In this document: in pieces, positions 1 through 64,000 of the stretch | Layout: each line of letters begins with the position of its first letter | Position numbering within the stretch: the stretch's first letter is position 1 | From: Methanohalophilus mahii DSM 5219 | Lineage (GTDB): Archaea; Halobacteriota; Methanosarcinia; Methanosarcinales; Methanosarcinaceae | Assembly (NCBI RefSeq): GCF_000025865.1 | Contig: NC_014002.1 | Location: 1,054,001 to 1,118,000 of the forward strand | Direction of reading: 5' to 3' | DNA length: 64,000 nucleotides | The notes under the pieces: model-generated | Seen by the model: only the letters and a program-made list of their open reading frames with translations | Databases searched by the model: none | What the model was told of the DNA's origin: nothing | Program-made: the position numbers and the translations under genes

Positions 1-524
1 GGAGGAACAAAAACAAGTACTTCACTATCTTTCTTGATACGTTTAAAAAGGATATCTTCCCTGTTATCAGTTACTACCACACCACCAAAAAAAGATGCAC
101 AGGCATCATCGAAAGCCCCCGTGATTGTCACTCCGGATTTTTTGGCAGCTTCGACTCCCAATTTCACCATATCCAGAGGTTCCATTGATTCTTTTATGGC
201 ATCCAGAGTAGCAATAATAACAGCATTCGCCGCAGCACTGCTACTTTTTAGCCCGCTTGCATGAGGGATTTCACTTCTTGTATGTACCGTACCCTGCATT
301 TTCAAATTAAAAAGATCGAGAGTTATGCCAACTGCATTCTCGATCAGCGTGGTATCCATATCCTCATTTTCTTCAATGCTGCCTTCTATAGGACCATCGC
401 CCTGTGATAATTCAACCCTGGCAAAAGTCTTGAGGTCCAATCCAAAAGCTGCACCTTTCCAGGTAGAAATTGCATTGAGGATGGTGCCTGCACCCAAAGC
501 TTGCCCATATCCTGTTACAGTCAT
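1..524 (-). CDS. aroK: Archaeal-type shikimate kinase (partial, C-terminus beyond window edge)
   Basis: Phosphorylates shikimate to shikimate 3-phosphate with ATP in the cytoplasmic aromatic amino acid pathway. Archaea use this GHMP-family enzyme, unrelated to bacterial AroK. The N-terminus reads MTVTGYGQALGAGTILNAIS, typical of the family. The GHMP phosphate-binding segment HASGLKSSSAA is clear, followed by GAFDDACASFFGG. About 174 residues are visible and the gene runs off the left edge, so the C-terminal third is missing here. The ATG at 522-524 has a GGAGA ribosome binding site 8 nt upstream. It follows the 543-1088 gene by 18 nt, so the two are probably co-transcribed. Confidence 0.88.
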   Translation of the reverse strand, partial: MTVTGYGQALGAGTILNAISTWKGAAFGLDLKTFARVELSQGDGPIEGSIEENEDMDTTLIENAVGITLDLFNLKMQGTVHTRSEIPHASGLKSSSAAANAVIIATLDAIKESMEPLDMVKLGVEAAKKSGVTITGAFDDACASFFGGVVVTDNREDILFKRIKKDSEVLVFVP

Positions 525-542
525 GAAAAATCTCTCCTTATC

Positions 543-1088
543 TCAGAGTTGCTGTTCAAACATTTCTTTAAGCTTACTTATATCAGCAATAACCGATTCC
601 CGTTCTAATTCAACGGGATTTTGCTCCCTGCTGTATTTATCCGTCAACTTGTCAATAAAATCAAGTTCAACATGAGCAGAAGTAAATTCCGGACGGTATG
701 AAGACAAATCTTCAAGCGGTATTACTGCAACACTGCCCTTTGTAGTCTTTGCTTCCAATCCTTTAACTACAAGTGAATAATTGAATTCCAGGAAACCATA
801 TGTACGAGCCAGGTTCCTGGAGGTATCCTGAACCTGTTGTGCCCGTTTTGCATTCATACGCCGATAGGCAGCAGTTGAATCTTTATATTCCAGAAAACAG
901 ACCCTGTTTTCTCTCCACCAGACAGCATCATATTCTGCAAGAGTGGATGAATTGCGGGAAGCCAGAACATTGAACAATACACCATTTACATCCGAAATGT
1001 CCAGATTTTGTCGAAAATCATATTCAGATTCTACAATATCGGGCCTGGTGCGCAGGCTGTAAGGCTCTTGTTTTCTAAATTCCAGCAT
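543..1088 (-). CDS. Conserved hypothetical protein with PD-(D/E)xK-like core
   Basis: 181 residues, not assigned to a named family. Residues 51-70 contain AEYDAVWW, a short gap and then FLEYKD. The spacing of D54 and E67-x-K69 on predicted strands resembles the catalytic core of PD-(D/E)xK nucleases, so a nuclease-like fold is my inference rather than an identification. The C-terminal 50 residues are charged and probably helical. The start ATG has no ribosome binding site. An AT-rich TATA-like stretch (about 1110-1122, minus strand) lies about 25 nt upstream, so the message may be leaderless. It sits directly before aroK. Confidence 0.65.
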   Translation of the reverse strand: MLEFRKQEPYSLRTRPDIVESEYDFRQNLDISDVNGVLFNVLASRNSSTLAEYDAVWWRENRVCFLEYKDSTAAYRRMNAKRAQQVQDTSRNLARTYGFLEFNYSLVVKGLEAKTTKGSVAVIPLEDLSSYRPEFTSAHVELDFIDKLTDKYSREQNPVELERESVIADISKLKEMFEQQL

Positions 1089-1146
1089 AGATGGAAATAA
1101 AGCTACCTTTTATTTAAAATTGACCAAGGAAGAGAAAAAAGGGAAA

Positions 1147-3096
1147 TTATCTCCTTATATCCTTCTTCCCCATTTTGATATCTCCGACACCCAGGAAAGT
1201 AAACCTTGTTTCCATTGGAACACCGACCCCATGCACCTGAACATCCTTGCGGTCAACATCTATAGTAATTTCACCCTCGTCCAGTTCGGCTTCATGCATA
1301 TAATCCATTATCAGTCTATGACCGATCTCTCTGGCAGCCTCCACAGCCTCTTCATGGGACTTGAAAGTTTCATTTCCGCCGGGATAGAACATTGATACTG
1401 AAGAAGGACGCAGATTATATTTGGATTCGCCAAAATTCGGACGAATCAGAACTTCGATACGCTTTATTCCCTTACCTGCAAGCGCCCCTACAGCATTGCC
1501 CACCTCGGCATATTCAGGCAGGATTATTTCTGCATCTACTAACCTTTGTATATCATTTACATAGGCCTGTACGGGACCTCCAAGCAGCACCACGGGAACA
1601 TCCACATGAAATCCGCCATAATGATTGCCACGGACAACTTTATTGATCTGTGAATCCTCGAGATCATGGAAGACATAGGAAAGAAGGTTCTGTGCCATGT
1701 TCTTTGCAACTTCATCCTTAACTTTACCGGCGATTTCATCGGCATCCAGGTCTGCAAAATATCCAAGTATTTCTGCACCTACTCTTGATGCTTCAATGTC
1801 CCACTCATCATATTCCCCAAGAACATGAAGGGCGTCCGTTGGAGTAAAACCTATAGCCTGTACCAGACGTTTCTGGATCAGGCTTGCCATGACCATAGGC
1901 GATGGCAGTGCCTTGCTGTCCCAGTAGATTTCACTCACTGTCAGGGGTTCATCCTTTATTCGAGAAAGAAGATCTTCTTCACGATCTGTAAGTTCAATGG
2001 GTTCCTGTTTGGTCCTGATAAAGAATTTAGTGGGCTGGATATTTTCCCCCAGCTGGCTTTTCAGGATACTCTGCCCTTTCTTGAGTTTTGTAACGATTTC
2101 CGGATATTTACTGGCAGCCACACAGAGAGGAATGACCCGACGTGGACCTATGAAAACATTATGATTCTTGACCCACACATGACTGTCCCCACCCATTGCA
2201 GAGGTTTCCATTCTGATGGCTTCTACCTTGGTTGGCCAACCACCAACAGTTGCCCCTTCATCTGTTATTTCAGGGAGATTATCAATAACCATAGCAACGT
2301 CTGTACTTGTACCTCCGACATCAATGACCAGACAATCTTTGCTTTTGGCAAGATATGAAGCCCCAACAAGGCTTGCTGCAGGACCGGTAAATATTGATTC
2401 TATCGGGTGTTTGAGAGCTTCTTTCATACCCACTATGGAACCGTCGCATTTGAGCATCATGAGTTTTGCATCGATTCCCCTTCGACCTATCTCAGATGCA
2501 ACTGTTTCCATAAACCGGGTAGATATGGGCAAAAGCTGGGCGTTTAGATAGGCTGTAACACCTCTTTCATATGCTCCCAGGGACTGGGAAAGTTCATGAC
2601 CACAGATTACAGGCAAACCGGTCATTTCATCTATAACTTCCCTTGCCTTCAATTCATGTTCCGGGTTTCTTACACTAAAATATGAAGAAACCGCAAATGC
2701 TGATACCTTATCCTGAACTTTTCCTACAAATTCTTTTATAGAATCCATGTCAAGGGAATTTTTTTCGTTCCCTCCGGAAGAATGCCCCCCCTGTACTGAT
2801 ATTGAATACTTGATTGATGAGTCGTTTGGAACCTCTTCCCCTATCATGATAAGGGCTACCGGATAACCTGTGCCTTCCAGAATAGTATTGGTCGCAAGAG
2901 TAGTAGAGACCGATACCAGAGATACTTTTTCCATGTATGACTGGTCCAGACCGTCAAGCACTTCCTGAATTCCATCCAGTAAATCCGGATAGGTCGTGCG
3001 GGCCTTTCCATGATCAATAATCTTCCCATCCGAATCCCGCAGGATTACGGCATCTGTATATGTTCCACCGGCATCTATACCAAGACTGTATTTCAT
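1147..3096 (-). CDS. Hydantoinase/oxoprolinase family protein (HyuA-like)
   Basis: 649-residue protein of the hydantoinase A / 5-oxoprolinase family, in the ASKHA ATPase superfamily. The N-terminus GIDAGGTYTDAV (residues 6-17) is the family's phosphate-1 loop, and CLVIDVGGTSTDVAMV in the middle is the second ASKHA phosphate loop. Family members hydrolyse cyclic amides or carboxylate ketones using ATP. The substrate here cannot be read from sequence and no HyuB partner is adjacent. Many methanogens carry such a stand-alone gene. The ATG at 3094-3096 is preceded by GAGGGTT. No obvious operon link to HemK2, which is 186 bp upstream. Confidence 0.85.
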   Translation of the reverse strand: MKYSLGIDAGGTYTDAVILRDSDGKIIDHGKARTTYPDLLDGIQEVLDGLDQSYMEKVSLVSVSTTLATNTILEGTGYPVALIMIGEEVPNDSSIKYSISVQGGHSSGGNEKNSLDMDSIKEFVGKVQDKVSAFAVSSYFSVRNPEHELKAREVIDEMTGLPVICGHELSQSLGAYERGVTAYLNAQLLPISTRFMETVASEIGRRGIDAKLMMLKCDGSIVGMKEALKHPIESIFTGPAASLVGASYLAKSKDCLVIDVGGTSTDVAMVIDNLPEITDEGATVGGWPTKVEAIRMETSAMGGDSHVWVKNHNVFIGPRRVIPLCVAASKYPEIVTKLKKGQSILKSQLGENIQPTKFFIRTKQEPIELTDREEDLLSRIKDEPLTVSEIYWDSKALPSPMVMASLIQKRLVQAIGFTPTDALHVLGEYDEWDIEASRVGAEILGYFADLDADEIAGKVKDEVAKNMAQNLLSYVFHDLEDSQINKVVRGNHYGGFHVDVPVVLLGGPVQAYVNDIQRLVDAEIILPEYAEVGNAVGALAGKGIKRIEVLIRPNFGESKYNLRPSSVSMFYPGGNETFKSHEEAVEAAREIGHRLIMDYMHEAELDEGEITIDVDRKDVQVHGVGVPMETRFTFLGVGDIKMGKKDIRR

Positions 3097-3282
3097 TTGA
3101 ACCCTCTGGCAATTTTTTAATTAGAAGACTATGATATTTAATTTTAGATCAATTTTTTAATTCCTCTAATGCAACAATACCGTCAACCTGCACAACGATA
3201 AAACTTTCGCTTTTTTCAAGTAACAAAGGAGGTTTTTCCTTATTACTTAAACATAATGAAATACTGAAAATACACCTGTATT

Positions 3283-3876
3283 TCAGCAGTTGTGTTTACA
3301 TTCAATAACCATCAATTTTTCAAAAAACGAACGTGTCTCAGCTACCACATAGGCACTGAAACCCTCTCGCTCCATGATATCAAATACTTCCCTCCTACCT
3401 GTAAGGGAAGAAATGAATAGCAGAACACTCCCACCGGGTTTGAGATAGTCGGATACTTCAGCAAAAAAGGTTGCTATAATATCCCTTCCCTCAACTCCTC
3501 CATCAAAAGCATAATTGAGCCACCCCTCTAACTTTTCTTCTTCGGAAGTCGGGAGATAGGGGGGGTTAAACAGTATGACATCAAAATATGCTTTTTTTGT
3601 GAGTCCGCCAAAAAGGTTACTGCGGAAAACCTGAATACCGTTTTTATATGCGCATTCAAGAGCATCAGGATTTATGTCACAACCTGTAGGTTCTACGTTC
3701 TTATTAGCGGCAACCACTGCAGAAACAAAGCCGCTTCCCACGCCCATTTCCAGCACTTTCATGCCATCACTTATGCGGTCTATTGCAACATCTGCAAGCA
3801 GGAAAGAATCTTCCGCAGGTTCATACACATCATTTTCAATGCTAACAAAAGCATTGCGATATGAAATGGGAGCCAT
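3283..3876 (-). CDS. HemK2/MTQ2-type protein methyltransferase
   Basis: SAM-dependent class I methyltransferase of 197 residues. Motif I is EMGVGSGFVS at residues 43-52, and the catalytic NPPY is at 104-107, the signature of Gln/Asn and related N-methyltransferases. Archaeal HemK2 homologues methylate translation factors such as aRF1, working with Trm112; that role is by homology only. Its ATG (3874-3876) shares one base with the TAA that ends the extended ksgA frame (TAATG), which suggests translational coupling and supports the longer KsgA. It is the last gene of the L21e-RpoF-DUF655-KsgA-HemK cluster. Confidence 0.88.
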   Translation of the reverse strand: MAPISYRNAFVSIENDVYEPAEDSFLLADVAIDRISDGMKVLEMGVGSGFVSAVVAANKNVEPTGCDINPDALECAYKNGIQVFRSNLFGGLTKKAYFDVILFNPPYLPTSEEEKLEGWLNYAFDGGVEGRDIIATFFAEVSDYLKPGGSVLLFISSLTGRREVFDIMEREGFSAYVVAETRSFFEKLMVIECKHNC

Positions 3877-4679
3877 TAGTTATCCCTTGCTTCATAGATA
3901 ATATTTGATATGGTTGCAAAATCTTCAGGGAAAAGCTGCTCGGCACGTTTTCCCAGGAAATCTTCAGGAATTAAACGAAGAATATCTTCCTAGTCTGCCA
4001 GAGGAGGATTACATTTTGTAAGAGCATTTTTCATTTTCTTGCGCCTCTGGCCAAAGGCAGCCTCCACAACCCTGAAGAAGAGTTGCTCATTCTTCACCTC
4101 AAAAGCCGGTGGCCGGGGTACCACTTCAACTACTGCAGACCAGACTTTTGGAGCGGGAGTAAAAGCAGAGGGAGAAATTTTGCGAAGGAGTCTAACATCA
4201 GCAAAATACTGTGTATCCACTGAAAGCCGACCATAATTCTTAGAACCTGGGGCTTCTACCATTCTTCTGGCAAACTCGTACTGATACATTAAAATCCCTT
4301 TTTCAAAACCGTGGTTAAGAAGGCGGAAAGTTATGGGAGAAGAGATCGAATAGGGTAAATTTGCTACCACTTTATTGAAGGTAGGCAGTTCAACCTTCAT
4401 TGCGTCCCCTTCAATTATATCAATATTGGATACATTATGGAATCGATCCTGCAGCACTGCCACCAGACGGGAATCCCGTTCAATCACAATAACCCTGCCT
4501 GCCCTGGAAACCAGACGCTCTGTAAGATTACCGATCCCGCCACCTATCTCAAGAACGACATCATCAATTTGCAGGTCTGCAGCTTCTGCTATTGAATCCA
4601 GTATCGGTTCATTTACCAAAAAATGTTGGTCAAGGGAGCCACCCCTGATCCCATATTTTTTAAGAATAGAGTATACCAA
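3876..4679 (-). CDS. ksgA: 16S rRNA dimethyladenosine transferase with in-frame TAG (probable pyrrolysine codon)
   Basis: Dimethylates two adjacent adenosines in the 3' hairpin of 16S rRNA during small-subunit assembly. Motif I EIGGGIGNLT (44-53) and the NLPYSISSP motif (107-115) are intact. Codon 230 (3990-3992) is TAG. A conventional call would stop there at 229 residues. After it the same frame continues for 37 codons to a TAA at 3876-3878, with sensible C-terminal sequence (DILRLIPEDFLGKRAEQLF). The 267-residue total is the usual length for archaeal KsgA, and the TAA overlaps the hemK start by one base. I therefore call the full frame. The start is TTG, 5 nt after a GGGTG ribosome binding site. 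Alternatives are a truncated but working protein, or a nonsense mutation. Confidence 0.85.
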
Positions 4680-4690
4680 ACCTACACCCT

Positions 4691-5287
4691 TTATTCATTG
4701 TGAGGGCGGCGATGTGGCCTCGTGAAAAGTCTGTACTTGATATTATCGTCTTTCAGTTCTTCGATGATACGATTGACAATAGCTTTCTGGGGCGTATGTA
4801 CTCCACCCACACGTTCATGGAGTTCTTCAAGACTTTTGAACTCACCTTTCTTACGTTCATCAATTATTGCCCACATGAGTTTTTTGCCAATACCGGGTAA
4901 AAGCTCTAGCATGTGCTGGCGAGTAGTTATGGGATGAGCTTCATTGAAGAACTTTACAAAACGTTCCTCATGATGTTTTACCGATTGTTCCAGTACATAT
5001 GGAAGTTCAAGTTGTGCACCACTGGTAAGATCATGGTAATGAATCCGATGCTTGACATGATCAATTTCTTCCCTGTCACCTTCTCCAATATAAACCCTGG
5101 ACTGTATCTGAGGAGTGACTTTATCCTTGGGGACAAGTTCCATGAGTACGAATTTAGAATCACCCACTGCCTGGACTAAAGGTATTTTCTGGTATGTGGG
5201 ACGCGGATCATTAGGATTTCCATAAGGAAGATAATCCAGAACCCATGCGTACTCTTCTCTTTCAGCTTTTTTCCCCTTTGTATTCAT
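4691..5287 (-). CDS. DUF655 family RNA/DNA-binding protein
   Basis: 198-residue archaeal DUF655 protein: an N-terminal OB-like beta domain followed by a helix-hairpin-helix region (LLPGIGKKLMWAIIDERKKG). In archaeal genomes it is regularly encoded between rpoF and ksgA, as here, which suggests a role in ribosome or RNA metabolism; the exact function is unknown. A longer start (GTG at 5299) is possible, but GGAGG lies within that extension and 5-6 nt before the ATG at 5285-5287, so the ATG is the better start. It ends 11 nt before the ksgA start. Confidence 0.85.
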   Translation of the reverse strand: MNTKGKKAEREEYAWVLDYLPYGNPNDPRPTYQKIPLVQAVGDSKFVLMELVPKDKVTPQIQSRVYIGEGDREEIDHVKHRIHYHDLTSGAQLELPYVLEQSVKHHEERFVKFFNEAHPITTRQHMLELLPGIGKKLMWAIIDERKKGEFKSLEELHERVGGVHTPQKAIVNRIIEELKDDNIKYRLFTRPHRRPHNE

Positions 5288-5357
5288 TATATCCTCCACG
5301 GAGCAAGTAAGACTATTGATATTATCTAAAAGAAAAAGTCGTATATGGAATATAAAT

Positions 5358-5711
5358 TTATTCCATATAATCCATTACGAGTTCAAGGATGGTGTCAAGC
5401 TCTTCATCTGTAAGAGTGTATCTCTCTTTGGCATAAAGTGTACGGAGCTCATCCCTGGAAAGTGGCATTGTGTCCACTATCCGAATTGCAATCTCCGGTT
5501 TCATTTTCTCCACTTCAAGCAATTTGTTGAAAAACTCGCGTGCCTTTTCAGCACTTGTCCTTGAGAACATGTCTGCATGGTTTATGGCTTTACGCAGCTC
5601 ATATCCAAGCTCTTCTTCATTATTGACACGTTCTTCCAGAATCTGGTGGAGAATTCCCCTGACCTCGGGTAACGTAAGTAATTCTTCATCAAGAACTTTT
5701 TTAACTATCAT
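5358..5711 (-). CDS. rpoF: DNA-directed RNA polymerase subunit F (Rpo4)
   Basis: Archaeal Rpb4 homologue. It forms the polymerase stalk with Rpo7 and helps initiation and RNA binding. The all-helical sequence matches the family (LTLPEVRGIL near the N-terminus, and a C-terminal HRDC-like segment containing LSRDELRTLYAKERYTLTDE). I chose the ATG at 5709-5711 because homologues begin MIVK; an upstream in-frame ATG at 5729 would add six residues. Neither start has a strong ribosome binding site. The L21e-RpoF-DUF655-KsgA order is typical of Euryarchaeota. Confidence 0.88.
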   Translation of the reverse strand: MIVKKVLDEELLTLPEVRGILHQILEERVNNEEELGYELRKAINHADMFSRTSAEKAREFFNKLLEVEKMKPEIAIRIVDTMPLSRDELRTLYAKERYTLTDEELDTILELVMDYME

Positions 5712-5846
5712 TGGAAAGCACTCATCCATTCTGCCTTGAGTTGACCTGCCTTAAAGACAGGAATAATGCAACAGACTAAACTATCAGAGGCAAGGCAGAT
5801 ATAGCTATTTCTGCAAGCCTGTGATATTTACATTTCTGACCAGAAA

Positions 5847-6140
5847 TCAGTATTTCTGGGGTTTAAGGTGCTGGGGCAGGACAATTACCTGCTTATTTGC
5901 ATTTCCTTCACGTACCTCAAGGATGTAGGCACGTCCACGCTGAGAGAGTACCTTACCGGTCTTTCCCTGATATCTGGGATTTGGCATTCCTTTCTGGACA
6001 CTGGGATCAATATCGATATGAACTCTCTGTCCTTCACTGAAACTCTGGATAGCCCTGCTCACAGGAGAGAGACCTCTTTCCCTGATTGTCTTTTTAAGCT
6101 TGTATCTTGTACAGTATCTTTCACCATTTGATTTTGGCAT
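5847..6140 (-). CDS. rpl21e: 50S ribosomal protein L21e
   Basis: 97-residue eukaryote-type large subunit protein, rich in lysine and arginine. The N-terminus [17 protein letters not shown] and the central [15 protein letters not shown] are diagnostic for eL21. GGAGG stands 7 nt before the ATG. It is the first gene of the minus-strand cluster running through rpoF, DUF655, ksgA and hemK2. A 118-bp spacer separates it from rpoF, so an internal promoter is possible. Confidence 0.93.
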
Positions 6141-6182
6141 AATGTTCCTCCGTTGATGATATATAAATTATAATTCGGTTAA

Positions 6183-7475
6183 TTAGATCTTCACATCGAC
6201 CACATCGAGGTCTTCAACCATTGCATCAATTCCAAGCAAACCGGTGAGGCTCGGGGTCGTGCGTCCCTCGTCACTGGATATAAGCTCTTTCACATAAAGC
6301 CCGCCTTCACAATCAACCCTGATTATTGCATGATCCTGATGATATTCGAGGAGTTCTATCGAATGCACCTGACGTTTCCTTACAAGATCAGCCCTTCGAT
6401 GCGACACCCTTTGAGGTGTGCGCTGTTCGATAAGATTACCCTTGAATACCTCAAGAGCAGACCTTATGGCGTCTTCCGTAACAGGGGCATTGAATGTAAC
6501 TTTAAGCTTATAAACTTTATCCGCCGTAGAGTTCTTAAGGGTCTGAATTCTGGCCTTGTCCGCAAATTTGAGACCTTCAACTTCAATTTTACCGTCAGCT
6601 TTGTTGTTTATTTGTTCTTCCAGATCAGAAAGATTGTAGTCACGCCTGCCCGGATTAAGAGCTTCTATCACAAAAGGGCGACCTGCACCAAGCATTAAGG
6701 CATCGATGTCTTCCCTTCCCGCACCGTGGAATTTAGTATCGTCACTGTCAAATGCTTCAATTACAGGTTCACTGACCAATTCATCCACGGATTCAGGATA
6801 TTGCTTACCTGTATCATCGCAGCTCGGACATCCCTTGCCCTTACATTTGCGGCAGGGCCATCGGGTCTGGGGTATGCCGCGCACAAGTTTGCGATAGCGA
6901 CCTTCCACGTATACCGAGCGGATTTCCAGTATAATTTTTTCTTCTGCTATGTCAAGCATAACAACAACATCAGGCATCTTGATGTTTACTTCCTTGCCGC
7001 TGCGGGCTGCCAGGCGTTTTCCTATCTCCCTGTTAAGTTCGGTTTTCAGCTGCTCGGCATAATCAGCCCCGCATTCAGCCCAGAGGATCTCTTCATTCTC
7101 AGCCAGCAGTCCACTAACCTTTGTACCCACGACAAAAGTGGAATAATCGACCCCTTCAAGAGCCTTTATAGCTCTGTCCACCCATTCATCCAGATTATCA
7201 AAGAGCCCAATGCATACCCAGCATTCTTCTTCCTCGCAGGATTCATTCAGTGTCTTACATGCGTAAGAGTTGGAAGGAGCGAGTTTTTCCAGTAGATCCT
7301 TATAACCTTCTTCTTTCATCATACGTGCAGCTTCTAAAGAGAGGGATAGTTTGATAGCCTCTCCTCTTTCAGCATTTGTCAGGCCGGTAAGCAAGCGGGC
7401 AAATTGCCTGCCCATACAATTGTCGCATATTGGGCCTTCCTCAATGATTCGTGCTGCTGTTTGCATTATGGTCAT
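6183..7475 (-). CDS. pus10: tRNA pseudouridine synthase Pus10
   Basis: Makes pseudouridine 54 and 55 in the T-loop of archaeal tRNAs. The N-terminal region carries CDNCMGRQFARLL and a THUMP-like part with further cysteines. A zinc-knuckle-like PCRKCKGKGCPSC sits mid-protein, and the catalytic motif GREDIDALMLGAGRPF contains the nucleophilic aspartate. I place the start at the ATG at 7473-7475 because GGAAGTGA lies 5 nt upstream; a longer frame to 7526 would overlap trmY. The neighbour trmY methylates the pseudouridine-54 that Pus10 makes, so the pair forms a two-step modification operon (430 residues for Pus10). Confidence 0.9.
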   Translation of the reverse strand: MTIMQTAARIIEEGPICDNCMGRQFARLLTGLTNAERGEAIKLSLSLEAARMMKEEGYKDLLEKLAPSNSYACKTLNESCEEEECWVCIGLFDNLDEWVDRAIKALEGVDYSTFVVGTKVSGLLAENEEILWAECGADYAEQLKTELNREIGKRLAARSGKEVNIKMPDVVVMLDIAEEKIILEIRSVYVEGRYRKLVRGIPQTRWPCRKCKGKGCPSCDDTGKQYPESVDELVSEPVIEAFDSDDTKFHGAGREDIDALMLGAGRPFVIEALNPGRRDYNLSDLEEQINNKADGKIEVEGLKFADKARIQTLKNSTADKVYKLKVTFNAPVTEDAIRSALEVFKGNLIEQRTPQRVSHRRADLVRKRQVHSIELLEYHQDHAIIRVDCEGGLYVKELISSDEGRTTPSLTGLLGIDAMVEDLDVVDVKI

Positions 7476-7500
7476 GTATTCACTTCCAATAGCAAAAAGG

Positions 7501-8103
7501 TTAATATTCTTTTTCCCTGCGGTCAAGTTCGTTGTGCAAAATTGTAATGCAATGGTCTGAATGGAGCGATATCGGACCTATATTAAGTTTTATTGCACCG
7601 GCTTTTTCTATCTGGGCCTCTTCTTCTTCAGTAACACCATTGTGATCACCCAAGATAAAGACCATGTCCCCTTTGGGAAGGGTTTCTTCACGGATTTCCT
7701 TTCCGTCTTCAAGCAGGTAATAAAGGGAGCAACCCCGGGATTTGAATTCTGAAAGAATGGAGGATAGGTTTGCATCACGCACGGTGACACCAGGAGTGGA
7801 ACGGACCTCAAAGTCAGAAGAATCCTTATCGAGTGCCTTTTTGATCAGGGAGCCGCTGCTTCTTTCATCCGGATTCAGGTAACGTACAGTCTCACCATCG
7901 AATTTTATAAGCCTGCCCGGGTCGGGTTCTCCCAGAAGCAACAGGTGGACCTGTACATCCCGGCGCAAGTCATGGGAGAGAAAAAGGGCTGAATTTACAC
8001 ACCTGCACAGTATATCCATCCTGCCGGCAGAACCAGGCAGGTCATTCAGGGAAAAATCATCGGCTGTATGAGCCTTATGGGCAATAATGAGAAAATGTTT
8101 CAT
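7501..8103 (-). CDS. trmY: tRNA (pseudouridine(54)-N(1))-methyltransferase TrmY
   Basis: SPOUT-family methyltransferase that converts pseudouridine-54 to N1-methylpseudouridine in archaeal tRNAs, replacing the ribothymidine of bacteria. At 200 residues it has normal family length. The N-terminus MKHFLIIAHKAHTADDFSLN and the C-terminal SAM knot region (VFILGDHNG, then NIGPISLHSDHCITILHNEL) fit TrmY. It lies upstream of pus10 with 25 nt between them, and a promoter at 8149-8158 probably drives both. A ribosome binding site AAGGAT precedes the ATG. Confidence 0.92.
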   Translation of the reverse strand: MKHFLIIAHKAHTADDFSLNDLPGSAGRMDILCRCVNSALFLSHDLRRDVQVHLLLLGEPDPGRLIKFDGETVRYLNPDERSSGSLIKKALDKDSSDFEVRSTPGVTVRDANLSSILSEFKSRGCSLYYLLEDGKEIREETLPKGDMVFILGDHNGVTEEEEAQIEKAGAIKLNIGPISLHSDHCITILHNELDRREKEY

Positions 8104-8148
8104 GATATGTTATCCTTTTAGTTTCTGATGCCGATAAAATATTCAGTA

Positions 8149-8158
8149 CTATTTAAAT
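8149..8158 (-). promoter_or_regulatory. TATA box for trmY-pus10
   Basis: On the minus strand the sequence reads AATTTAAATA about 46 nt before the trmY ATG. That places transcription start near 8125, leaving a leader of about 22 nt that contains the AAGGAT ribosome binding site. Read from sequence only. Confidence 0.45.
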
Positions 8159-8189
8159 TTGATTATGTATTTCGCTAATACAACAAGTT

Positions 8190-8525
8190 TGTGAACTACC
8201 ACCCTATGAATAGGGTGGCTTCCTGCTTCATTATTGAATCCAGCGACTCAATTCCACAGGCTTAAACTGTAGTCCCTACAGCACCGCCATTCATAGCACC
8301 TACAGATATTGTCAAAATTATGAAAGGCGTAACTACAAAAAGAGCATTTCAAAAATTCCCTGAACTGAGAAATAAAGAATTTTGGGGAAAACATTTGTGG
8401 TCTCCAAGTTACTACAGAGGAACACATGGTCAAGTATCTGCTGAAACGATCAACAAATACATAGATGGTAATAACAATAGAGGAGCGTAATTCATCCGCC
8501 GTTTAAAAACGGTGGTATTCTTACT
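8190..8525. mobile_element. Internally deleted IS200/IS605-family element
   Basis: A remnant with both outer ends but no complete gene. The left end has a perfect hairpin CCACCCTA/TAGGGTGG (8199-8206 and 8211-8218). Minus-strand translation of 8197-8295 gives a TnpB-like C-terminus (ACGIESLDSIMKQE) with an in-frame TAA before it. From 8296 the plus strand encodes the last 64 residues of a TnpA (Y1/HUH) transposase (FWGKHLWSPSYYRGTHGQVS), ending in TAA at 8488-8490. The right end has a hairpin CCGCCGTTT/AAACGGTGG (8496-8515) followed by TATTCTTAC. Family knowledge: IS605 elements encode tnpA and tnpB divergently, so an internal deletion would fuse their 3' ends exactly like this. Confidence 0.82.
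8296..8490 (+). pseudogene. tnpA: C-terminal fragment of IS200-type transposase TnpA
   Basis: About 64 codons of the C-terminal part of a Y1 (HUH) transposase, containing KFPELRNKEFWGKHLWSP and VSAETINKYIDG. The N-terminal HUH motif is missing. If the usual order holds, the tyrosine in the YY segment or the later NKY is the nucleophile region, but without the HUH site the fragment cannot be active. Confidence 0.8.
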
Positions 8526-8584
8526 ATGTCTCGATAAATTTAAAGGAAGATTAAATTATTGTAAATCCAACAGGAGTCACACAA

Positions 8585-9343
8585 ATGGCAGACGAAATCG
8601 ATTATGATATTATTGGGAATGACATGCAGCTTGTAGAGATCGAACTTGACCCTTCCGAAAGTGTAAGGGCAGAGGCCGGAGCCATGATGTATATGGGTCA
8701 GGACATCAAAATGCAGACATCAACCGGGGGTGGACTTTTCAAGGGACTCAAGAGAATGGTTACCGGTGAGAGTTTCTTCATCACTTCCTTTACCAATGAG
8801 GGCGACGGCAAGGAAAGGGTCGCATTTGGTGCACCTTACCCGGGCAAGATCATTCCTATAGACCTGACAGAAGTGGGTGGAAGTTTCCTGTGCCAGAAAG
8901 ATGCTTTCCTTTGTGCTGCCAAAGGTATAGAGGTGGGTATTGCATTTTCCAAGAAAATCGGTGCCGGCCTATTTGGAGGAGAAGGTTTCATCCTCCAGCG
9001 ACTTGAAGGGGACGGTTTGGCTTTTGTGCATGCCGGTGGAACGATAATCAAAAAAGAACTGGATGCAGGAGAGACCATGCGTGTGGATACCGGCTGTCTT
9101 GTGGCTTTTTCTGAATCTGTGAACTATGACATAAAATTGATAGGCGGATTTAGGAATGCATTGTTTGGAGGAGAAGGAGTGGTCCTTGCTACAGTATCAG
9201 GCCCCGGTACGGTGTACCTGCAGAGCCTGCCATTTTCCAGGCTGGCTGACAGGATTGCAGCTGCAACGGGTCTTGGCCCAGAGAGAAACAGGGGCGAAGG
9301 CGGCGGTTTGAGCGGCATTCTCGGCGGCGATAAGAAATTCTAA
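8585..9343 (+). CDS. TIGR00266 / AIM24-family protein
   Basis: 252-residue protein of the TIGR00266 (AIM24-like) family, a beta-rich fold of unknown biochemical role found in archaea, bacteria and mitochondria. The family's glycine-rich pattern is visible: SVRAEAGAMMYMGQDI near residue 30, GLFGGEGFILQRLEGDG in the middle and FGGEGVVLATVSGPGTVYLQ near the end. GGAG lies 10 nt before the ATG, and an AT-rich TATA candidate (ATAAATTTAAA) occurs just after the upstream IS remnant. The next gene starts 10 nt after its stop, so they are likely co-transcribed. Confidence 0.85.
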   Translation: MADEIDYDIIGNDMQLVEIELDPSESVRAEAGAMMYMGQDIKMQTSTGGGLFKGLKRMVTGESFFITSFTNEGDGKERVAFGAPYPGKIIPIDLTEVGGSFLCQKDAFLCAAKGIEVGIAFSKKIGAGLFGGEGFILQRLEGDGLAFVHAGGTIIKKELDAGETMRVDTGCLVAFSESVNYDIKLIGGFRNALFGGEGVVLATVSGPGTVYLQSLPFSRLADRIAAATGLGPERNRGEGGGLSGILGGDKKF

Positions 9344-9352
9344 GGAGTAACA

Positions 9353-10003
9353 ATGATGCGCATACTTGCAATGTCCGATGCACACGGAAATTATACACGC
9401 ATCCCTGCCATACTTGAGAGGGCAGGGGATGTGGATCTGATACTGGTTGCAGGAGATATTACCAACTTCGGGCCGGATGAGCAGGCCCTGGAGATGATGG
9501 GGATGTTTGACAAAACAACCCTGGCCATTCCGGGCAATTGCGACCTGCAGAGTATCTGCAATCTTCTGGATGAGTCAAAGGCCATAAATCTCCACGGCCG
9601 TTTGTGGACCATGGGAAATGTGGCTTTCATAGGGATGGGCGGATCCAACCCCACACCCTTCAAAACTCCCTATGAAATCGAGGAAGAGGAAATTGCAGCA
9701 ACCCTGGACAAACTGGCTGCTGAAGGAAGACAGAAGGGCGATTACCTGGTGCTGCTGTCCCATTCACCCCCTTACTGCACGCTGGATCGCATCGAAGCCG
9801 GCAATGTGGGCTGTAAGGCCGTAGCCGATATGCTGGGCAAGGTGGACCTGATCGTCTGTGGCCATATCCATGAGGATAAAGGGGTCATGGAAGTGGAAGG
9901 TACAACTGTCGTGAACACGGGTATGGCTTCGGAAGGATCGGCCGCTCTTATTGATCTGGATGAGAAGTCAGGCAAACTGGATATCGAGATGCTGCAGGTC
10001 TGA
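9353..10003 (+). CDS. Calcineurin-like metallophosphoesterase
   Basis: 216-residue metallophosphoesterase of the YfcE/MJ0936 type. All five metal-binding blocks are present in order: DAHGN (about residue 8), AGDITNFG, PGNCD, LSHSPP and CGHIHEDKG. Relatives hydrolyse phosphodiester model substrates; the physiological substrate is not known. GGAG precedes a double ATG at 9353/9356, and the second ATG could equally be the start. It lies 10 nt downstream of the AIM24-family gene and is convergent with the RNase Z-like gene. Confidence 0.87.
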   Translation: MMRILAMSDAHGNYTRIPAILERAGDVDLILVAGDITNFGPDEQALEMMGMFDKTTLAIPGNCDLQSICNLLDESKAINLHGRLWTMGNVAFIGMGGSNPTPFKTPYEIEEEEIAATLDKLAAEGRQKGDYLVLLSHSPPYCTLDRIEAGNVGCKAVADMLGKVDLIVCGHIHEDKGVMEVEGTTVVNTGMASEGSAALIDLDEKSGKLDIEMLQV

Positions 10004-10005
10004 TC

Positions 10006-10758
10006 TCAGGGGTCGATTTCCAGCAGGTCCGAGGCGATATGCACCTCACCTTTGAACCGGCTGCGCAGATATTCCAGTGCTTCCTGTTCACGGCCCTGCA
10101 TTTGCGGGTAAAGATGGGTCAGGTAGAGTTTGCCGACATCAAGCTTGTCGAGATAGGGCTCCAGCATTTCCGGTGTTGTGTGGCAGTCAACATCAAACCC
10201 CAGGGGAAACGAACATTCATGGATGAGAACATCGGCCCCCTGTGCCAGTTCCATGAGGGAGTCGCAGGGCTGGGTATCCCCGGCATATACCATTATTTTC
10301 CCTCCATCCTCGAGCCTGTAACCCAGGGAGGGTACACTGTGCACTCCTGCAGCACAGCTGAGCCGACAATCACTACCGTCAAGTGTAATTTGCCGGCCGG
10401 GTGTAAGTTCGGTGACACAGAGGTCAAACCTGCCCTGTAAATAGGGATACAGCCCGATCAGGCCGTCCAGCCAGTCCCTGGTACCATGTGGCCCGTAGAT
10501 GACGCAATCGCTTTTCTCGCACAACCAGCGGCTCTTGAGCAGGGGCAGGACATCGGCCACATGGTCCAGGTGGAGATGGGTCAGGATGATTGCATCAACA
10601 TCCCGGGGATCACGCCCGCTTTCAAAGAGGCGTTGTAGCACACCGGCCCCGCAGTCAAATAGTAATAAACGGCCGTTCTCGGTCTCAACCGCAATCCCGG
10701 ACTGCACCCTGCCGGGCCAGGGGATTGCCACACCGCTACCAAGGAATTGTATTTTCAT
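10006..10758 (-). CDS. RNase Z-like metallo-beta-lactamase hydrolase
   Basis: MBL-fold hydrolase of about 250 residues, close to RNase Z / ElaC in general layout. It has the N-terminal FLGSGVAIPWPG, the metal motif THLHLDHVADV, then YAGDT, IHECSF and the late histidine in YLTHLYPQ. RNase Z trims tRNA 3' trailers, but short MBL proteins of this class may also act on cyclic nucleotides or phosphonates, so the tRNA role is only possible. The ATG at 10756-10758 matches family N-termini (MKIQFLGSG); an in-frame ATG three codons earlier is an alternative. It converges with the phosphoesterase, 2 nt between stops. Confidence 0.75.
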   Translation of the reverse strand: MKIQFLGSGVAIPWPGRVQSGIAVETENGRLLLFDCGAGVLQRLFESGRDPRDVDAIILTHLHLDHVADVLPLLKSRWLCEKSDCVIYGPHGTRDWLDGLIGLYPYLQGRFDLCVTELTPGRQITLDGSDCRLSCAAGVHSVPSLGYRLEDGGKIMVYAGDTQPCDSLMELAQGADVLIHECSFPLGFDVDCHTTPEMLEPYLDKLDVGKLYLTHLYPQMQGREQEALEYLRSRFKGEVHIASDLLEIDP

Positions 10759-10868
10759 GCTTACCATAATAAGGTTTAAGTAACTTAACTCTAATTATGG
10801 ATTCCGAATGGCTTTATAAAGCTCATTCATTCAACCACCGGCAAAGGCTAATTCTAAAACATCTTCCT

Positions 10869-10953
10869 GCGAGGGTTGCCCAGCCCGGTCAAAGGCGCCG
10901 GACTTAAGATCCGGTTTCGAAGGAATTCGAGGGTTCGAATCCCTCCCCTCGCA
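10869..10953 (+). tRNA. tRNA-Leu (anticodon UAA)
   Basis: Class II tRNA. The acceptor stem GCGAGGG (10869-10875) pairs with CCCTCGC (10946-10952), with discriminator A at 10953. The anticodon stem CCGGA/TCCGG encloses CTTAAGA, giving anticodon TAA. A long variable arm follows, then T-stem GAGGG/CCCTC with loop TTCGAAT. CCA is not encoded. A TATA box (TTTATAAAG, 10813-10821) lies upstream and a T-run follows. Accessory genes begin directly after it, and a degraded copy of its 3' half is at about 13.7 kb. Confidence 0.95.
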
Positions 10954-11052
10954 TCGCTTTTTTGGGATATAGGTAACTCTATTTTTTTTGTACGCAAAAA
11001 TTTTAACCAGATGCCATTCAAATTTATTCTCGAAGTTTGTCTGAAATATGCA

Positions 11053-12135
11053 TTAATGAAATTTCAAATCAAGTTGTTCTAACCTTCTAGACCAACTTTT
11101 TTCATGCCTCTCTTTTTTCCATTTTTTTGTCTGCTCTGTATCAACAAAAACACCCGGTATATTATCAATCCAAGAAGGGTTACACAGATTGAAAATATAT
11201 TCTTTTACAGTGTTTTCAAACTTAGGCATAAAATTGGGTAATATTTCGGACTCAATAATTTCTTCTTTCATTTCATCAGATATCTTTTTGAAATTGATAT
11301 TTGTCATGATTTGAGCTTCAGGAAGCATTTTGTAATTTATGGTTTCTTTTACATCAAATAAGCATAAAATTCCATACCTTGCAAAGTAGAACCCAACTTG
11401 TTCAATTGTTGCTCCATCTATTTTTTCTTCGCCAATTCCACCGAGTCTACCGAGAATGTAGTAAGCCATAATCTGATTGAACATATCTTTTGTAATCGAT
11501 AAATTTCGGCTCGTTTTTATATCAATTATTTTGTTGTCGATAACAATATCTGCTTCAGCACCACCAAGGAGTTTAGATGCATCATTAAATCTAGGACTTA
11601 ACAAACAGTGTGATTCAGCTTTAAATTGATTAAAATCAACAGCATTTATTAAATTATTTAAGTCTTGGATATCTTTAGGATCAATTTTTAAAAATGGATT
11701 TTTTTTATACCTATTCGCTGAATGATAGTATTCATCTAAATGTGCAAGTAAAATAGAACTTATCAACAAATCGGATGTAAGAATACCAGTATCTAAAAAT
11801 TCCTAATATACTTTTACTGCAAAATTGAAATTATTTTTTGCCTTTTCATAGATTTCATCTGAAACAGCATTATAGATATGTAATTCACTATTGTTTCTTT
11901 GAATTTCCATTATATTAAGAGATTCTTTTGCAATGCAATTTTCAAGAATGGAATTTTTGTTGTGATACATTAAATGCGCTTTCAGTAAATAATCAAATGC
12001 CGTACCAAGTAAACAATGTTTAGAAGATATAACTGGTGCTCTGATGTCGCCTACTAATTTTCTTTTTGGTTTTTCAAAGGCATTTGAGAATAAAATTTTT
12101 GCATTTTTTTGTTTTAAAAACGGTGTTAATCCCAT
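11053..12135 (-). CDS. RecB/Cas4-like PD-(D/E)xK nuclease with in-frame TAG (possible pyrrolysine codon)
   Basis: Read as one frame, this is 360 residues with a single TAG at codon 111 (11803-11805). Without read-through it would be two pieces: 110 residues (11803-12135), and a second piece whose first in-frame start is only a TTG at 11767-11769. The part after the TAG holds the nuclease core: GGAEADIVID, then IIDIKTSRN (the D-x-K motif), and the RecB-family Q-x3-Y motif in NQIMAYYILG. No other stop interrupts the 361 codons. The start ATG lacks a ribosome binding site, and a TATA-like stretch about 25 nt upstream suggests a leaderless mRNA. The gene is AT-rich and lies just after the tRNA-Leu, consistent with acquired DNA. 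A nonsense-mutated pseudogene is the main alternative. Confidence 0.6.
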
Positions 12136-12235
12136 ATGTAATAAAAAGTGTAGAATAAATATATAATTATTCCAAACGTATATTTCATATCAACAATTTT
12201 CATAGTTTCTAATAATTTTTCTCACATTCCTTGCC

Positions 12236-12508
12236 TTAAAATTCAACTCTCCTTCCTTTGCTCTTTTTCTTCAAATAAGCCAACGCACTCCTATGTTTAA
12301 TTCCAATCATTCTTGCCTCTTCAGGAGTCAAACCAAGAATGTATTGTCTGACTTCTTCCTCATCAATGAACTTTTGAGGCTTTACAACATCCAGCTCCTG
12401 TTCATCAATATCATTAGCCTCTTTGCCAATATACACAAACCCATCAATATCAATATGCTTCCTCTCAAGAGCTCCAATATCACCCTCAAACTTATGCTCC
12501 GGATAGTT
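12236..12508 (-). pseudogene. C-terminal fragment of an unrecognised protein
   Basis: An open frame from about 12508 down to the stop at 12236. The first in-frame start is a GTG at 12434-12436, giving 66 residues. Upstream of that GTG the frame still reads like protein (LENYPEHKFEGDIGALERKH) until a TAA, with no start codon, so this looks like the tail of a longer gene. The last 35 residues (TPEEARMIGIKHRSALAYLK) resemble a small helix-turn-helix. I do not recognise the parent family. Confidence 0.4.
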
Positions 12509-12641
12509 CTCTAAGGATAATTTGTATTACATGAAACAGAATGCTAAAATTGATAAGCCATTTACTCTAATACTAATATTAAGGAAAAGCTGGAGATGTA
12601 GGAATAATGATAATGACAGGTACAAAAGGAGACACACAGGA

Positions 12642-13127
12642 ATGAACGGAATTAACCTTAATGTCATACCATGTGAAACAAATTTAAAAACCGATATTAA
12701 GGACAATGTTAATCCCTGTCCAGTTTGTAACGTTTCAGGTAGTTTTGTAAAAAATATTACTGTAAGACATATGATATATGATGACCTGTTAGAAAATATA
12801 GGTAATTTTGACTATTATTTATGTATGAATGAAGATTGCAAGATTTCTTATTATAACAATGATTTCAGAGTTAAATTCGAAAAAAGTGATGTAAAAGTAC
12901 CAATATGGTTTAAAAAAGGTGCAAACTCGAAATATGCCTGTTATTGTAGTAAAGTAACAGAAGAACAAGTTATAAACGCTGTGATTAATGATAAGGCAAC
13001 TAATATGAAAGAAGTTTTAGAAATCACAGGAGCAATGACTAATCCAAATTGCCAGATAAATAATCCTTCAGGCAAATGTTGCCATCATACAATACAGGGA
13101 ATTATAGATAGAGCATTAATTGATTAA
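12642..13127 (+). CDS. CopZ-like zinc/[2Fe-2S] protein
   Basis: 161 residues. The N-terminal half has four cysteines in the zf-CopZ arrangement (C26-x2-C29 and C61-x4-C66). The C-terminal half has a BFD-like [2Fe-2S] pattern (C100, C102, C137, C146-C147 within CYCSKVTEEQV and KCCHHT). This resembles Archaeoglobus CopZ-N, an Fe-S/zinc copper chaperone, but no heavy-metal-associated copper-binding domain follows. A longer frame begins at 12522, but GGAGA stands 11 nt before the ATG at 12642, so I use that start. Partners are unknown; the neighbours are accessory genes. Confidence 0.72.
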   Translation: MNGINLNVIPCETNLKTDIKDNVNPCPVCNVSGSFVKNITVRHMIYDDLLENIGNFDYYLCMNEDCKISYYNNDFRVKFEKSDVKVPIWFKKGANSKYACYCSKVTEEQVINAVINDKATNMKEVLEITGAMTNPNCQINNPSGKCCHHTIQGIIDRALID

Positions 13128-13191
13128 TATAATTTAAAATATTTCATTGGTGACATGTTTTCCACAGGAAGTCGAAAGGAGGATAAAGTAA

Positions 13192-13569
13192 ATGAGCGGC
13201 GATGTAGTTCATTATGAACATAGTCATTTTGATTACGATTGGCTAAATGACAGTATGTACATTTATCCTCGGGACCGCAAATACAAATCCTCATTGATGT
13301 TAGATGACATCATCCTTGACGTGGACGAAAATAACAAGTTTGTCGGGATTGAGATACTTGATGCATCCAGGAAATTCAATATTAGTAAATATGAGATGCG
13401 TGAACCTGTTGAACTAAATGTAAATTTTGAAGTGGAAGACAGTAAACTTACTCTCAATCTGAAAATGACTTTTGTAAAAAGGAATCATCCCGTTGCAAAG
13501 ACCGTTTCCGTTACAGGTAACAACGAGATGAATTTGTCCCCGGGGTCAACCACCCTGGCACTGGCATAA
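13192..13569 (+). CDS. DUF2283 domain protein
   Basis: 125 residues. The first 65 form a DUF2283 domain (YDWLNDSMYIYP, then LDDIILDVDENNKFVGIEIL), a small beta-rich module of unknown function common in accessory DNA. The remainder is a beta-rich tail with no recognised motif. An AAGGAGG ribosome binding site lies 9 nt before the ATG. It follows the CopZ-like gene by 64 nt and is the last gene before the tRNA-Leu-derived repeat, so it is probably part of the inserted segment. Confidence 0.72.
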   Translation: MSGDVVHYEHSHFDYDWLNDSMYIYPRDRKYKSSLMLDDIILDVDENNKFVGIEILDASRKFNISKYEMREPVELNVNFEVEDSKLTLNLKMTFVKRNHPVAKTVSVTGNNEMNLSPGSTTLALA

Positions 13570-13674
13570 TTTTTACTTAAATTTCACTTAGTGTTTCGGT
13601 CAAAAATATAGCACCTGAGAAACCCGAACTGCTGAATCCACCCGACCCAACTTTGCCTTTTATTTTTCTCACTT

Positions 13675-13772
13675 CACTTAAGATCTGTTTTGGAAGGATT
13701 TCGAGGGTTCGGATACCTCACTAGCATCGCACTAATCACTTGGAATATAGTTATCTTCGATCTTTTGTACGA
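13675..13772 (+). repeat. Degenerate copy of tRNA-Leu 3' half plus flank (attachment-site-like)
   Basis: Starting with ACTTAAGAT from the anticodon loop, this stretch follows tRNA-Leu(UAA) through its variable arm and T-arm (GGAAGGATTTCGAGGGTTCG against GAAGGAATTCGAGGGTTCG). It continues into the downstream flank: GCATCGC and, 30 nt later, TTTTGTACG, both also found after the real tRNA at 10951-10994. The acceptor and T-stems are broken by substitutions, so it is not a working tRNA. It is best read as an old attachment-site duplication or a decayed tRNA copy bracketing 10.95-13.67 kb. Confidence 0.65.
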
Positions 13773-14152
13773 TAGTTTATTTTACATACCATTATGAAGG
13801 AAATCAAAAATAAAGTTACTTGCAATACAAAAAAATGAACAGGATTAGCAAAAAAGAACTGAATAAATAAGTGTGCGATGTCTTATGACATTGAACTTCT
13901 TTCTTTTATTCTTTTTATTTAGAATTTTTTCTTTTTTACGATAGCAACCTCTATGACTGAATAAAACAATCAGTATTGCAAAAATAAACTGGCATCTCCA
14001 CAAGTCTATCTAGATAAAATTTAATCAATTTGGTTAAATTTATAAATGTAGGGTTTCTATTCTATCGAAGTTATCAATAACAAATGCATACCCATTTAAT
14101 CCATCTATGCCTGGGTAAGTACAAAAACGTTAGATTAATGGAGATATACTAA
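13773..14152. other. Intergenic leader of the type I restriction operon
   Basis: AT-rich, with no convincing gene on either strand. It contains the hsdM promoter candidate and nothing else that I can support. Confidence 0.5.
14039..14047 (+). promoter_or_regulatory. TATA box for the hsd operon
   Basis: TTTATAAAT, within a palindromic AT-rich stretch (AATTTAATCAATTTGGTTAAATT). It lies about 110 nt before the first hsdM ATG and predicts a leader of roughly 85 nt. It is the best TATA candidate in the leader; inference from sequence only. Confidence 0.4.
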
Positions 14153-15637
14153 ATGGGAAAGATTTCTCTTTCAGAGTTGGAACAATATTTGTGGGATGCG
14201 GCTAATATTTTAAGAGGACCTGTGGATGCCTCTGATTTCAAGGCGTACATCTTCCCTTTACTGTTCTTTAAAAGGATCTCAGATGTTTATGATGAAGAAT
14301 ATCGTCAAGCTCTGGATGAGTCCGGCGGGGATGAAGAATATGCATCATTCCCTGAATTGCATGATTATATAATTCCTGAAGGGGCACACTGGAATGACGT
14401 TAAGGATACATCTACCAATGTTGGACAGGCACTCCAACATGCGTTCCGGGAGATTGAGAAAGCGAACCAGGATAAATTATACGAGATATTCGGAGATGTC
14501 AATTGGGGTAACAAGGAACGATTATCCGATGAACTTCTCAATGACCTGATAAACCATTTTTCGAGTAAGAATCTTTCCAAATCATATGTCGAACCTGACA
14601 TGCTGGGCCAGGCTTATGAATACTTAATTAAAAAATTTGCAGATCTGACCAATCGCAAAGCTGGAGAATTCTATACCCCAAGAACAGTTGTGCATTTAAT
14701 GGGCAATATTCTCAAACCACAGGAAAAGGAATCCATATATGATCCTGCATGTGGTTCCGGTGGTATGTTACTGGAAGCGGTCCACTATGTAAATAGTAGT
14801 GGTGGAGATGAGAGGACCCTGAAACTTTATGGACAGGAAAAGAATCTCACGACTTCATCCATTGCAAGAATAAATCTGTTTTTACATGGAATTCAGGATT
14901 TTCAAATTATCAGGGGTGATACGCTAAGAAATCCTTCATTCCATGAAGGCGACCAACTTTCCCAGTTTGATATAGTTATTGCCAATCCACCGTTTTCTCT
15001 GAAAAATTGGGGACAAGAGCACTGGTCTCATGATCCTTTTGGCAGGAATATCGCAGGAACCCCGCCCAAAAGTAATGGGGATTATGCCTGGGTGCAGCAC
15101 ATGATTTCTTCTATGGCCCCGGTTACCGGAAGAATGGCAATTGTACTTCCTCATGGTGCTTTGTTCAGAGGGGCAGCGGAAGGTAAAATCAGGAAAAAAC
15201 TGATTGAAAACGATATGCTTGAAGCAGTGATTGGTCTTGGTCCGAATCTGTTTTATGGTACAGGAATTAGTGCATGCATTCTTGTTTTCAGGGCCAGAAA
15301 AGATGAATCAAGGAAAAACAAGGTCCTTTTTATCGATGCTTCGGAGCAATTCCAGAAGGGACGCAACCAGAATTTCTTCCTTCAGGAACATGCTGATAAT
15401 GTCCTTGACTGGTATGAGAAATATGAGGATGTTGAGGATATCAGTAAACTGGTAGATATTAAGGAGATTGAGGAAAACGAATTTAATCTTAACATTTCCC
15501 GCTATGTCAGGAAAAAACTTGTTGTCGAGGAAATTGACCTGGAAGAAACTTTCCAGGAACTGAATCAGGCCTATGATGAATTCCTTGAATCTGAAGAAAA
15601 AATGAAATCATTACTGAAAGAGGTGGGTGTATTATGA
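14153..15637 (+). CDS. hsdM: Type I restriction-modification methyltransferase subunit HsdM (copy 1)
   Basis: N6-adenine methyltransferase subunit, 494 residues, normal for HsdM. An N-terminal helical HsdM domain precedes the methylase core. The SAM motif DPACGSGG starts at residue 197 and the catalytic NPPF is at 278-281. With HsdS it methylates the recognition site, and with HsdR it forms the restriction complex. GGAGAT precedes the ATG. The stop overlaps the start of a second hsdM (ATGA), so the four hsd genes are translationally coupled. Confidence 0.95.
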   Translation: MGKISLSELEQYLWDAANILRGPVDASDFKAYIFPLLFFKRISDVYDEEYRQALDESGGDEEYASFPELHDYIIPEGAHWNDVKDTSTNVGQALQHAFREIEKANQDKLYEIFGDVNWGNKERLSDELLNDLINHFSSKNLSKSYVEPDMLGQAYEYLIKKFADLTNRKAGEFYTPRTVVHLMGNILKPQEKESIYDPACGSGGMLLEAVHYVNSSGGDERTLKLYGQEKNLTTSSIARINLFLHGIQDFQIIRGDTLRNPSFHEGDQLSQFDIVIANPPFSLKNWGQEHWSHDPFGRNIAGTPPKSNGDYAWVQHMISSMAPVTGRMAIVLPHGALFRGAAEGKIRKKLIENDMLEAVIGLGPNLFYGTGISACILVFRARKDESRKNKVLFIDASEQFQKGRNQNFFLQEHADNVLDWYEKYEDVEDISKLVDIKEIEENEFNLNISRYVRKKLVVEEIDLEETFQELNQAYDEFLESEEKMKSLLKEVGVL

Positions 15638-17133
15638 GTGAACCAATTTCCCAGCAGCAATTGGAACAGTATCTCTGGGGTGCAGCAACACTGCTTCGGG
15701 GTGTCATTGATCCCGGAGAATATAAGAGTATAATATTCCCACTGATGTTTTTCAAACGGATTTCGGATGTGTATGATGAGGAATACCAGCAGGCCCTTGA
15801 AGAGTCCGGCGGAGATCAGGAGTATGCTGAGTTTGCAGAGAACCACAGGTTCCAGGTTCCAGCCGGTGCTCACTGGAACGATGTCAGGAATGTTTCCATA
15901 AATGTGGGACAGGCGATCAAAACTGCAATGGATGATATTGAGAAAGCCAATCCTGACAAACTTACTGGTATTTTCGGAGATGCGAACTGGACCAATAAGA
16001 ACAGACTCAGTGATAATATCCTGATTGACCTTATTGAACATTTCTCAACCGTCAACCTTTCTATTACAAATGTACCACAGGACGAATTTGGTAGCGGTTA
16101 TGAATATCTGATTAAGAAATTCGCCGATGATAGTGGTCATACAGCGGCTGAATTCTACACCAACCGAACAGTTGTAAGACTGATGAGTTTAATTGTGGAT
16201 CCCAAATCCGGTGAAAGCATTTATGATCCCACATGTGGTTCCGGAGGAATGTTGCTCAATGCGGCTCTGCTTGCCAAAGAAAAGGGGCAGGAATATCGAA
16301 ATATCAAATTATACGGTCAGGAAATCAATATCATAACTTCTGCTATTGCAAGAATGAATATGTTCCTGCATGGGTTCGAAGATTTCTATGTCATAAGGGG
16401 TGATACTTTATCAAATCCTGCTTTTGTGGAAGATGACCGGGTTAAAAAATTTGATATCGTAATTGCCAATCCTCCCTACTCAATAAAGAAATGGAATAGG
16501 GATGGCTGGATACACGATTCATGGAACAGGAATACCTATGGCACACCTCCACAGGGTTGTGCTGATTATGCATTTTTCCAACACATCATTGCATCCATGA
16601 AAGAAGATACTGGCAGATGTGCGATACTATATCCTCATGGAGTATTGGAAAGAAATAATGAAAAGAAAATGAGAAAAGAAATTATAGAAAATGACCTTAT
16701 TGAATGTGTCATCGGGCTTGGAAAAAATCTGTTTTATAATTCATCTATGAAGTCCTGCATCGTAATTTGTAACAAAAACAAGCCAGAAAATCGAAAAAAT
16801 AAAATTTTGTTTATCGATGCAAAAGATGAAATCTCCATTAACACGACACAGGCAAAATTGGAAAGTGAACATATTGATAAGATCCATGCTGCGTATTCGG
16901 ATTTTAAATCGATAGAAAAATTTGCAAATGCAGTGGACATAGAAGAAATTCGAGACAAAGATTACAATTTAAACATACGTATGTATGTGGACAATAACCC
17001 TTACATTGATAGAGTTCTTTTGGATACTCCTTTAGAACAATATGTTGACGATTGGATGAAAAATAGTGAAAAAGTAAAACAATCTACGGATGAATTAAAA
17101 GTGGCCTTGAAGGAGGTCATAGACAATGGATGA
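15634..17133 (+). CDS. hsdM: Type I restriction-modification methyltransferase subunit HsdM (copy 2)
   Basis: 499 residues, clearly paralogous to the preceding gene: long identical runs such as FFKRISDVYDEEY and FDIVIANPP, with many differences elsewhere. The SAM motif DPTCGSGG starts at residue 198 and NPPY is at 279-282, so it should be catalytically competent. It starts in a 4-nt overlap with copy 1 and overlaps hsdS by 8 nt. Standard type I loci have one hsdM, with two copies of its product per complex. Two different subunits could form a mixed M1M2S enzyme, or one could be specialised. Confidence 0.93.
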   Translation: MSEPISQQQLEQYLWGAATLLRGVIDPGEYKSIIFPLMFFKRISDVYDEEYQQALEESGGDQEYAEFAENHRFQVPAGAHWNDVRNVSINVGQAIKTAMDDIEKANPDKLTGIFGDANWTNKNRLSDNILIDLIEHFSTVNLSITNVPQDEFGSGYEYLIKKFADDSGHTAAEFYTNRTVVRLMSLIVDPKSGESIYDPTCGSGGMLLNAALLAKEKGQEYRNIKLYGQEINIITSAIARMNMFLHGFEDFYVIRGDTLSNPAFVEDDRVKKFDIVIANPPYSIKKWNRDGWIHDSWNRNTYGTPPQGCADYAFFQHIIASMKEDTGRCAILYPHGVLERNNEKKMRKEIIENDLIECVIGLGKNLFYNSSMKSCIVICNKNKPENRKNKILFIDAKDEISINTTQAKLESEHIDKIHAAYSDFKSIEKFANAVDIEEIRDKDYNLNIRMYVDNNPYIDRVLLDTPLEQYVDDWMKNSEKVKQSTDELKVALKEVIDNG

Positions 17134-18370
17134 AAAAATACCAAACGGGTGGGAAATTGTAAAATTTGGAGATGTCGTTGGAAAAGTAAGCGACAAATTC
17201 CAAGATAGAAGTGCATGGCATTTTGAACGGTATATTGGCGGGGAGCATTTTGATGAAGGTGCAATACGTGTTACGAAATCCAATCCCATAAAAGGTAATG
17301 AAGACGTAATCGGATCTGCTTTCCATATGCGATTCAAACCGGGTCATGTTTTGTATGTATCCCGTAACCCACGTTTACGCAAAGGAGGGATGGTAGATTT
17401 TGAAGGAATTTGCTCAAATACTACATATGTATTACAAGCTGATGAATCCAAGCTATTACAATCACTTCTTCCATTCATTATCCAAACAGAAGCCTTTGTG
17501 AAACATACTACAAACTCAGCTCATGGTTCTACTAATCCCTTTTTGAATTGGAAAGATATTGCAAATTACAATCTATTGTTACCTCCAATTGAAGAACAGA
17601 AGAAGATGGCTGAAATATTATGGTCTATGGAAGATAATATTGAGAAGAATGAGAAATTAATTAAAAAAAATAAACAATATAAAAAAATAATGATAAACCA
17701 ATTATTGACTAAAGGCATCGGGCATAAAAAGTTCAAAGAAACTGAACTTGGACGTATCCCTGAAAATTGGAAACTATCTAAGTTATCAGATATCATGAAT
17801 ATTATAGGTGGGGGTACACCAAAGACTTCAGTTACTTCTTACTGGAATGGAAATATACCTTGGATATCAGTAGAAGATTTCGATTCTAACTCTAGATATA
17901 TAAGTTCAACAAAAAAAACAATTACAAAAGAAGGTTTGGATAATAGTTCTACTAAAATATTACCCAAAAAAAGTCTAATTATTTCTGCTCGTGGTACTGT
18001 GGGGTTAGTGTGCCAATTAAATAAAGAAATGGCTTTTAATCAATCTTGCTATGGATTAATTGGAAAAGGGGATGTTATTGATGATTTTTTATATTATTCT
18101 CTCCTTTTTAATATTGAACAACTAAAGCATAATGCTTATGGTTCTACATTTAACAGTATCACCAAAAATAATTTTGATATTGTTGATGCAGCGATTCCAC
18201 CAATTGATGAACAAAAATTAATTGTAGAGAAATTAGGTTTATTCGAAAAGGTTTTGTCTGATTATAATAAACAGTTGGAAAAAACTAATACATTGAAAAA
18301 GAAACTCACCAACGAGTTCCTATCAGGTAAAATAAGAATTCCAGAGGGGGTACTGGAAAATGTTCAATGA
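17126..18370 (+). CDS. hsdS: Type I restriction specificity subunit HsdS
   Basis: 414 residues with two target-recognition domains, each followed by a helical spacer. The first half ends in LPPIEEQKKMAEIL, the second in IPPIDEQKLIVEKL, the repeated sequence that closes each half-subunit. The second recognition domain begins near GRIPENWKLSKLSDI. It sets the bipartite DNA target; the target cannot be read from sequence. The region around residues 170-200 and the second half are AT-richer than hsdR, as expected for exchangeable recognition domains. It overlaps hsdM by 8 nt and hsdR by 11 nt. Confidence 0.93.
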   Translation: MDEKIPNGWEIVKFGDVVGKVSDKFQDRSAWHFERYIGGEHFDEGAIRVTKSNPIKGNEDVIGSAFHMRFKPGHVLYVSRNPRLRKGGMVDFEGICSNTTYVLQADESKLLQSLLPFIIQTEAFVKHTTNSAHGSTNPFLNWKDIANYNLLLPPIEEQKKMAEILWSMEDNIEKNEKLIKKNKQYKKIMINQLLTKGIGHKKFKETELGRIPENWKLSKLSDIMNIIGGGTPKTSVTSYWNGNIPWISVEDFDSNSRYISSTKKTITKEGLDNSSTKILPKKSLIISARGTVGLVCQLNKEMAFNQSCYGLIGKGDVIDDFLYYSLLFNIEQLKHNAYGSTFNSITKNNFDIVDAAIPPIDEQKLIVEKLGLFEKVLSDYNKQLEKTNTLKKKLTNEFLSGKIRIPEGVLENVQ

Positions 18371-21257
18371 GGCCAATTCAGTCGAAAATTTAGTTCGAGA
18401 TCTTGTGGCAGAGATGAGGTGGGATTTTGTCCCGGCAGACACACTTCCCAGAGAAGAATCCGAGGTTCTGGTTGAACAGTACCTAGTAAATTCATTGGTC
18501 AAATTGAATCCTGCAATTGCTGAAGATCCCGGGCGTGCAAATGAAGTTTTGTATAAACTCCGGGCTATTATCCAGAGTTCCAGAGGAATGGGACTTGTGA
18601 GGGCAAATGAAGAATTTGCCGAGTGGCTGCGCAATGAAAAAACCATGCCTTTCGGGGAAAACGGGGATCATGTATCTGTTAAATTGATAGATTATGAAAA
18701 TATTGACAATAATGATTTCATTGTAACAACCCAGTACACTTTCAAATCCGGCCAGGAAAGACGTCCAGACCTTGTTTTGCTGGTAAACGGTATTCCCCTA
18801 GTTGTAGGGGAGGCAAAAACTCCGGTCAGGCCCGCAATATCCTGGGTGGACGGGGCAATTCAGCTGGAAGAATATCAAAAATCCATACCGGAACTTTTTG
18901 TACCCAATGTCTTTTGTTTTGCCACCGAAGGAAAAACCTATCGTGTTGGCTCAATCAAATTGCCGATTGAAAAATGGCAACCCTGGAGAAATACAAAAGA
19001 TGATGTCTTTGAACAGCTGGAAGAAGTCAAAAACTCCATTCGCAGGATGCTCAAACCGGAAATTGTTCTTGAATTACTGAAAGATTTTACCTTGTATAGC
19101 ACCTCCAAAGGCGGCCAGCAAATCAAAATCCTCTGTCGTTACCAACAATATGAGGCCTCAAAACAGATTGTAAAAAGAGTAATTGATGGTCGGGTAAAAA
19201 AAGGTTTAATCTGGCATTTTCAGGGTTCAGGAAAATCCCTGCTAATGGTTTATGCAGCAATGCAGCTTCGCCATAATCCACATCTTCGAAATCCCACTGT
19301 AGTTGTGGTGGTAGATCGAATTGACCTGAACTCCCAGATAAGTGCAACCTTCAATGCTTCAAACGTACCCAATGTGGTTATTGCCGATTCAAGAGAGGAA
19401 TTACAGACACTCTTGCAACAGGATACAAGAAAGGTAATCATTACAACCATCCATAAATTCGGTGAAGCAGACGGAGTTCTCAACGAAAGGGAAAACATTA
19501 TCGTACTTGTTGACGAGGCCCACAGAACGCAGGAAGGAGATCTGGGTAAAAAAATGCGGGATGGCCTGCCCAACGCATTCCTTTTTGGCCTGACCGGGAC
19601 ACCCATCAATACCAGAGACAGGAACACCTTCTGGGCATTTGGTGCGGAAGAAGATGAAAACGGTTATCTTAACCGATACTCCTTCGAACAATCCGTAAAA
19701 GACAAAGCTACACTACCAATCTATTTTGAACCAAGGCCTGTTGAACTGCATATTAACAAAAACATAATTGACAGTTCATTTGATTGGATGGCCCAGGAAA
19801 ATAAACTGGAATATGGAGATAAAGCCGAATTATCCGACCATGCCGGTAAATTTGGAATTTTAACCAAGGCTCCTGACCGCATAAGTAAAGTCTGCCAGGA
19901 TATTGTTAGTCATTACAAAAAACATGTGGAGCCGAATGATTTCAAAGGACAGGTAGTTGTTTGGGACCGTGAAGCATGTCATCTGTACAAACAGGAAATT
20001 GACAAATACATGGACCCGGAAGAATCGGCAGTTGTAATGACCTTGCGCAAAGGTGATCCTAAAGAATGGCATGAAATGTATGCTTTAACAGATGATGAAC
20101 AGGAAAAATTACTGGACCGCTTCCGGGATGTCAATGACCCACTAAAACTGCTGATTGTCACTTCCAAATTATTGACCGGTTTTGATGCACCAATCAATGA
20201 AGTGATGTACCTGGACAAACCAATGAAAGACCACACTCTTTTGCAGGCAATTTGCCGTGTAAACAGGCCTTACCCAAATAAGGATCATGGATTGGTTGTT
20301 GATTATCTGGGTATATTCGACAATGTTGCAGAGGCCCTGAATTTTGATGTGGAAGAAATGCAAACCGTCATTTCCAATATTGACCTGTTGAAACAGGAAT
20401 TACCAATTGCAATTGAAAGATGTCTCAGCCATTTCCCGAATGTTGACAGGGAAATCGATGGTTACGAAGGCCTACTTGCAGCTCAGGACTGTTTGAGAAC
20501 TGATGAAGAAAGAGACCGCTTCGCTGCGGATTATTCCTATCTGGCCAGACACTGGGAAGCGCTATCCCCGGACCCATTCCTGAATGAATATGAAGATAAT
20601 TACAAATGGCTAACTCAAGTGTATGAATCAATAAAACCGCCAAGTGGAAATGGAAAACTCATCTGGCATGCCCTCGGTGGCAAAACTCTGAAATTAATTC
20701 ATGAAAACGTCACTGTTCAGACAATCAGGGACGACCTTGAAACCCTCATTATGGATGCAAGTATCCTGGAACATCTAAATGAAAAGGATGCAAAAGACAA
20801 GGCCAAAAAACTTGCAGTCAAGATTGAATGGAAATTGCATGTTCATGTCGATGACCCCCGATTCCAGGAACTTGGTGAAAGGCTTGAAAAATTGAAAGAA
20901 ATGCATTATCAAAACACCATTAATAGCATTGATTTCTTAAAGAAACTCCTTGAAATCGCCCGGGAAACCGTTCAACTGGAAAGAGAAACTGAAGCTGAAC
21001 CTGTGGATGATACAAAAGAATCTCTTACCAAACTATTCCTGGAATGCAAAGTTGAAACAACGCCTGTAATTGTGGAAAAAATTGTCAATGATATCGATAA
21101 TGTTGTCAAATACACCAGGTTTGATGGCTGGCAATGGACAACTACAGGGGAAAGGGAAATTCAGAAAGCTTTACGTCAGACTTTGTTGAAGTACAAATTG
21201 CATAAGGAACAGGAATTATTTGATAGGGCTTATGAGTATATCAGGGAGCATTATTGA
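18360..21257 (+). CDS. hsdR: Type I restriction endonuclease subunit HsdR
   Basis: 965-residue motor and nuclease subunit. The N-terminal PD-(D/E)xK nuclease has D137 and E151-A-K153. A superfamily 2 helicase follows, with Walker A QGSGKS (288-293), DEAH box (385-388), the motif III-like FGLTGTP and motif VI region QAICRVNRPY. The C-terminal third is helical and should dock on HsdM. It translocates DNA using ATP and cuts away from unmethylated sites. It starts inside hsdS (11-nt overlap), ensuring coupled expression. No truncation or missing key residue is seen. Confidence 0.95.
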   Translation: MFNEANSVENLVRDLVAEMRWDFVPADTLPREESEVLVEQYLVNSLVKLNPAIAEDPGRANEVLYKLRAIIQSSRGMGLVRANEEFAEWLRNEKTMPFGENGDHVSVKLIDYENIDNNDFIVTTQYTFKSGQERRPDLVLLVNGIPLVVGEAKTPVRPAISWVDGAIQLEEYQKSIPELFVPNVFCFATEGKTYRVGSIKLPIEKWQPWRNTKDDVFEQLEEVKNSIRRMLKPEIVLELLKDFTLYSTSKGGQQIKILCRYQQYEASKQIVKRVIDGRVKKGLIWHFQGSGKSLLMVYAAMQLRHNPHLRNPTVVVVVDRIDLNSQISATFNASNVPNVVIADSREELQTLLQQDTRKVIITTIHKFGEADGVLNERENIIVLVDEAHRTQEGDLGKKMRDGLPNAFLFGLTGTPINTRDRNTFWAFGAEEDENGYLNRYSFEQSVKDKATLPIYFEPRPVELHINKNIIDSSFDWMAQENKLEYGDKAELSDHAGKFGILTKAPDRISKVCQDIVSHYKKHVEPNDFKGQVVVWDREACHLYKQEIDKYMDPEESAVVMTLRKGDPKEWHEMYALTDDEQEKLLDRFRDVNDPLKLLIVTSKLLTGFDAPINEVMYLDKPMKDHTLLQAICRVNRPYPNKDHGLVVDYLGIFDNVAEALNFDVEEMQTVISNIDLLKQELPIAIERCLSHFPNVDREIDGYEGLLAAQDCLRTDEERDRFAADYSYLARHWEALSPDPFLNEYEDNYKWLTQVYESIKPPSGNGKLIWHALGGKTLKLIHENVTVQTIRDDLETLIMDASILEHLNEKDAKDKAKKLAVKIEWKLHVHVDDPRFQELGERLEKLKEMHYQNTINSIDFLKKLLEIARETVQLERETEAEPVDDTKESLTKLFLECKVETTPVIVEKIVNDIDNVVKYTRFDGWQWTTTGEREIQKALRQTLLKYKLHKEQELFDRAYEYIREHY

Positions 21258-21343
21258 AAGGATAAACGTTGCTGATTCGTAATGAGATGTATCCCTCTTT
21301 AAATAATCCTTTTACTCAATTAGTTAGGTAGACTTCAAATTGG

Positions 21344-22141
21344 TTAATCAAATAATTTATCAAATTCTGTTCTATAAACATTTCTTTCATTGATTCTTGT
21401 TATATATTCATTTAACTTTCCACGTATTAAGTCTAGAAATTCTGAAGTATCTTCTCCGTAAATCATAAAGCTTCCAGAAGCACAAGTGACATCGAAATTA
21501 TTACTGTTTATCAAACTTTGAATCACTGGTTGGTGTTCCTCTTGGAAAATTTGTTCAGTAAAATTATATCCGATTGCCTTTGTTGTTTTTTCTTCTACTT
21601 TTGAATTGTATTTATTTTCTTGTAACAATAAATTGGCAAAATCAACCTCATCGTAAAATTTAGTGAATTTTCGATTTTGAATATCTGTATAACAATCAGG
21701 ACTTGCACTTAAGTCAAAAAAGTAAAATTCACTAATTATATCTTGTTTTCTATCTAAAAAATTAATTAGAGTGCTGATTTTGTTGTTATCATAAAGAATT
21801 TCGTAGAAGTCATAATCAGACTCCAAATTAATATCGATGTGTGAACAATTGGATATACCTTTTCTCGCTTTTTGGGGAATTATTTCTGCACGAATGATAC
21901 CATAAGGCGCTTCAGCAACCATTGTTACAAAATAATTATTGTTGAGGTTCTCAAGTATATCATTTTCTAATAAATCATCAATCCAATTTATTACTTCAGA
22001 TTCTTCAACTTTTACAAATGTATATTCTGAGTAATAAACTTCTTTCTTGTTGCAAACATCAATAAACTCAAAAATAGAATTAACAATTTCAATTTTAGTT
22101 TTCAAAGGAATTTTTTTATTCCTGAATTTTATTGAAAGCAT
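21344..22141 (-). CDS. Unknown protein, second gene of a two-gene operon in the defence island
   Basis: 265 residues, no recognised domain. Acidic, asparagine- and isoleucine-rich, no signal peptide or membrane segment. The N-terminal part (residues 10-70) looks helical, with EESEVINWIDDLLENDIL suggesting a winged-helix-like element; the centre (IRAEIIPQ) seems beta-rich. It follows the 161-residue gene with no intergenic base (TAA then ATG), so the two products are likely stoichiometric. The pair is convergent with hsdR and lies between it and the OLD nuclease gene. Low GC suggests acquired DNA. Confidence 0.65.
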   Translation of the reverse strand: MLSIKFRNKKIPLKTKIEIVNSIFEFIDVCNKKEVYYSEYTFVKVEESEVINWIDDLLENDILENLNNNYFVTMVAEAPYGIIRAEIIPQKARKGISNCSHIDINLESDYDFYEILYDNNKISTLINFLDRKQDIISEFYFFDLSASPDCYTDIQNRKFTKFYDEVDFANLLLQENKYNSKVEEKTTKAIGYNFTEQIFQEEHQPVIQSLINSNNFDVTCASGSFMIYGEDTSEFLDLIRGKLNEYITRINERNVYRTEFDKLFD

Positions 22142-22627
22142 TTATTTATCCCTTTCCACAAAATAAACTGGAGAATTTCCGATTTTAAATGGCTTCTCAT
22201 TATGCTTATAGATCAATAAATCGTTTTTATTTCTATCTCTTTTTAATTCCCTTGCTATTTTCTGAGAAATTTTTGGTGCAGATAATATACAATAATTAAC
22301 CTGGCAATATTTATTTTCATTGAATTTTGTTTCAAAATAACGTTTAAACTCTTTCAATTTACTTTCGACTTCATGAGTTCCATAATTGATTGACTTTTCT
22401 TCTATTAATCCAATTCCCACAGAATAATGTATTTGATCTGGTCTCTTTCCCCTGTAAGATGAAAATAATCCATTTTTTTGATTATTTATTTCATTCTCAT
22501 TCACAAGTAAACAAATAAAACTAAATTCTTGATTGAAATCATTTATTGAAATTGGAGGAGAAAGGTAAAAGTCCTGAAGCTCAATAGGGAACTCTTCTCT
22601 TTCAGGGAAATCATTTTTTGTTAACAT
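22142..22627 (-). CDS. Unknown protein, first gene of a two-gene operon in the defence island
   Basis: 161 residues, no family recognised. Soluble, with an alternating hydrophobic pattern in the first half (FSFICLLVNENE; then HYSVGIGLIE), a helical middle (KLKEFKRYFETKF) and a basic stretch KIARELKRDRNKND. Nothing matches a known antitoxin or DNA-binding motif clearly. Its stop directly abuts the start of the 265-residue gene. Position between a type I RM operon and an OLD nuclease makes a defence-related role a reasonable guess, nothing more. Confidence 0.62.
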   Translation of the reverse strand: MLTKNDFPEREEFPIELQDFYLSPPISINDFNQEFSFICLLVNENEINNQKNGLFSSYRGKRPDQIHYSVGIGLIEEKSINYGTHEVESKLKEFKRYFETKFNENKYCQVNYCILSAPKISQKIARELKRDRNKNDLLIYKHNEKPFKIGNSPVYFVERDK

Positions 22628-22824
22628 TATTTTTCTGCCTAAAGGTTAATTGTGATCTTAATTTATATATTACTCTACTCAAAAGAAACATTAAAAGTAT
22701 AAATTTTTCTCATATTATATAGGGTTATACACTTTATTAATGATATACTTCAAAGTTCCCAATGCAACATAATATACATTTTGTTACATTTTCAGGAAAA
22801 AGTAAATTTATTATCTTAGTAAAT

Positions 22825-24861
22825 TCACATTTCATGAACATCACTTTCTTCTTTCAAGTTTAATTGTAAACATGATTCCAAGAAAACAATCAAAGCTTCT
22901 TTGAATTCTTCAACATCTACAAATTCACTAATATATTTATCCTCACATTTTTTAATTATTTCAAGGACACCTTGTTCTTTTGATTTACGAGGTTCAGTTG
23001 TATAAAAGTGCTCTAATTCCCCGGTCAATATGAATATATTTAGTTCTCTTAATTTAACAAGATATTGTTCAATTTCCTTTTTCACACTTTCATTTTTGAT
23101 ATCATCCAATCTTTTATATGTACCATTGTTTTTCTTAATAATGTCAAATATTTCTTTAGATCGTTTTTTTGCATTATCCAGATTTTCAGATGAAATATCA
23201 TTTATTATTTCCTCGCATATATTAGGAATATTCTTAATTTCATCTTCATTTCTTATTGTTTCAATTACCTGAGACTTTAATTCACCTAGCTTTTCTTTTT
23301 GTTCAACAAAGCCAGTTTTATTAAAATAAGTATCCAATCCATCTCTGAAAAAATCAAAATCACTTATAACTAAATATGGTATATTTATAGATTTCAGTAC
23401 ATTGGCATACTTCCAGAATTCATGTTTGCCGCCACAACTTATAACAGATACATTATATTCATTCATCCAATTTTTACCAAGTTTACCATCTTCACATTCA
23501 AGACGTTGCCCAATTTCTCTTGCTATATATTCTAAAATATATTTGTCAGCACCTTCAACAAGAATGACTGCATCAGCAAAAAACATCTCTGAATTTTGCT
23601 TTTTTATAAGAATTTGTTTTGATTTTATATCATCAAAATAGAAATTCGTGGCGACACTTTTGTTACCATCTTTTTTGACAACAATTAGGTTGATACTATC
23701 ATCAGGAGTACAAACGAACTCTGGTGAATGAGTAGTAATTATGACCTGATTCTTATTATCATCTAAAAAATGATCTAACTTATCAGAAATTACTCTTCTA
23801 CCATGAGGATGTAAATAAAGTTCAGGTTCCTCAATTGCCAATAGTGAACCATTTGTATGTGCCACATTTCTCACATAGTAATCAAAAAGGGATATTATCA
23901 CCGAACTTTGAATACCTGAACCTTTATCTTCCAACTTGGTGTTAAATCCATCATTTACGTATATCAATGTACTTTTGTATATATCCTGTCGGGTGTCAGG
24001 ATTAAATTGAAAGCTGATGGTTGTATTTGGAAATGCTATTTGCGTATTCCCTGAACAGATTCGATTTTGCAAATCTCCAAATACCTTATTTGAAGCTTCT
24101 TTTACACATTCAAACGCATAATCTAATTCTGGATTTTCATTCGGGATACATTCCTTTAATAACTTTCCATACCATGTATAATTTGCAATTCTCAACTGGC
24201 TTTTTGGATCTCTAAATGATGGAACGATCGCACTTTGCAAGAAAGTATTTCTTAAATTGGCATTCATGCAAACATACCAATCTGATTCGTTTGTTTGTTT
24301 ATAAAAAAAAGTCATCTCTTTAACATAATTTCCATCTTCATCTTTTTTACAGAAAAAGGCAAATGCAAAATGGCCATAATTTTCCAACTCTTCTTCACAA
24401 CTTCTGATACAATATGGCTTATCTCCGATCCATTCTTTTTTATATTTTGACTCATATCCCTTATTCAGTTCTGCAGCAAAATCTTCTGACATGTAATATA
24501 AAAAAGAATTTTTGTCATTGAAATCAATATTAGTTTTCACATGATTTCCTCTTTTATTCTTTATTTTAAAAAAAGCTCCTTTAAAGTTAGATAGATCTAC
24601 ATGTTCTTCATCATTTTTAATAATTTCACACCAAATGAATATGTCTTCATCTGTATTTCCTTCAAAGAAATCATTATCTGTAATATTATTAGATTTATTC
24701 CATGTAGGAGATTTTTCTCCAAGAAGCAAATCAATAGCTTTAATGATATTGCTTTTACCTGAATTGTTTTTTCCAACAATTACATTTTTTCCTTTTTTAA
24801 AATCTAAATCTAATTCCTTTATTGATCTATAATTTTCAATGTGGATTTTTGATAAGTACAA
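22825..24861 (-). CDS. OLD-family ATP-dependent endonuclease (AAA ATPase + TOPRIM)
   Basis: About 678 residues. An SMC/RecF-like ATPase occupies the N-terminal 400 residues: LSKIHIENYRSIKELDLDF, Walker A GKNNSGKS (about residue 30 from this start), a LAIEEPELYLHP Walker B and THSPEF switch histidine. A TOPRIM domain follows, with ILVEGADKYI (E near 436) and a DFD triad near 500. OLD proteins nick or degrade DNA in phage defence. The frame opens at 24885, but TTG at 24859-24861 has GGGGTG 5 nt upstream and gives the family-typical N-terminus, so I prefer it. A helicase partner, as in Gabija, is not immediately adjacent. Confidence 0.88.
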   Translation of the reverse strand: MYLSKIHIENYRSIKELDLDFKKGKNVIVGKNNSGKSNIIKAIDLLLGEKSPTWNKSNNITDNDFFEGNTDEDIFIWCEIIKNDEEHVDLSNFKGAFFKIKNKRGNHVKTNIDFNDKNSFLYYMSEDFAAELNKGYESKYKKEWIGDKPYCIRSCEEELENYGHFAFAFFCKKDEDGNYVKEMTFFYKQTNESDWYVCMNANLRNTFLQSAIVPSFRDPKSQLRIANYTWYGKLLKECIPNENPELDYAFECVKEASNKVFGDLQNRICSGNTQIAFPNTTISFQFNPDTRQDIYKSTLIYVNDGFNTKLEDKGSGIQSSVIISLFDYYVRNVAHTNGSLLAIEEPELYLHPHGRRVISDKLDHFLDDNKNQVIITTHSPEFVCTPDDSINLIVVKKDGNKSVATNFYFDDIKSKQILIKKQNSEMFFADAVILVEGADKYILEYIAREIGQRLECEDGKLGKNWMNEYNVSVISCGGKHEFWKYANVLKSINIPYLVISDFDFFRDGLDTYFNKTGFVEQKEKLGELKSQVIETIRNEDEIKNIPNICEEIINDISSENLDNAKKRSKEIFDIIKKNNGTYKRLDDIKNESVKKEIEQYLVKLRELNIFILTGELEHFYTTEPRKSKEQGVLEIIKKCEDKYISEFVDVEEFKEALIVFLESCLQLNLKEESDVHEM

Positions 24862-25126
24862 GTCAACACCCCAGACAATCATCAATTTTTATCAATCGTA
24901 CTCACTACATTTTAATAAACCTTTTCAATTTAAACCAAGATATTCCTAAAAACCTATGCAGTTGATGTAGAGGAACGATACTATATGTTATCTGCATCAC
25001 ATATTTATTTATATACAGATGAAAAAGAATACTTTCAGTACGCATCAACTTAATTTATATACCACAAAAATAATCTAAATAGTAAGTAACATCAAATAAT
25101 CTTCCAAACGAAACAATGGTGAAACT

Positions 25127-25450
25127 ATGAAAGCAAACTCAAGAAAAAAGAAAAGAACCGGATGGAAATCAGGAACAGTAAAAAAATGCATAGATGGTGA
25201 CACTCTCGAAATGACGAACGGCGACAGAATAAGACTTAGTAAAGTTCGATCTCCTGAAACTTATCAAAAAGGTGGAAACAAATCGACTAATGTATTAAGA
25301 GGAATGGTTAATAAATGTAAAAAGAAAATACAATACAAGCCCACTTCAACAAAAGGAAGTTATAATCGAATTGTTGCTGAAGTCAAAAATAAAGATGGTT
25401 CAATAAATGAAAGAATGCGAAAGAAAGGTTACAAATCAAAAGGCAGATAA
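25127..25450 (+). CDS. Small staphylococcal-nuclease-like (SNase) protein
   Basis: 107 residues, very basic (many Lys/Arg). The core matches the SNase/TNase OB-fold: GTVKKCIDGDTLEM, RIRLSKVRSPET, then YKPTSTKGSYNRIVAEV and the C-terminal RMRKKGY. It resembles a minimal thermonuclease, with the DGDT and R-L/S-x-V-R-x-P-E segments in place. No signal peptide, so it should be cytoplasmic, which is unusual for a nuclease of this family. GGTGA precedes the ATG. It lies divergently between the OLD and UvrD genes, and a TATA candidate (TTATATACC) is near 25056. Confidence 0.7.
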   Translation: MKANSRKKKRTGWKSGTVKKCIDGDTLEMTNGDRIRLSKVRSPETYQKGGNKSTNVLRGMVNKCKKKIQYKPTSTKGSYNRIVAEVKNKDGSINERMRKKGYKSKGR

Positions 25451-25645
25451 ATGTTTATTGGGAACCGTATAAAATAAATGAAAGGAAGAATTTCATTCAT
25501 TTCTTATTCTTTGAAGATGCGGATTGTGCACGGGATTTGAATCCTTGATTTTTACCCGTTTTATCAGCATGAGATTTGGGCTCTGTAGAAACCCTTTCCT
25601 CTTATTTCCACCAAGATGTTATCATTTAGATTCATGCATTTCTCT

Positions 25646-28600
25646 TCATTGATGGTTGTACCATTCACAAATCCCCTTATAATCACAGAAATAACAGTTC
25701 GGCTCTTCCCTGATCTCAAAATCCTCGGCTTTGATGTCTGCCACAATCTCCCTGACACCATCAAGTACTGAATTGATCTGTGATTGGTTCACATCCATTA
25801 ATCTGAGGTCCCGAATGTTCGGATTGACATACATCAGCCCTGCTTTGACCGGATACTTTCCATACCTCTCCCTGACAGCCTGACAGTACAGGGCAAGTTG
25901 TACATCCTCTGGCATTTTGTTCTTGCTCAATGGACTTTTGCTGGTCTTGTAATCGATAACAATATACTCGCCCTCAGGAGTTTGGTCGATGCGGTCTATC
26001 ACTCCTCCAAACTGTGCTCCGTCAAGTTTCAGATTGAACTTTTCCTCCACAGCAATCGTTTCATTGACATTACTTTTCTCAAACTCAAACCAGTATTCCA
26101 GCATTTGCCTGACTCGGTCAAGTTCCTGCTGCTCGTGGGTCTGCGAATCAAAAACAGAACCATCCCACGTTTCATCCAGGATACGATTGGCAAGTTCCAT
26201 ATCAATGGATTTGCCCTGCATCCTGTACCTGGAGAGTTGTTCAAACACAGAATGCACATCAGTTCCTGTCTGGAAGAATGTCTTTTGTGGAATCGGTATA
26301 TTCAGTACATTGCTATACTTGAACTTCAGGGGACATTCCATGTATTGCCTGACCTTAGAAGCTGAAAAACGCATATCAGAATCTACAAGAGGTGGCATTT
26401 CTTCATTGACCAGTGCCTCCAGCTCCTCTATATCCCTGGGTGTAGTCTTCAAAAAGTCTTCAATATTAAAAACAGCCAGATTGCCTTTATCCTCTATCTC
26501 TTTTAACTGGGTAAGCACCACCAGTGACTCCAGTGCCTGCTTCATCTGGCCCTGGCCGGCATACATATTCATAAGCCTGAGATATTCATCCTGTTTCTTT
26601 TTCAATGGAGATTCTGTGACAACAGTTTCAGTATCCTGCAATCTGTCAGTTTCAATGTATTCAATCAGGGGATTTGATTCATAATCTAACTGTGTTACAA
26701 ACTCACTGGGTTTGACACCCCGTTTGTTACCTGCATATTTTTCAGGAAATGTGAGATACAGTTTTTCCCTGGCCCGCGTCATGGCTACATAGGCCAGCCT
26801 GCGCTCTTCCTCCAGGTGCAGGATCTTATCCTCCACATCCCTCTGCACACCTTTCTCAAGTTCCCGGGGAACTCTGAATTGCTTTTTGGTGAATCTCAGG
26901 GGCAGATGCCGGTCAGCCAGATCGCAGACAAAAACAACCTTTGCTTCCTTACCCTTGGACTGGTGGATAGTCATGACCTTGACAGTATTTTCCTCACTGG
27001 TTTCCTCATCCCCGATATCCAGGTTGAAGACAAGTTCCAGATATTCAACGGCCCTGGCAAATTCAGAACCTCCATCCACAAGTTCCAGATCTTCCACCAT
27101 ACTGGTCAGGGAATTGAGTATATGAATATTCCTTCTGGAAGTAAAGGTATCTGCAAGCAACTGCGATTTGTAAAGATCCGTTTTCTCAGATAACAGATAT
27201 TTAACAGTATCAGAGGGAAGATGATTCTTCCTGTAATCGATGAGTTCATTGAGCCGGGTAAGGATGGACTTGACAAGTGCCTTTTGTATTATTGGCACAT
27301 CATCAAGATAGTGTTGCAGCACAGAATATATGCCATCTCCTTCCAGTTCAGTCTCCCGGCTGAGTTTTTTTGCCATTGTATTGATCTTCTGGAGGTCGTG
27401 CTCACTTACTCCTTCCCTTGCCAATATCCTGGCAAAAGCAATTCCATTATTGAAAGGATCAGCGACAATATGCATGTAGGCCAGGGCTTCCTGTACAATG
27501 GGATAATTTTTAAGCTGCAGGTTGCCCACATATTCCACAGGGATCATTTTGCCTTTCAATGCATCACTGTACTTTTTCCCGTCAGCACGTTTCCGGGTAA
27601 GAACAAATATCTCATCAGGCGCAATATTCTCTTCTTCAATCAGCCGCTGAATCTCGTCTGCAACCCAATTGGCCTCACTGGTGTCATCAGGGGTTTTTAC
27701 CACCTTTATTTTCTCTCCATCCCCATTGTGGGAATGCAGCGTCTTATCTTCCCTTTCCGGGTTTGTTGCGATCAATTGCTGGGATAATTGTACTATCTGT
27801 GAGCTGGACCGGTAATTGCGATCCAGGGGTATTTTTTCAAGGGATGCATAGTAATCCTGCAGTTGTTTGATATTGGAAAGATAGGCACCCCTGAATCTGT
27901 AGATGCACTGGTCATCATCGGCCACACAGGTCAGGTTGGTGCCATCGGCAATTAGATTGATAAGATAGAGCTGGGCATAATTTGTATCCTGGAATTCATC
28001 TACCAAAACGTAATCATATCTGTTTCGGATCTGATTGCGAACAACTTCATTGCTTTCGAGCAGGCGACATACCATTGAGATCATGTCATCGTAATCCATG
28101 AAATTATGATCCCGTTTGTACTCCTGGTAATGTGAATAGAACCTGGCAAGATCGGCAAGTTTGAGCAGATCATCCCTTTCTTGTTCATCAATGTTTTCAT
28201 CCAGCTTTCGTTTGACATACTCCTGCAACTCCTGCGGACCCACCAGATGATCATGTAACTGCGAAACGCCTTCCAGCAAACTTGTAATGAGATCATAGGG
28301 CCTGTTGGGGATCGCAATATTCTCAAAACCAAAAGAATCGATATTGTTTATCCCCCAGACATGCGAATGTTCCTGTGAGATAAGTCTGGTACCCTGATTG
28401 ATGCCAGCATACAGGGAGAACTCCTTGAGCAGGTCATTGCAGTAGGAATGAAAGGTGGATACCGTAATTCCGCTGGATTCTCCAATACGGTTTTCAATTC
28501 TCTCCTCCATCTCCCCTGCAGCCTTTTCAGAGAAGGTTAAAGCAAGTATCCGGTCAGGAGAAAAGCCTTCATCCACAATATTTACGACCTTTTCCGTAAT

Positions 28601-28702
28601 GGTCAAAGTTTTGCCAGAGCCAGGACCTGCGAGTATGAGAAGTGGCCCGTCTGTATAATCAACTGCTTGTGATTGTGAAGGATTGAGTTTAATATCTCCC
28701 AA
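25646..28702 (-). CDS. UvrD/PcrA-type helicase fused to an Fe-S RecB-family nuclease
   Basis: 1018 residues. Superfamily 1A helicase: AGPGSGKT (25-32), TFSEKAAGEM, LVDEFQDTNYAQ (DExQ box), DDDQCIYRFRGA, LDRNYRSS and VMTIHQSKGKEAKVVF. The C-terminal 250 residues are a PD-(D/E)xK nuclease: GGVIDRID, then IVIDYKTSKSP, with cysteines in MECPLKF and CYFCDYKGIC. These four match the Fe-S staple of AddB and Cas4. It is an AddA-like or PcrA-Cas4-like enzyme that could unwind and resect double-strand breaks; repair and defence roles are both possible. The start is TTG, 8 nt after GGGGT. Confidence 0.88.
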   Translation of the reverse strand: MGDIKLNPSQSQAVDYTDGPLLILAGPGSGKTLTITEKVVNIVDEGFSPDRILALTFSEKAAGEMEERIENRIGESSGITVSTFHSYCNDLLKEFSLYAGINQGTRLISQEHSHVWGINNIDSFGFENIAIPNRPYDLITSLLEGVSQLHDHLVGPQELQEYVKRKLDENIDEQERDDLLKLADLARFYSHYQEYKRDHNFMDYDDMISMVCRLLESNEVVRNQIRNRYDYVLVDEFQDTNYAQLYLINLIADGTNLTCVADDDQCIYRFRGAYLSNIKQLQDYYASLEKIPLDRNYRSSSQIVQLSQQLIATNPEREDKTLHSHNGDGEKIKVVKTPDDTSEANWVADEIQRLIEEENIAPDEIFVLTRKRADGKKYSDALKGKMIPVEYVGNLQLKNYPIVQEALAYMHIVADPFNNGIAFARILAREGVSEHDLQKINTMAKKLSRETELEGDGIYSVLQHYLDDVPIIQKALVKSILTRLNELIDYRKNHLPSDTVKYLLSEKTDLYKSQLLADTFTSRRNIHILNSLTSMVEDLELVDGGSEFARAVEYLELVFNLDIGDEETSEENTVKVMTIHQSKGKEAKVVFVCDLADRHLPLRFTKKQFRVPRELEKGVQRDVEDKILHLEEERRLAYVAMTRAREKLYLTFPEKYAGNKRGVKPSEFVTQLDYESNPLIEYIETDRLQDTETVVTESPLKKKQDEYLRLMNMYAGQGQMKQALESLVVLTQLKEIEDKGNLAVFNIEDFLKTTPRDIEELEALVNEEMPPLVDSDMRFSASKVRQYMECPLKFKYSNVLNIPIPQKTFFQTGTDVHSVFEQLSRYRMQGKSIDMELANRILDETWDGSVFDSQTHEQQELDRVRQMLEYWFEFEKSNVNETIAVEEKFNLKLDGAQFGGVIDRIDQTPEGEYIVIDYKTSKSPLSKNKMPEDVQLALYCQAVRERYGKYPVKAGLMYVNPNIRDLRLMDVNQSQINSVLDGVREIVADIKAEDFEIREEPNCYFCDYKGICEWYNHQ

Positions 28703-28820
28703 TTTTTAGTACCCCATTTACAATTTTATTATATAGCAAATGATTATATTCATTTTGTATAAGTTTTGTTATTTTTTTGAGTGACTGAGGTGTTGCAATA
28801 TTATTGAGTCAGTATTGATA

Positions 28821-28931
28821 GTATGTCATGTTTGTCAATATATCAGAGAAATGATTAAAGAAATGGGTGCAGAAAACCTTATTCCAATACATACTGAAAA
28901 ACCAGAAATGTTTTTCGAGGAAAAATCATAA
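28821..28931 (+). pseudogene. C-terminal remnant of an MBL-fold ribonuclease/hydrolase
   Basis: About 36 codons ending in TAA at 28929-28931. The reading YIREMIKEMGAENLIPIHTE followed by KPEMFFEEK matches the C-terminal end of beta-CASP/RNase J-like MBL proteins (L-I-P-I-H-T-E is the diagnostic block). Nothing upstream continues the frame, so only the last piece of a gene survives. Confidence 0.55.
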
Positions 28932-29229
28932 AGTACTCCATCCGAGCAGCGATCATTCTCCCCAACCAATTGCCCCCCATTGATTGAGTCTATCCTATAG
29001 ATGTTTATTCAAACTAAACGGTTTATCAATCTTGGATCTACGCTTCATAATCGTGCAAAGTATTCTTAAAAAACCCACCTTCTTCCATTCAGAATAAGAC
29101 ATGTAAAGGACCTTCTACCTCAACTCCTCTGAATTATCCCTTTCACTCTTATAGACAGGATTCACAAACACCAAATTCTTTCGGAAACAGAAGTGAATGA
29201 ATGGTTTGTTCTACTTTTTGTTCACATAT
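28932..29229. other. Intergenic, no gene seen
   Basis: Non-coding by eye on both strands; probably decayed sequence beside the hydrolase remnant. Confidence 0.4.
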
Positions 29230-30210
29230 TTATATGGAATCGTCACTTTCTTTTAAGGACACTTTCCTGATCCAAAGTAATGCATGGGATATAATTCCAA
29301 GAACAGGCAATTCAATCAACGGACCTATTACAAGGGCCAATGCAATAAAAGGCTCTTCTGGAAATGCAGTTAATGCAATCGCCAGCACTATAGGGGAGTT
29401 ACGTGCAAGCGTGGTCAGGTTCAAACTGGCAGTATCCTGATAAGAAAAATTGAGATATCTACCGACAATTTGCCCTGTAATAAATACGATAACAAAGAAT
29501 AACAGAACAGGGAGGATGAGTTTCAATAATATCAGTGGATTCTGAACCAGTTGTTCACCCTGTGAAGCAAACATGGATATTATTGCAAGGTTTAGAAAAG
29601 AGAACTGCAAATGATCAAGTTTAGGAAAAATCCTTTTCTCAAGCCAGTATTCGCCTTTTAGTATTGGAATGGTCTTTTTTGTAATAGGGGACATAAGGAA
29701 AGGAACAAAAAGCACAAGAAGCACACTTTCAAACAATATGCCAATATCAATTGTTGCGATTGTTCCGGCAAAGATCAGCAGATATACCGGCAGCAATATT
29801 AACTGGAGAATCAGATTCATCGGGAGAATAGACGCAGAAAGTGGCACATTGCCACGTGCAATTCCTGTGAAAAGCAGATACCAGTCTGTACATGGAGTAA
29901 CCATCAACATAATGAAACCTATCCAAAGAGCAGGCACATCTCTTAAAAAGATAAAACCGAGGACAAATGCCAGCAGTGGATTGAAAATGAAATTAATACC
30001 GCCACTGACACTCGCAAACTTCCAATTTTTAAAAGAATTTCTCAGTTGGTTAAGAGGAACCTGTAAAAATATCCCATACAGCATAATCATCAGAAAAGGA
30101 ACAATAAAAGAGGCTGCGTAATTTCGGACAGTAGTGTTTTGCCCCAGAATTAATCCGGCAATAACAGAGCCTAATATGAAGAAAGATTGATATTTTTCAA
30201 TATTGACCAT
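29230..30210 (-). CDS. ACR3-type arsenite/bile-acid-symporter family transporter
   Basis: 326-residue integral membrane protein with about ten hydrophobic segments and the BASS/ACR3 fold. Characteristic features are the conserved Cys-containing segment MVTPCTDWYLLFTGIARGN in the TM4 region and LTTLARNSPIVLAIALTAFP near TM9. Members extrude arsenite or antimonite, while others carry organic anions. No arsR or arsC lies nearby, so the substrate is uncertain. GGGGAAC precedes the ATG. Confidence 0.82.
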   Translation of the reverse strand: MVNIEKYQSFFILGSVIAGLILGQNTTVRNYAASFIVPFLMIMLYGIFLQVPLNQLRNSFKNWKFASVSGGINFIFNPLLAFVLGFIFLRDVPALWIGFIMLMVTPCTDWYLLFTGIARGNVPLSASILPMNLILQLILLPVYLLIFAGTIATIDIGILFESVLLVLFVPFLMSPITKKTIPILKGEYWLEKRIFPKLDHLQFSFLNLAIISMFASQGEQLVQNPLILLKLILPVLLFFVIVFITGQIVGRYLNFSYQDTASLNLTTLARNSPIVLAIALTAFPEEPFIALALVIGPLIELPVLGIISHALLWIRKVSLKESDDSI

Positions 30211-30677
30211 TTTGTTCCCCTATAAATTATACAGTTAATTTGTTCTCGATGACAGGAAAGGACCGATTATCAAATCTGTTCACACTGTTACAGAAAATAT
30301 TCCTCCAAATGACTTAAACGTTACTTAACGTTCTATGTCTTCATTACAGGGTATGGAGTATAAGGGGGAGGAAATCCACTATTTTATAGTGAATGATTTA
30401 CTTTATGAAAAACCGATATGATGGGCCTGGCAATCAGGTTGTCAGTATACTCCATCACTTCGACACAGCCCGGAGGTCCGCAAAAGGCATGGGTTTCTTG
30501 TAACGAATGTGCAGAAATATACAATTTTTTTGCACCCATTTCGTTTGGTTTTTTTTATTCACAAGGGCAAACAATTTTTCCAATTCCTTTTCCGCGATTT
30601 ACATCGATATTTTTAAAGCAAACGTGTTATATACATATCGTTCCAATTACTAATAGTCTAATTTGGGCGAGTAAAAA
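30211..30677. other. Intergenic region upstream of psiE-like gene
   Basis: Divergent promoter region. No gene found; contains the TATA candidate for the psiE-like gene and a GC-richer stretch near 30420-30500 with no recognisable feature. Confidence 0.4.
30627..30636 (+). promoter_or_regulatory. TATA box for psiE-like gene
   Basis: TTATATACAT lies 41-50 nt before the ATG at 30678, which would give a leader of about 20-25 nt. Confidence 0.45.
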
Positions 30678-31109
30678 ATGATTAATCATGATCAAGTATT
30701 TGATACAGTTATAAGATATGTCACTTTTTCCATTCTTTATATACTGTTAATAGCAATAATTGTGGGATTGTTAAATCTTATCTATAATGTTGGATATATC
30801 ACATATGAAATTCTTGGCGGCAATTTTATCCATATAAGTTTCATCGATGTAGTTGTTGGCGTTCTTACAATTTTTATCCTTATTGACCTTTTCAAGACTT
30901 TCGTTGATTATCGCGAACATAAACGAATCAGACTTGTATACATAACAGATGCTACTATTTTGATAGTTATGCGTGAAATAGCAGTGGGCGTTTATGTAAG
31001 TCGAATCGAATATGAATTTATTTTAAGTTTATCAATATTACTACTTGTATTAGGTATAATACGACTATTATCTGTAAAATATCCTAATACTGACGGCAAA
31101 AATAACTAA
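30678..31109 (+). CDS. PsiE-family membrane protein
   Basis: 143 residues with four predicted membrane helices (about 15-40, 55-75, 90-112 and 120-138). The pattern TFVDYREHKRIRLVYITDAT and the following IVMREIAVGVYV match the phosphate-starvation-inducible PsiE family. The biochemical role of PsiE is unknown. No Pho-like operator could be recognised. It is a single gene followed by transposase debris. Confidence 0.75.
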   Translation: MINHDQVFDTVIRYVTFSILYILLIAIIVGLLNLIYNVGYITYEILGGNFIHISFIDVVVGVLTIFILIDLFKTFVDYREHKRIRLVYITDATILIVMREIAVGVYVSRIEYEFILSLSILLLVLGIIRLLSVKYPNTDGKNN

Positions 31110-31185
31110 TACTGATTGCGACACTGGACACTGTTCAGTCAAGAAATAAATAGGTTTTTCATCCACTATTTAAAGGGGATGAAAA

Positions 31186-31524
31186 ATGGAACTGGATGCA
31201 TTATTGGATTTAATGCCGGTAGACATTAAATCTTTCGTGCAAAGGAAGAGTAGGACCTAAAAGCCATAGCACTATCCATACTTGTGTACCAGCACGGACT
31301 GAGTTTGAGGAAAACTTCCGAACTATTAGCATATCTTGGTTAACCGATGAGCTACGGGGAATACATTACTGGGTACAGAAATTCAGCTGGTGCGTACAGT
31401 CTTATGATGGTAAATTACCAGAAACAATAGTAGTTGATGAGACAAAAGTACAGATTGGAAGCGAGTAATGGTTCTTATATGCGGCTATAAATCCCGAATC
31501 CAAAAGAATAGTATATCATAGCAA
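31186..31524 (+). pseudogene. Broken DDE transposase (insertion sequence relic)
   Basis: Translation in shifting frames gives a transposase-like start (MELDALLDLMPVDIKSFVQR), then ALSILVYQHGLSLRKTSELL, then IVVDETKVQIGSE and WFLYAAINPESKRIVYH. The VDET-K block holds the first catalytic aspartate of a DDE enzyme. At least two frameshifts and several stops interrupt it, and the C-terminus is missing. No terminal inverted repeats could be identified. Confidence 0.7.
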
Positions 31525-31542
31525 CATTATACTGCTCAAAAA

Positions 31543-32298
31543 TCAGGTTTTATCTTTCTTAAGGCAAATGTACCAATCGGAACATTTCAATTCCTTATCT
31601 TCCATACGCTTCTTTGCATCTTCATAGGAAAGAGGAGTAGGTACTATGACATCATCACCGGGATTCCAGTTAACAGGAGTATCTACTTTTTCCGAATCTG
31701 TTTTCTGGATTGCCTGAAGGATACGTTTTATTTCATCAAGGTTTCTGCCATTGGAAATTGGATAAAAGGCCATATAGCGGATGCGTGACTCCGGGTCGAT
31801 TATGAATATTCCCCTAACCGGTTGGGTATTTATGATTTCGTTTTCATCAGTTGCCTTGTTCGCCCGAATGTCCTGAATGTCCTGAATATATCTCATATAC
31901 CTTTTGTTCTCAGAAGGCTGGAGCATCCCATATTTTTTTACTATTGACAACCCCTGGTCTTCTACTATAGGAAATTCCACATCTATGCCCGAGATATCAT
32001 TGAATTCCACCTTTTCCTTTATAGAGCGTAACCAGGAAATGTGTGATTGTACACTGTCAACTGACAGGCCAAGAAGTTCGGTATTTAGCTGCCTCAATTC
32101 TGCCTGCATCTTTGCAAACATGATAAATTCAGTGGTACATACAGGCGTAAAATCTGCAGGGTGGCTGAAAAAAATTACCCATCTACCTTCATAATCTTTT
32201 GGAAAATTCACTTCCCCATGTGTGGTACGGGCCCTGAAAGAAGGAGCAATTTCCCCCATCATTGGAATTCTGATAGTCATATATTCATTTTGTTCCAC
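31543..32298 (-). CDS. Peroxiredoxin (Prx6-like, archaeal thioredoxin peroxidase)
   Basis: 251 residues, the long archaeal Prx6-like form. The peroxidatic cysteine is C54 in DFTPVCTTEF. The resolving cysteines are probably the C-terminal pair in LKCSDWYIC, as in Aeropyrum ApTPx. It reduces hydrogen and organic peroxides, protecting an anaerobe during oxygen exposure. The start is GTG, with GGGGTG 5 nt upstream. No reductase partner adjoins. Its 3' end is immediately next to the transposase relic. Confidence 0.9.
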   Translation of the reverse strand: MEQNEYMTIRIPMMGEIAPSFRARTTHGEVNFPKDYEGRWVIFFSHPADFTPVCTTEFIMFAKMQAELRQLNTELLGLSVDSVQSHISWLRSIKEKVEFNDISGIDVEFPIVEDQGLSIVKKYGMLQPSENKRYMRYIQDIQDIRANKATDENEIINTQPVRGIFIIDPESRIRYMAFYPISNGRNLDEIKRILQAIQKTDSEKVDTPVNWNPGDDVIVPTPLSYEDAKKRMEDKELKCSDWYICLKKDKT

Positions 32299-32595
32299 AA
32301 TAACACCCCATTTGTCTGATCATTCTTATATTCAGTTTGTAGTTGTATATTTAGGTTTTTACAATTTTTACTTCGTCTATTTATAACAAGGGTTGCATTT
32401 TTATCCTACCATAACCCGCATTTCAAAAAAGTGAACGTGCTATTTTTGATTTTACCCTCTTGGAATTAGTGCATATATATATTTAAACTTTTTTTAAAAT
32501 TTAGATATGTTGATATATATCAAATGCCTATTCTTAACTAACTAAACAAATCTGAAAGATATAATAAAGTATCTGACAGATTGGGAGTGGTATAA

Positions 32596-33516
32596 ATGGT
32601 GGAAACAAGTTTAACGGAGAGTTTATACACGGCTATAGGGGATGCCTTTTTTTACATTCCTGCAGTAATTGCCGTAATTATCTTTGTACTGATTGGCTGG
32701 ATAGCAGGCAGAACACTGGGAAAAATAGGAGCGAAGCTGATTGAGAAAACCGGTTTGGATGCTACGGTTGATAACACATTTATAGGAAATATGTTGCAAA
32801 GGGCTGAAATTACAACGAAAGATTTTTTCGGCGCTGTAATTAAATGGTTCGTATACATTATATTTGCTGCAATAATTATTGATTATCTGGAGATCGGTGT
32901 AGTAGCAGATTTCATAACCTTGTTACTTGCTTATGTACCGCTGGTTATAGCAGCATCCATAGTACTTGTAATCGGTCTCATAATCGTTGATTTTGTTGCC
33001 CGCACAACCGCAACTATACTTTCAGCAACAGGCGTGGATGAAAAACTGGAACAGGGACCCGCAGGCGGACCTATAAAGGCATCAAATATGAAACCCTCGG
33101 CAATGATCGCCGGAGTAATAAAATTATTTGGTTACCTGTTTTTTATTGCAGCCGCAGCCAACATCTTACAGCTGGAACTGATTACTGATTTCCTGGTTGC
33201 TGTGACAGCATATATTCCAAGATTGCTACTGGGTGTTTTAATTCTCGCTCTCGGTTTGCTATCAGTGGATTTCCTTATGGATTACGTAAAGGCCACGATC
33301 CAGGAAATGGATGTAGAAGGAGCTGAGGTATTTACTCCATTGCTTAGAGGATTTTTGTTCCTGGTAGTGATCCTCATTGCACTGGATACTATGCTTGTGG
33401 ATACAGGTATTCTATATACATTCCTGGAACCATTGGGATGGGGTATTGCTGTAGTAGTAGCCTTTAAGTGGGGTATAAAGGACGCTCTTGTGGAATACGC
33501 AAAGCAAAACAAGTAA
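32596..33516 (+). CDS. Membrane protein with conserved TM-helix repeats (mechanosensitive-channel-like)
   Basis: 306 residues, nearly all membrane. Three similar units of two helices are visible, each ending in a glycine-rich helix such as VIIFVLIGWIAGRTLGKIGA, VLVIGLIIVDFVARTTATIL and VLILALGLLSVDFLMDYVKA. This is the conserved TM-helix family (PF05552) related to MscS/CmpX proteins, but lacks the MscS beta domain. Role is probably osmotic or membrane stress. The ribosome binding site is an unusual GGGAGTGG 5 nt before the ATG, perfectly complementary to the loop of the hairpin RNAs at 34.8 and 60.6 kb. Confidence 0.8.
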   Translation: MVETSLTESLYTAIGDAFFYIPAVIAVIIFVLIGWIAGRTLGKIGAKLIEKTGLDATVDNTFIGNMLQRAEITTKDFFGAVIKWFVYIIFAAIIIDYLEIGVVADFITLLLAYVPLVIAASIVLVIGLIIVDFVARTTATILSATGVDEKLEQGPAGGPIKASNMKPSAMIAGVIKLFGYLFFIAAAANILQLELITDFLVAVTAYIPRLLLGVLILALGLLSVDFLMDYVKATIQEMDVEGAEVFTPLLRGFLFLVVILIALDTMLVDTGILYTFLEPLGWGIAVVVAFKWGIKDALVEYAKQNK

Positions 33517-33837
33517 AACCCCTCTTTCTTTTTTTCTTCAAATAACTAATGTTCATGTAATGCAAAGCACCCTGGAGGACCTTCTCTTCTTTCAGTTAGA
33601 ATCGGACATATCCAGAATCTGCTGATAGACTCATCTGAATTGTCCTTTTCAATCAGATTCAGAAACTGTAAGTGCAACAATCAACCTGAAAGGCTCCTGC
33701 AAAAATCCTGAATGAGCAGCAAGACCATCAGTATTAATATCCTCAGTCATTCTATCTCAATTAAAGCCTGCCCATAATTGAACATAACATTAATTTTATA
33801 CATAATAAGATTAAAAATTATACGAGGAATCCTGAAT
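33517..33837. other. Intergenic, no gene seen
   Basis: A T-rich stretch follows the stop of the upstream gene (CCTCTTTCTTTTTTTC) and may terminate it. The rest shows no coding frame. The segment near 33610-33680 has weak similarity to 29090-29160 (both contain CTGAATT.TCC.TTTCA), too short to interpret. Confidence 0.35.
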
Positions 33838-33841
33838 TTAA

Positions 33842-34423
33842 AGGCGCTGGCAATTAATATTTCTGGTAACGTTCATTGCGGTAATAATTGCATTCATTCT
33901 TTTGCAGGCAATTGCTACACCCCTCGAAATGATCGAGAGAGCGGCAGGTCTTTTTGCATATTATTTCATCTTTCTGGCAATCCTGTCCTCTGAATACATG
34001 AAATAATATGAAAAAGGTGTTCGGACAGGGTTTTATCAGGGTTCACCATCATCTTGCACGTCCTGGGATTTCACTGATGCTGCTTCATCCAATTGCATTT
34101 GCATTTGAAAAACAAAGCATATCGGTCTTTATCCCTGTATTCTATCCGTTAATGGACTTTCTGGAACTTGCAGGCAGACCGGCTTTTTATCTAATTATAA
34201 TAGCAGTCGCAGCAGGTATTTACAGGAAACATTTATCCGTAAGTAGAAAAGGATCCACTACTTGAACTATCCGGCCTTTTTGCTGGTCTTTATCCATTCC
34301 TGGTTAATTGGAACTGACCTGAATTCCGGTATTATGCAGTTACTCTGGGTTTGCATGGCCCTGATAATCACAGCAATATTTGTGCACAAGCACATCATAC
34401 CAAAAAGAGTATGTGAATTGTAA
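33842..34423 (+). pseudogene. Frameshifted ferric-reductase-like transmembrane protein
   Basis: Three overlapping pieces in two frames make one membrane protein. The first (to 34006) includes FIAVIIAFILLQAIATPLEM. The second (34008-34265) contains RVHHHLARPGISLMLLHPIA, with heme-ligand-like histidines. The third (34259-34423) contains NYPAFLLVFIHSWLIGTDL. The histidine positions and helices fit the ferric reductase-like transmembrane (cytochrome b-type) family. Frame changes near 34005 and 34260 break it. Whether it is truly dead or a sequence error cannot be told here. Confidence 0.6.
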
Positions 34424-34424
34424 C

Positions 34425-34835
34425 GTGGTCCAAACAATAAAGTATTCAAATTAAAAGACTTAACATCCTTTGCATTCTTGCATTCTGTTTCATGTACTAC
34501 AAAAATACTAAAACCCAATTTCTTCTTTCAAACCCATTGGTCCCATTTAAAAAGAGGTGTTTCTAATCTATAAATGCGGCTATTTATTCACCTCACAGCC
34601 ATGTATATATTGAGGAGATGATACTTCCCAGGAATTACGGTGGATCTTCCATACCAGACCGCTAATATTTGTCTGGTGAAATTAGTTCTTAATAGCAATG
34701 CCTTGTGTATTATCCGGATATTACCTTAACACAAAGCATGAAATTTTAAAGCCGGTTTAACATTTCAAAACAAAGAGTATATATGTAATATTCAACTACA
34801 TTAATATTAATCAGTTCGCTTAATAATGGGGTGAT
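34425..34835. other. Intergenic, no gene seen
   Basis: AT-rich. A TATA-like TATATATG at about 34769 points rightward toward the hairpin locus, and nothing else could be supported. Confidence 0.3.
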
Positions 34836-34885
34836 ATGAGCGGGCTGGGGAGTGGGGGTACTAGAAAAGGTAATTACCCGCTCAT
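34836..34885 (-). ncRNA. Hairpin RNA candidate, family I copy 1
   Basis: A perfect 9-bp stem, ATGAGCGGG (34836-34844) with CCCGCTCAT (34877-34885), encloses a 32-nt loop. The loop reads, on the minus strand, CTTTTCTAGTACCCCCACTC followed by CCC. A second locus at 60565-60617 has the same loop on a different but also perfect stem. I place it on the minus strand because TGTATATACA lies 22 nt upstream of the stem on that strand in this copy and 32 nt in the other. Strand and ends are inference. Confidence 0.6.
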
Positions 34886-35130
34886 CAATAAAGAATGGGT
34901 TTTCGCTGTATATACATGTTTTGCCCGAATTTCTAACCTTAATAATAATTAAAGGCATCTAGCTAAAGCATTGTACATAAATTCATACAAATACATCATA
35001 AAGGCAGTAATAATATTACATACAGATCTAAACCAATTCATAATGAAATGAGCATTAAATAATTATTCTGAATGAACATAATATTGTCATTGATGATTGC
35101 ATTTCTAGATCATTAAAAGGGAATATCGAA
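34886..35130. other. Intergenic, promoter of the 35131 gene
   Basis: AT-rich, no gene. Contains the hairpin RNA promoter and the leader of the membrane protein gene. Confidence 0.3.
34907..34916 (-). promoter_or_regulatory. TATA box for hairpin RNA copy 1
   Basis: TGTATATACA, identical in copy 2 of the family (60649-60658). In both, a GGCAA-containing A-rich stretch precedes it on the minus strand. As it is palindromic it cannot itself prove direction. Confidence 0.45.
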
Positions 35131-35541
35131 ATGCCTGAAGAAAATAAGCGCAGGACAGCATTCATAATAGCTATAATAGTAGGGTTTCTTGATATCCTTA
35201 TACTTTATCTCGGGACAATCAGGCCGGCCCACATAGGCTGGGCGGTAGCCAGTACAGGAATAATAACTTTCCTGGGAACACTGATGTTGATCAACCATCT
35301 TTCCAAATCCACAGATTTCGATAAAGGAGAAGTCAGGAAAGCAATGACAGGATCTTTCATCGTGGTTTATTTTTCACTTGTATCCCTGCTTACATTAACC
35401 GATATAGGCATCTCAGATACAGAGTTAGCCAAAACCATAATCGCGCATTTCACCTACCTTGTAGGAATCGTTGTTGTATTCTATTTTGGATCCAGAGCAG
35501 TTGAGAACTATTTAGATCTGCCTCAGAAGCCGGAAAAATAA
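35131..35541 (+). CDS. Small four-helix membrane protein, unknown function
   Basis: 136 residues with four hydrophobic segments (about 9-28, 36-56, 73-92, 104-124) joined by short charged loops; the N-terminus MPEENKRRTAF is positively charged and likely inside. No recognised family. No strong ribosome binding site before the ATG. It stands alone between the hairpin RNA locus and the duplicated segment. Confidence 0.6.
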   Translation: MPEENKRRTAFIIAIIVGFLDILILYLGTIRPAHIGWAVASTGIITFLGTLMLINHLSKSTDFDKGEVRKAMTGSFIVVYFSLVSLLTLTDIGISDTELAKTIIAHFTYLVGIVVVFYFGSRAVENYLDLPQKPEK

Positions 35542-35620
35542 TAATCATTTCAAATATTTAAAAAAGAAGAGACACAAAAATACCCGTCCCTTCTTCTGCA
35601 TTTATTCCAACAACAGATAT

Positions 35621-36229
35621 TCAGTAATGTTCACTTTTACCGGGAATCATCCTGTGGACCCGTTGTTGATACTTCCTGTATTCATCACCAAACTGTGCCA
35701 CCAGCCTTGTTTCCCAGTGCAGCGACCCCAAGTAAAGGTATATGCTCGCCAGCAGGTATATCACAAGCAGGTTTACCGTCATGAAGGGAGTAAACCAGAT
35801 GATAATCAATCCCGTAAGCAGGAAAGGGTCCCTCACCCACCGGTATATACCCTGGATTTTCAGGGACTCAGCATTATTGGCATTGGGACCGGCCAGCTGG
35901 GCACCAATTCTGAACCTGTGTGGAGCATCCTGCAGAGCCCTCGGTGCAACCAGGGCGGCAGCCAGCTGTACCCCTACCATCAGCCACCTCCACGGAGAAG
36001 GTACGATGTATAAAAGAGGGCCCGGATTTTTGTAGAGCAGGTAGACAAGCGGCAAAATCGTAATAACTGCAATGAGGCTGTATGCCGGCATATACAGCGT
36101 TTCTGCCCGTGAACCCAAAACCCGCATGAGTCGGCGTTTGAATGGCAGGCTGGCCAAGAAACTGTGAATGGCTGCAAACGCCACAAGACAAAAAACAAGG
36201 ATAATCGTAGATGAAACCAGTTCCAGCAC
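35621..36229 (-). CDS. NnrU / isoprenylcysteine-methyltransferase-like membrane protein (intact copy)
   Basis: 202-residue integral membrane protein with about five helices. The C-terminal half carries the ICMT/NnrU-type signature: IYRWVRDPFLLTGLIIIWFT and, near the end, WETRLVAQFGDEYRKYQQRV. Related proteins methylate isoprenyl-cysteine or membrane lipids, or belong to NnrU of denitrification; the substrate here is unknown. The start is probably GTG just after an AAAGGAGA. A decayed second copy lies at 39332-39925, part of a segmental duplication together with the divergent gene at 36473. Confidence 0.75.
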   Translation of the reverse strand: MLELVSSTIILVFCLVAFAAIHSFLASLPFKRRLMRVLGSRAETLYMPAYSLIAVITILPLVYLLYKNPGPLLYIVPSPWRWLMVGVQLAAALVAPRALQDAPHRFRIGAQLAGPNANNAESLKIQGIYRWVRDPFLLTGLIIIWFTPFMTVNLLVIYLLASIYLYLGSLHWETRLVAQFGDEYRKYQQRVHRMIPGKSEHY

Positions 36230-36472
36230 TCTCCTTTTTTGTATGAATAAACCTTTTTATTATTTGTAATCTAACAGTAACCTGTAATATCTTTGGATAA
36301 ACCAACTATCTAAATGTTACGAAAAATATTGTGATTTTGTTCTGGATGCAATAACTACAAGATAAAGATAATATTTATTTCTGTTTTTCTTTTACATGAC
36401 AAAAATATATTAATTTAGCCCTAGTTCATTACAAATCAATTTATCAGGCAGCAAATACCACATTGAATATTT

Positions 36473-37116
36473 ATGGTTGGTGAACAATTTTTCTATTGGA
36501 TTGGTGAAAACACTGCTACGATCACTTCTGTTGTCAGTATAATCACAGTAGGAATATGGGGTTTCTATGCACATCTTTTGTACAGGGATTGCAGTAACTG
36601 GATTCATCCCAGGATATTAATACAGCAATCCCCGGCAGCAGGGCAAATTCACTTTGCTTGCTTACCAATATGAGTGAAAAGATACTGAATGTGACATGTG
36701 TATTTGTGGTTGGATACGGAGAAAAGAGGAGTATCTATAAAAAGAAAATTACTGATTACGAACAATTCACTACCGAAACCCAAACAGGTCAGATCACACA
36801 TATAAAAAGTATACAGGAAAGGTCCCTGTATCCGGGGGATTTGATCTGTCTGGGTAGATTTGACTCACTGTTGCAAAAATTAGAAAATACAGACAATGAT
36901 CCGATTCGTAGTCTGGAAATACGGGTTGTAGCTTTTTTTGGTGCCAGGGATGAACCAATAGGAGCCTATCGAAGATTTCTGGTTCATTCAGAACAGGGAG
37001 GATTTATAAGGCAAATTAGTCCAAATGGTCTGAAAACAGAACAGATGACCACGTTTTTACAAAGAAGGGAAATTGGATACTGGATACAGGATTGTCTCAA
37101 TGAAGAACCCGACTGA
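36473..37116 (+). pseudogene. Unknown one-helix protein, copy 1 (single-base frameshift)
   Basis: The N-terminal frame (36473-36673) gives a membrane-anchored start (EQFFYWIGENTATITS, then IITVGIWGFYAHLLYRD). The rest continues in another frame to 37116, with a soluble domain containing VFVVGYGEKRSIYKKKIT, PGDLICLGRF and LEIRVVAFFGARDEP. Comparison with copy 2 (40248-40707) shows one base missing near 36635 (CCCCGGCAGC against CACCGGGCACC). If not an error, the full 210-residue protein is not made. Function unknown. Confidence 0.65.
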
Positions 37117-37381
37117 GAAAACTTATTCAAATATTAACAAGTTACTCCAAAAAACTCCTGGCAACGTAGTTTGTTATTGCCATACTTCTATAATATACTA
37201 CACCTAAATTTACCTTAACCTGATAATTCGTTTTATGAGGAAAAGACAGTATTTACAATTTAAGAAAGACAAATATCAAACCTGATCTTACTTACAGAAT
37301 TTAAGCGGAAGCACATATATACAATACTGAACGATATTTTATATGGAATAAATACAGCAAAAATATTCTTCGTTTGGGGAA

Positions 37382-39301
37382 ATGGGGATGAAAGTGTACT
37401 GGGCTACCATGCCTTTGAAAACAAAGTTGATCCTTTCAATAGTCATAGGCCTTTTCTTGGTACTGGCAGCTACAACTGCAGTCATTATTTCTACAGCGAC
37501 CTTCCAGCAGGAAAAACTGGCATACCAGCAATCGATTGAAACCACAAAAAACATCGCTAACAAGTTTAACGGCGACATGCAAAGTAATCATGCAATCGGA
37601 CAGACAATTGCTAATTCCATGGTGGAGTACGAGTCGGGAAACAGGGATGAAGTTAATGCTATCCTGAAAAGATTGCTGGTTGAAAACCCCAACCTTATCG
37701 GAACTTATGTTGCTTTTGAACCGAATGCCTTTGACGGCAAAGATGAATTGTATGCCGATACCTTCGGGCATGACTCTACCGGCCGTTTCATACCCTACTG
37801 GACCAAAATCGGCGGGTCCCTACACCTTGAACCTTTACTTGAGTATGAAACACTGGACTATTATCAGGAGCCAAAGAATACAAAAGCTGAAGTTATTACC
37901 GAACCATATCTGTACCAGGGAGAATTGATTGTAAGTTATGTTACACCGGTTATCAGGGATGGGAAATTCATAGGCATAGGTGGTGTGGATGTTTCCCTGA
38001 ATTACATTGACGAGGATGTTAACCAGGTAAGGGTCTTTGACACAGGATATGCACTTGCAACCAGTAAGACGGGAATCCTATTGTCCCATCCTGTACATAA
38101 GGAATGGATCGGAACAAAGACATTGACAGATTTTGAAGACCCGGAAATCGTTTCAATGGCAAAAGATATCAAAAACGGGACTGGGGGCAACATTGAAACT
38201 CTGGACCCTACTACGGGTAAAGAAGTAATAATGTTCTATGAACCAGTTAAAACCGGAAATTATTCTTTCATCCTGGTGGTACCAAAAGACGAAATGCTTG
38301 CGGGAGTAACGGCTCTCAGGAACAAACTGATTATTGTTTCTGTTATCGCTCTTTTTTTCATGGGGGGTCTGGGTTACATGATTGCATTATCCGTTACAAA
38401 GCCGATTGAGGATATTGTTGATGATTTCAAGCATATATCGGATGGTGCCCTGCATGGTAAACTTGATTCGAGAGCAGACACTGAAGTTGAGGTTGATTTT
38501 AAAGAAATACCTGTAGGTTTAAATGAGATTCTGGATGCACTCAAGAAGAATTCCGATGAACTGAGAAAAGCAAATGAGGAACTTAAATCGCTGGACAGGA
38601 TGAAGGATGAGTTCCTTTCAAATGTCAGCCATGAACTGAAAACACCCCTTACATTAATCAAAGGATATACAGAACTGCTTTGTGAAGGAAAAATGGGACA
38701 ACTCAATAAAGAGCAAATCGAAGTGCAAAATAAAGTTGTTCGCAATGCAGAAAGATTAAAGAGATTGGTTGATTCCCTCCTCTATCTGAGTAAGATACAG
38801 GCATCAAATGTAGAATATGTGTTTGAAACAGTACATGTTAAGGAAATTATAGAAATTATTTTAGAAGATATGAGAATGATAGCGGATCTAAAAGGGATTG
38901 AGCTGGAAATGAATTTGGAAGAAGATCTTCCCAAAATCAATGGTGACAAGGACAAACTCACGGACATGATTACAAACATCGTAGATAATGCCATCAAATT
39001 CACTCCCAGCGGAGGCAAAGTAACCGTTACCAGCTTCAAAAAAGAAGGGGACATACATATTGTTGTGAAAGATACAGGAATCGGTATCCCTGAAGACATG
39101 ATCGATAATCTTTTTCAGCGTTTTTACCAGCTGGACGCCTCACGCACACGTAAGTATGGGGGAACCGGCCTGGGCCTTTATATTTCAATGACAATAGCAC
39201 AAGCACACCACGGGGATATATGGGCCACAAGTGAGGGTGAAGGAAAGGGTACAGAAATGCACATAGAAATTCCCATATCAAATCGTAATAATCATTTATA
39301 A
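37382..39301 (+). CDS. Sensor histidine kinase with extracellular Cache domain
   Basis: 639 residues. TM1 at about 13-35, an extracytoplasmic dCache sensor (about 40-310; contains GTYVAFEPNAFDGKDELYAD and VSYVTPVIRDGKFIGIGGVD), TM2 at about 318-338, a short linker, then HisKA with SNVSHELKTPLTLIKGY (phospho-acceptor His) and HATPase: DNAIKFTPSGGKV (N box), DTGIGIPEDM (G1) and GGTGLGLYIS (G2). It senses a small ligand outside and phosphorylates a response regulator not encoded nearby. It sits exactly between the two copies of a duplicated segment. Start ATG at 37382 or 37388; GGGGA precedes. Confidence 0.92.
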   Translation: MGMKVYWATMPLKTKLILSIVIGLFLVLAATTAVIISTATFQQEKLAYQQSIETTKNIANKFNGDMQSNHAIGQTIANSMVEYESGNRDEVNAILKRLLVENPNLIGTYVAFEPNAFDGKDELYADTFGHDSTGRFIPYWTKIGGSLHLEPLLEYETLDYYQEPKNTKAEVITEPYLYQGELIVSYVTPVIRDGKFIGIGGVDVSLNYIDEDVNQVRVFDTGYALATSKTGILLSHPVHKEWIGTKTLTDFEDPEIVSMAKDIKNGTGGNIETLDPTTGKEVIMFYEPVKTGNYSFILVVPKDEMLAGVTALRNKLIIVSVIALFFMGGLGYMIALSVTKPIEDIVDDFKHISDGALHGKLDSRADTEVEVDFKEIPVGLNEILDALKKNSDELRKANEELKSLDRMKDEFLSNVSHELKTPLTLIKGYTELLCEGKMGQLNKEQIEVQNKVVRNAERLKRLVDSLLYLSKIQASNVEYVFETVHVKEIIEIILEDMRMIADLKGIELEMNLEEDLPKINGDKDKLTDMITNIVDNAIKFTPSGGKVTVTSFKKEGDIHIVVKDTGIGIPEDMIDNLFQRFYQLDASRTRKYGGTGLGLYISMTIAQAHHGDIWATSEGEGKGTEMHIEIPISNRNNHL

Positions 39302-39331
39302 TTTAAAAAATCAATCATACCCCCTAGGCGG

Positions 39332-39925
39332 GGAATTATCCTGTGAACCCGTTGCTGATACTGGCGGTATTCGTCACCAAACTGTGCCACCAGCCTTTTT
39401 TCCCAGTGCAGCGATCCTAGGTACAGGTAGATGCTCGCCAGGATGTATATCACAAGCAGATTGACAGTCATAAAAGGAGTAAGCCAGATAATAATCAGTC
39501 CCGTAAGCAGGAAGGGATCCCTTACCCAGCGATAAATCCCCGGATATTCAGGGAATCTGCTTCAGGGGCATCTGGTCCAGCCAGCTGTGCACCTATCTTA
39601 AACCTATGGGGTGCATCCCACAAAGCCCTGGGAGCAACCAGTGCAGCAATCACCTGGCCACCAACCATCAGCCAGCGCCAGGGAGACGGTATTATGTAGA
39701 GGAACGGACCGGGGTTCTTGTAGAGGAGGTAGACCAACGGCAATATTGTTAACACTGCAATGATACTATAGACCGGCATATACAATGTTTCTGCCCTAGA
39801 ACCCAGAACCCGCATGAGTCGGCGTTTGAAAGGCAGGCTGGCCAAAAACTGTGGATCGCTGCAAATGCTACCAAACAGAAAACAAGGATGATTGTGGATG
39901 AAACCAATTCCGATACTCTCCATTT
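39332..39925 (-). pseudogene. Decayed second copy of the NnrU/ICMT-like gene
   Basis: Very similar in DNA to 35621-36229 over its whole length. Two frameshifts break it: one near 39842 separates HSF from LPFKRRLMRVLGSRAETLYM, another near 39535 turns GIYRWVRD into GFIAG-stop. The final residues of copy 1 have also diverged. Clearly a non-functional duplicate. Confidence 0.78.
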
Positions 39926-40066
39926 TTTGTTTGAATAAACCGTATTCAACATTTGTAACCTGAAGAATCTGGCAAAGCTTTTGATGTTAACCAACTATCT
40001 AAATGTTACGATAAATATAGTGTGATTTTGTTAAATTTACGTAAAGCCAGAAGAGCCATGAAGTTC

Positions 40067-40106
<40 letters not shown>

Positions 40107-40247
40107 TGTATTGAAAGGAAATACCAAAAAGCACGGGCTGCTACAATGATTCATTCAGCCCCTAGATTTTCAGGGCAAAAAGATATTAAATTCGATTTTT
40201 TGCTATAACAAATCATTTATTAGGCAGCAAACTCTTTGATAAACATT

Positions 40248-40707
40248 ATGATCGGTGAGCAATTCCTGTTCTGGATTAGTGAGAATACGGCTACTATCAC
40301 ATCTATGGTCAGCATTATCACAGTCGGGATATGGGGGTTCTATGCACATCTTTTGTACAGGGATTACAGTAACCGGAACCACCCCAGGATACTAATACAG
40401 CAGTCACCGGGCACCAGAGCAAATTCACTTTGCCTGCTCACCAATATGAGTGAAAAAATACTAAGCTTCCCCTGCGTATTTGTGGTTGGCTACGATGAAA
40501 AGGACAGCATCTATAAAAAGAAAATCACTGATTAAGAACAATTCGCTACTGAGACCCAAACAAGCCAGATTACACATATAAAAAGCATTCAGGAAAGGCC
40601 CTTATATCCCGGGGATCTCATCTATTTGGGGCGATTTGACACCCTTCTGCAAAAAACGGGAAATAGAATACTGGATCCACGACTGTCTCAATGAGGAACC
40701 CGATTGA
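40248..40707 (+). pseudogene. Unknown one-helix protein, copy 2 (premature stop and deletion)
   Basis: Homologous to 36473-37116. Here the N-terminal half is in one frame (EQFLFWISENTATITS through NSLCLLTNMSEKIL to KKKITD), then TAA at 40533-40535. The frame continues (EQFATETQTSQITHIK, then LYPGDLIYLGRFDTLLQK), but about 180 bp present in copy 1 are deleted before the shared end (DCLNEEPD). Neither copy encodes a full protein. Confidence 0.72.
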
Positions 40708-41054
40708 AGAAGGGGAATTCTAAAAAGGCATTCACCCATAAGCTAAAGGAAATAACCTTTGCCATTGAAATTTGCTACTGGTATATGTCTATATAGCAAA
40801 CCCTTAAAAAAGTGAAGCTGTAGCAAAGCTCGTCGGTTTAAAAGAGGGAATGACCTTAAGGAATCCTTGAGCTTATGTTCTACGACTAAGACTGGTTTTT
40901 GGAAGATAGTGATCTTGAGAAAGGAATATAAGAATAAGATCCTTTTTCTTTTCATTATTTTCAGGTAAAGCTAACATGGGATGACATGCATGATTTTGTG
41001 AAAAGCCATAAATAGACAGAGGCATCACTCAAATGTGGGAGTTGAGGGTGTATT
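40708..41054. other. Intergenic, possible old mobile-element debris
   Basis: No intact gene. A minus-strand frame (40743-40955) has an unlikely composition. The stretch 40800-40900 has the look of repeated non-coding DNA, but no second copy exists in this window. Confidence 0.3.
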
Positions 41055-41725
41055 ATGTCAATATTCAAGAATAGGACAGATGCCGGCCGGAAACTGGCCA
41101 AGAAATTATCAGCATATGCAAATCGGCAAAATGTGATTATATTAGCGCTTCCAAGGGGAGGGGTGCCGGTTGCATATGAGGTCGCACGACAGCTGGGGGT
41201 AGGGATGGACATTTTTCTGGTTCGCAAACTCGGGTTCCCGGGAATGAGGAACTGGCAATGGGTGCCATTGCAGCCGATGACATCCGGGTGCTGAACGAGG
41301 ATATAATCAGATCCTTCGGGATATCCGACAGGACCATTGCCGAGATTGCGGCCGATGAGCGCCGTGAACTGCAAAGAAGGGAGCGAACCTACAGCAAGAA
41401 TCGTCCCCGTCCAGATGTGGAAAACCGAACCGTGATCCTGGTTGATGATGGACTGGCCACCGGTGCCACCATGTGGGCCGCTATCACAGCAATCAGAAGC
41501 AGGCACCCATCGCAGATAGTGATTGCTGTCCCAGTTGCTTCCGCCGATAAGTGCAGGGCCTTTGAGGACGAGGTCGACCGGATCATCTCCGTTGCCACCC
41601 CAGATCCTTTCTATGGCATAGGTGCTTGGTACGGGGATTTCAGGCAGATAACGGATGATGAGGTCAGCGATATGCTGGAAAAGGCCTCAGACCTGCCAGC
41701 TCACAGGGAAGTTAACCATGGATAG
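41055..41725 (+). pseudogene. Phosphoribosyltransferase-family protein (single-base frameshift)
   Basis: The N-terminal piece (from 41055) reads NVIILALPRGGVPVAYEVAR and VRKLGFPG; the C-terminal piece (41258-41725) continues LAMGAIAADDIRVLNED and has the PRPP-binding loop VILVDDGLATGATM. Together they form a PRTase-like protein of about 223 residues, often found with stress genes. Adding one A at about 41242 (GGGAATGAGG to GGGAAATGAGG) would restore GNEEL and a single frame. The terminal codon is TAG. Either a recent mutation or a sequence error. Confidence 0.78.
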
Positions 41726-41791
41726 AGCCGGCAAGAATTATAAGTAGCAGGAATTTCAAATATATAACTGAGTAAATGGGGGTAGATCAAT

Positions 41792-41929
41792 TTGCAAAAG
41801 GACAACAAGAACTCATCAATTCAGCCGGAGCCGGTACCTAAGCCGGAGCCTGAACCAGAACCATCTCCTGAACCTCTTCCGCATCCGGAACCTACGAAAA
41901 AACCAACAGATAAGGACAGAACTAAATGA
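41792..41929 (+). CDS. Small Pro/Glu-rich protein
   Basis: 45 codons from a TTG start, 12 nt after GGGGGT. The middle is a Pro-Glu repeat (QPEPVPKPEPEPEPSPEP), with a basic end (KKPTDKDRTK). Composition is extremely biased and cannot be dated to a family. A TATA-like AAATATATAAC lies about 30 nt upstream. Its stop overlaps the ATG of the next tiny frame (ATGA). Probably real but unproven. Confidence 0.4.
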   Translation: MQKDNKNSSIQPEPVPKPEPEPEPSPEPLPHPEPTKKPTDKDRTK

Positions 41930-42063
41930 ACAGTGGGGGACAAAGGCAAACCAAATGCTACTGCCGAAATACCAGCTGTGCCAGTGAAGTCTGCTCGGAA
42001 AAGACAGTATTCAGGTACGATTGCGTAAACCATGATATCCAGAATTTATATTGCTCATTGTGA
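41926..42063 (+). CDS. Small cysteine-rich protein (tentative)
   Basis: 45 codons with six cysteines (KCYCRNTSCASEVC, then YDC and LYC), suggesting a zinc or redox site. It begins in a 4-nt overlap with the Pro/Glu-rich frame and ends 31 nt inside the TIR gene, in another frame. There is a GGGGG inside it that may serve no start. Listed because of the overlaps and cysteine spacing, but it may be chance. Confidence 0.28.
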   Translation: MNSGGQRQTKCYCRNTSCASEVCSEKTVFRYDCVNHDIQNLYCSL

Positions 42064-42610
42064 GCGGGATGAAAAACTTGCCCAGGAATTGGCCCGTACC
42101 CTATGGGCCGTGGAACTGGAGAATTTTTCCTTCCTGTCTAAAAAAACTGTAGGACTCTCAAGAGCGGAACTAATAAATTTTGGTATAAATCATTCAGACT
42201 GTGTGATTGCCATCCTCAGTCAGGAAGGAGTGGAATCTCCAGCTGTGAATCAGGAGGTCGGCCTGGCGGTTGGAAGGGGTCAACTGATAATCCCCCTGCT
42301 GGAAACCGGGGAGGAACTGCCTGTCCTGATACGTCATCTGCACTCTATCCGTTTTTCCAGAAAGAACTATGAAAATGCACTGGGACAGGTAATACACACT
42401 ATAAGGCAGCTCACCCGTCTGAACTGGCTAAAGATAAAATGTCCAAACTGTGGAGAAGTAATGACCCAATATATAGCTCCTGAAGAAGAAGTCGAAACAG
42501 CCCTGCTCGCAGGAAATGCTCTTAAAACCATATGCACCTACTGTGAACAACACCTTAGCCTGAATCCTCAGACACTGCGTCCTATATTAGCAGATTCCGC
42601 ACAGCCTTAA
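42032..42610 (+). CDS. TIR-domain protein with C-terminal zinc ribbon
   Basis: 192 residues. A TIR-like fold covers about 1-130: RIYIAHCERDEKLAQELART, SDCVIAILSQEG and SPAVNQEVGLAVGRG then IIPLL. E75 in NQEVGLA occupies the place of the catalytic glutamate of NAD-cleaving TIR proteins. The C-terminal 60 residues have a zinc-ribbon pattern C137-x2-C140 and C168-x2-C171. Such TIR proteins could be NADases in defence or signalling; no partner gene known from Thoeris or similar is adjacent. The ATG lies in the end of a small cysteine-rich frame. Confidence 0.75.
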   Translation: MISRIYIAHCERDEKLAQELARTLWAVELENFSFLSKKTVGLSRAELINFGINHSDCVIAILSQEGVESPAVNQEVGLAVGRGQLIIPLLETGEELPVLIRHLHSIRFSRKNYENALGQVIHTIRQLTRLNWLKIKCPNCGEVMTQYIAPEEEVETALLAGNALKTICTYCEQHLSLNPQTLRPILADSAQP

Positions 42611-42638
42611 ATCGTAATATTACAGAATTTATTTCGGA

Positions 42639-42656
42639 ACCTATTTGCAAATAGGT
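42639..42656 (+). terminator. Palindrome after the TIR gene
   Basis: Perfect 18-nt palindrome ACCTATTTGCAAATAGGT, 29 nt after the stop. No T-run follows, so it may be a terminator-like stem or a protein-binding site. Confidence 0.3.
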
Positions 42657-42810
42657 GTCTGGTATGAGGAATTCGGTAGATTAGTGACTAAATGGTCTGT
42701 GATTACTGGATAAGGCTACCGACCTGTTGGCAACACCAAAAGGGATTATCAAGTAGTCAGAGAAGACATTAGCCCAATTTACAATAAAAATTAAAGGAAA
42801 AGAAAATAGT

Positions 42811-42836
42811 TTATTCACCAGTTAAATGGTGAATAA
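42811..42836 (-). terminator. Hairpin terminator of the 42858-43199 gene
   Basis: TTATTCACCA and TGGTGAATAA form a perfect 10-bp stem with a 6-nt loop. On the minus strand it lies 21 nt past the gene's stop and is followed by AAACTATTTTCTTTTCC, a T-rich tail. Confidence 0.5.
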
Positions 42837-42857
42837 TCAAATCATTCAATACAGCAG

Positions 42858-43199
42858 TTATTTCTCGCCTTTTCTCAGGCTTTTCATCTTCTCAAGTTCC
42901 CCCTCAAGTTCCCGAATCTTCATTTCATCTATCGAATCCGCATAATCTGCAAGTTCCTTATCGGCTGTCTGAAGCGTATTGTGCAGCCTTTCCACTACAT
43001 TCTTCTCCAGATTCAACCTCTGTTTCCTGGTCTCGCTAACAAGATCCTCGACAAGTACCTTACCTTCTTCCTTGCTGATGGCACCTTCCTCGATCCTTGT
43101 CTTTACAAATTCCCTTATTCGCTCTTCGGACATAGCTGCCAATCCTGCACCAATCAATGCAGTTGCGCCTAAAAGACCCATCTTCTTTATCTTTTCCAT
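42858..43199 (-). CDS. Phasin-like / coiled-coil protein
   Basis: 113 residues. N-terminal hydrophobic stretch GLLGATALIGAGLAAM (about 9-24) followed by an entirely helical, charged remainder (EERIREFVKTRIEEGAISKE and KNVVERLHNTLQ), ending in a coiled coil. This is the layout of phasin-like (PhaF/PhaI) proteins, which is a shape match rather than a firm assignment. A longer frame begins at 43268, but GGGG lies 8 nt before the ATG at 43197-43199, so the shorter form is preferred. Confidence 0.62.
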   Translation of the reverse strand: MEKIKKMGLLGATALIGAGLAAMSEERIREFVKTRIEEGAISKEEGKVLVEDLVSETRKQRLNLEKNVVERLHNTLQTADKELADYADSIDEMKIRELEGELEKMKSLRKGEK

Positions 43200-43466
43200 G
43201 CATAATACCCCATTACTGATCAGATAGGATTCACAATCGGCATGAATTAAAGTCAACCAGTAAGTCAATCAACTATATTTGAAAACAGGGAAAACCTTCC
43301 ATCTGTCTTTATAATAGCAACGGGTGACCAAATGCCGATTCAGAAATTCACAACTCCCCGATTTGTGTTTCCCATCCAGATAATAATAGGTACAACTAAA
43401 TATATATTTGTTGGCCCTCAAAGAAGAGGCTACAGTTTAATTTTATAAGTATTTATTATGTTTATC

Positions 43467-43607
43467 TCAGGAAGAAGATTCTTCCTGATTATTGAATACC
43501 TGATTACCCAGTTCAGTTACATCGTAGGTATCCGTTTCAGGATTGTATTTTAACAAACCATCCTTTGCCATTTTATCCAACATAGACTTCATTATATCGT
43601 CTGTCAT
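43467..43607 (-). CDS. Small hypothetical protein (46 aa)
   Basis: 46 residues: MTDDIMKSMLDKMAKDGLL, then YNPETDTYDVTELGNQVF and an acidic Ser-rich tail. The helix-helix-strand pattern resembles the end of a winged helix (a wing then TELG), as seen in small methanogen proteins. GGGT lies 7 nt before the ATG. Codon pattern and composition are protein-like; role unknown. Confidence 0.55.
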   Translation of the reverse strand: MTDDIMKSMLDKMAKDGLLKYNPETDTYDVTELGNQVFNNQEESSS

Positions 43608-43732
43608 TGTTTTGACCCTTTACTCATTATTAAATAATATTCACAAACCCCGCCTGGGGGACCATAGGCATTAAGGCAAAATTAATACGTGTTGTCAGAG
43701 TATAATTAATATAGTATTTCAGAGGGGATTAA

Positions 43733-43852
43733 ATGAACGGAATAGGGTATTATGGTTATGGATACCATAATGTGGTGGGTTTCTTTGTATTTGTCCTGAT
43801 TATAATAAGTATCGGTTTATTGATTAAATGGTACCTCGGGAAAAATAAATAA
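43733..43852 (+). CDS. Small single-helix membrane protein (YjcZ-like)
   Basis: 39 residues: MNGIGYYGYGYHNVVGFF followed by one membrane helix (FVFVLIIISIGLLIKWYL) and a basic end. The Gly/Tyr-rich start before a helix resembles small YjcZ-type membrane proteins. GAGGGGAT stands 4-5 nt before the ATG. Too short to prove, but start signal and composition are good. Confidence 0.58.
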   Translation: MNGIGYYGYGYHNVVGFFVFVLIIISIGLLIKWYLGKNK

Positions 43853-43912
43853 AATACAGAAATTAATTTGCAATTACCTAAAATATAAATTGTGATTATA
43901 AGAGGTGAAACA

Positions 43913-44224
43913 ATGGACAAAGGATTTTCAAAAGATTTGAATGAATTGATGCAATTTCCCACAGAGGGAATCTTCAGTACAGTACTGGCAAAATCAGACA
44001 ACTATAATTACACACTGATGTGTCTTGCAGGAGGAACGGATATTGATGAGCATACATCCACAAAAACAGGTGTGGTTCAGGTCCTGAAAGGAAAGGGTGT
44101 CTTCCGTTTATCTGGAAATGAAATCGAAATGAAAGAAGGTACATTCATATTCATGCCTGCAAACGCACCTCATTCCCTTCAAGCCCAGGAAGACCTCGCA
44201 GTACTTCTGTGTCTGACCAAATAA
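43913..44224 (+). CDS. Cupin-domain protein
   Basis: 103-residue single-domain cupin. Motif 1 has DIDEHTSTKTGVVQVLKGKG and motif 2 has FIFMPANAPHSLQAQEDLAV; metal ligands could be H in DEH, E-like positions and the H of PHSL. Such proteins are often small sensors or enzymes with unknown substrate. An in-frame ATG at 43892 exists, but GAGGTGA lies 5 nt before the ATG at 43913. Confidence 0.82.
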   Translation: MDKGFSKDLNELMQFPTEGIFSTVLAKSDNYNYTLMCLAGGTDIDEHTSTKTGVVQVLKGKGVFRLSGNEIEMKEGTFIFMPANAPHSLQAQEDLAVLLCLTK

Positions 44225-44292
44225 ACCAATTACATGATAAAAAATTATGATTTGACCTGCCATTCATAAGAATAAAAGGGAGTCGGGGATGT

Positions 44293-44894
44293 ATGAAGAT
44301 AATACTCATAAATGGTTTTCCGGGAAGCGGGAAGACGACCACAATCAAGGAAATCGCAAATAGTTTTGCTGATAAGGGAAAAAAGTTGTTATAATATTTA
44401 CCGAGGAAGGGGAAGTCAGTTATAGTGATATCAAAAACACAAATATAATCACAAAAGAAGTGATAAATGCCTGCGTTCCCTGCAGTCTCAGGTTCAATCT
44501 GGAAAGTACCTTGAAAACTGCAACCAGTGGATCAAATCCTGATTTTGTGATTATCGAACTTCTATCAAGTGCATCCTCGTCCCAGATAAAAGCAAGCCTT
44601 GAACCGATGAATATCCCTGATATGTCCTTTGCTCCTATCGTAAATATTGTAGATCCTAAAACTTTCATCACTGATGTTGATAAATTGCCCAAATTTGTCA
44701 TCGACAGGATTAGAGAGGCCGATATAATCTGTTTGAACAAAACAGAATCTTCAAAAGATGAAAATATCAGAGATGTAAAAGATTTTCTCCGTAATGCCAA
44801 TCCTGATTCAATCATAATGGATATTTCTGCACATAACCCTGATGACGATTTTAAATCTTTCATGGATCAATTAGTAAATTATGATAAATCATAA
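44293..44894 (+). pseudogene. G3E (CobW/HypB-like) GTPase with a single-base frameshift in A6
   Basis: P-loop NGFPGSGKTTTIKEIA at residues 7-22, then the frame breaks at a run of six A (44379-44384). With seven A the frame would read KKVVIIFTEEGEVSY and go on to ITKEVINACVPCSLRF (the cysteine metal motif of G3E GTPases), FVIIELLSSAS, NIVDPKTF and LNKTE (guanine specificity, NKxE in place of NKxD). Full length would be about 200 residues. Homopolymer slippage, programmed frameshifting or sequencing error are all possible. Members insert metals into enzymes. Confidence 0.72.
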
Positions 44895-44930
44895 TCACAA
44901 AAAAGAGTCATTATAAAAGGTGGGGAAAAC

Positions 44931-46301
44931 ATGATATTCGAGCGTATTAAATCAGAAGGGATTGCACATCTGTCATATTTCCTGGGTTTCGGGAAGGAGG
45001 CTGTGGTAATAGATCCACGCAGGGATTGCCAGATTTATGTGGATCTGGCGCGCCAAAATGGAATGAATATAAAATATATTTTTGAAACACACCGCAATGA
45101 GGATTACGTGATCGGTTCACAGCAATTGAAAACTCTCACAGGTGCGGATATATACCATGGAATATATCTGGATTTTGAATATGGGAATGCCTTAAAGGAC
45201 AAACAAAATTTCACATTCGGTTCACTGAAACTAACAGCCCTGCACACACCGGGCCATACAGATGAAAGTATGTCATATGTGCTATCAGATCTTAATTCAA
45301 ATGAGGTTCCTGTAATGGTATTTACAGGTGACACATTGTTTGTGGGGGATGTGGGAAGAACAGACCTAAATGGGCCCGACAAAACTTCACAGATGGCATC
45401 AAAACTATATGACAGCATTTTTAACAAAATACTGCCACTGGGAGATGAAGTAATACTTTGTCCCGCCCATGGTGCCGGTTCTGTTTGCGGTGGTGCTATC
45501 TCACAAAGGGAGCACAGTACTCTGGGACTGGAACGCATTCATAACCCCGTATTACAGAAAACTGACAGGGACGAATTTGTAAAGCATAAACTTGCAGAGC
45601 ATCACGAGTATCCCCCTTACTTCAGGAAAATGGAAGAATACAATCTCAGGGGGCCACCAATCCTGGAATGCCTGCCTATTCCCAAAATGCTTTCCCCACA
45701 AGAGTTCAGGGAAGAAATGGAAAAAGGGGCTGTAGTTGTGGATACACGTATGCCTCATTCATTCGGCGGAGCCCATATCAAGGATACATACAGCATATGG
45801 CTGGAAGGCCTGCCTTCTTTTGCAGGCTGGGTTCTGTCCTATGATAAACCGATACTTCTTGTCATGGAAGAAAAAGAGCAGCTGGATAAAGCTGTAAAAT
45901 ATCTGGTACGTTTGGGCTATGATAATATCAAAGGTTTCCTGGAAGGGGGAATCTCCGCCTGGTATATGGAAGCTTTACCTGTAGACGGATTCCACCTCAT
46001 ATCCGTGCATGACCTGAAAAGGAAACTGGATGAAAATGAAAGGATGGTTATCCTGGACGTGCGGGGCCAGGATGAATGGGAAGCAGGACACATAAAAAGA
46101 TCCACACATATATACGTAGGGAACCTGGAAAATAACCTGGATAAGCTGCCCGATAAATGTCAGGTAGTTGTGTATTGTGGTTCTGCAAGACGTTCCAATA
46201 TAGCGGCTTCAATTTTGAAAAGAAACGGATATAAAAAGATATATAATGTACTTGGTAGCATGGCGGCATGGAAGACTGCGGGATATGAAATCGTGAAATG
46301 A
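44931..46301 (+). CDS. Metallo-beta-lactamase + rhodanese fusion (persulfide dioxygenase-like)
   Basis: 456 residues: MBL domain (1-230) and two rhodanese domains. Its layout matches ETHE1-like persulfide dioxygenase-rhodanese fusions, which handle sulfane sulfur. The usual H-x-H-x-D-H motif is THRNEDYVIG (53-62): H54 and D58 stay, but the second and last histidines are N and Y. HTPGHTDES and FTGDTLFVGD are present, so the three ligands of a single-iron ETHE1 centre could remain. The first rhodanese (VVVDTRMPHSFGGAH) lacks a catalytic cysteine; the second has VVYCGSARRSN. GGGGA precedes the ATG. Confidence 0.82.
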   Translation: MIFERIKSEGIAHLSYFLGFGKEAVVIDPRRDCQIYVDLARQNGMNIKYIFETHRNEDYVIGSQQLKTLTGADIYHGIYLDFEYGNALKDKQNFTFGSLKLTALHTPGHTDESMSYVLSDLNSNEVPVMVFTGDTLFVGDVGRTDLNGPDKTSQMASKLYDSIFNKILPLGDEVILCPAHGAGSVCGGAISQREHSTLGLERIHNPVLQKTDRDEFVKHKLAEHHEYPPYFRKMEEYNLRGPPILECLPIPKMLSPQEFREEMEKGAVVVDTRMPHSFGGAHIKDTYSIWLEGLPSFAGWVLSYDKPILLVMEEKEQLDKAVKYLVRLGYDNIKGFLEGGISAWYMEALPVDGFHLISVHDLKRKLDENERMVILDVRGQDEWEAGHIKRSTHIYVGNLENNLDKLPDKCQVVVYCGSARRSNIAASILKRNGYKKIYNVLGSMAAWKTAGYEIVK

Positions 46302-46380
46302 ATTTATTATGATTACATAGAAGTTGGATAGCACCGATATCTGAAAATGGTTAAATAATTGAATTGGTTAACAGGTAACA

Positions 46381-46764
46381 ATGAAATTCATAAAACCAAT
46401 TGTTGCCATTTTCTTCCTTTCTGCAATACTACTTACCAGTGGATGTGCAGACGACACAACTCGATCTATAGTCCAATCCGGTGTTGTGGAAATCGAAGGG
46501 GAAAATATCAGGGAAACCGTACAGTATGATGAGGAAAACATCGATCTGTACATAAATGGTGACTCCATCAAGGTAGTGGTTGAATGGGGTACCCGCGTTG
46601 ATAGCGCCATTATTACCGGCAACAATATCGAAGTTCTATTCAAAGATGGAGCAAGTATTGAGAAAATTTACCTGAGTGGGTCACGCATAACCGTCATTGT
46701 GCCAAAAGCCCAGTATCCGGTTGTACAAAAGGAAGGCAATGATCTGGGAGTTATATACTATTAA
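46381..46764 (+). CDS. Small lipoprotein with DUF3060-like beta domain
   Basis: 127 residues. Signal peptide with lipobox: a hydrophobic IVAIFFLSAILLTSGC, cysteine 22 or so as the lipidated residue, so it should be anchored outside the membrane. The mature part is beta-rich with repeated strand pairs ending in SGSRITVIVPKAQYPVV, like DUF3060 proteins. AGGT lies 5 nt before the ATG. Function unknown. Confidence 0.72.
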   Translation: MKFIKPIVAIFFLSAILLTSGCADDTTRSIVQSGVVEIEGENIRETVQYDEENIDLYINGDSIKVVVEWGTRVDSAIITGNNIEVLFKDGASIEKIYLSGSRITVIVPKAQYPVVQKEGNDLGVIYY

Positions 46765-46807
46765 TCCACTTTCCCTACTCAAAACATAGATGCGAATAAT
46801 CTTCTAA

Positions 46808-48223
46808 TCAGCGTTTCTGTCTCTTTACATTAGGCCCTTCACAGGTATCCTGCACAACAAATCCCTCTTGCGCAATTTTTTCCCTTAAAGCATCTGCTGT
46901 GTCCCAATCCCTGTCCTTTCGGGCCTGCTCACGTATCTTTACAAGTTCCATGATCTCTTCTGGCACTTCCTCACCTTCTTGTGCAAAAATACCAAGGGTA
47001 TCTGCAAACTTCCTGTAGAGGGAAAGAAGCTTTTCAAGTACATCCTTATTCCTGCCGGATTCAAGGTACTGGTTGGAAATACGGGATAATTCATGGTAAA
47101 CTGCGATTGCTTTCGGGATGTTCATATCATCTTCAAGAGCGTTCCTGAAATCATCTTCAAGATTGCCAGACAGGTCTATCATTTCCTTATCAGAAGGATA
47201 TTCATTATCATCCGCTCCCTTTATAGCGAATTGCAGATTTTCCAGTGTTTCCCTTAACTTGAAATAGCTATTTTGTGCATTTTGGGCAAAGGAGTCGGAA
47301 AAATCCAGTTTCTTCCTGTAATGCACGGACATAAACATGAAGCGTACAACTTCTCCCCCATATTTTTCAACCAGTTCGGGAAGAGTGAAAACATTACCCT
47401 TTGACTTGCTCATTTTCTCGCCGTCAACTATCAGGTGTTCCCCGTGTATCCAGTACCTTACAAAGGGTTTACCTGTAGCCCCTTCAGACTGGGCAATTTC
47501 ATTTTCATGATGGGGAAATATCAAATCCACTCCGCCTGTATGGATATCAAGGGAAGGCCCAAAATGATTCATGGACATTACCGAGCATTCCGTATGCCAT
47601 CCAGGCCTAATCTTACCCCAGGGACTTTCATAGTAAATGCCCCTTTCAATCTCTTCCTGTGTGGATGCTTTCAGCAAAACAAAATCACGGGGATTATCCT
47701 TATCGTATTCATCGACATCAACCGATGCCCCCACCTTTATTGAATTGAAATCCAGTTTTGAAAGTTTGCCATATTCCGGAAAAGCCGCAATCCTGTAATA
47801 CACCGAGCCATCCTTTTCATAGGCAAGTCCTTTTTCCATCAGTGTTTGGGCCAGCTCTATCATTCCATCCACATTTTCAGTGGCCCGGGGATAAGAAGAA
47901 GCACGTTGTATATTTAGCATATCAAGCCCACAGAAAAATTCTTCCGTATATTTTTCTGTAAATTCCTTCAGGGACATGCCCGCTTTCTTTGAATCACGGA
48001 TAGTCTTATCGTCGATATCTGTTATGTTCATTACAAGATTCACTGTGTAGCCCAAATACTCCAGGATACGTACCAGATTATCGGTCATCAAAAAGGTTCG
48101 GTAATTGCCTATATGCGGAATATTGTACACCGTAGGACCACATGCATAGATCGAAACTTCCTCTTCCTTTAAAGGATGGAAGACTTCCTTTTTCCTTGTT
48201 AAAGTATTATACAATCGTAACAT
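46808..48223 (-). CDS. cysS: Cysteinyl-tRNA synthetase
   Basis: 471 residues. Class I synthetase charging tRNA-Cys. [16 protein letters not shown] holds the zinc cysteine and [12 protein letters not shown] is at about 265, and the zinc ligands GWHTECS and HHENEIAQ are present. Many methanogens make Cys-tRNA through SepRS/SepCysS, so a direct CysRS is notable, although Methanosarcinaceae commonly have both. Length and motifs are normal. It begins downstream of rtcA (61-nt gap) on the same strand. Confidence 0.95.
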
Positions 48224-48283
48224 TCAAACAACCACGTGTTACCCTAATTTACGCCTTTCTATTTTAATCAATACATTTTATTT

Positions 48284-49339
48284 TCAACGGTTTGATGGCT
48301 GCACCAACACTACCCATAAATTTTCCTCTTTAAATACAGAGAATTTGACCTTCAGGAATCTTTTCACAATATCCATGTTTGTTCTGGCATGACTGGTTAC
48401 AGATGTTACTTTAAAGCGCGATTGTCCATTGGCCAGTGCCATATAGGGGATTACTTGATCGCACATAAATTCATCAACTGTTGCACCTGCATTTATGCAC
48501 CGTGAAAGATTTTCTGCAGCATCAATTCCTACATCCTCAGCCTTTACACCACGCTCCCCGAGACTATCCGTCCCAACAATGGAATTTTCAAAAACTGCCC
48601 AGAGGACTACTCCTGAACCGGTGGAATAAGAGGGGGAATATTGTGCATCAATGTTTATTGGTACATCATATCTCTGCGCAAGGTAATCCTGTATAGCATC
48701 AACTTCCCTTACAGACACATCTGCTCTTTCGAGGTCCGATGATGAATGAGCAACTCCCTTTATCTCCAGCAGTTTTCCTCTTTCATAAAGGTCAATGGCT
48801 TTAATACCATCTTTAGGTGGTTCTACATTGACCAAAACCTTGGCCCCTCCACGAGGATAGTAACCCTCCCTGAGAATCCGGATAGTCACATTGAAACCCA
48901 TCCTTGAAAGAAAGGGACAGAAAACATGCTTTATATAAGCAAGTGGCGGACTCCATTTCCCATGGGTAGCACCTCCATGAATGGAGACCTGTATTTCTTG
49001 GCCTGCCATGGTCATCGGAATCAGAAGTGCCTGCAGGACAAGGCCGATTGAACCTGCTGTAGGGATTTCTATTTTTATGTGATCGGATGTTATTGGACCA
49101 GGAACGAACTCAATTTCCGTTGAACTTACCGATACTCCACTCACTTCTGCATTACACAACTGTGCAACCGCCATAATTCCGGCCACATGCTGGGCTCGCA
49201 GACCCGGAACTTTCCTTTGTGCACGGATATTGATGATTTTCACAGGTATCCCTGTGACCGCAGAAAGGGCTACAGATGTTCTTATTATCTGTCCGCCTCC
49301 TTCTCCAAAGGAACCATCTACTAAAATACGATCACGCAT
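48284..49339 (-). CDS. rtcA: RNA 3'-terminal phosphate cyclase
   Basis: 351 residues. Converts RNA 3' phosphate to a 2',3'-cyclic phosphate using ATP through a covalent adenylate. Family blocks: DGSFGEGGGQIIRTSVALSA at the N-terminus, IHGGATHGKWSPP, and SYSTGSGVVLWAVF. The adenylation histidine should lie in the C-terminal EFMCDQVIPYMALA region context. Probable operon with cysS and possibly cdc48 (91-nt gap). Confidence 0.94.
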   Translation of the reverse strand: MRDRILVDGSFGEGGGQIIRTSVALSAVTGIPVKIINIRAQRKVPGLRAQHVAGIMAVAQLCNAEVSGVSVSSTEIEFVPGPITSDHIKIEIPTAGSIGLVLQALLIPMTMAGQEIQVSIHGGATHGKWSPPLAYIKHVFCPFLSRMGFNVTIRILREGYYPRGGAKVLVNVEPPKDGIKAIDLYERGKLLEIKGVAHSSSDLERADVSVREVDAIQDYLAQRYDVPINIDAQYSPSYSTGSGVVLWAVFENSIVGTDSLGERGVKAEDVGIDAAENLSRCINAGATVDEFMCDQVIPYMALANGQSRFKVTSVTSHARTNMDIVKRFLKVKFSVFKEENLWVVLVQPSNR

Positions 49340-49430
49340 AAAAATAAATCACACTTCTTTTTTTACTATTTTACCTGAGCACTCTTATAATTACCTTCTG
49401 AGTTACCCTATGAAGACCCGGGCAGGATTG

Positions 49431-51716
49431 TTAGGCATAACCAACTCCTTCTATTCCCTTTGCCTGCTTTGTCCTCAATTCTCCTCTGATATTTTCATAG
49501 TATCTTGTGGTTTCGGGAGTTACTGAGGGACCTGTTTCTTCCAGAGCTTTCTGGAAATGTTGCATCTGAACTTTACTGGCATTAATATCCTCACGTAAAG
49601 CAAACCTTCCGGCCTTTTTACACACAGCCGCAATATCCGCACCCGTAAAACTGTCTGTCTGTTTCACCAATTCACTGAAATCTACATCACCAGCAAGCAT
49701 CATATTGCGGGTATGGACTTGCAGGATTTTGTTCCTTGTTTGTGAATCCGGAACAGGAACCATTATCAATTCATCAAACCGACCCGGCCTTAGAAGAGCC
49801 GGATCAATGATGTCCGGACGGTTTGTTGCACCGATGACCACAACACCCCTCAATTCCTCAAGCCCGTCCATTTCCGAAAGCAACTGGTTCACAATACGCT
49901 CTGTCACCTGTGGCTCACCTGCTGCTGCACCTCTCAAGGGTGCAAGGGCATCCAGCTCATCAAGGAACACAATAGATGGAGCAACCTGACGTGCCCTTAC
50001 AAAAACTTCAGCTATTCTTTTTTCTGATTCACCATACCACTTGGAAAGAAGATCACTACCTTTGGCAGAAATGAAATTCACATTAGACTCATGGGCAATC
50101 GCTTTTGCTAGCATAGTCTTACCTGTGCCGGGTGGTCCGTAGAGCAATACTCCTTTGGGTGCATCCACACCTATACGACGGAAAGAATCCGGATACTTGA
50201 GTGGCCATTCCACAGCCTCTTTGAGAAGGCTTTTTACCTCTTCAAGTCCGCCTACATCCTCCCAGGTTACATTTGGAACTTCAATAAGAATTTCCCGCAT
50301 CGCCGAGGGTTGTACTGTTTTTAATGCCTCATTGAAATCTTCTCTTGTGACCTGTAATTTATCGATGATTTCCCGGGGAATTTGTTCAGCTTTAAGATCA
50401 ATTTCCGGCAGTATCCTGCGAAGAGAGCTCATCGCCGCTTCACGACATAATGCTGCAATATCCGCACCTACAAATCCATATGTAATATCAGCCAGTTCTT
50501 CCAGGTTCACATCTTCAGTTACGGGCATCCCTCGAGTATGTATCTGAAGGATTTCAAGCCTGCCATCGGTATCCGGCACACGCAATTCAATTTCACGGTC
50601 AAATCTACCCGGTCTTCTCAATGCCATATCCAGGGCACCTGGCCTGTTGGTTGCCCCTATTACAATCACGTTCTTACGCTCTTTGAGACCATCCATAAGG
50701 GAAAGTAGTTGTGATACAACCCTCCTTTCTACTTCCCCGGTAACTTCTGCCCTCTTTGGGGCTATAGAATCAATTTCATCAAGGAAGATAATAGAAGGTG
50801 CATTTGCTTCTGCATCTTCGAATAGCTGACGCAAATGTTGCTCCGATTCTCCATAGAATTTCGACATAATCTCCGGTCCGTTAATAGAAATAAAATAAGC
50901 ATCAGACTCATTTGCCACCGCCCTTGCGAGCATTGTTTTCCCGGTTCCCGGAGGACCCTGCAAAAGAACTCCTTTGGGAGCATCAATTCCCAACCTGTCA
51001 AATAATTCCGGATGTTTAAGGGGAAGTTCAATCATTTCCCTGATCTTACCAATAGCAGGTTTTATGCCTCCCAGGTCTTCGTACATTACAGTAGGAATAG
51101 CATGTTCCGGAGGAAGTTCAACCGCTTCGGGTAAAAGTTCGATCTCTGTCCTATCTGTTATCTTTACTATACCATGAGGAGATGTTGAAATTACCTGCAG
51201 CTTTATTTCTCCCAGTCCAAAGGAAGAACCAAAAATATCCTGGAAGAAGTCTTCGAACATAAGGCCGCCACCCAATGCTTTCTGTTGACTGCTGCTTGTA
51301 GTTGATATGAAATCACCTTTTGAAACAGGTCTGTTCTGTAATACCGAACGAAGCATTTCTCCAGAAGCTGCTATCTTGACTCCCTTGCTTACAGGTGATA
51401 ATTTCACATTCTTTGCTTCCTTCCATTGGGCTTTGCGAACCTCTATATAGTCACCGATACCTGTATTGGCATTTGTCCTGACAAGACCATCCATACGTAT
51501 TATATCCAGACCTTCATCCGATGGGTAAGCCCTTGCAGCTAATGCTGGCGTGTTACGACTGCCAATGACCTCAACCACATCAAGCCCCTGCAATCCAAGT
51601 TTATTCCTGAAAGATTCATCTATTCGGACAACGCCTTTCCCCACATCTTTCTGTATTGCTTCAGCAACTTTTAGTTTTACAGATACATTCTCATTTCCAG
51701 CAATAATAACCACCAC
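49431..51716 (-). CDS. CDC48/VCP-like AAA ATPase
   Basis: 761 residues: N-terminal double-psi barrel ([20 protein letters not shown]), then two AAA modules. D1 has [17 protein letters not shown] and [15 protein letters not shown]2 has [17 protein letters not shown] and [15 protein letters not shown]; arginine fingers and [21 protein letters not shown] follow. It unfolds proteins for the archaeal proteasome and remodels complexes. The only usable start is GTG (51714-51716); a TATA box centred near 51740 would put transcription start at or beside it, so the message may be leaderless. The C-terminus lacks the eukaryotic HbYX tail. Confidence 0.94.
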
Positions 51717-51904
51717 CCAGCTTACAAGTAATCTGTAATATAATCGACAGGATCTGAATAATTATCGTATATTTTTTGCCGACATTACCTGTCAAATTAG
51801 AATACAACTTTTCCCCATCTAATGTTTGGGTTTTAATATATTAAGCATTTCGGCAAAATATTTTCCTGCCATTTATTTAAATAAATTAATACAAAATCTA
51901 CAGA

Positions 51905-52031
51905 AAAACACAGGAGAAATGAGAGTAAGGAGTTTGATCCATTACTCTCAATCGTACCACCACTCCCATCAGCCAAAACCCGTTTCAGGCTGAATACAAG
52001 GTGAGAGTCATGCTGCTAACTCCCCCTTACA
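51905..52031 (-). ncRNA. Three-hairpin RNA candidate, family II copy B
   Basis: Non-coding stretch with three stems in the minus-strand transcript. Stem 1 pairs GGGAGT with ACTCTC (52019-52024 and 52003-52008). Stem 2 pairs TCAGCC with GGCTGA (51988-51993 and 51969-51974). Stem 3 pairs TGAGAGTAA with TTACTCTCA (51942-51950 and 51920-51928). Between stems 2 and 3 lies GGGAGTGGTGGTACGATTGA. The same order, stems and segment occur at 60790-60912 with different stem bases. A TATA box 25 nt upstream fits, and a T-rich tail follows stem 3. Confidence 0.68.
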
Positions 52032-52052
52032 AGAAATTGATAGACAGATTCC

Positions 52053-52064
52053 TATATATAATAA
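52053..52064 (-). promoter_or_regulatory. TATA box for family II RNA copy B
   Basis: Minus-strand TTTATTATATATA, about 25 nt before the predicted RNA start near 52031. The sequence is strong for an archaeal promoter and no protein gene starts within reach on that strand. Confidence 0.5.
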
Positions 52065-52139
52065 ATGGGTAAAAATACAATGAAGCGGTTTAAAACATAA
52101 GTGCTATTAAAATTTTTAAACCTATATAATCCAGTAAAG

Positions 52140-52778
52140 TTACAGTATATCATAACCCAATCTGGAAAATTCTACAAGTAGCACTATAAGTACGAAATTA
52201 CCCACAAAAAGAGGTGGAATCAATTTTTTCACTGAAAATCCACCAAATGCAAGACCTATCGCCAAAATATCACTGGGCAGAGGGGTCAAAGAATATAGAA
52301 ATATAATAAGAATGATCAGTTTATCATTGATTTGTTCCAGTTTTGCAGCCAGCTTAATTACTTTTGCCTCATATTTTCCCGGTACGCATTGTTTCCCTTT
52401 CCTGCCCATGTAATAGAATAACAGGTCACCCAAGGTGAGACCAAGACTTGCAATCGCCCCCAACCAGACCGGATTTACTTCAGACAAAGCTATTGTTATA
52501 AGAACAGTATAAAATGTAGTAGAAGTAAATGTGGAAACTCCTCCAATCAAAGACAACAGGAAAATAGCCAGATAAGTATTGTTAATACCCAAAGTTGATA
52601 CTATCAATTTTGGAGGATAGTAATGAAGAAAAATTGACCACGTAATAATAAAAAGAGCTATTAAAACAAAAATAATAATATTATTATGTCGACTGGATGT
52701 ATTATTCATCCGTTTTTTGCATAACCTTAACAGATAATCTGAATAATCTGCTCTCTTTCCTGTCTTTTTTGCCAACAT
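52140..52778 (-). CDS. VTT-like (DedA/YqaA-type) membrane protein
   Basis: 212 residues, about five membrane helices; a VTT/SNARE-associated-like fold. Segments such as LGAIASLGLTLGDLLFYYMG and the FLYSLTPLPSDILAIGLAFG (Pro-rich re-entrant motif) are typical for YqaA/DedA-like proteins that scramble or transport lipids. Start uncertain: ATG at 52776-52778 has a weak GGGA upstream; an internal ATG at 52707-52709 would remove a basic 23-residue leader. Confidence 0.68.
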   Translation of the reverse strand: MLAKKTGKRADYSDYLLRLCKKRMNNTSSRHNNIIIFVLIALFIITWSIFLHYYPPKLIVSTLGINNTYLAIFLLSLIGGVSTFTSTTFYTVLITIALSEVNPVWLGAIASLGLTLGDLLFYYMGRKGKQCVPGKYEAKVIKLAAKLEQINDKLIILIIFLYSLTPLPSDILAIGLAFGGFSVKKLIPPLFVGNFVLIVLLVEFSRLGYDIL

Positions 52779-52855
52779 TGGTCCCTGCGAAACATTGAAT
52801 AGTAACTAAAATTTGGTTTCAGAAACCAAAAAGACAACATAGAATATTCAATTAA

Positions 52856-54994
52856 TTAATGCCTGTGTATGACTACAATACCCAAATTACCATCAACTGT
52901 TACTTCATCACCTGTTTCAATTATCCCGGTCGCATCAGGAATACCGGTCACACAGGGAATCCCGTATTCTCTGGCTATTATAGCCCCATGTATAAGCATC
53001 CCTCCCCTTCTCTCCACAATCCCTCCAGCAAGCGGAATGACAAATGTCATATTGGGATCGATGGAATCACATACCAAAATTTCACCGGCATGAATATTGA
53101 AAAGGTCTGTATTTTCGTTTATAACCCGCGCAATCCCTGTAACAGAGCCTTTACCTGCAGGCTGGCCCTGGATCTGCCTATCTCTGGCCTTCTGTTTTGA
53201 TAGGACATTTTCCTGTGTTTGTTTGACGAGAGGAATGTAGGTATCGTTGAGGAGTGCAGCTATAACTTCGCAAGTTTCGATTTTATATTTTATACCCCTT
53301 TCTTCCAGCCTGAGTTTGCCATCCCTCACAGAAGATAGGTATTGTCCTTCTATTCTGCCAAGGTATATGTTATCATCATCCCGTAGCCTGTAACTTGCCC
53401 GGCCCAGATCTAGGAGTTGGCTGGCCCATTCCCTTTCTTCATCTTTAAAATTAGAAAGAAAATCCATTTCCATCTTTTTTACATCTTTTGAATTTGTCCC
53501 TATTGAAACAGGAGCAACCCCAAGTTCAAGGATCAAACGTATGATATCATTTTCTTCTGCAACATAAGCAGACCTTCCGAAATTATCCATGAAATTATCA
53601 AAGAGCTCTTTGAATTTTCCTTCCAGAATACCATTTTCTACTTTTCTTCGCAGAGCCGTATCTTTTCTAATCAATTCTGCCATATGTTCAAGTTGCCCAT
53701 TGCGCCGGATACTCAGCAATTTAGAATCTGCGAGTAAATCCACAAATTCATAAGGATCCTGTGGTTTTACAACATCATTGTAAACCTGGCCAAATAATCT
53801 CATCCCATGGGCAAAAGGTATGAACTCTCTGGTGTAGACTTCATCCCATTTTTGGTATATTTCCTGTCTACGAGAGATCTCAGCTGCAAGCTCAACATTG
53901 TTGAGTTCATTTAAATTCAAGCCAGATAGAGCATTAGATTGGGAAATCATTGCAGGAATTAAATCCTGTTCTATACGATCGCGTAATTGCTTCAGGTTCT
54001 CGAAAGTCCTTTTCAGGGACATGTACCACTGTTTTTCATTGTTTTGTACATTTGTTATTGGTCTTGACTGGAGAGTATACAATTCATTGTTAATTATTGT
54101 CCATTCCATGTCCTGAGGCAAACCAAATGTTTTTTCAGAAGAGAGGGCCATTTCATAAATCTGTTTGACCTCATCGGTAGTAAGAGGGGTTTTGTGGGAT
54201 AATAACTGTGGAATTGACCCCATAGTTGTGCCTTTTTTTGACAATGAAACAATCCGATCCCTGCTTGAAGGGACAATATGCTGCACAATTGAACCTGATA
54301 ACTTATCCAATTGCCAGCGATCGGGCTCCACATCTCCTTCTACCAATCCCTTGTTAAGCCCGTGAATGGCTTCTATTGTCAATTTGTCCGCATTATTAGG
54401 ATCTGTGCTGAATACAATTCCTGAAACATTACCTTCTATCATTTCCTGAACCATAACAGCCATTGAACTGTGCTCTATGTCAAGCCCCAGTTCCTGCCTG
54501 TACAGAATTGCAGCATCAGACCAGAGGGAAGCCCATACGAGTTTGATGTTTTCCAGTATTTCTTCTATACCTGTCACATTTACATATGATTCGTGCAGAC
54601 CTGCAAATGATGTTTTGCTTGAATCTTCGCCGGGTGCAGAGGATCGTACAACCACTGACCTTTTAAACAAATTTTTTGGTACCTGTGCTTTGATTGTATC
54701 GACTAAAGCCGCAGGCATCGGAGTGTTCATAAACATATTCCTGATACGCAAACCTGCATCCCACATTTCCTCCCATCTCATCTTTGAGAAATCCTTTCTG
54801 GCAAATTCTATTGTGAGTTTGCCCTTCAGGCCACTGCAATCCAAAAATTTGTTATATGCATCTGTTGTGACACAAAAGTAGGCAGGAACCCGGAAGTCAT
54901 TTTCAAGAAGCCTGTGCAAAGAGTAAGCTTTGCCTCCGACAATATTCATATGCTCTTCCCGGATTTCTTCCATGGGAATTACAAGATCTGTCAT
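52856..54994 (-). CDS. PEP synthase-like / PEP-utilising protein
   Basis: 712 residues: N-terminal ATP-grasp pyruvate-phosphate-dikinase domain (NIVGGKAYSLHRLLEND, VVRSSAPGEDS, VQEMIEGNVSGIVFSTDP), a middle helical region, and a C-terminal swivelling histidine domain with ERRGGMLIHGAIIAREYGIP (phospho-His). The PEP/pyruvate barrel of true PEP synthase is absent, as in rifampicin phosphotransferases and other uncharacterised members. So it phosphorylates an unknown acceptor. It overlaps the preceding gene by 4 nt (ATGA). Confidence 0.85.
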   Translation of the reverse strand: MTDLVIPMEEIREEHMNIVGGKAYSLHRLLENDFRVPAYFCVTTDAYNKFLDCSGLKGKLTIEFARKDFSKMRWEEMWDAGLRIRNMFMNTPMPAALVDTIKAQVPKNLFKRSVVVRSSAPGEDSSKTSFAGLHESYVNVTGIEEILENIKLVWASLWSDAAILYRQELGLDIEHSSMAVMVQEMIEGNVSGIVFSTDPNNADKLTIEAIHGLNKGLVEGDVEPDRWQLDKLSGSIVQHIVPSSRDRIVSLSKKGTTMGSIPQLLSHKTPLTTDEVKQIYEMALSSEKTFGLPQDMEWTIINNELYTLQSRPITNVQNNEKQWYMSLKRTFENLKQLRDRIEQDLIPAMISQSNALSGLNLNELNNVELAAEISRRQEIYQKWDEVYTREFIPFAHGMRLFGQVYNDVVKPQDPYEFVDLLADSKLLSIRRNGQLEHMAELIRKDTALRRKVENGILEGKFKELFDNFMDNFGRSAYVAEENDIIRLILELGVAPVSIGTNSKDVKKMEMDFLSNFKDEEREWASQLLDLGRASYRLRDDDNIYLGRIEGQYLSSVRDGKLRLEERGIKYKIETCEVIAALLNDTYIPLVKQTQENVLSKQKARDRQIQGQPAGKGSVTGIARVINENTDLFNIHAGEILVCDSIDPNMTFVIPLAGGIVERRGGMLIHGAIIAREYGIPCVTGIPDATGIIETGDEVTVDGNLGIVVIHRH

Positions 54995-55431
54995 GACATA
55001 TCGATCTCCACAACATTCTGGAAACTTGTCGCCACAATATATTTTTCGACCTGAAATTTCATCAGTGCAGATGAAGAGTTCTTAAGAAAACTGCTAAGAT
55101 AGGGGTGTTTGTTCTGATAGAGATTGACCATTTCAGGGTCTTTATCTATTTCTTCCACCTTTCCCATTGCGTTCAAAACAGTGGCTTCCTTAAAGTCAGA
55201 TACCGTATTGGATCGATCATCTATCATCAAGGATGCTTGCCGGGAAGAACTCAAATTTGAATATTTCCTTGTAAACTTCGGCGTAACAAAAAGAAGGTAC
55301 TTGAAATTTTCACTTGCAGCAAAGGCCACAAGATTGGTGTAGGGTTGACCATTATTCTCTGTAGCCAGCACTCCAAGTAATTGATCTGTAAGCAGGCGAG
55401 ACATTATTTTCTCAGGATCTGATACTTCCAT
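54991..55431 (-). CDS. Pyridoxamine 5'-phosphate oxidase-like (flavin-binding) protein
   Basis: 146 residues of the PNPOx-like split-barrel fold. LLGVLATENNGQPYTNLVAF at the N-terminus and KYLLFVTPKFTRKYSNL match flavin- or F420-binding members. The reaction is unknown. It is co-transcribed with the PEP-synthase-like gene, its TGA overlapping that gene's ATG. Nothing in sequence shows regulation. Confidence 0.82.
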   Translation of the reverse strand: MEVSDPEKIMSRLLTDQLLGVLATENNGQPYTNLVAFAASENFKYLLFVTPKFTRKYSNLSSSRQASLMIDDRSNTVSDFKEATVLNAMGKVEEIDKDPEMVNLYQNKHPYLSSFLKNSSSALMKFQVEKYIVATSFQNVVEIDMS

Positions 55432-55599
55432 TAGAAACTCCTCATTAAACCCTAAAATAAGATGAGTCGTGAGTATTTATGCGTTATCGATAAGAAATGT
55501 GGTTTCAATTGCAATGATTAGGGGAAAGTTTTTAGCCTAATGTATTGAAAATGATTTATAGGGTAATCAGTGCTTTTTAAAATAGAGGAGGGTACAGGA

Positions 55600-55809
55600 A
55601 TGAAAATCGTCAAATGCAGGGACCTGGGTTTCAAATGTAATTTCATGGCCACAGGCACTACACAGGAAGAAGTAGAAAAAAAGATGCTTGACCACATCAA
55701 ACAAGTCCACGGAGATGAACTGGAAAAGATGTCTGAAGACGAAGTAAAGGAGATAAAGTATCGGATATCAACTCTCACAGGACGTGGGTGTGGCTGTGGT
55801 GCACTATAA
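55600..55809 (+). CDS. DUF1059 family small protein
   Basis: 69 residues. MKIVKCRDLGFKCNFMATG, then VEKKMLDHIKQVHGDEL and a cysteine-rich end GRGCGCG. This is the DUF1059 pattern: two cysteines and a His pair (HIKQVH) like a small zinc finger. A frame from 55570 exists, but GGAGGG sits 9-10 nt before the ATG at 55600. Function unknown. Confidence 0.82.
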   Translation: MKIVKCRDLGFKCNFMATGTTQEEVEKKMLDHIKQVHGDELEKMSEDEVKEIKYRISTLTGRGCGCGAL

Positions 55810-55877
55810 ATAATATTCTTTGAATTAATCAATCCGTATTACATCACTTATATTCAAAATTAGCAGGAGCAATTAAA

Positions 55878-56177
55878 ATGACAGATGATCCCCTCGACAC
55901 TATAAAAGAAGCAGATTCCGAACTTTTTGGTTTAATAGGACAAAGCGGTGAATTGACATTCTCCGAAGAGGGAATACCCCTACAATACAAATTCCTGATT
56001 GCAATGGCACTTGATGCATCAGAAGGAGCGGAGAACGGAGTCAGAAACCTTGCAACACAGGCAATCAATAACGGAGCTACAAAGAAGGAAGTGATGCAGG
56101 CAGTACGGATAGCCAACTATATTTCAGGAATCGGAAGCGTATATACTGCTGCAAATGCATTGAAGGATATTGTCTGA
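55878..56177 (+). CDS. Carboxymuconolactone decarboxylase-like (AhpD-fold) protein
   Basis: 99-residue helical protein with the CMD signature region ALDASEGAENGVRNLATQAI followed by NNGATKKEVMQAVRIANYIS. The E-x2-C-x2-C redox motif of active AhpD is not present (no cysteines at all), so it is probably not a peroxidase-system enzyme. AGGAG-like AGCAGGAGC lies 8 nt before the ATG. It follows the DUF1059 gene on the same strand (68 nt gap). Confidence 0.82.
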   Translation: MTDDPLDTIKEADSELFGLIGQSGELTFSEEGIPLQYKFLIAMALDASEGAENGVRNLATQAINNGATKKEVMQAVRIANYISGIGSVYTAANALKDIV

Positions 56178-56216
56178 GACTGCGAGGCAACATCCTTCAG
56201 TATACCTTTTGGTGAA

Positions 56217-56780
56217 TTACAGGGTTTTCAAATATTCAATCAGGTCGTTGAGATCCTTTTCTGACATATTCCAGCGCGGCATCGTATAATCCAGTCTTTC
56301 CCCCGATGGATCAATTCCTTGTTTAATAGCCATCTTGATGGTTTCATCAGTATAAACCGGATGGCCTTCGTGTTCATCCTCATGATCTTGCTCAGCAGTC
56401 AAAGTTTCATAAGTAATATCAGGAGGCACTGCAGTACCCATCATTATCGGCACACCACCTTTTCCATCAACGCCGTGGCAACTTACACAGCTGCCACCAT
56501 GTACGCTTAACCAGCGAGGACCGCCCTGAAATGGTATTCTTTGTCCATCTTCATTAAAACCCGTATAATATATCATTTCACCGTTACTATCAAATTCGCT
56601 GATAATGTCAAAATTCGACGGTGATGATGGAGACGTTTCAAAACCATCCGGATACATAGTTCCCGGCTGTTGCCATCCGTACTGCTGGTATGATGATGGA
56701 GTATAAAGGAGATTCATCATTCCAACAAAGATAAACACAACCCCAATAAACAGTAGTAATATCAACATATTTCTTGACAA
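56217..56780 (-). CDS. Membrane-anchored monoheme cytochrome c
   Basis: 187 residues. One N-terminal membrane anchor (NMLILLLFIGVVFIFVGMMN), a Pro/Ser-rich linker, then a c-type domain with CVSCHG (C98, C101, H102) and a likely axial Met in DYTMPRWNMS. It should face outside the membrane and carry one electron. Its donor and acceptor are unknown. The frame opens at 56855, but TTG at 56778-56780 has GGGGG 6 nt upstream, so I use that start. Methanosarcinaceae do make c-type cytochromes. Confidence 0.8.
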   Translation of the reverse strand: MSRNMLILLLFIGVVFIFVGMMNLLYTPSSYQQYGWQQPGTMYPDGFETSPSSPSNFDIISEFDSNGEMIYYTGFNEDGQRIPFQGGPRWLSVHGGSCVSCHGVDGKGGVPIMMGTAVPPDITYETLTAEQDHEDEHEGHPVYTDETIKMAIKQGIDPSGERLDYTMPRWNMSEKDLNDLIEYLKTL

Positions 56781-56950
56781 ATTTAATCCCCCATTACATT
56801 TAATTCGCTGAACATTAAATAGTAAACGGGCAAGAATCTTATGAGATAAGAACAAACGAAATATATAGACTTCATAGGGAGTAAATACTTGTACTTTGCA
56901 AAAATATATGATACCAGAAATAAGAATATGATCGGTGACATATTAAAATA

Positions 56951-57142
56951 AATAATATTTTCCTTTCATTCAATCAGTTGGATAAATATGAAACCAGATC
57001 TTATGGTGGAATTGGTTTTGGGTTTGCCCTTGTTAAAAAGTATATAGAAATACATGGTGGACAAACCTGTGTGGAAAGTGAAGTTGAAAGGGGCAATATC
57101 TTCCATTTGGCTATACCTATAAAGGAATATGGTGTGAGATGA
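56951..57142 (+). pseudogene. C-terminal fragment of a histidine kinase
   Basis: An open frame ending TGA at 57140-57142 encodes only the last part of an HATPase domain: RSYGGIGFGFALVKKYIEIH (degenerate G2 box, GIGFGF for GTGLGL), then ESEVERGNIFHLAIPI. No start codon or kinase core precedes it. The TGA overlaps the next gene's ATG region. Confidence 0.65.
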
Positions 57143-57648
57143 TGATAAGGAATTTCAGGGGAAAGGAACCGACAATACATGACAGTGTATTTGTTGCAGA
57201 ATCTGCGGAAATCATAGGAGATGTCAGGGTTGACAGAGACTCAAGTATCTGGTTTAATGCCACAATACGTGCGGATATGAATGAAATAAATATAGGAAAA
57301 GGGACCAGTATCCAGGATAATGTGGTAATCCACAATGACACGTCCCGAATGGTCAAGATTGGTGATTATGTCAGTATTGGGCACGGAGCGGTGTTACATA
57401 GTTGCAAAATCGGAAATAATGTGCTTATAGGTATGAATGCAACTGTACTTGAAGGTGCGGAAATAGGCGATAATTCAATTGTTGGCGCCAATGCACTGAT
57501 AGCACCCGGCAAAAGGTTTGGGCCTGCAAATGTAATTACAGGAATCCCGGGAAGAATTAGAAGGGAAGCAAATGATAAAGATATAAAGATGATTGAAGAA
57601 AATGCTGCATCCTACATCGAACTTATGAAAGAATACAAGGAACAATGA
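57139..57648 (+). CDS. Gamma carbonic anhydrase-family protein
   Basis: 169 residues, left-handed beta-helix of hexapeptide repeats. The three metal histidines are seen in NVVIHND and SIGHGAVLHSC, as in Cam/CamH of methanogens and bacterial YrdA. It lacks the acidic loop of Cam, so CamH-like. It would interconvert CO2 and bicarbonate. Double ATG (57139/57142): either may start it. Confidence 0.88.
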   Translation: MMIRNFRGKEPTIHDSVFVAESAEIIGDVRVDRDSSIWFNATIRADMNEINIGKGTSIQDNVVIHNDTSRMVKIGDYVSIGHGAVLHSCKIGNNVLIGMNATVLEGAEIGDNSIVGANALIAPGKRFGPANVITGIPGRIRREANDKDIKMIEENAASYIELMKEYKEQ

Positions 57649-57712
57649 TACCTCCAGAGAAGAGATATCAAACCTCAAGTGCAATTTGCCTGGCAAGCGC
57701 AATTCTACATTA

Positions 57713-57922
57713 TCAATATTGTTCATGTATGGTCATATCATAAATGACAAAGTAGTAGGACATCTGCATCAATTTCCTGATTGTTTCTTCGTTATCTACA
57801 AGATCCTTTTTCACCAAGCGGGTTCTCTGAAGCCTACGCCTACGGTTGTGGTCCATAAGATTTAAACCTGATTCTAGAAGCTCGTTTTCGATATCGTCTG
57901 TTTCTTCAAGTTTTAATCGCAT
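57713..57922 (-). CDS. Small hypothetical protein (69 aa)
   Basis: 69 residues, charged and helical: MRLKLEETDDIENELLESGL, then a basic NRRRRLQRTRLVKKDL and YYFVIYDMTIHEQY. No family recognised. No good ribosome binding site upstream. It lies convergent with the carbonic anhydrase gene. Moderate chance of being real. Confidence 0.4.
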   Translation of the reverse strand: MRLKLEETDDIENELLESGLNLMDHNRRRRLQRTRLVKKDLVDNEETIRKLMQMSYYFVIYDMTIHEQY

Positions 57923-58100
57923 GATCAGGTAACTCTTCCTGGCTTTAAAATTACAAAATTATCTGCCGAACCGTCTTTTGCCAAACCAATATAATATTTG
58001 AAAAATTGCATTTGATCACACTGATAAAGCAATTCAGCACTGAAAGGAAAATATTTATATTCACGGCGAAGACAAGTATTACTTGGTAAGGGGGTATTTT

Positions 58101-58622
58101 ATGGTCGATAACGAGCAAGAAATTTTGGACACGGCGTACGATAAGGGTTTTGAGTACGAAAGAAAATATGGTTACTGCTCTCAAGCAGTTCTTTCAGCAA
58201 TTCAGGATATTTTTGGTGGAATAGATGATGAAGTGATCCAGGCATCCCACTCCCTTGCTGGCGGAGGTTCACTGGATGGTGATGGAACCTGTGGTGGATA
58301 TGGTGGAGCTATGATGGCTATCAGTGCCTTTTTCGGCAGGAAAAGGGATCAGTTCGGGCAAGGAGACGTTGCGGATTGGATGGATTCATCTAAATTATCA
58401 AAAGAAGTTAGAGAAAAATTCATTGATGAATATGGTAGTATCATCTGTAATGATATCCAAAAAGAAATATTTGGTAAGTCCTACAATCTGTGGGATCCCA
58501 GGGAGTTTGAAGCTTTTGAAGAAGCTGGAGGGCATGATGATAAATGCCCAGGTGTAACGGGAAATGCAGCAAAATGGACGGCAAAAGTCTTGCTGGATGA
58601 AGGCATTGAACCAAAACTGTGA
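58101..58622 (+). CDS. C_GCAxxG_C_C family redox protein
   Basis: 173 residues. Cysteine pattern matches the family: C in YGYCSQAVLSAI, then GDGTCGGYGGAMMAISAFFG, C in GSIICNDI and C in DKCPGVTG. This family is thought to bind metal or a cluster; role unknown. A frame from 58083 exists but GGGGG is 6 nt before the ATG at 58101. Placed after a GGTAAGGGGGTATT leader. Confidence 0.83.
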   Translation: MVDNEQEILDTAYDKGFEYERKYGYCSQAVLSAIQDIFGGIDDEVIQASHSLAGGGSLDGDGTCGGYGGAMMAISAFFGRKRDQFGQGDVADWMDSSKLSKEVREKFIDEYGSIICNDIQKEIFGKSYNLWDPREFEAFEEAGGHDDKCPGVTGNAAKWTAKVLLDEGIEPKL

Positions 58623-58696
58623 AAATAAAGGTGCCAGATCTATAAAGTGATAATAAAGCACCAATATCTAAAAATTAAATAATGATAAATTTATGA

Positions 58697-59209
58697 TTAT
58701 GGTCCTATACATTCCTTTTTTTGAGAGACCATCGATTTTGCAAATTTATGCGCTTTTTGCAATCTGATTCTGTCTGGCTGCTCTTTGGCCAAAACACACA
58801 TATTAGCAAAAGCTCTCATTTCCGGATCATCAGAGTCCTGTAGAATATCCAGTACTTTCCGGGCAACTTTACCCTGACAGTTGAAAGTACCTATAATATT
58901 TGCCTCGGATGCCATTTCTTTAGCTGTGGATATCCAATCCAATATCAATCCTGTACCCTCGGGTACCGCATGAGTCATGAACAAAGCAATATCTTTACCA
59001 GAAGTTTGATTACTTAAAAATTTCTGCGCTTTTTCTGGCGGATAGAATTGATTGATCGGAAAACCAATAAAGGTTAAATTATAACCATCCAGATTATTAA
59101 CTTCATCTAATGGTTTCATTTCTTTTTGTTCATCAATCCCATCATAAATTGCTTCTGCAACTTTCTTTGTATTTCCTGTTCGAGTTATGTATGTTATTAA
59201 CACTTTCAT
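58697..59209 (-). CDS. Flavodoxin-family protein
   Basis: 170 residues. Flavodoxin-like FMN loop TYITRTGNTKKVAEAIYDGI at residues 5-24, then LTFIGFPINQFYPPEKAQKF and GKDIALFMTHAVPEG. It probably carries electrons for an oxidoreductase in place of ferredoxin, or is an NADPH-FMN reductase-like protein. No operon partner. Confidence 0.83.
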   Translation of the reverse strand: MKVLITYITRTGNTKKVAEAIYDGIDEQKEMKPLDEVNNLDGYNLTFIGFPINQFYPPEKAQKFLSNQTSGKDIALFMTHAVPEGTGLILDWISTAKEMASEANIIGTFNCQGKVARKVLDILQDSDDPEMRAFANMCVLAKEQPDRIRLQKAHKFAKSMVSQKKECIGP

Positions 59210-59392
59210 TTACTCGCACCCCACTAAATCCCACAAATCATTAGGGACCAATCATATAATTCATTTTGGATTATACACATTATTATCCGGTATATAGAAA
59301 AAACTCATTTATAACTATAAAAAACGAGCATGAAAATACACTGTATTAATATTTAACTTTTTTAAATAATAGTTACCGAATTTTAACCAAAA

Positions 59393-59401
59393 ACTATATA
59401 G
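59393..59401 (+). promoter_or_regulatory. TATA box for universal stress protein gene
   Basis: ACTATATAG, 35-43 nt before the ATG at 59436. Predicted leader about 15-20 nt, just containing the GGGGGT ribosome binding site. Confidence 0.45.
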
Positions 59402-59435
59402 GTACATTTCTCTGTATAATAAATGGGGGTATATA

Positions 59436-59873
59436 ATGAGTGAGAAAATTGAAAATATACTAATCGCTACTGATGGATCTGAGAATGTAAAGAATGCGGT
59501 AGATTGGGGTATAGATCTTGCAAAATCAACCGATGCAAAGGTCAAGGCCCTGTTTGTCATACCGCCTGTAGGTGTTCCTGCTGCAGTCCGTGGAGAAAGT
59601 TGGGCTGAAGGAGCGCGTGCCCATTTGGAAAAAGAAGGCAAGGAAGCCACTGAATATGTTGTTGAATTGGGTAAAGCAGCTGGAGTTGAAGTAGAACCAG
59701 TTACCGTTGAAGATCATCCATCTGAGGGGATTGTCAACTTTGCGAAGGAAAACAATATGGACCTCATCGTAATGGGAACACTGGGTGCAACAGGTCTAAC
59801 CCAGCTCTTATTGGGAAGTGTAGCAGAAAATGTCGTCCGTCATGCGAAAACATCGGTGATGGTAGTCCGATAA
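59436..59873 (+). CDS. Universal stress protein (UspA family)
   Basis: 145-residue UspA fold. ILIATDGSENVKNAVDWGID at the N-terminus. The ATP-binding motif G-x2-G-x9-G-S is GTLGATGLTQLLLGSVAENV near the C-terminus. The leader has TGGGGGTA before the start codon, matching eight bases of the family I RNA loop. Confidence 0.9.
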   Translation: MSEKIENILIATDGSENVKNAVDWGIDLAKSTDAKVKALFVIPPVGVPAAVRGESWAEGARAHLEKEGKEATEYVVELGKAAGVEVEPVTVEDHPSEGIVNFAKENNMDLIVMGTLGATGLTQLLLGSVAENVVRHAKTSVMVVR

Positions 59874-59898
59874 ATAGACAAACAAACTATAAATAATT

Positions 59899-59930
59899 CA
59901 AAGATGGAGTTTTCCATCTTACTATTTTTT
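59899..59930 (+). terminator. Hairpin terminator after the UspA gene
   Basis: Stem AAGATGGA/TCCATCTT (59899-59906, 59911-59918) with a 4-nt loop, followed by ACTATTTTTT. 25 nt after the stop codon. Confidence 0.6.
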
Positions 59931-60204
59931 AAATCATAATCAGCTAGCGAGTCTCACTTTTTAAAGCAAGTAATCTTAAGCTATCCCGGGAATAGATAAG
60001 AAAGTTCCGAACTCTTCGTTCTGCTAATTATATCCCAAAAAAATCATATAGATATAGTGATGAGCAGGGTAATAATGCAGGATAAAATTGTTTTATCCAC
60101 CACCAGACCACAATGAAAGGAGTTTATAATACCTGATGTAGTTTATTTCCTTGCCCACCAATATATAACAATTGTATATAACTCTTCAAAGTACTATTAT
60201 CTTA
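59931..60204. other. Intergenic, no gene seen
   Basis: No convincing coding frame on either strand. Confidence 0.4.
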
Positions 60205-60423
60205 TTATTTTTGCCATTTTATTTCTATTTCAATCTCTTTTTGTCCTTTTTCAATTTTGAAACCAAATTCTACGTCCATGTTGCCATCAGGTATCTCAAC
60301 ATGTTCTTGTCCGATCTCTATTTTTCCAGCCTCAATCTGGGTCTTAAACTCATCCAAAAATCCAATAAGTTCCTGTTTATTGTATGAATACTTCTTTTCA
60401 ATTTCCTTATCTGGTTCTGTCAT
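60205..60423 (-). CDS. Amphi-Trp domain protein
   Basis: 72 residues matching the amphi-Trp domain (IGQEHVEIPDGNMDVEFGFK, ending in EIEIEIKWQK). Such small proteins are widespread in halophilic and methanogenic archaea; function unknown. A TATA box (TATAATATATATC) lies about 50 nt upstream. The ribosome binding site GGAGTGGG 4 nt before the ATG is perfectly complementary to CCCACTCC in the family I RNA loop. Confidence 0.78.
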   Translation of the reverse strand: MTEPDKEIEKKYSYNKQELIGFLDEFKTQIEAGKIEIGQEHVEIPDGNMDVEFGFKIEKGQKEIEIEIKWQK

Positions 60424-60564
60424 ATTCCCACTCCATGTTTGAAGAATCAGTATATGATATTTAACATAACCTGATATATATTATAATGGGTAAGAAGAGT
60501 CGGGAAATTAATCCTCGACGCTGCCACTTAAAAGATAAAACATAAAGCCTGGCATATTGAAGAA

Positions 60565-60617
60565 TATGGGCGGTGTTTGGGAGTGGGGGTACTAAGAAAA
60601 AGAATTATCCGCCCATA
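60565..60617 (-). ncRNA. Hairpin RNA candidate, family I copy 2
   Basis: Stem TATGGGCGG (60565-60573) with CCGCCCATA (60609-60617), 9 perfect pairs, enclosing a 35-nt loop that includes (minus strand) TTAGTACCCCCACTCCCAAA. Six of nine stem positions differ from copy 1 at 34.8 kb while pairing is kept; the loop core is unchanged. The TATA box at 60649-60658 supports the minus strand. Downstream there is a T-rich TTTATGTTTTATCTTTT. Confidence 0.62.
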
Positions 60618-60648
60618 AACCTCGTTAACCGAAATTGAAGGCATATAT

Positions 60649-60658
60649 TGTATATACA
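60649..60658 (-). promoter_or_regulatory. TATA box for hairpin RNA copy 2
   Basis: TGTATATACA, the same ten bases as in copy 1. About 32 nt upstream of the stem on the minus strand. The divergent family II RNA promoter is 100 nt to the right. Confidence 0.45.
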
Positions 60659-60758
60659 TTTTTCTATTGCCAATTTTAATTAAAGTCAAAACATACATAA
60701 AAACCAATTAAAATGCTATTGAAAATTCTAATTACATACAATATTTCTGGCCCTTTTG

Positions 60759-60771
60759 TATATATATAAAG
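60759..60771 (+). promoter_or_regulatory. TATA box for family II RNA copy A
   Basis: TATATATATAAAG. Its centre is about 25 nt before the predicted RNA start at 60790. It is the strongest TATA sequence in this gap. Confidence 0.55.
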
Positions 60772-60789
60772 ACTTCATTTACTAATTTG

Positions 60790-60912
60790 GAGTGAGAGGA
60801 AAGGGAACTCTCACAAAAACCAGTCGTAATAGGGGTTGCGACTGAAAAGAGGAGTGGGGTACGAGTTGAGAGCATTGGGTAAGGGCCCCTTTGCTCTCAA
60901 ATCCTCTTGACT
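60790..60912 (+). ncRNA. Three-hairpin RNA candidate, family II copy A
   Basis: Stem 1 GTGAGAG/CTCTCAC (60792-60798, 60808-60814), stem 2 CAGTCG/CGACTG (60821-60826, 60839-60844), stem 3 TTGAGAGCA/TGCTCTCAA (60866-60874, 60892-60900). Segment GGAGTGGGGTACGAG (60851-60865) between stems 2 and 3 matches copy B at 51.9 kb. Stem bases differ between copies but pairing remains, and no open frame spans it. Its 3' end is not certain. Confidence 0.7.
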
Positions 60913-61017
60913 ATTTGACTTGTTGAAAAGCTAACTGTATTTTTACCATTGCCTGCTTCAGCAATTATTACAATATCCATGCCCGGAAAATAGGAGCGAT
61001 TAAACGGTTTACAACTC
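60913..61017. other. Intergenic, no gene seen
   Basis: Short spacer between the RNA and the end of polX. Nothing supported. Confidence 0.3.
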
Positions 61018-62730
61018 TCAATCAATTAATCGTTTCAGTTCTTTCAGTGAATAAGTGTTAGCAACATCATCCTTTGTAAGCCAGCCCCTACGTGCTTGTC
61101 CAACACCGTATTTCATGAAATCCAGTTGTGCAGAAGAATGACTGTCGCTGCTGATGCAAAACTTAAGGTCATATTCTTTGGCTTGTAAAATCAGGTTGTC
61201 ATTAAGGTCAAGCCTTTCCGGCTGGCTGTTTATTTCCAGAAGTTTACCGTTTTCTGCAGCTGTTTCGAATATTTTGTCAAGGTCAACCTCGTAGGCCTCC
61301 CGAATACCAATCTTGCGACTTGTAGGATGCCCCAGCACATGCAGGAATTCATTTTGCAGGGCAGTAATTATCCTTTCCGTCATTTTCTTTTTGGGAGACT
61401 TATAACCGGAATGAATAGATCCCACGACAATATCCATTTCCTCAAGAATATCATCCGGACAATCCAAACTTCCATCAGGAAGGATATCGACTTCAATACC
61501 TTTCAGGATTTCTATATCAAAATCATCGCGGAGTCCATCTATTTCCTTCCACTGCTCTTTTACCTTATCGGTCCCCAAACCACCGGCGATCTTGCGGGAT
61601 CTGGAATGATCAGTGATACCAATATACTCATATCCCAGTTTATCGGCCTGTGCGATCATAGAATTGAGGCTATCCGTTCCGTCACTGTAAGAAGTATGGA
61701 CATGCAGGTCACCCCGGATATCTTCTAACTCCACCAGTGAAGGAAGTGTATTTTTTGCACATTCCAACTCCCCCCTGTTTTCCCGCAGTTCCGGCGGAAT
61801 GAAACTTAGACCCAATTTTCCGTAGATTCTATCTTCCTTTTTTCCTTCAAGCTTTTTTTTGGAATCCTCTTTAAACAATCCATATTCCGAAAGCTTATAG
61901 CCTTTCGAGAGGGCAAGATTTCTCAGTTCGATGTTATGATCCTTCGAGCCTGTAAAATACTGTAATGCTGCTCCATAACTGCTTTCAGGAACCACTCTCA
62001 GATCTATATGACCGCCGTTTTGCAATATTATTGTACTGCGCGTCTTGCCCCGGGATTCAACCTCGTCCACATTTTCAAAATTGACAAAAGCATCCATGAC
62101 TTCTTCAGGATCCGAAGCAACAACCAGTATATCAATATCCCCAATCGTTTCCTTCATCCGCCGCAGAGATCCAGCGTAATCTATTTTTTTCAGGGTAGTA
62201 TTTTCTTCCATATAGGATATAATTTCTTCAGCCAAATCCGTTGCTTTTGGCAAAAGCATGCGTTCATGGCTTTTTTCGTATTGGGAGATTGCTTTATCCA
62301 GATTTTCTTCAGTCTTTTTTCCAAAACCTTCAAGTTTGCGAATTTCCTGATTGTTAATTGCCTCTTTCAGATCGGGGATTGATTGTATGTCAAGTTCATC
62401 CATGAGTTTTTTTGCTTTTTTAGGACCAAGCCCTCTGATCTTTATGATATTACTGGCACCTCTGGGAGTTTCCTTTCTGATTTTTTCAAATTCCCGCACA
62501 GACCCGGCTTCAATATATTCAACAATGTGGTCTGCAATACGGCTGCCAACACCGGGAATGTTTTCCAGTCCTTCCCTGCCCTTTTTTGAGTAAAGCCCTG
62601 AGATGTCTTCCCTCATATCCCCTATTTTTCTGGCTGCTTTGCGGTATGCACGGGGTTTCCACTCTACTTCTTTATATTCAAATATATCCGCAATCTCATA
62701 GAGCAGTTTGGCTATATCCCGATTGATCAT
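61018..62730 (-). CDS. polX: DNA polymerase X family protein with PHP domain
   Basis: 570 residues. N-terminal polymerase beta-like half: two helix-hairpin-helix elements (ENIPGVGSRIADHIVEY, KIRGLGPKKAKKLMDEL), nucleotidyl motif AGSLRRMKETIGDIDILVVA with the metal aspartates and a later HIDLRVV. C-terminal PHP: DLHVHTSYSDGTDSL, GITDHSRS and HPTSRKIG. PolX fills gaps in base excision repair and the PHP half gives 3'-5' exonuclease and AP activity. Its ATG overlaps the stop of the DNA ligase gene (4 nt). Confidence 0.93.
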   Translation of the reverse strand: MINRDIAKLLYEIADIFEYKEVEWKPRAYRKAARKIGDMREDISGLYSKKGREGLENIPGVGSRIADHIVEYIEAGSVREFEKIRKETPRGASNIIKIRGLGPKKAKKLMDELDIQSIPDLKEAINNQEIRKLEGFGKKTEENLDKAISQYEKSHERMLLPKATDLAEEIISYMEENTTLKKIDYAGSLRRMKETIGDIDILVVASDPEEVMDAFVNFENVDEVESRGKTRSTIILQNGGHIDLRVVPESSYGAALQYFTGSKDHNIELRNLALSKGYKLSEYGLFKEDSKKKLEGKKEDRIYGKLGLSFIPPELRENRGELECAKNTLPSLVELEDIRGDLHVHTSYSDGTDSLNSMIAQADKLGYEYIGITDHSRSRKIAGGLGTDKVKEQWKEIDGLRDDFDIEILKGIEVDILPDGSLDCPDDILEEMDIVVGSIHSGYKSPKKKMTERIITALQNEFLHVLGHPTSRKIGIREAYEVDLDKIFETAAENGKLLEINSQPERLDLNDNLILQAKEYDLKFCISSDSHSSAQLDFMKYGVGQARRGWLTKDDVANTYSLKELKRLID

Positions 62731-64000
62731 TTCAGATGTTTCACCTCTTCAACTGTAGTGGCATCCCCAGGCCCTTTGTCATACCTTATTCTAAGGAAAC
62801 GTGGAAAACGTAGCGCATATCCATTCCCGGAATTTTCCTGACCTGATGTATGAGAGGGACTTGAAGTAATCTCCGATCCAATTACTTCGATGACAACAGC
62901 TGGTTCAATATAGTTATCTGGCTGCATATTACTGTCTATCAAGATGTTGACAGGTTTTTTTTCAATGGAGTATTTTTTTAGAAGATCGTTGATTTCCTCA
63001 AAGTCTTCATCTTTGAAACCCGTACCTACTTTAGCCAGAGTTTCATACCTTTTTTCACTTTCATTGAGCACAGCACATAACAATGCTCCAAATGAACCTT
63101 TGCGCCTTCCTTTACCATAATAACTTCCAACAATCACCAGATCAAAGGTTTCTCTTACATCTTCAATATATTCCTTTTTCCACTTGACCCACAACCAACC
63201 TCGTTTTCCCGGCCTGTAAGTGGATTTAGCCTTCACTGACTTGATAATTATACCTTCCATTCCCTTCTCCACACAATCATCGAAAAAATGCTGTATCCGG
63301 GAGAAATCTGCACTCACAACCCGACCTGCAAGTTTTACTTTTTCTGTCTCTACGAGATTTTCTTCCAAAACCTGCCTCCTTTCAGGATATGACCATTTCA
63401 TCAGAGATTTGCCATTGAGATATAAAACATCAAAGAAAAAAACGGTAACCGGGATTTTTTTCACGTATTCCTCAACATGGTACTTTCGCCTGCGCTGCAT
63501 AAGTTCCTGGAAGGGACGAAACTCCCCTTGCCTATAGGCAACTATTTCTCCATCTAAGACAATTTTTTCAGCTTTTACACTTTCGCGAGCAGCCTCGATG
63601 ACATCAGGAAACTGTGCAGAAATATAGGTCAACCGCCTTGAAAATGCCTTTATATTATCTCCGTCCACATGTACCTGAACCCTTTCACCATCATATTTTT
63701 CCTCAGCTGCCATTGTTCCGGAGAATTTCTCATTAAGCTCCTCCATAGTATCTACCCTGCTGGCTAGCATCATCTGGACAGGTCTGCCAATTTTAATGGA
63801 AAACTTACCCAGTGAATCCATCCCGTGATTTGCCAGAGATTCGCCGAGCTGACCGATATCAGTACATATATTGTATGTATCTTCCACTTTAGATGTATTA
63901 TCCCGGCTACCTGTAAAAGCCAGGGCCAGAGCTTCCAGAAGAAATTTCTCACCAAACCCGAGTCTCAGATTTCCCTGTGCAATACGCATTATATACCGGG
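62727..64000 (-). CDS. lig: ATP-dependent DNA ligase (partial, N-terminus beyond window edge)
   Basis: More than 420 residues seen. The adenylation motif EEKYDGERVQVH contains the catalytic lysine; further nucleotidyl-transferase motifs follow (LDGEIVAYRQGEFRPF, FFFDVLYLNG, GMEGIIIKS and KRGWLWVKWKKEY). The in-frame ATG at 63987-63989 is internal: sequence upstream stays open to the window edge. Archaeal ligases are about 560 residues, so 130-150 residues are missing. It is the upstream partner of polX, making a probable gap-filling and sealing pair. Confidence 0.94.
   Translation of the reverse strand, partial: RYIMRIAQGNLRLGFGEKFLLEALALAFTGSRDNTSKVEDTYNICTDIGQLGESLANHGMDSLGKFSIKIGRPVQMMLASRVDTMEELNEKFSGTMAAEEKYDGERVQVHVDGDNIKAFSRRLTYISAQFPDVIEAARESVKAEKIVLDGEIVAYRQGEFRPFQELMQRRRKYHVEEYVKKIPVTVFFFDVLYLNGKSLMKWSYPERRQVLEENLVETEKVKLAGRVVSADFSRIQHFFDDCVEKGMEGIIIKSVKAKSTYRPGKRGWLWVKWKKEYIEDVRETFDLVIVGSYYGKGRRKGSFGALLCAVLNESEKRYETLAKVGTGFKDEDFEEINDLLKKYSIEKKPVNILIDSNMQPDNYIEPAVVIEVIGSEITSSPSHTSGQENSGNGYALRFPRFLRIRYDKGPGDATTVEEVKHLK

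Follow-up and report, generated by a model that had tools for sequence, protein, structure and literature searches.

The stretch analysed here, which we call the window, comprises 64,000 nucleotides of the genome of Methanohalophilus mahii DSM 5219, a genome represented by a single finished contig of 2,012,424 bp. On its minus strand lie a gene for a DUF655 protein, the rRNA dimethyltransferase gene ksgA and a gene for a methyltransferase of the HemK2/MTQ2 family (Table 1); the first two are likely carried on one transcript. Translation of window positions 4679..3876 on the minus strand yields, with the stop codon read through, 267 residues with one TAG. An earlier note on this DNA had placed a TAG at codon 230 of ksgA, followed by 37 codons and by a TAA that shares a base with the hemK2 start, and both its coordinates and its description proved right on translation. 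The TAA occupies positions 3878..3876, and its last A is the first base of the hemK2 ATG (TAATG), an overlap common to the six congeners checked. The M. mahii ksgA starts with TTG (window 4677-4679, minus strand), while the four full-length congeners compared have GTG. A plus-strand reading of the same coordinates was discarded, as it contains many stops.

Table 1. Features of the ksgA locus and the coaD gene; positions refer to the window unless another contig is named, and G001, G002, G004, G005 and G006 are congener genomes.
Feature	Position	Strand	Remarks
ksgA, 16S rRNA dimethyladenosine transferase (KsgA/Dim1)	3876..4679	-	267 codons; TAG is codon 230, then TAA
In-frame TAG, codon 230 of ksgA	3990..3992	-	CAG in G001, G002, G005 and G006; CGG in G004
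Tail of ksgA after the TAG, 37 codons	3879..3989	-	last three predicted helices of the C-terminal domain; conserved K/R-R-A-E..L.P motif
hemK2/MTQ2-family methyltransferase	3283..3876	-	TIGR00537, 174 bits (cut-off 87); ATG overlaps ksgA TAA by one base
DUF655 protein (PF04919)	4691..5299	-	directly upstream of ksgA
CoaD gene	G000 (M. mahii):C1:270756-271217 (locus L086:10756-11217)	-	TAG against GGG (Gly44) in G002

The tail beyond the amber codon

The sequence beyond the TAG is typical of KsgA, as the earlier note had held. All 37 residues of the tail are identical to those of congener G002, with five synonymous differences between the two. With the tail included, the TIGR00755 (ksgA) match scores 254.9 bits in place of 241.0 (cut-off 171) and reaches position 255 of the 256-position profile, where it otherwise ends at 219. 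The PF00398 match, at 200.9 bits against a cut-off of 24, gains nothing from the tail. Among 29 relatives, residues R245, A246, E247, L249, P251, A255 and N259 of the tail are invariant, and column 230 itself is occupied by I (18), V (5), Q (3), K (2) or R (1). Open frames of this kind are rare in the sampled part of the genome, where at least 37 open codons with a coding score of at least 0.28 follow 3 of 1,064 ORFs ending in TAA or TGA; a chance origin of the frame after the ksgA TAG is thus unlikely.

The predicted structure of the full-length protein has a mean pLDDT of 91.3, with a low-confidence stretch at residues 221-230, past which helices are modelled at 230-236, 239-242 and 251-266. 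On this model, a product of 229 residues would be without the last three helices of KsgA. A Foldseek comparison matched the model to the Dim1 of M. jannaschii (3fyd; E 1.8e-32, TM 0.87). The two family models and the archaeal Dim1 fold agree in assigning the product to the KsgA/Dim1 (RsmA) family, as a predicted rRNA adenine dimethyltransferase; enzymes of this family act on a pair of neighbouring adenosines close to the 3' end of 16S rRNA.

No marked RNA structure was found 3' of the TAG (z = -1.05), and a PYLIS-like element following the UAG was rejected on account of this ordinary stability. The lack of a standout element downstream of the ksgA UAG is in line with reports that such an element is not required for UAG decoding (PMC8211752).

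Recent appearance of the TAG in M. mahii

KsgA was found in 106 of the 112 genomes of the family and in 171 of the 186 genomes of the order, and among the matches listed (all but a few of the weakest at order level) there was no second case of a TAG within KsgA. Two apparent candidates were dismissed: the TAG in G167 precedes the conserved start of the gene, and in G176 the TAA is simply where the gene ends. The ksgA genes of congeners G001, G002, G004 and G006 are 93-94% identical to that of M. mahii over all 267 codons, and the similar gene of G005 (a genome matching Methanohalophilus profundi SLHTYRO; G005:C2:377225-378024) is split near codon 167 by a frameshift that is either an assembly error or a real lesion. 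In all five, with CAG (four) or CGG (one) at codon 230, the sequence goes on to the same TAA. The alignment that the earlier note had suggested thus gives Gln or Arg at position 230 in the congeners, and no orthologue ending at residue 229, which would have spoken against pyrrolysine (Pyl), was seen among the relatives. A contig scan for a second M. mahii strain found congeners only.

Besides the TAG, M. mahii has 15 fixed differences of its own in the body of ksgA, of which 10 are synonymous or affect the start codon. The tail has a single one, also synonymous, and one change is not enough to demonstrate that selection on the tail continues. The restriction of the TAG to M. mahii among the listed KsgA matches suggests a recent CAG-to-TAG transition in this lineage. 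A TAG that faces sense codons in orthologues, between conserved flanks, is the pattern of natural Pyl proteins, and ksgA shows it. The conserved UAG position of catalytic Pyl proteins such as MtmB is not seen in KsgA, in which the site is I, V, Q, K or R elsewhere.

Pyrrolysine machinery and TAG usage in the genome

Natural Pyl proteins are expected in genomes with pylT, pylS, pylB, pylC and pylD, and M. mahii has this set complete, in support of the earlier note's pyrrolysine reading. In a profile search PylS (368 bits), PylC (447 bits) and PylD (346 bits) scored over their curated cut-offs, and the ORF between PylS and PylC was named PylB-like by its place and sequence, with no profile. The pyl genes are clustered, pylS, pylC and pylD being adjoined by pylT, which encodes a tRNA-Pyl with anticodon CUA; a search of 1.2 Mb of M. 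mahii turned up no second tRNA with this anticodon. The single canonical release factor aRF1 retains the NIKS and YxCxxxF motifs, as read by eye, and UAG is therefore presumably still able to terminate translation. In M. acetivorans, about 20-30% of the product of a reporter with an introduced amber codon was full-length (PMC2933860), and partial termination is likewise to be expected at the ksgA UAG. The earlier note had held that KsgA is made mainly as a Pyl protein of 267 residues, a view that read-through of just this order does not support.

We took 1.2 Mb of the M. mahii genome as a sample, together with the corresponding 1.2 Mb of G002. A gene set based on the longest ORFs was dropped because antisense and over-extended ORFs gave false interruptions, and ORFs were picked by codon-usage score instead. 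The 1,082 ORFs of the M. mahii sample end in TAA (523), TGA (541) or TAG (18). At least 30 further coding-like codons follow 12 of the 18 TAG-ended ORFs, as against 67 of the 1,064 that end in TAA or TGA (Fisher p = 1.3e-10), and many of these 67 continuations probably represent a following gene that happens to share the frame. Known Pyl genes account for three of the 12 (two mtmB and mtbB). Others that continue are ksgA, citrate synthase (PF00285), an AMP-binding acyl-CoA synthetase (Q491), a DUF255 protein (Q161), two PAS-domain sensor proteins and one gene of the window. In contrast to these, about five genes, including pylB, appear to end truly at TAG; pylB does so in several Methanosarcinaceae (PMC2933860).

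Two further in-frame TAGs, in CoaD and in an MFS transporter (W289), fall outside the count of 12. CoaD, pantetheine-phosphate adenylyltransferase (NF001985, 190.5 bits, cut-off 104), has a coding signal on both sides of its TAG and is probably the strongest case for UAG as a sense codon in an essential gene. For the citrate synthase amber, decoding as Pyl was already suggested in the paper describing the M. mahii genome (PMC3017947). Given the in-frame TAGs in these two genes, read-through of UAG is likely already a need of this organism.

A stricter tally of interruptions in M. mahii genes that are intact in G002 gave five TAG, two TAA and no TGA, and the reverse tally in G002 gave two TAG and one TGA. 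Codon use in M. mahii (per 1000: CAG 19.2, TGG 8.9, CAA 8.8, CGA 2.3) makes TAG the commonest stop reached in one step: by codon counts, about 58% of the single-transition paths to any stop start from CAG or TGG. The tally, though suggestive, thus amounts on its own to no significant excess of TAG, and we set it aside as evidence. The case is carried instead by how seldom TAG acts as a terminator, by the coding tails that follow TAG and by the in-frame TAGs of CoaD and citrate synthase.

Interpretation of the ksgA UAG

We consider it likely, with a probability of roughly 80%, that the ksgA UAG is read as Pyl, following a lineage-specific and probably neutral change from CAG to TAG that is tolerated in a variable loop. 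A single C-to-T transition would have converted the CAG codon of Gln230 to TAG after M. mahii split from its congeners. The Pyl-tRNA (CUA) would let ribosomes read the codon at least partly as pyrrolysine, yielding KsgA of 267 residues, while the remaining ribosomes would stop at residue 229. Residue 230 would sit in a variable linker that leads into the last three helices, where Pyl is probably tolerated, not used, and the site probably needs no Pyl chemistry. Neutral drift may have sufficed, in a lineage where true termination at UAG is uncommon. We infer the insertion of Pyl at codon 230, as we do its efficiency and the neutrality of the change; no earlier report of Pyl in ksgA was found in the literature searched.

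How such a mutation can fix is suggested by work on other archaea. H. volcanii, S. acidocaldarius and P. furiosus all survive deletion of KsgA/Dim1 and grow normally in the laboratory (PMC7897474), so that less full-length KsgA would be tolerated. The same dispensability weakens the case that rRNA maturation needs Pyl, and together with the position of the residue in a variable loop it tells against the earlier note's proposal that maturation would depend partly on Pyl supply.

The viable deletion mutants would also suit an explanation in which the TAG is a recent nonsense mutation and the main product a KsgA of 229 residues that has lost some or all of its activity, a loss the cell could bear since the enzyme is dispensable. 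The amber suppression of just about 20-30% in M. acetivorans fits this explanation, as does the replacement, in this lineage too, of the GTG start of ksgA by TTG. However, the catalytic motifs and body of KsgA are conserved, the tail has no amino-acid change relative to G002, and CoaD and citrate synthase also carry in-frame TAGs; we therefore regard a nonsense mutation as unlikely. An error in the reference sequence, with CAG as the true codon 230, would be consistent with a single-base change unique to the one M. mahii genome examined, but the window comes from a finished, single-contig genome in which several independent in-frame TAGs occur elsewhere, one of them noted in the genome paper (PMC3017947), and such an error seems very improbable.

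Still harder to credit is a regulatory role for the UAG, whereby partial termination would tune hemK2 translation and set up feedback between termination strength and the level of HemK2. The hemK2 start lies inside the ksgA stop, and its translation may be coupled to ribosomes passing the UAG; in addition, the HemK2/MTQ2-family product is expected to methylate aRF1, Mtq2-Trm112 being described as methylating eRF1 at the GGQ glutamine (PMC7708063). Yet the UAG is missing from every congener although the TAATG overlap is kept, which argues against a conserved circuit between the two, and a stop just 111 nt upstream need not silence hemK2.

Read as Pyl, the ksgA codon has its parallel in Thg1 (tRNA-His guanylyltransferase) of M. 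acetivorans, likewise a housekeeping RNA-processing enzyme with an in-frame UAG in one species and a sense codon in relatives. Pyl was physically observed in Thg1 (Heinemann et al., 2009, as cited in PMC2933860), where it is described as dispensable for activity, and the ksgA site likewise probably has no need of it. In ksgA, by contrast, Pyl is deduced from the gene, and enzyme, genus and position all differ. With the citrate synthase of M. mahii (PMC3017947) it shares the genome, the kind of reasoning that leads to Pyl and a function other than methyl transfer from methylamines, although the citrate synthase amber is close to the N-terminus (at codon 61 of the ORF analysed) and that of ksgA close to the C-terminus. 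The methylamine methyltransferases MtmB, MtbB and MttB, of which M. mahii has MtmB and MtbB, also read an in-frame UAG as Pyl, but there the residue is catalytic and conserved across species, whereas the ksgA TAG is lineage-specific and falls at a variable site.

In the archaeal 'Pyl code', TAG is read as Pyl throughout. M. mahii resembles this state in its few true TAG terminators and many in-frame TAGs, and departs from it in that TAG apparently remains the true end of a few genes (pylB and about four more). That UAG is primarily a Pyl sense codon genome-wide in M. mahii, or close to becoming one, with KsgA one of many such proteins, is a tentative proposal to which we would give slightly less than even odds. 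If it is true, neutral drift would have spread Pyl to many proteins, CoaD and citrate synthase included, and left few UAG-terminated genes.

With KsgA, an enzyme of rRNA modification would join the few probable Pyl proteins that have no part in methylamine metabolism, and M. mahii would depend on sense decoding of UAG for essential functions (CoaD, citrate synthase). The ksgA gene is one of several housekeeping genes in this organism with an in-frame TAG, a good but not unprecedented case of probable Pyl decoding. M. mahii thus offers one organism for testing how Pyl users avoid misreading of UAG or truncation, and automated annotation would label such genes truncated or pseudogenes.

Other interrupted genes were encountered along the way. 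In the window, the gene at 11053-12135 (minus strand) consists of 110 codons, a TAG (11803-11805) and 249 codons, coding-like on both sides; it matches no Pfam family, and the G002 stretch has no gene that corresponds to it. Two G002 genes have in-frame TAGs of their own where M. mahii is intact, one encoding a protein of 273 residues (G002:C1:514771-515589, L102; Ser102 in M. mahii) and the other a protein of 537 residues (G002:C1:1524424-1526031, L143; Gln372 in M. mahii), which points to turnover of in-frame TAGs between species. Finally, an M. mahii gene (G000:C1:1336404-1337411) has a TAA at Lys297 of a 334-residue G002 protein, followed by a well conserved coding tail; this looks like an ordinary nonsense change, beyond explanation by Pyl.
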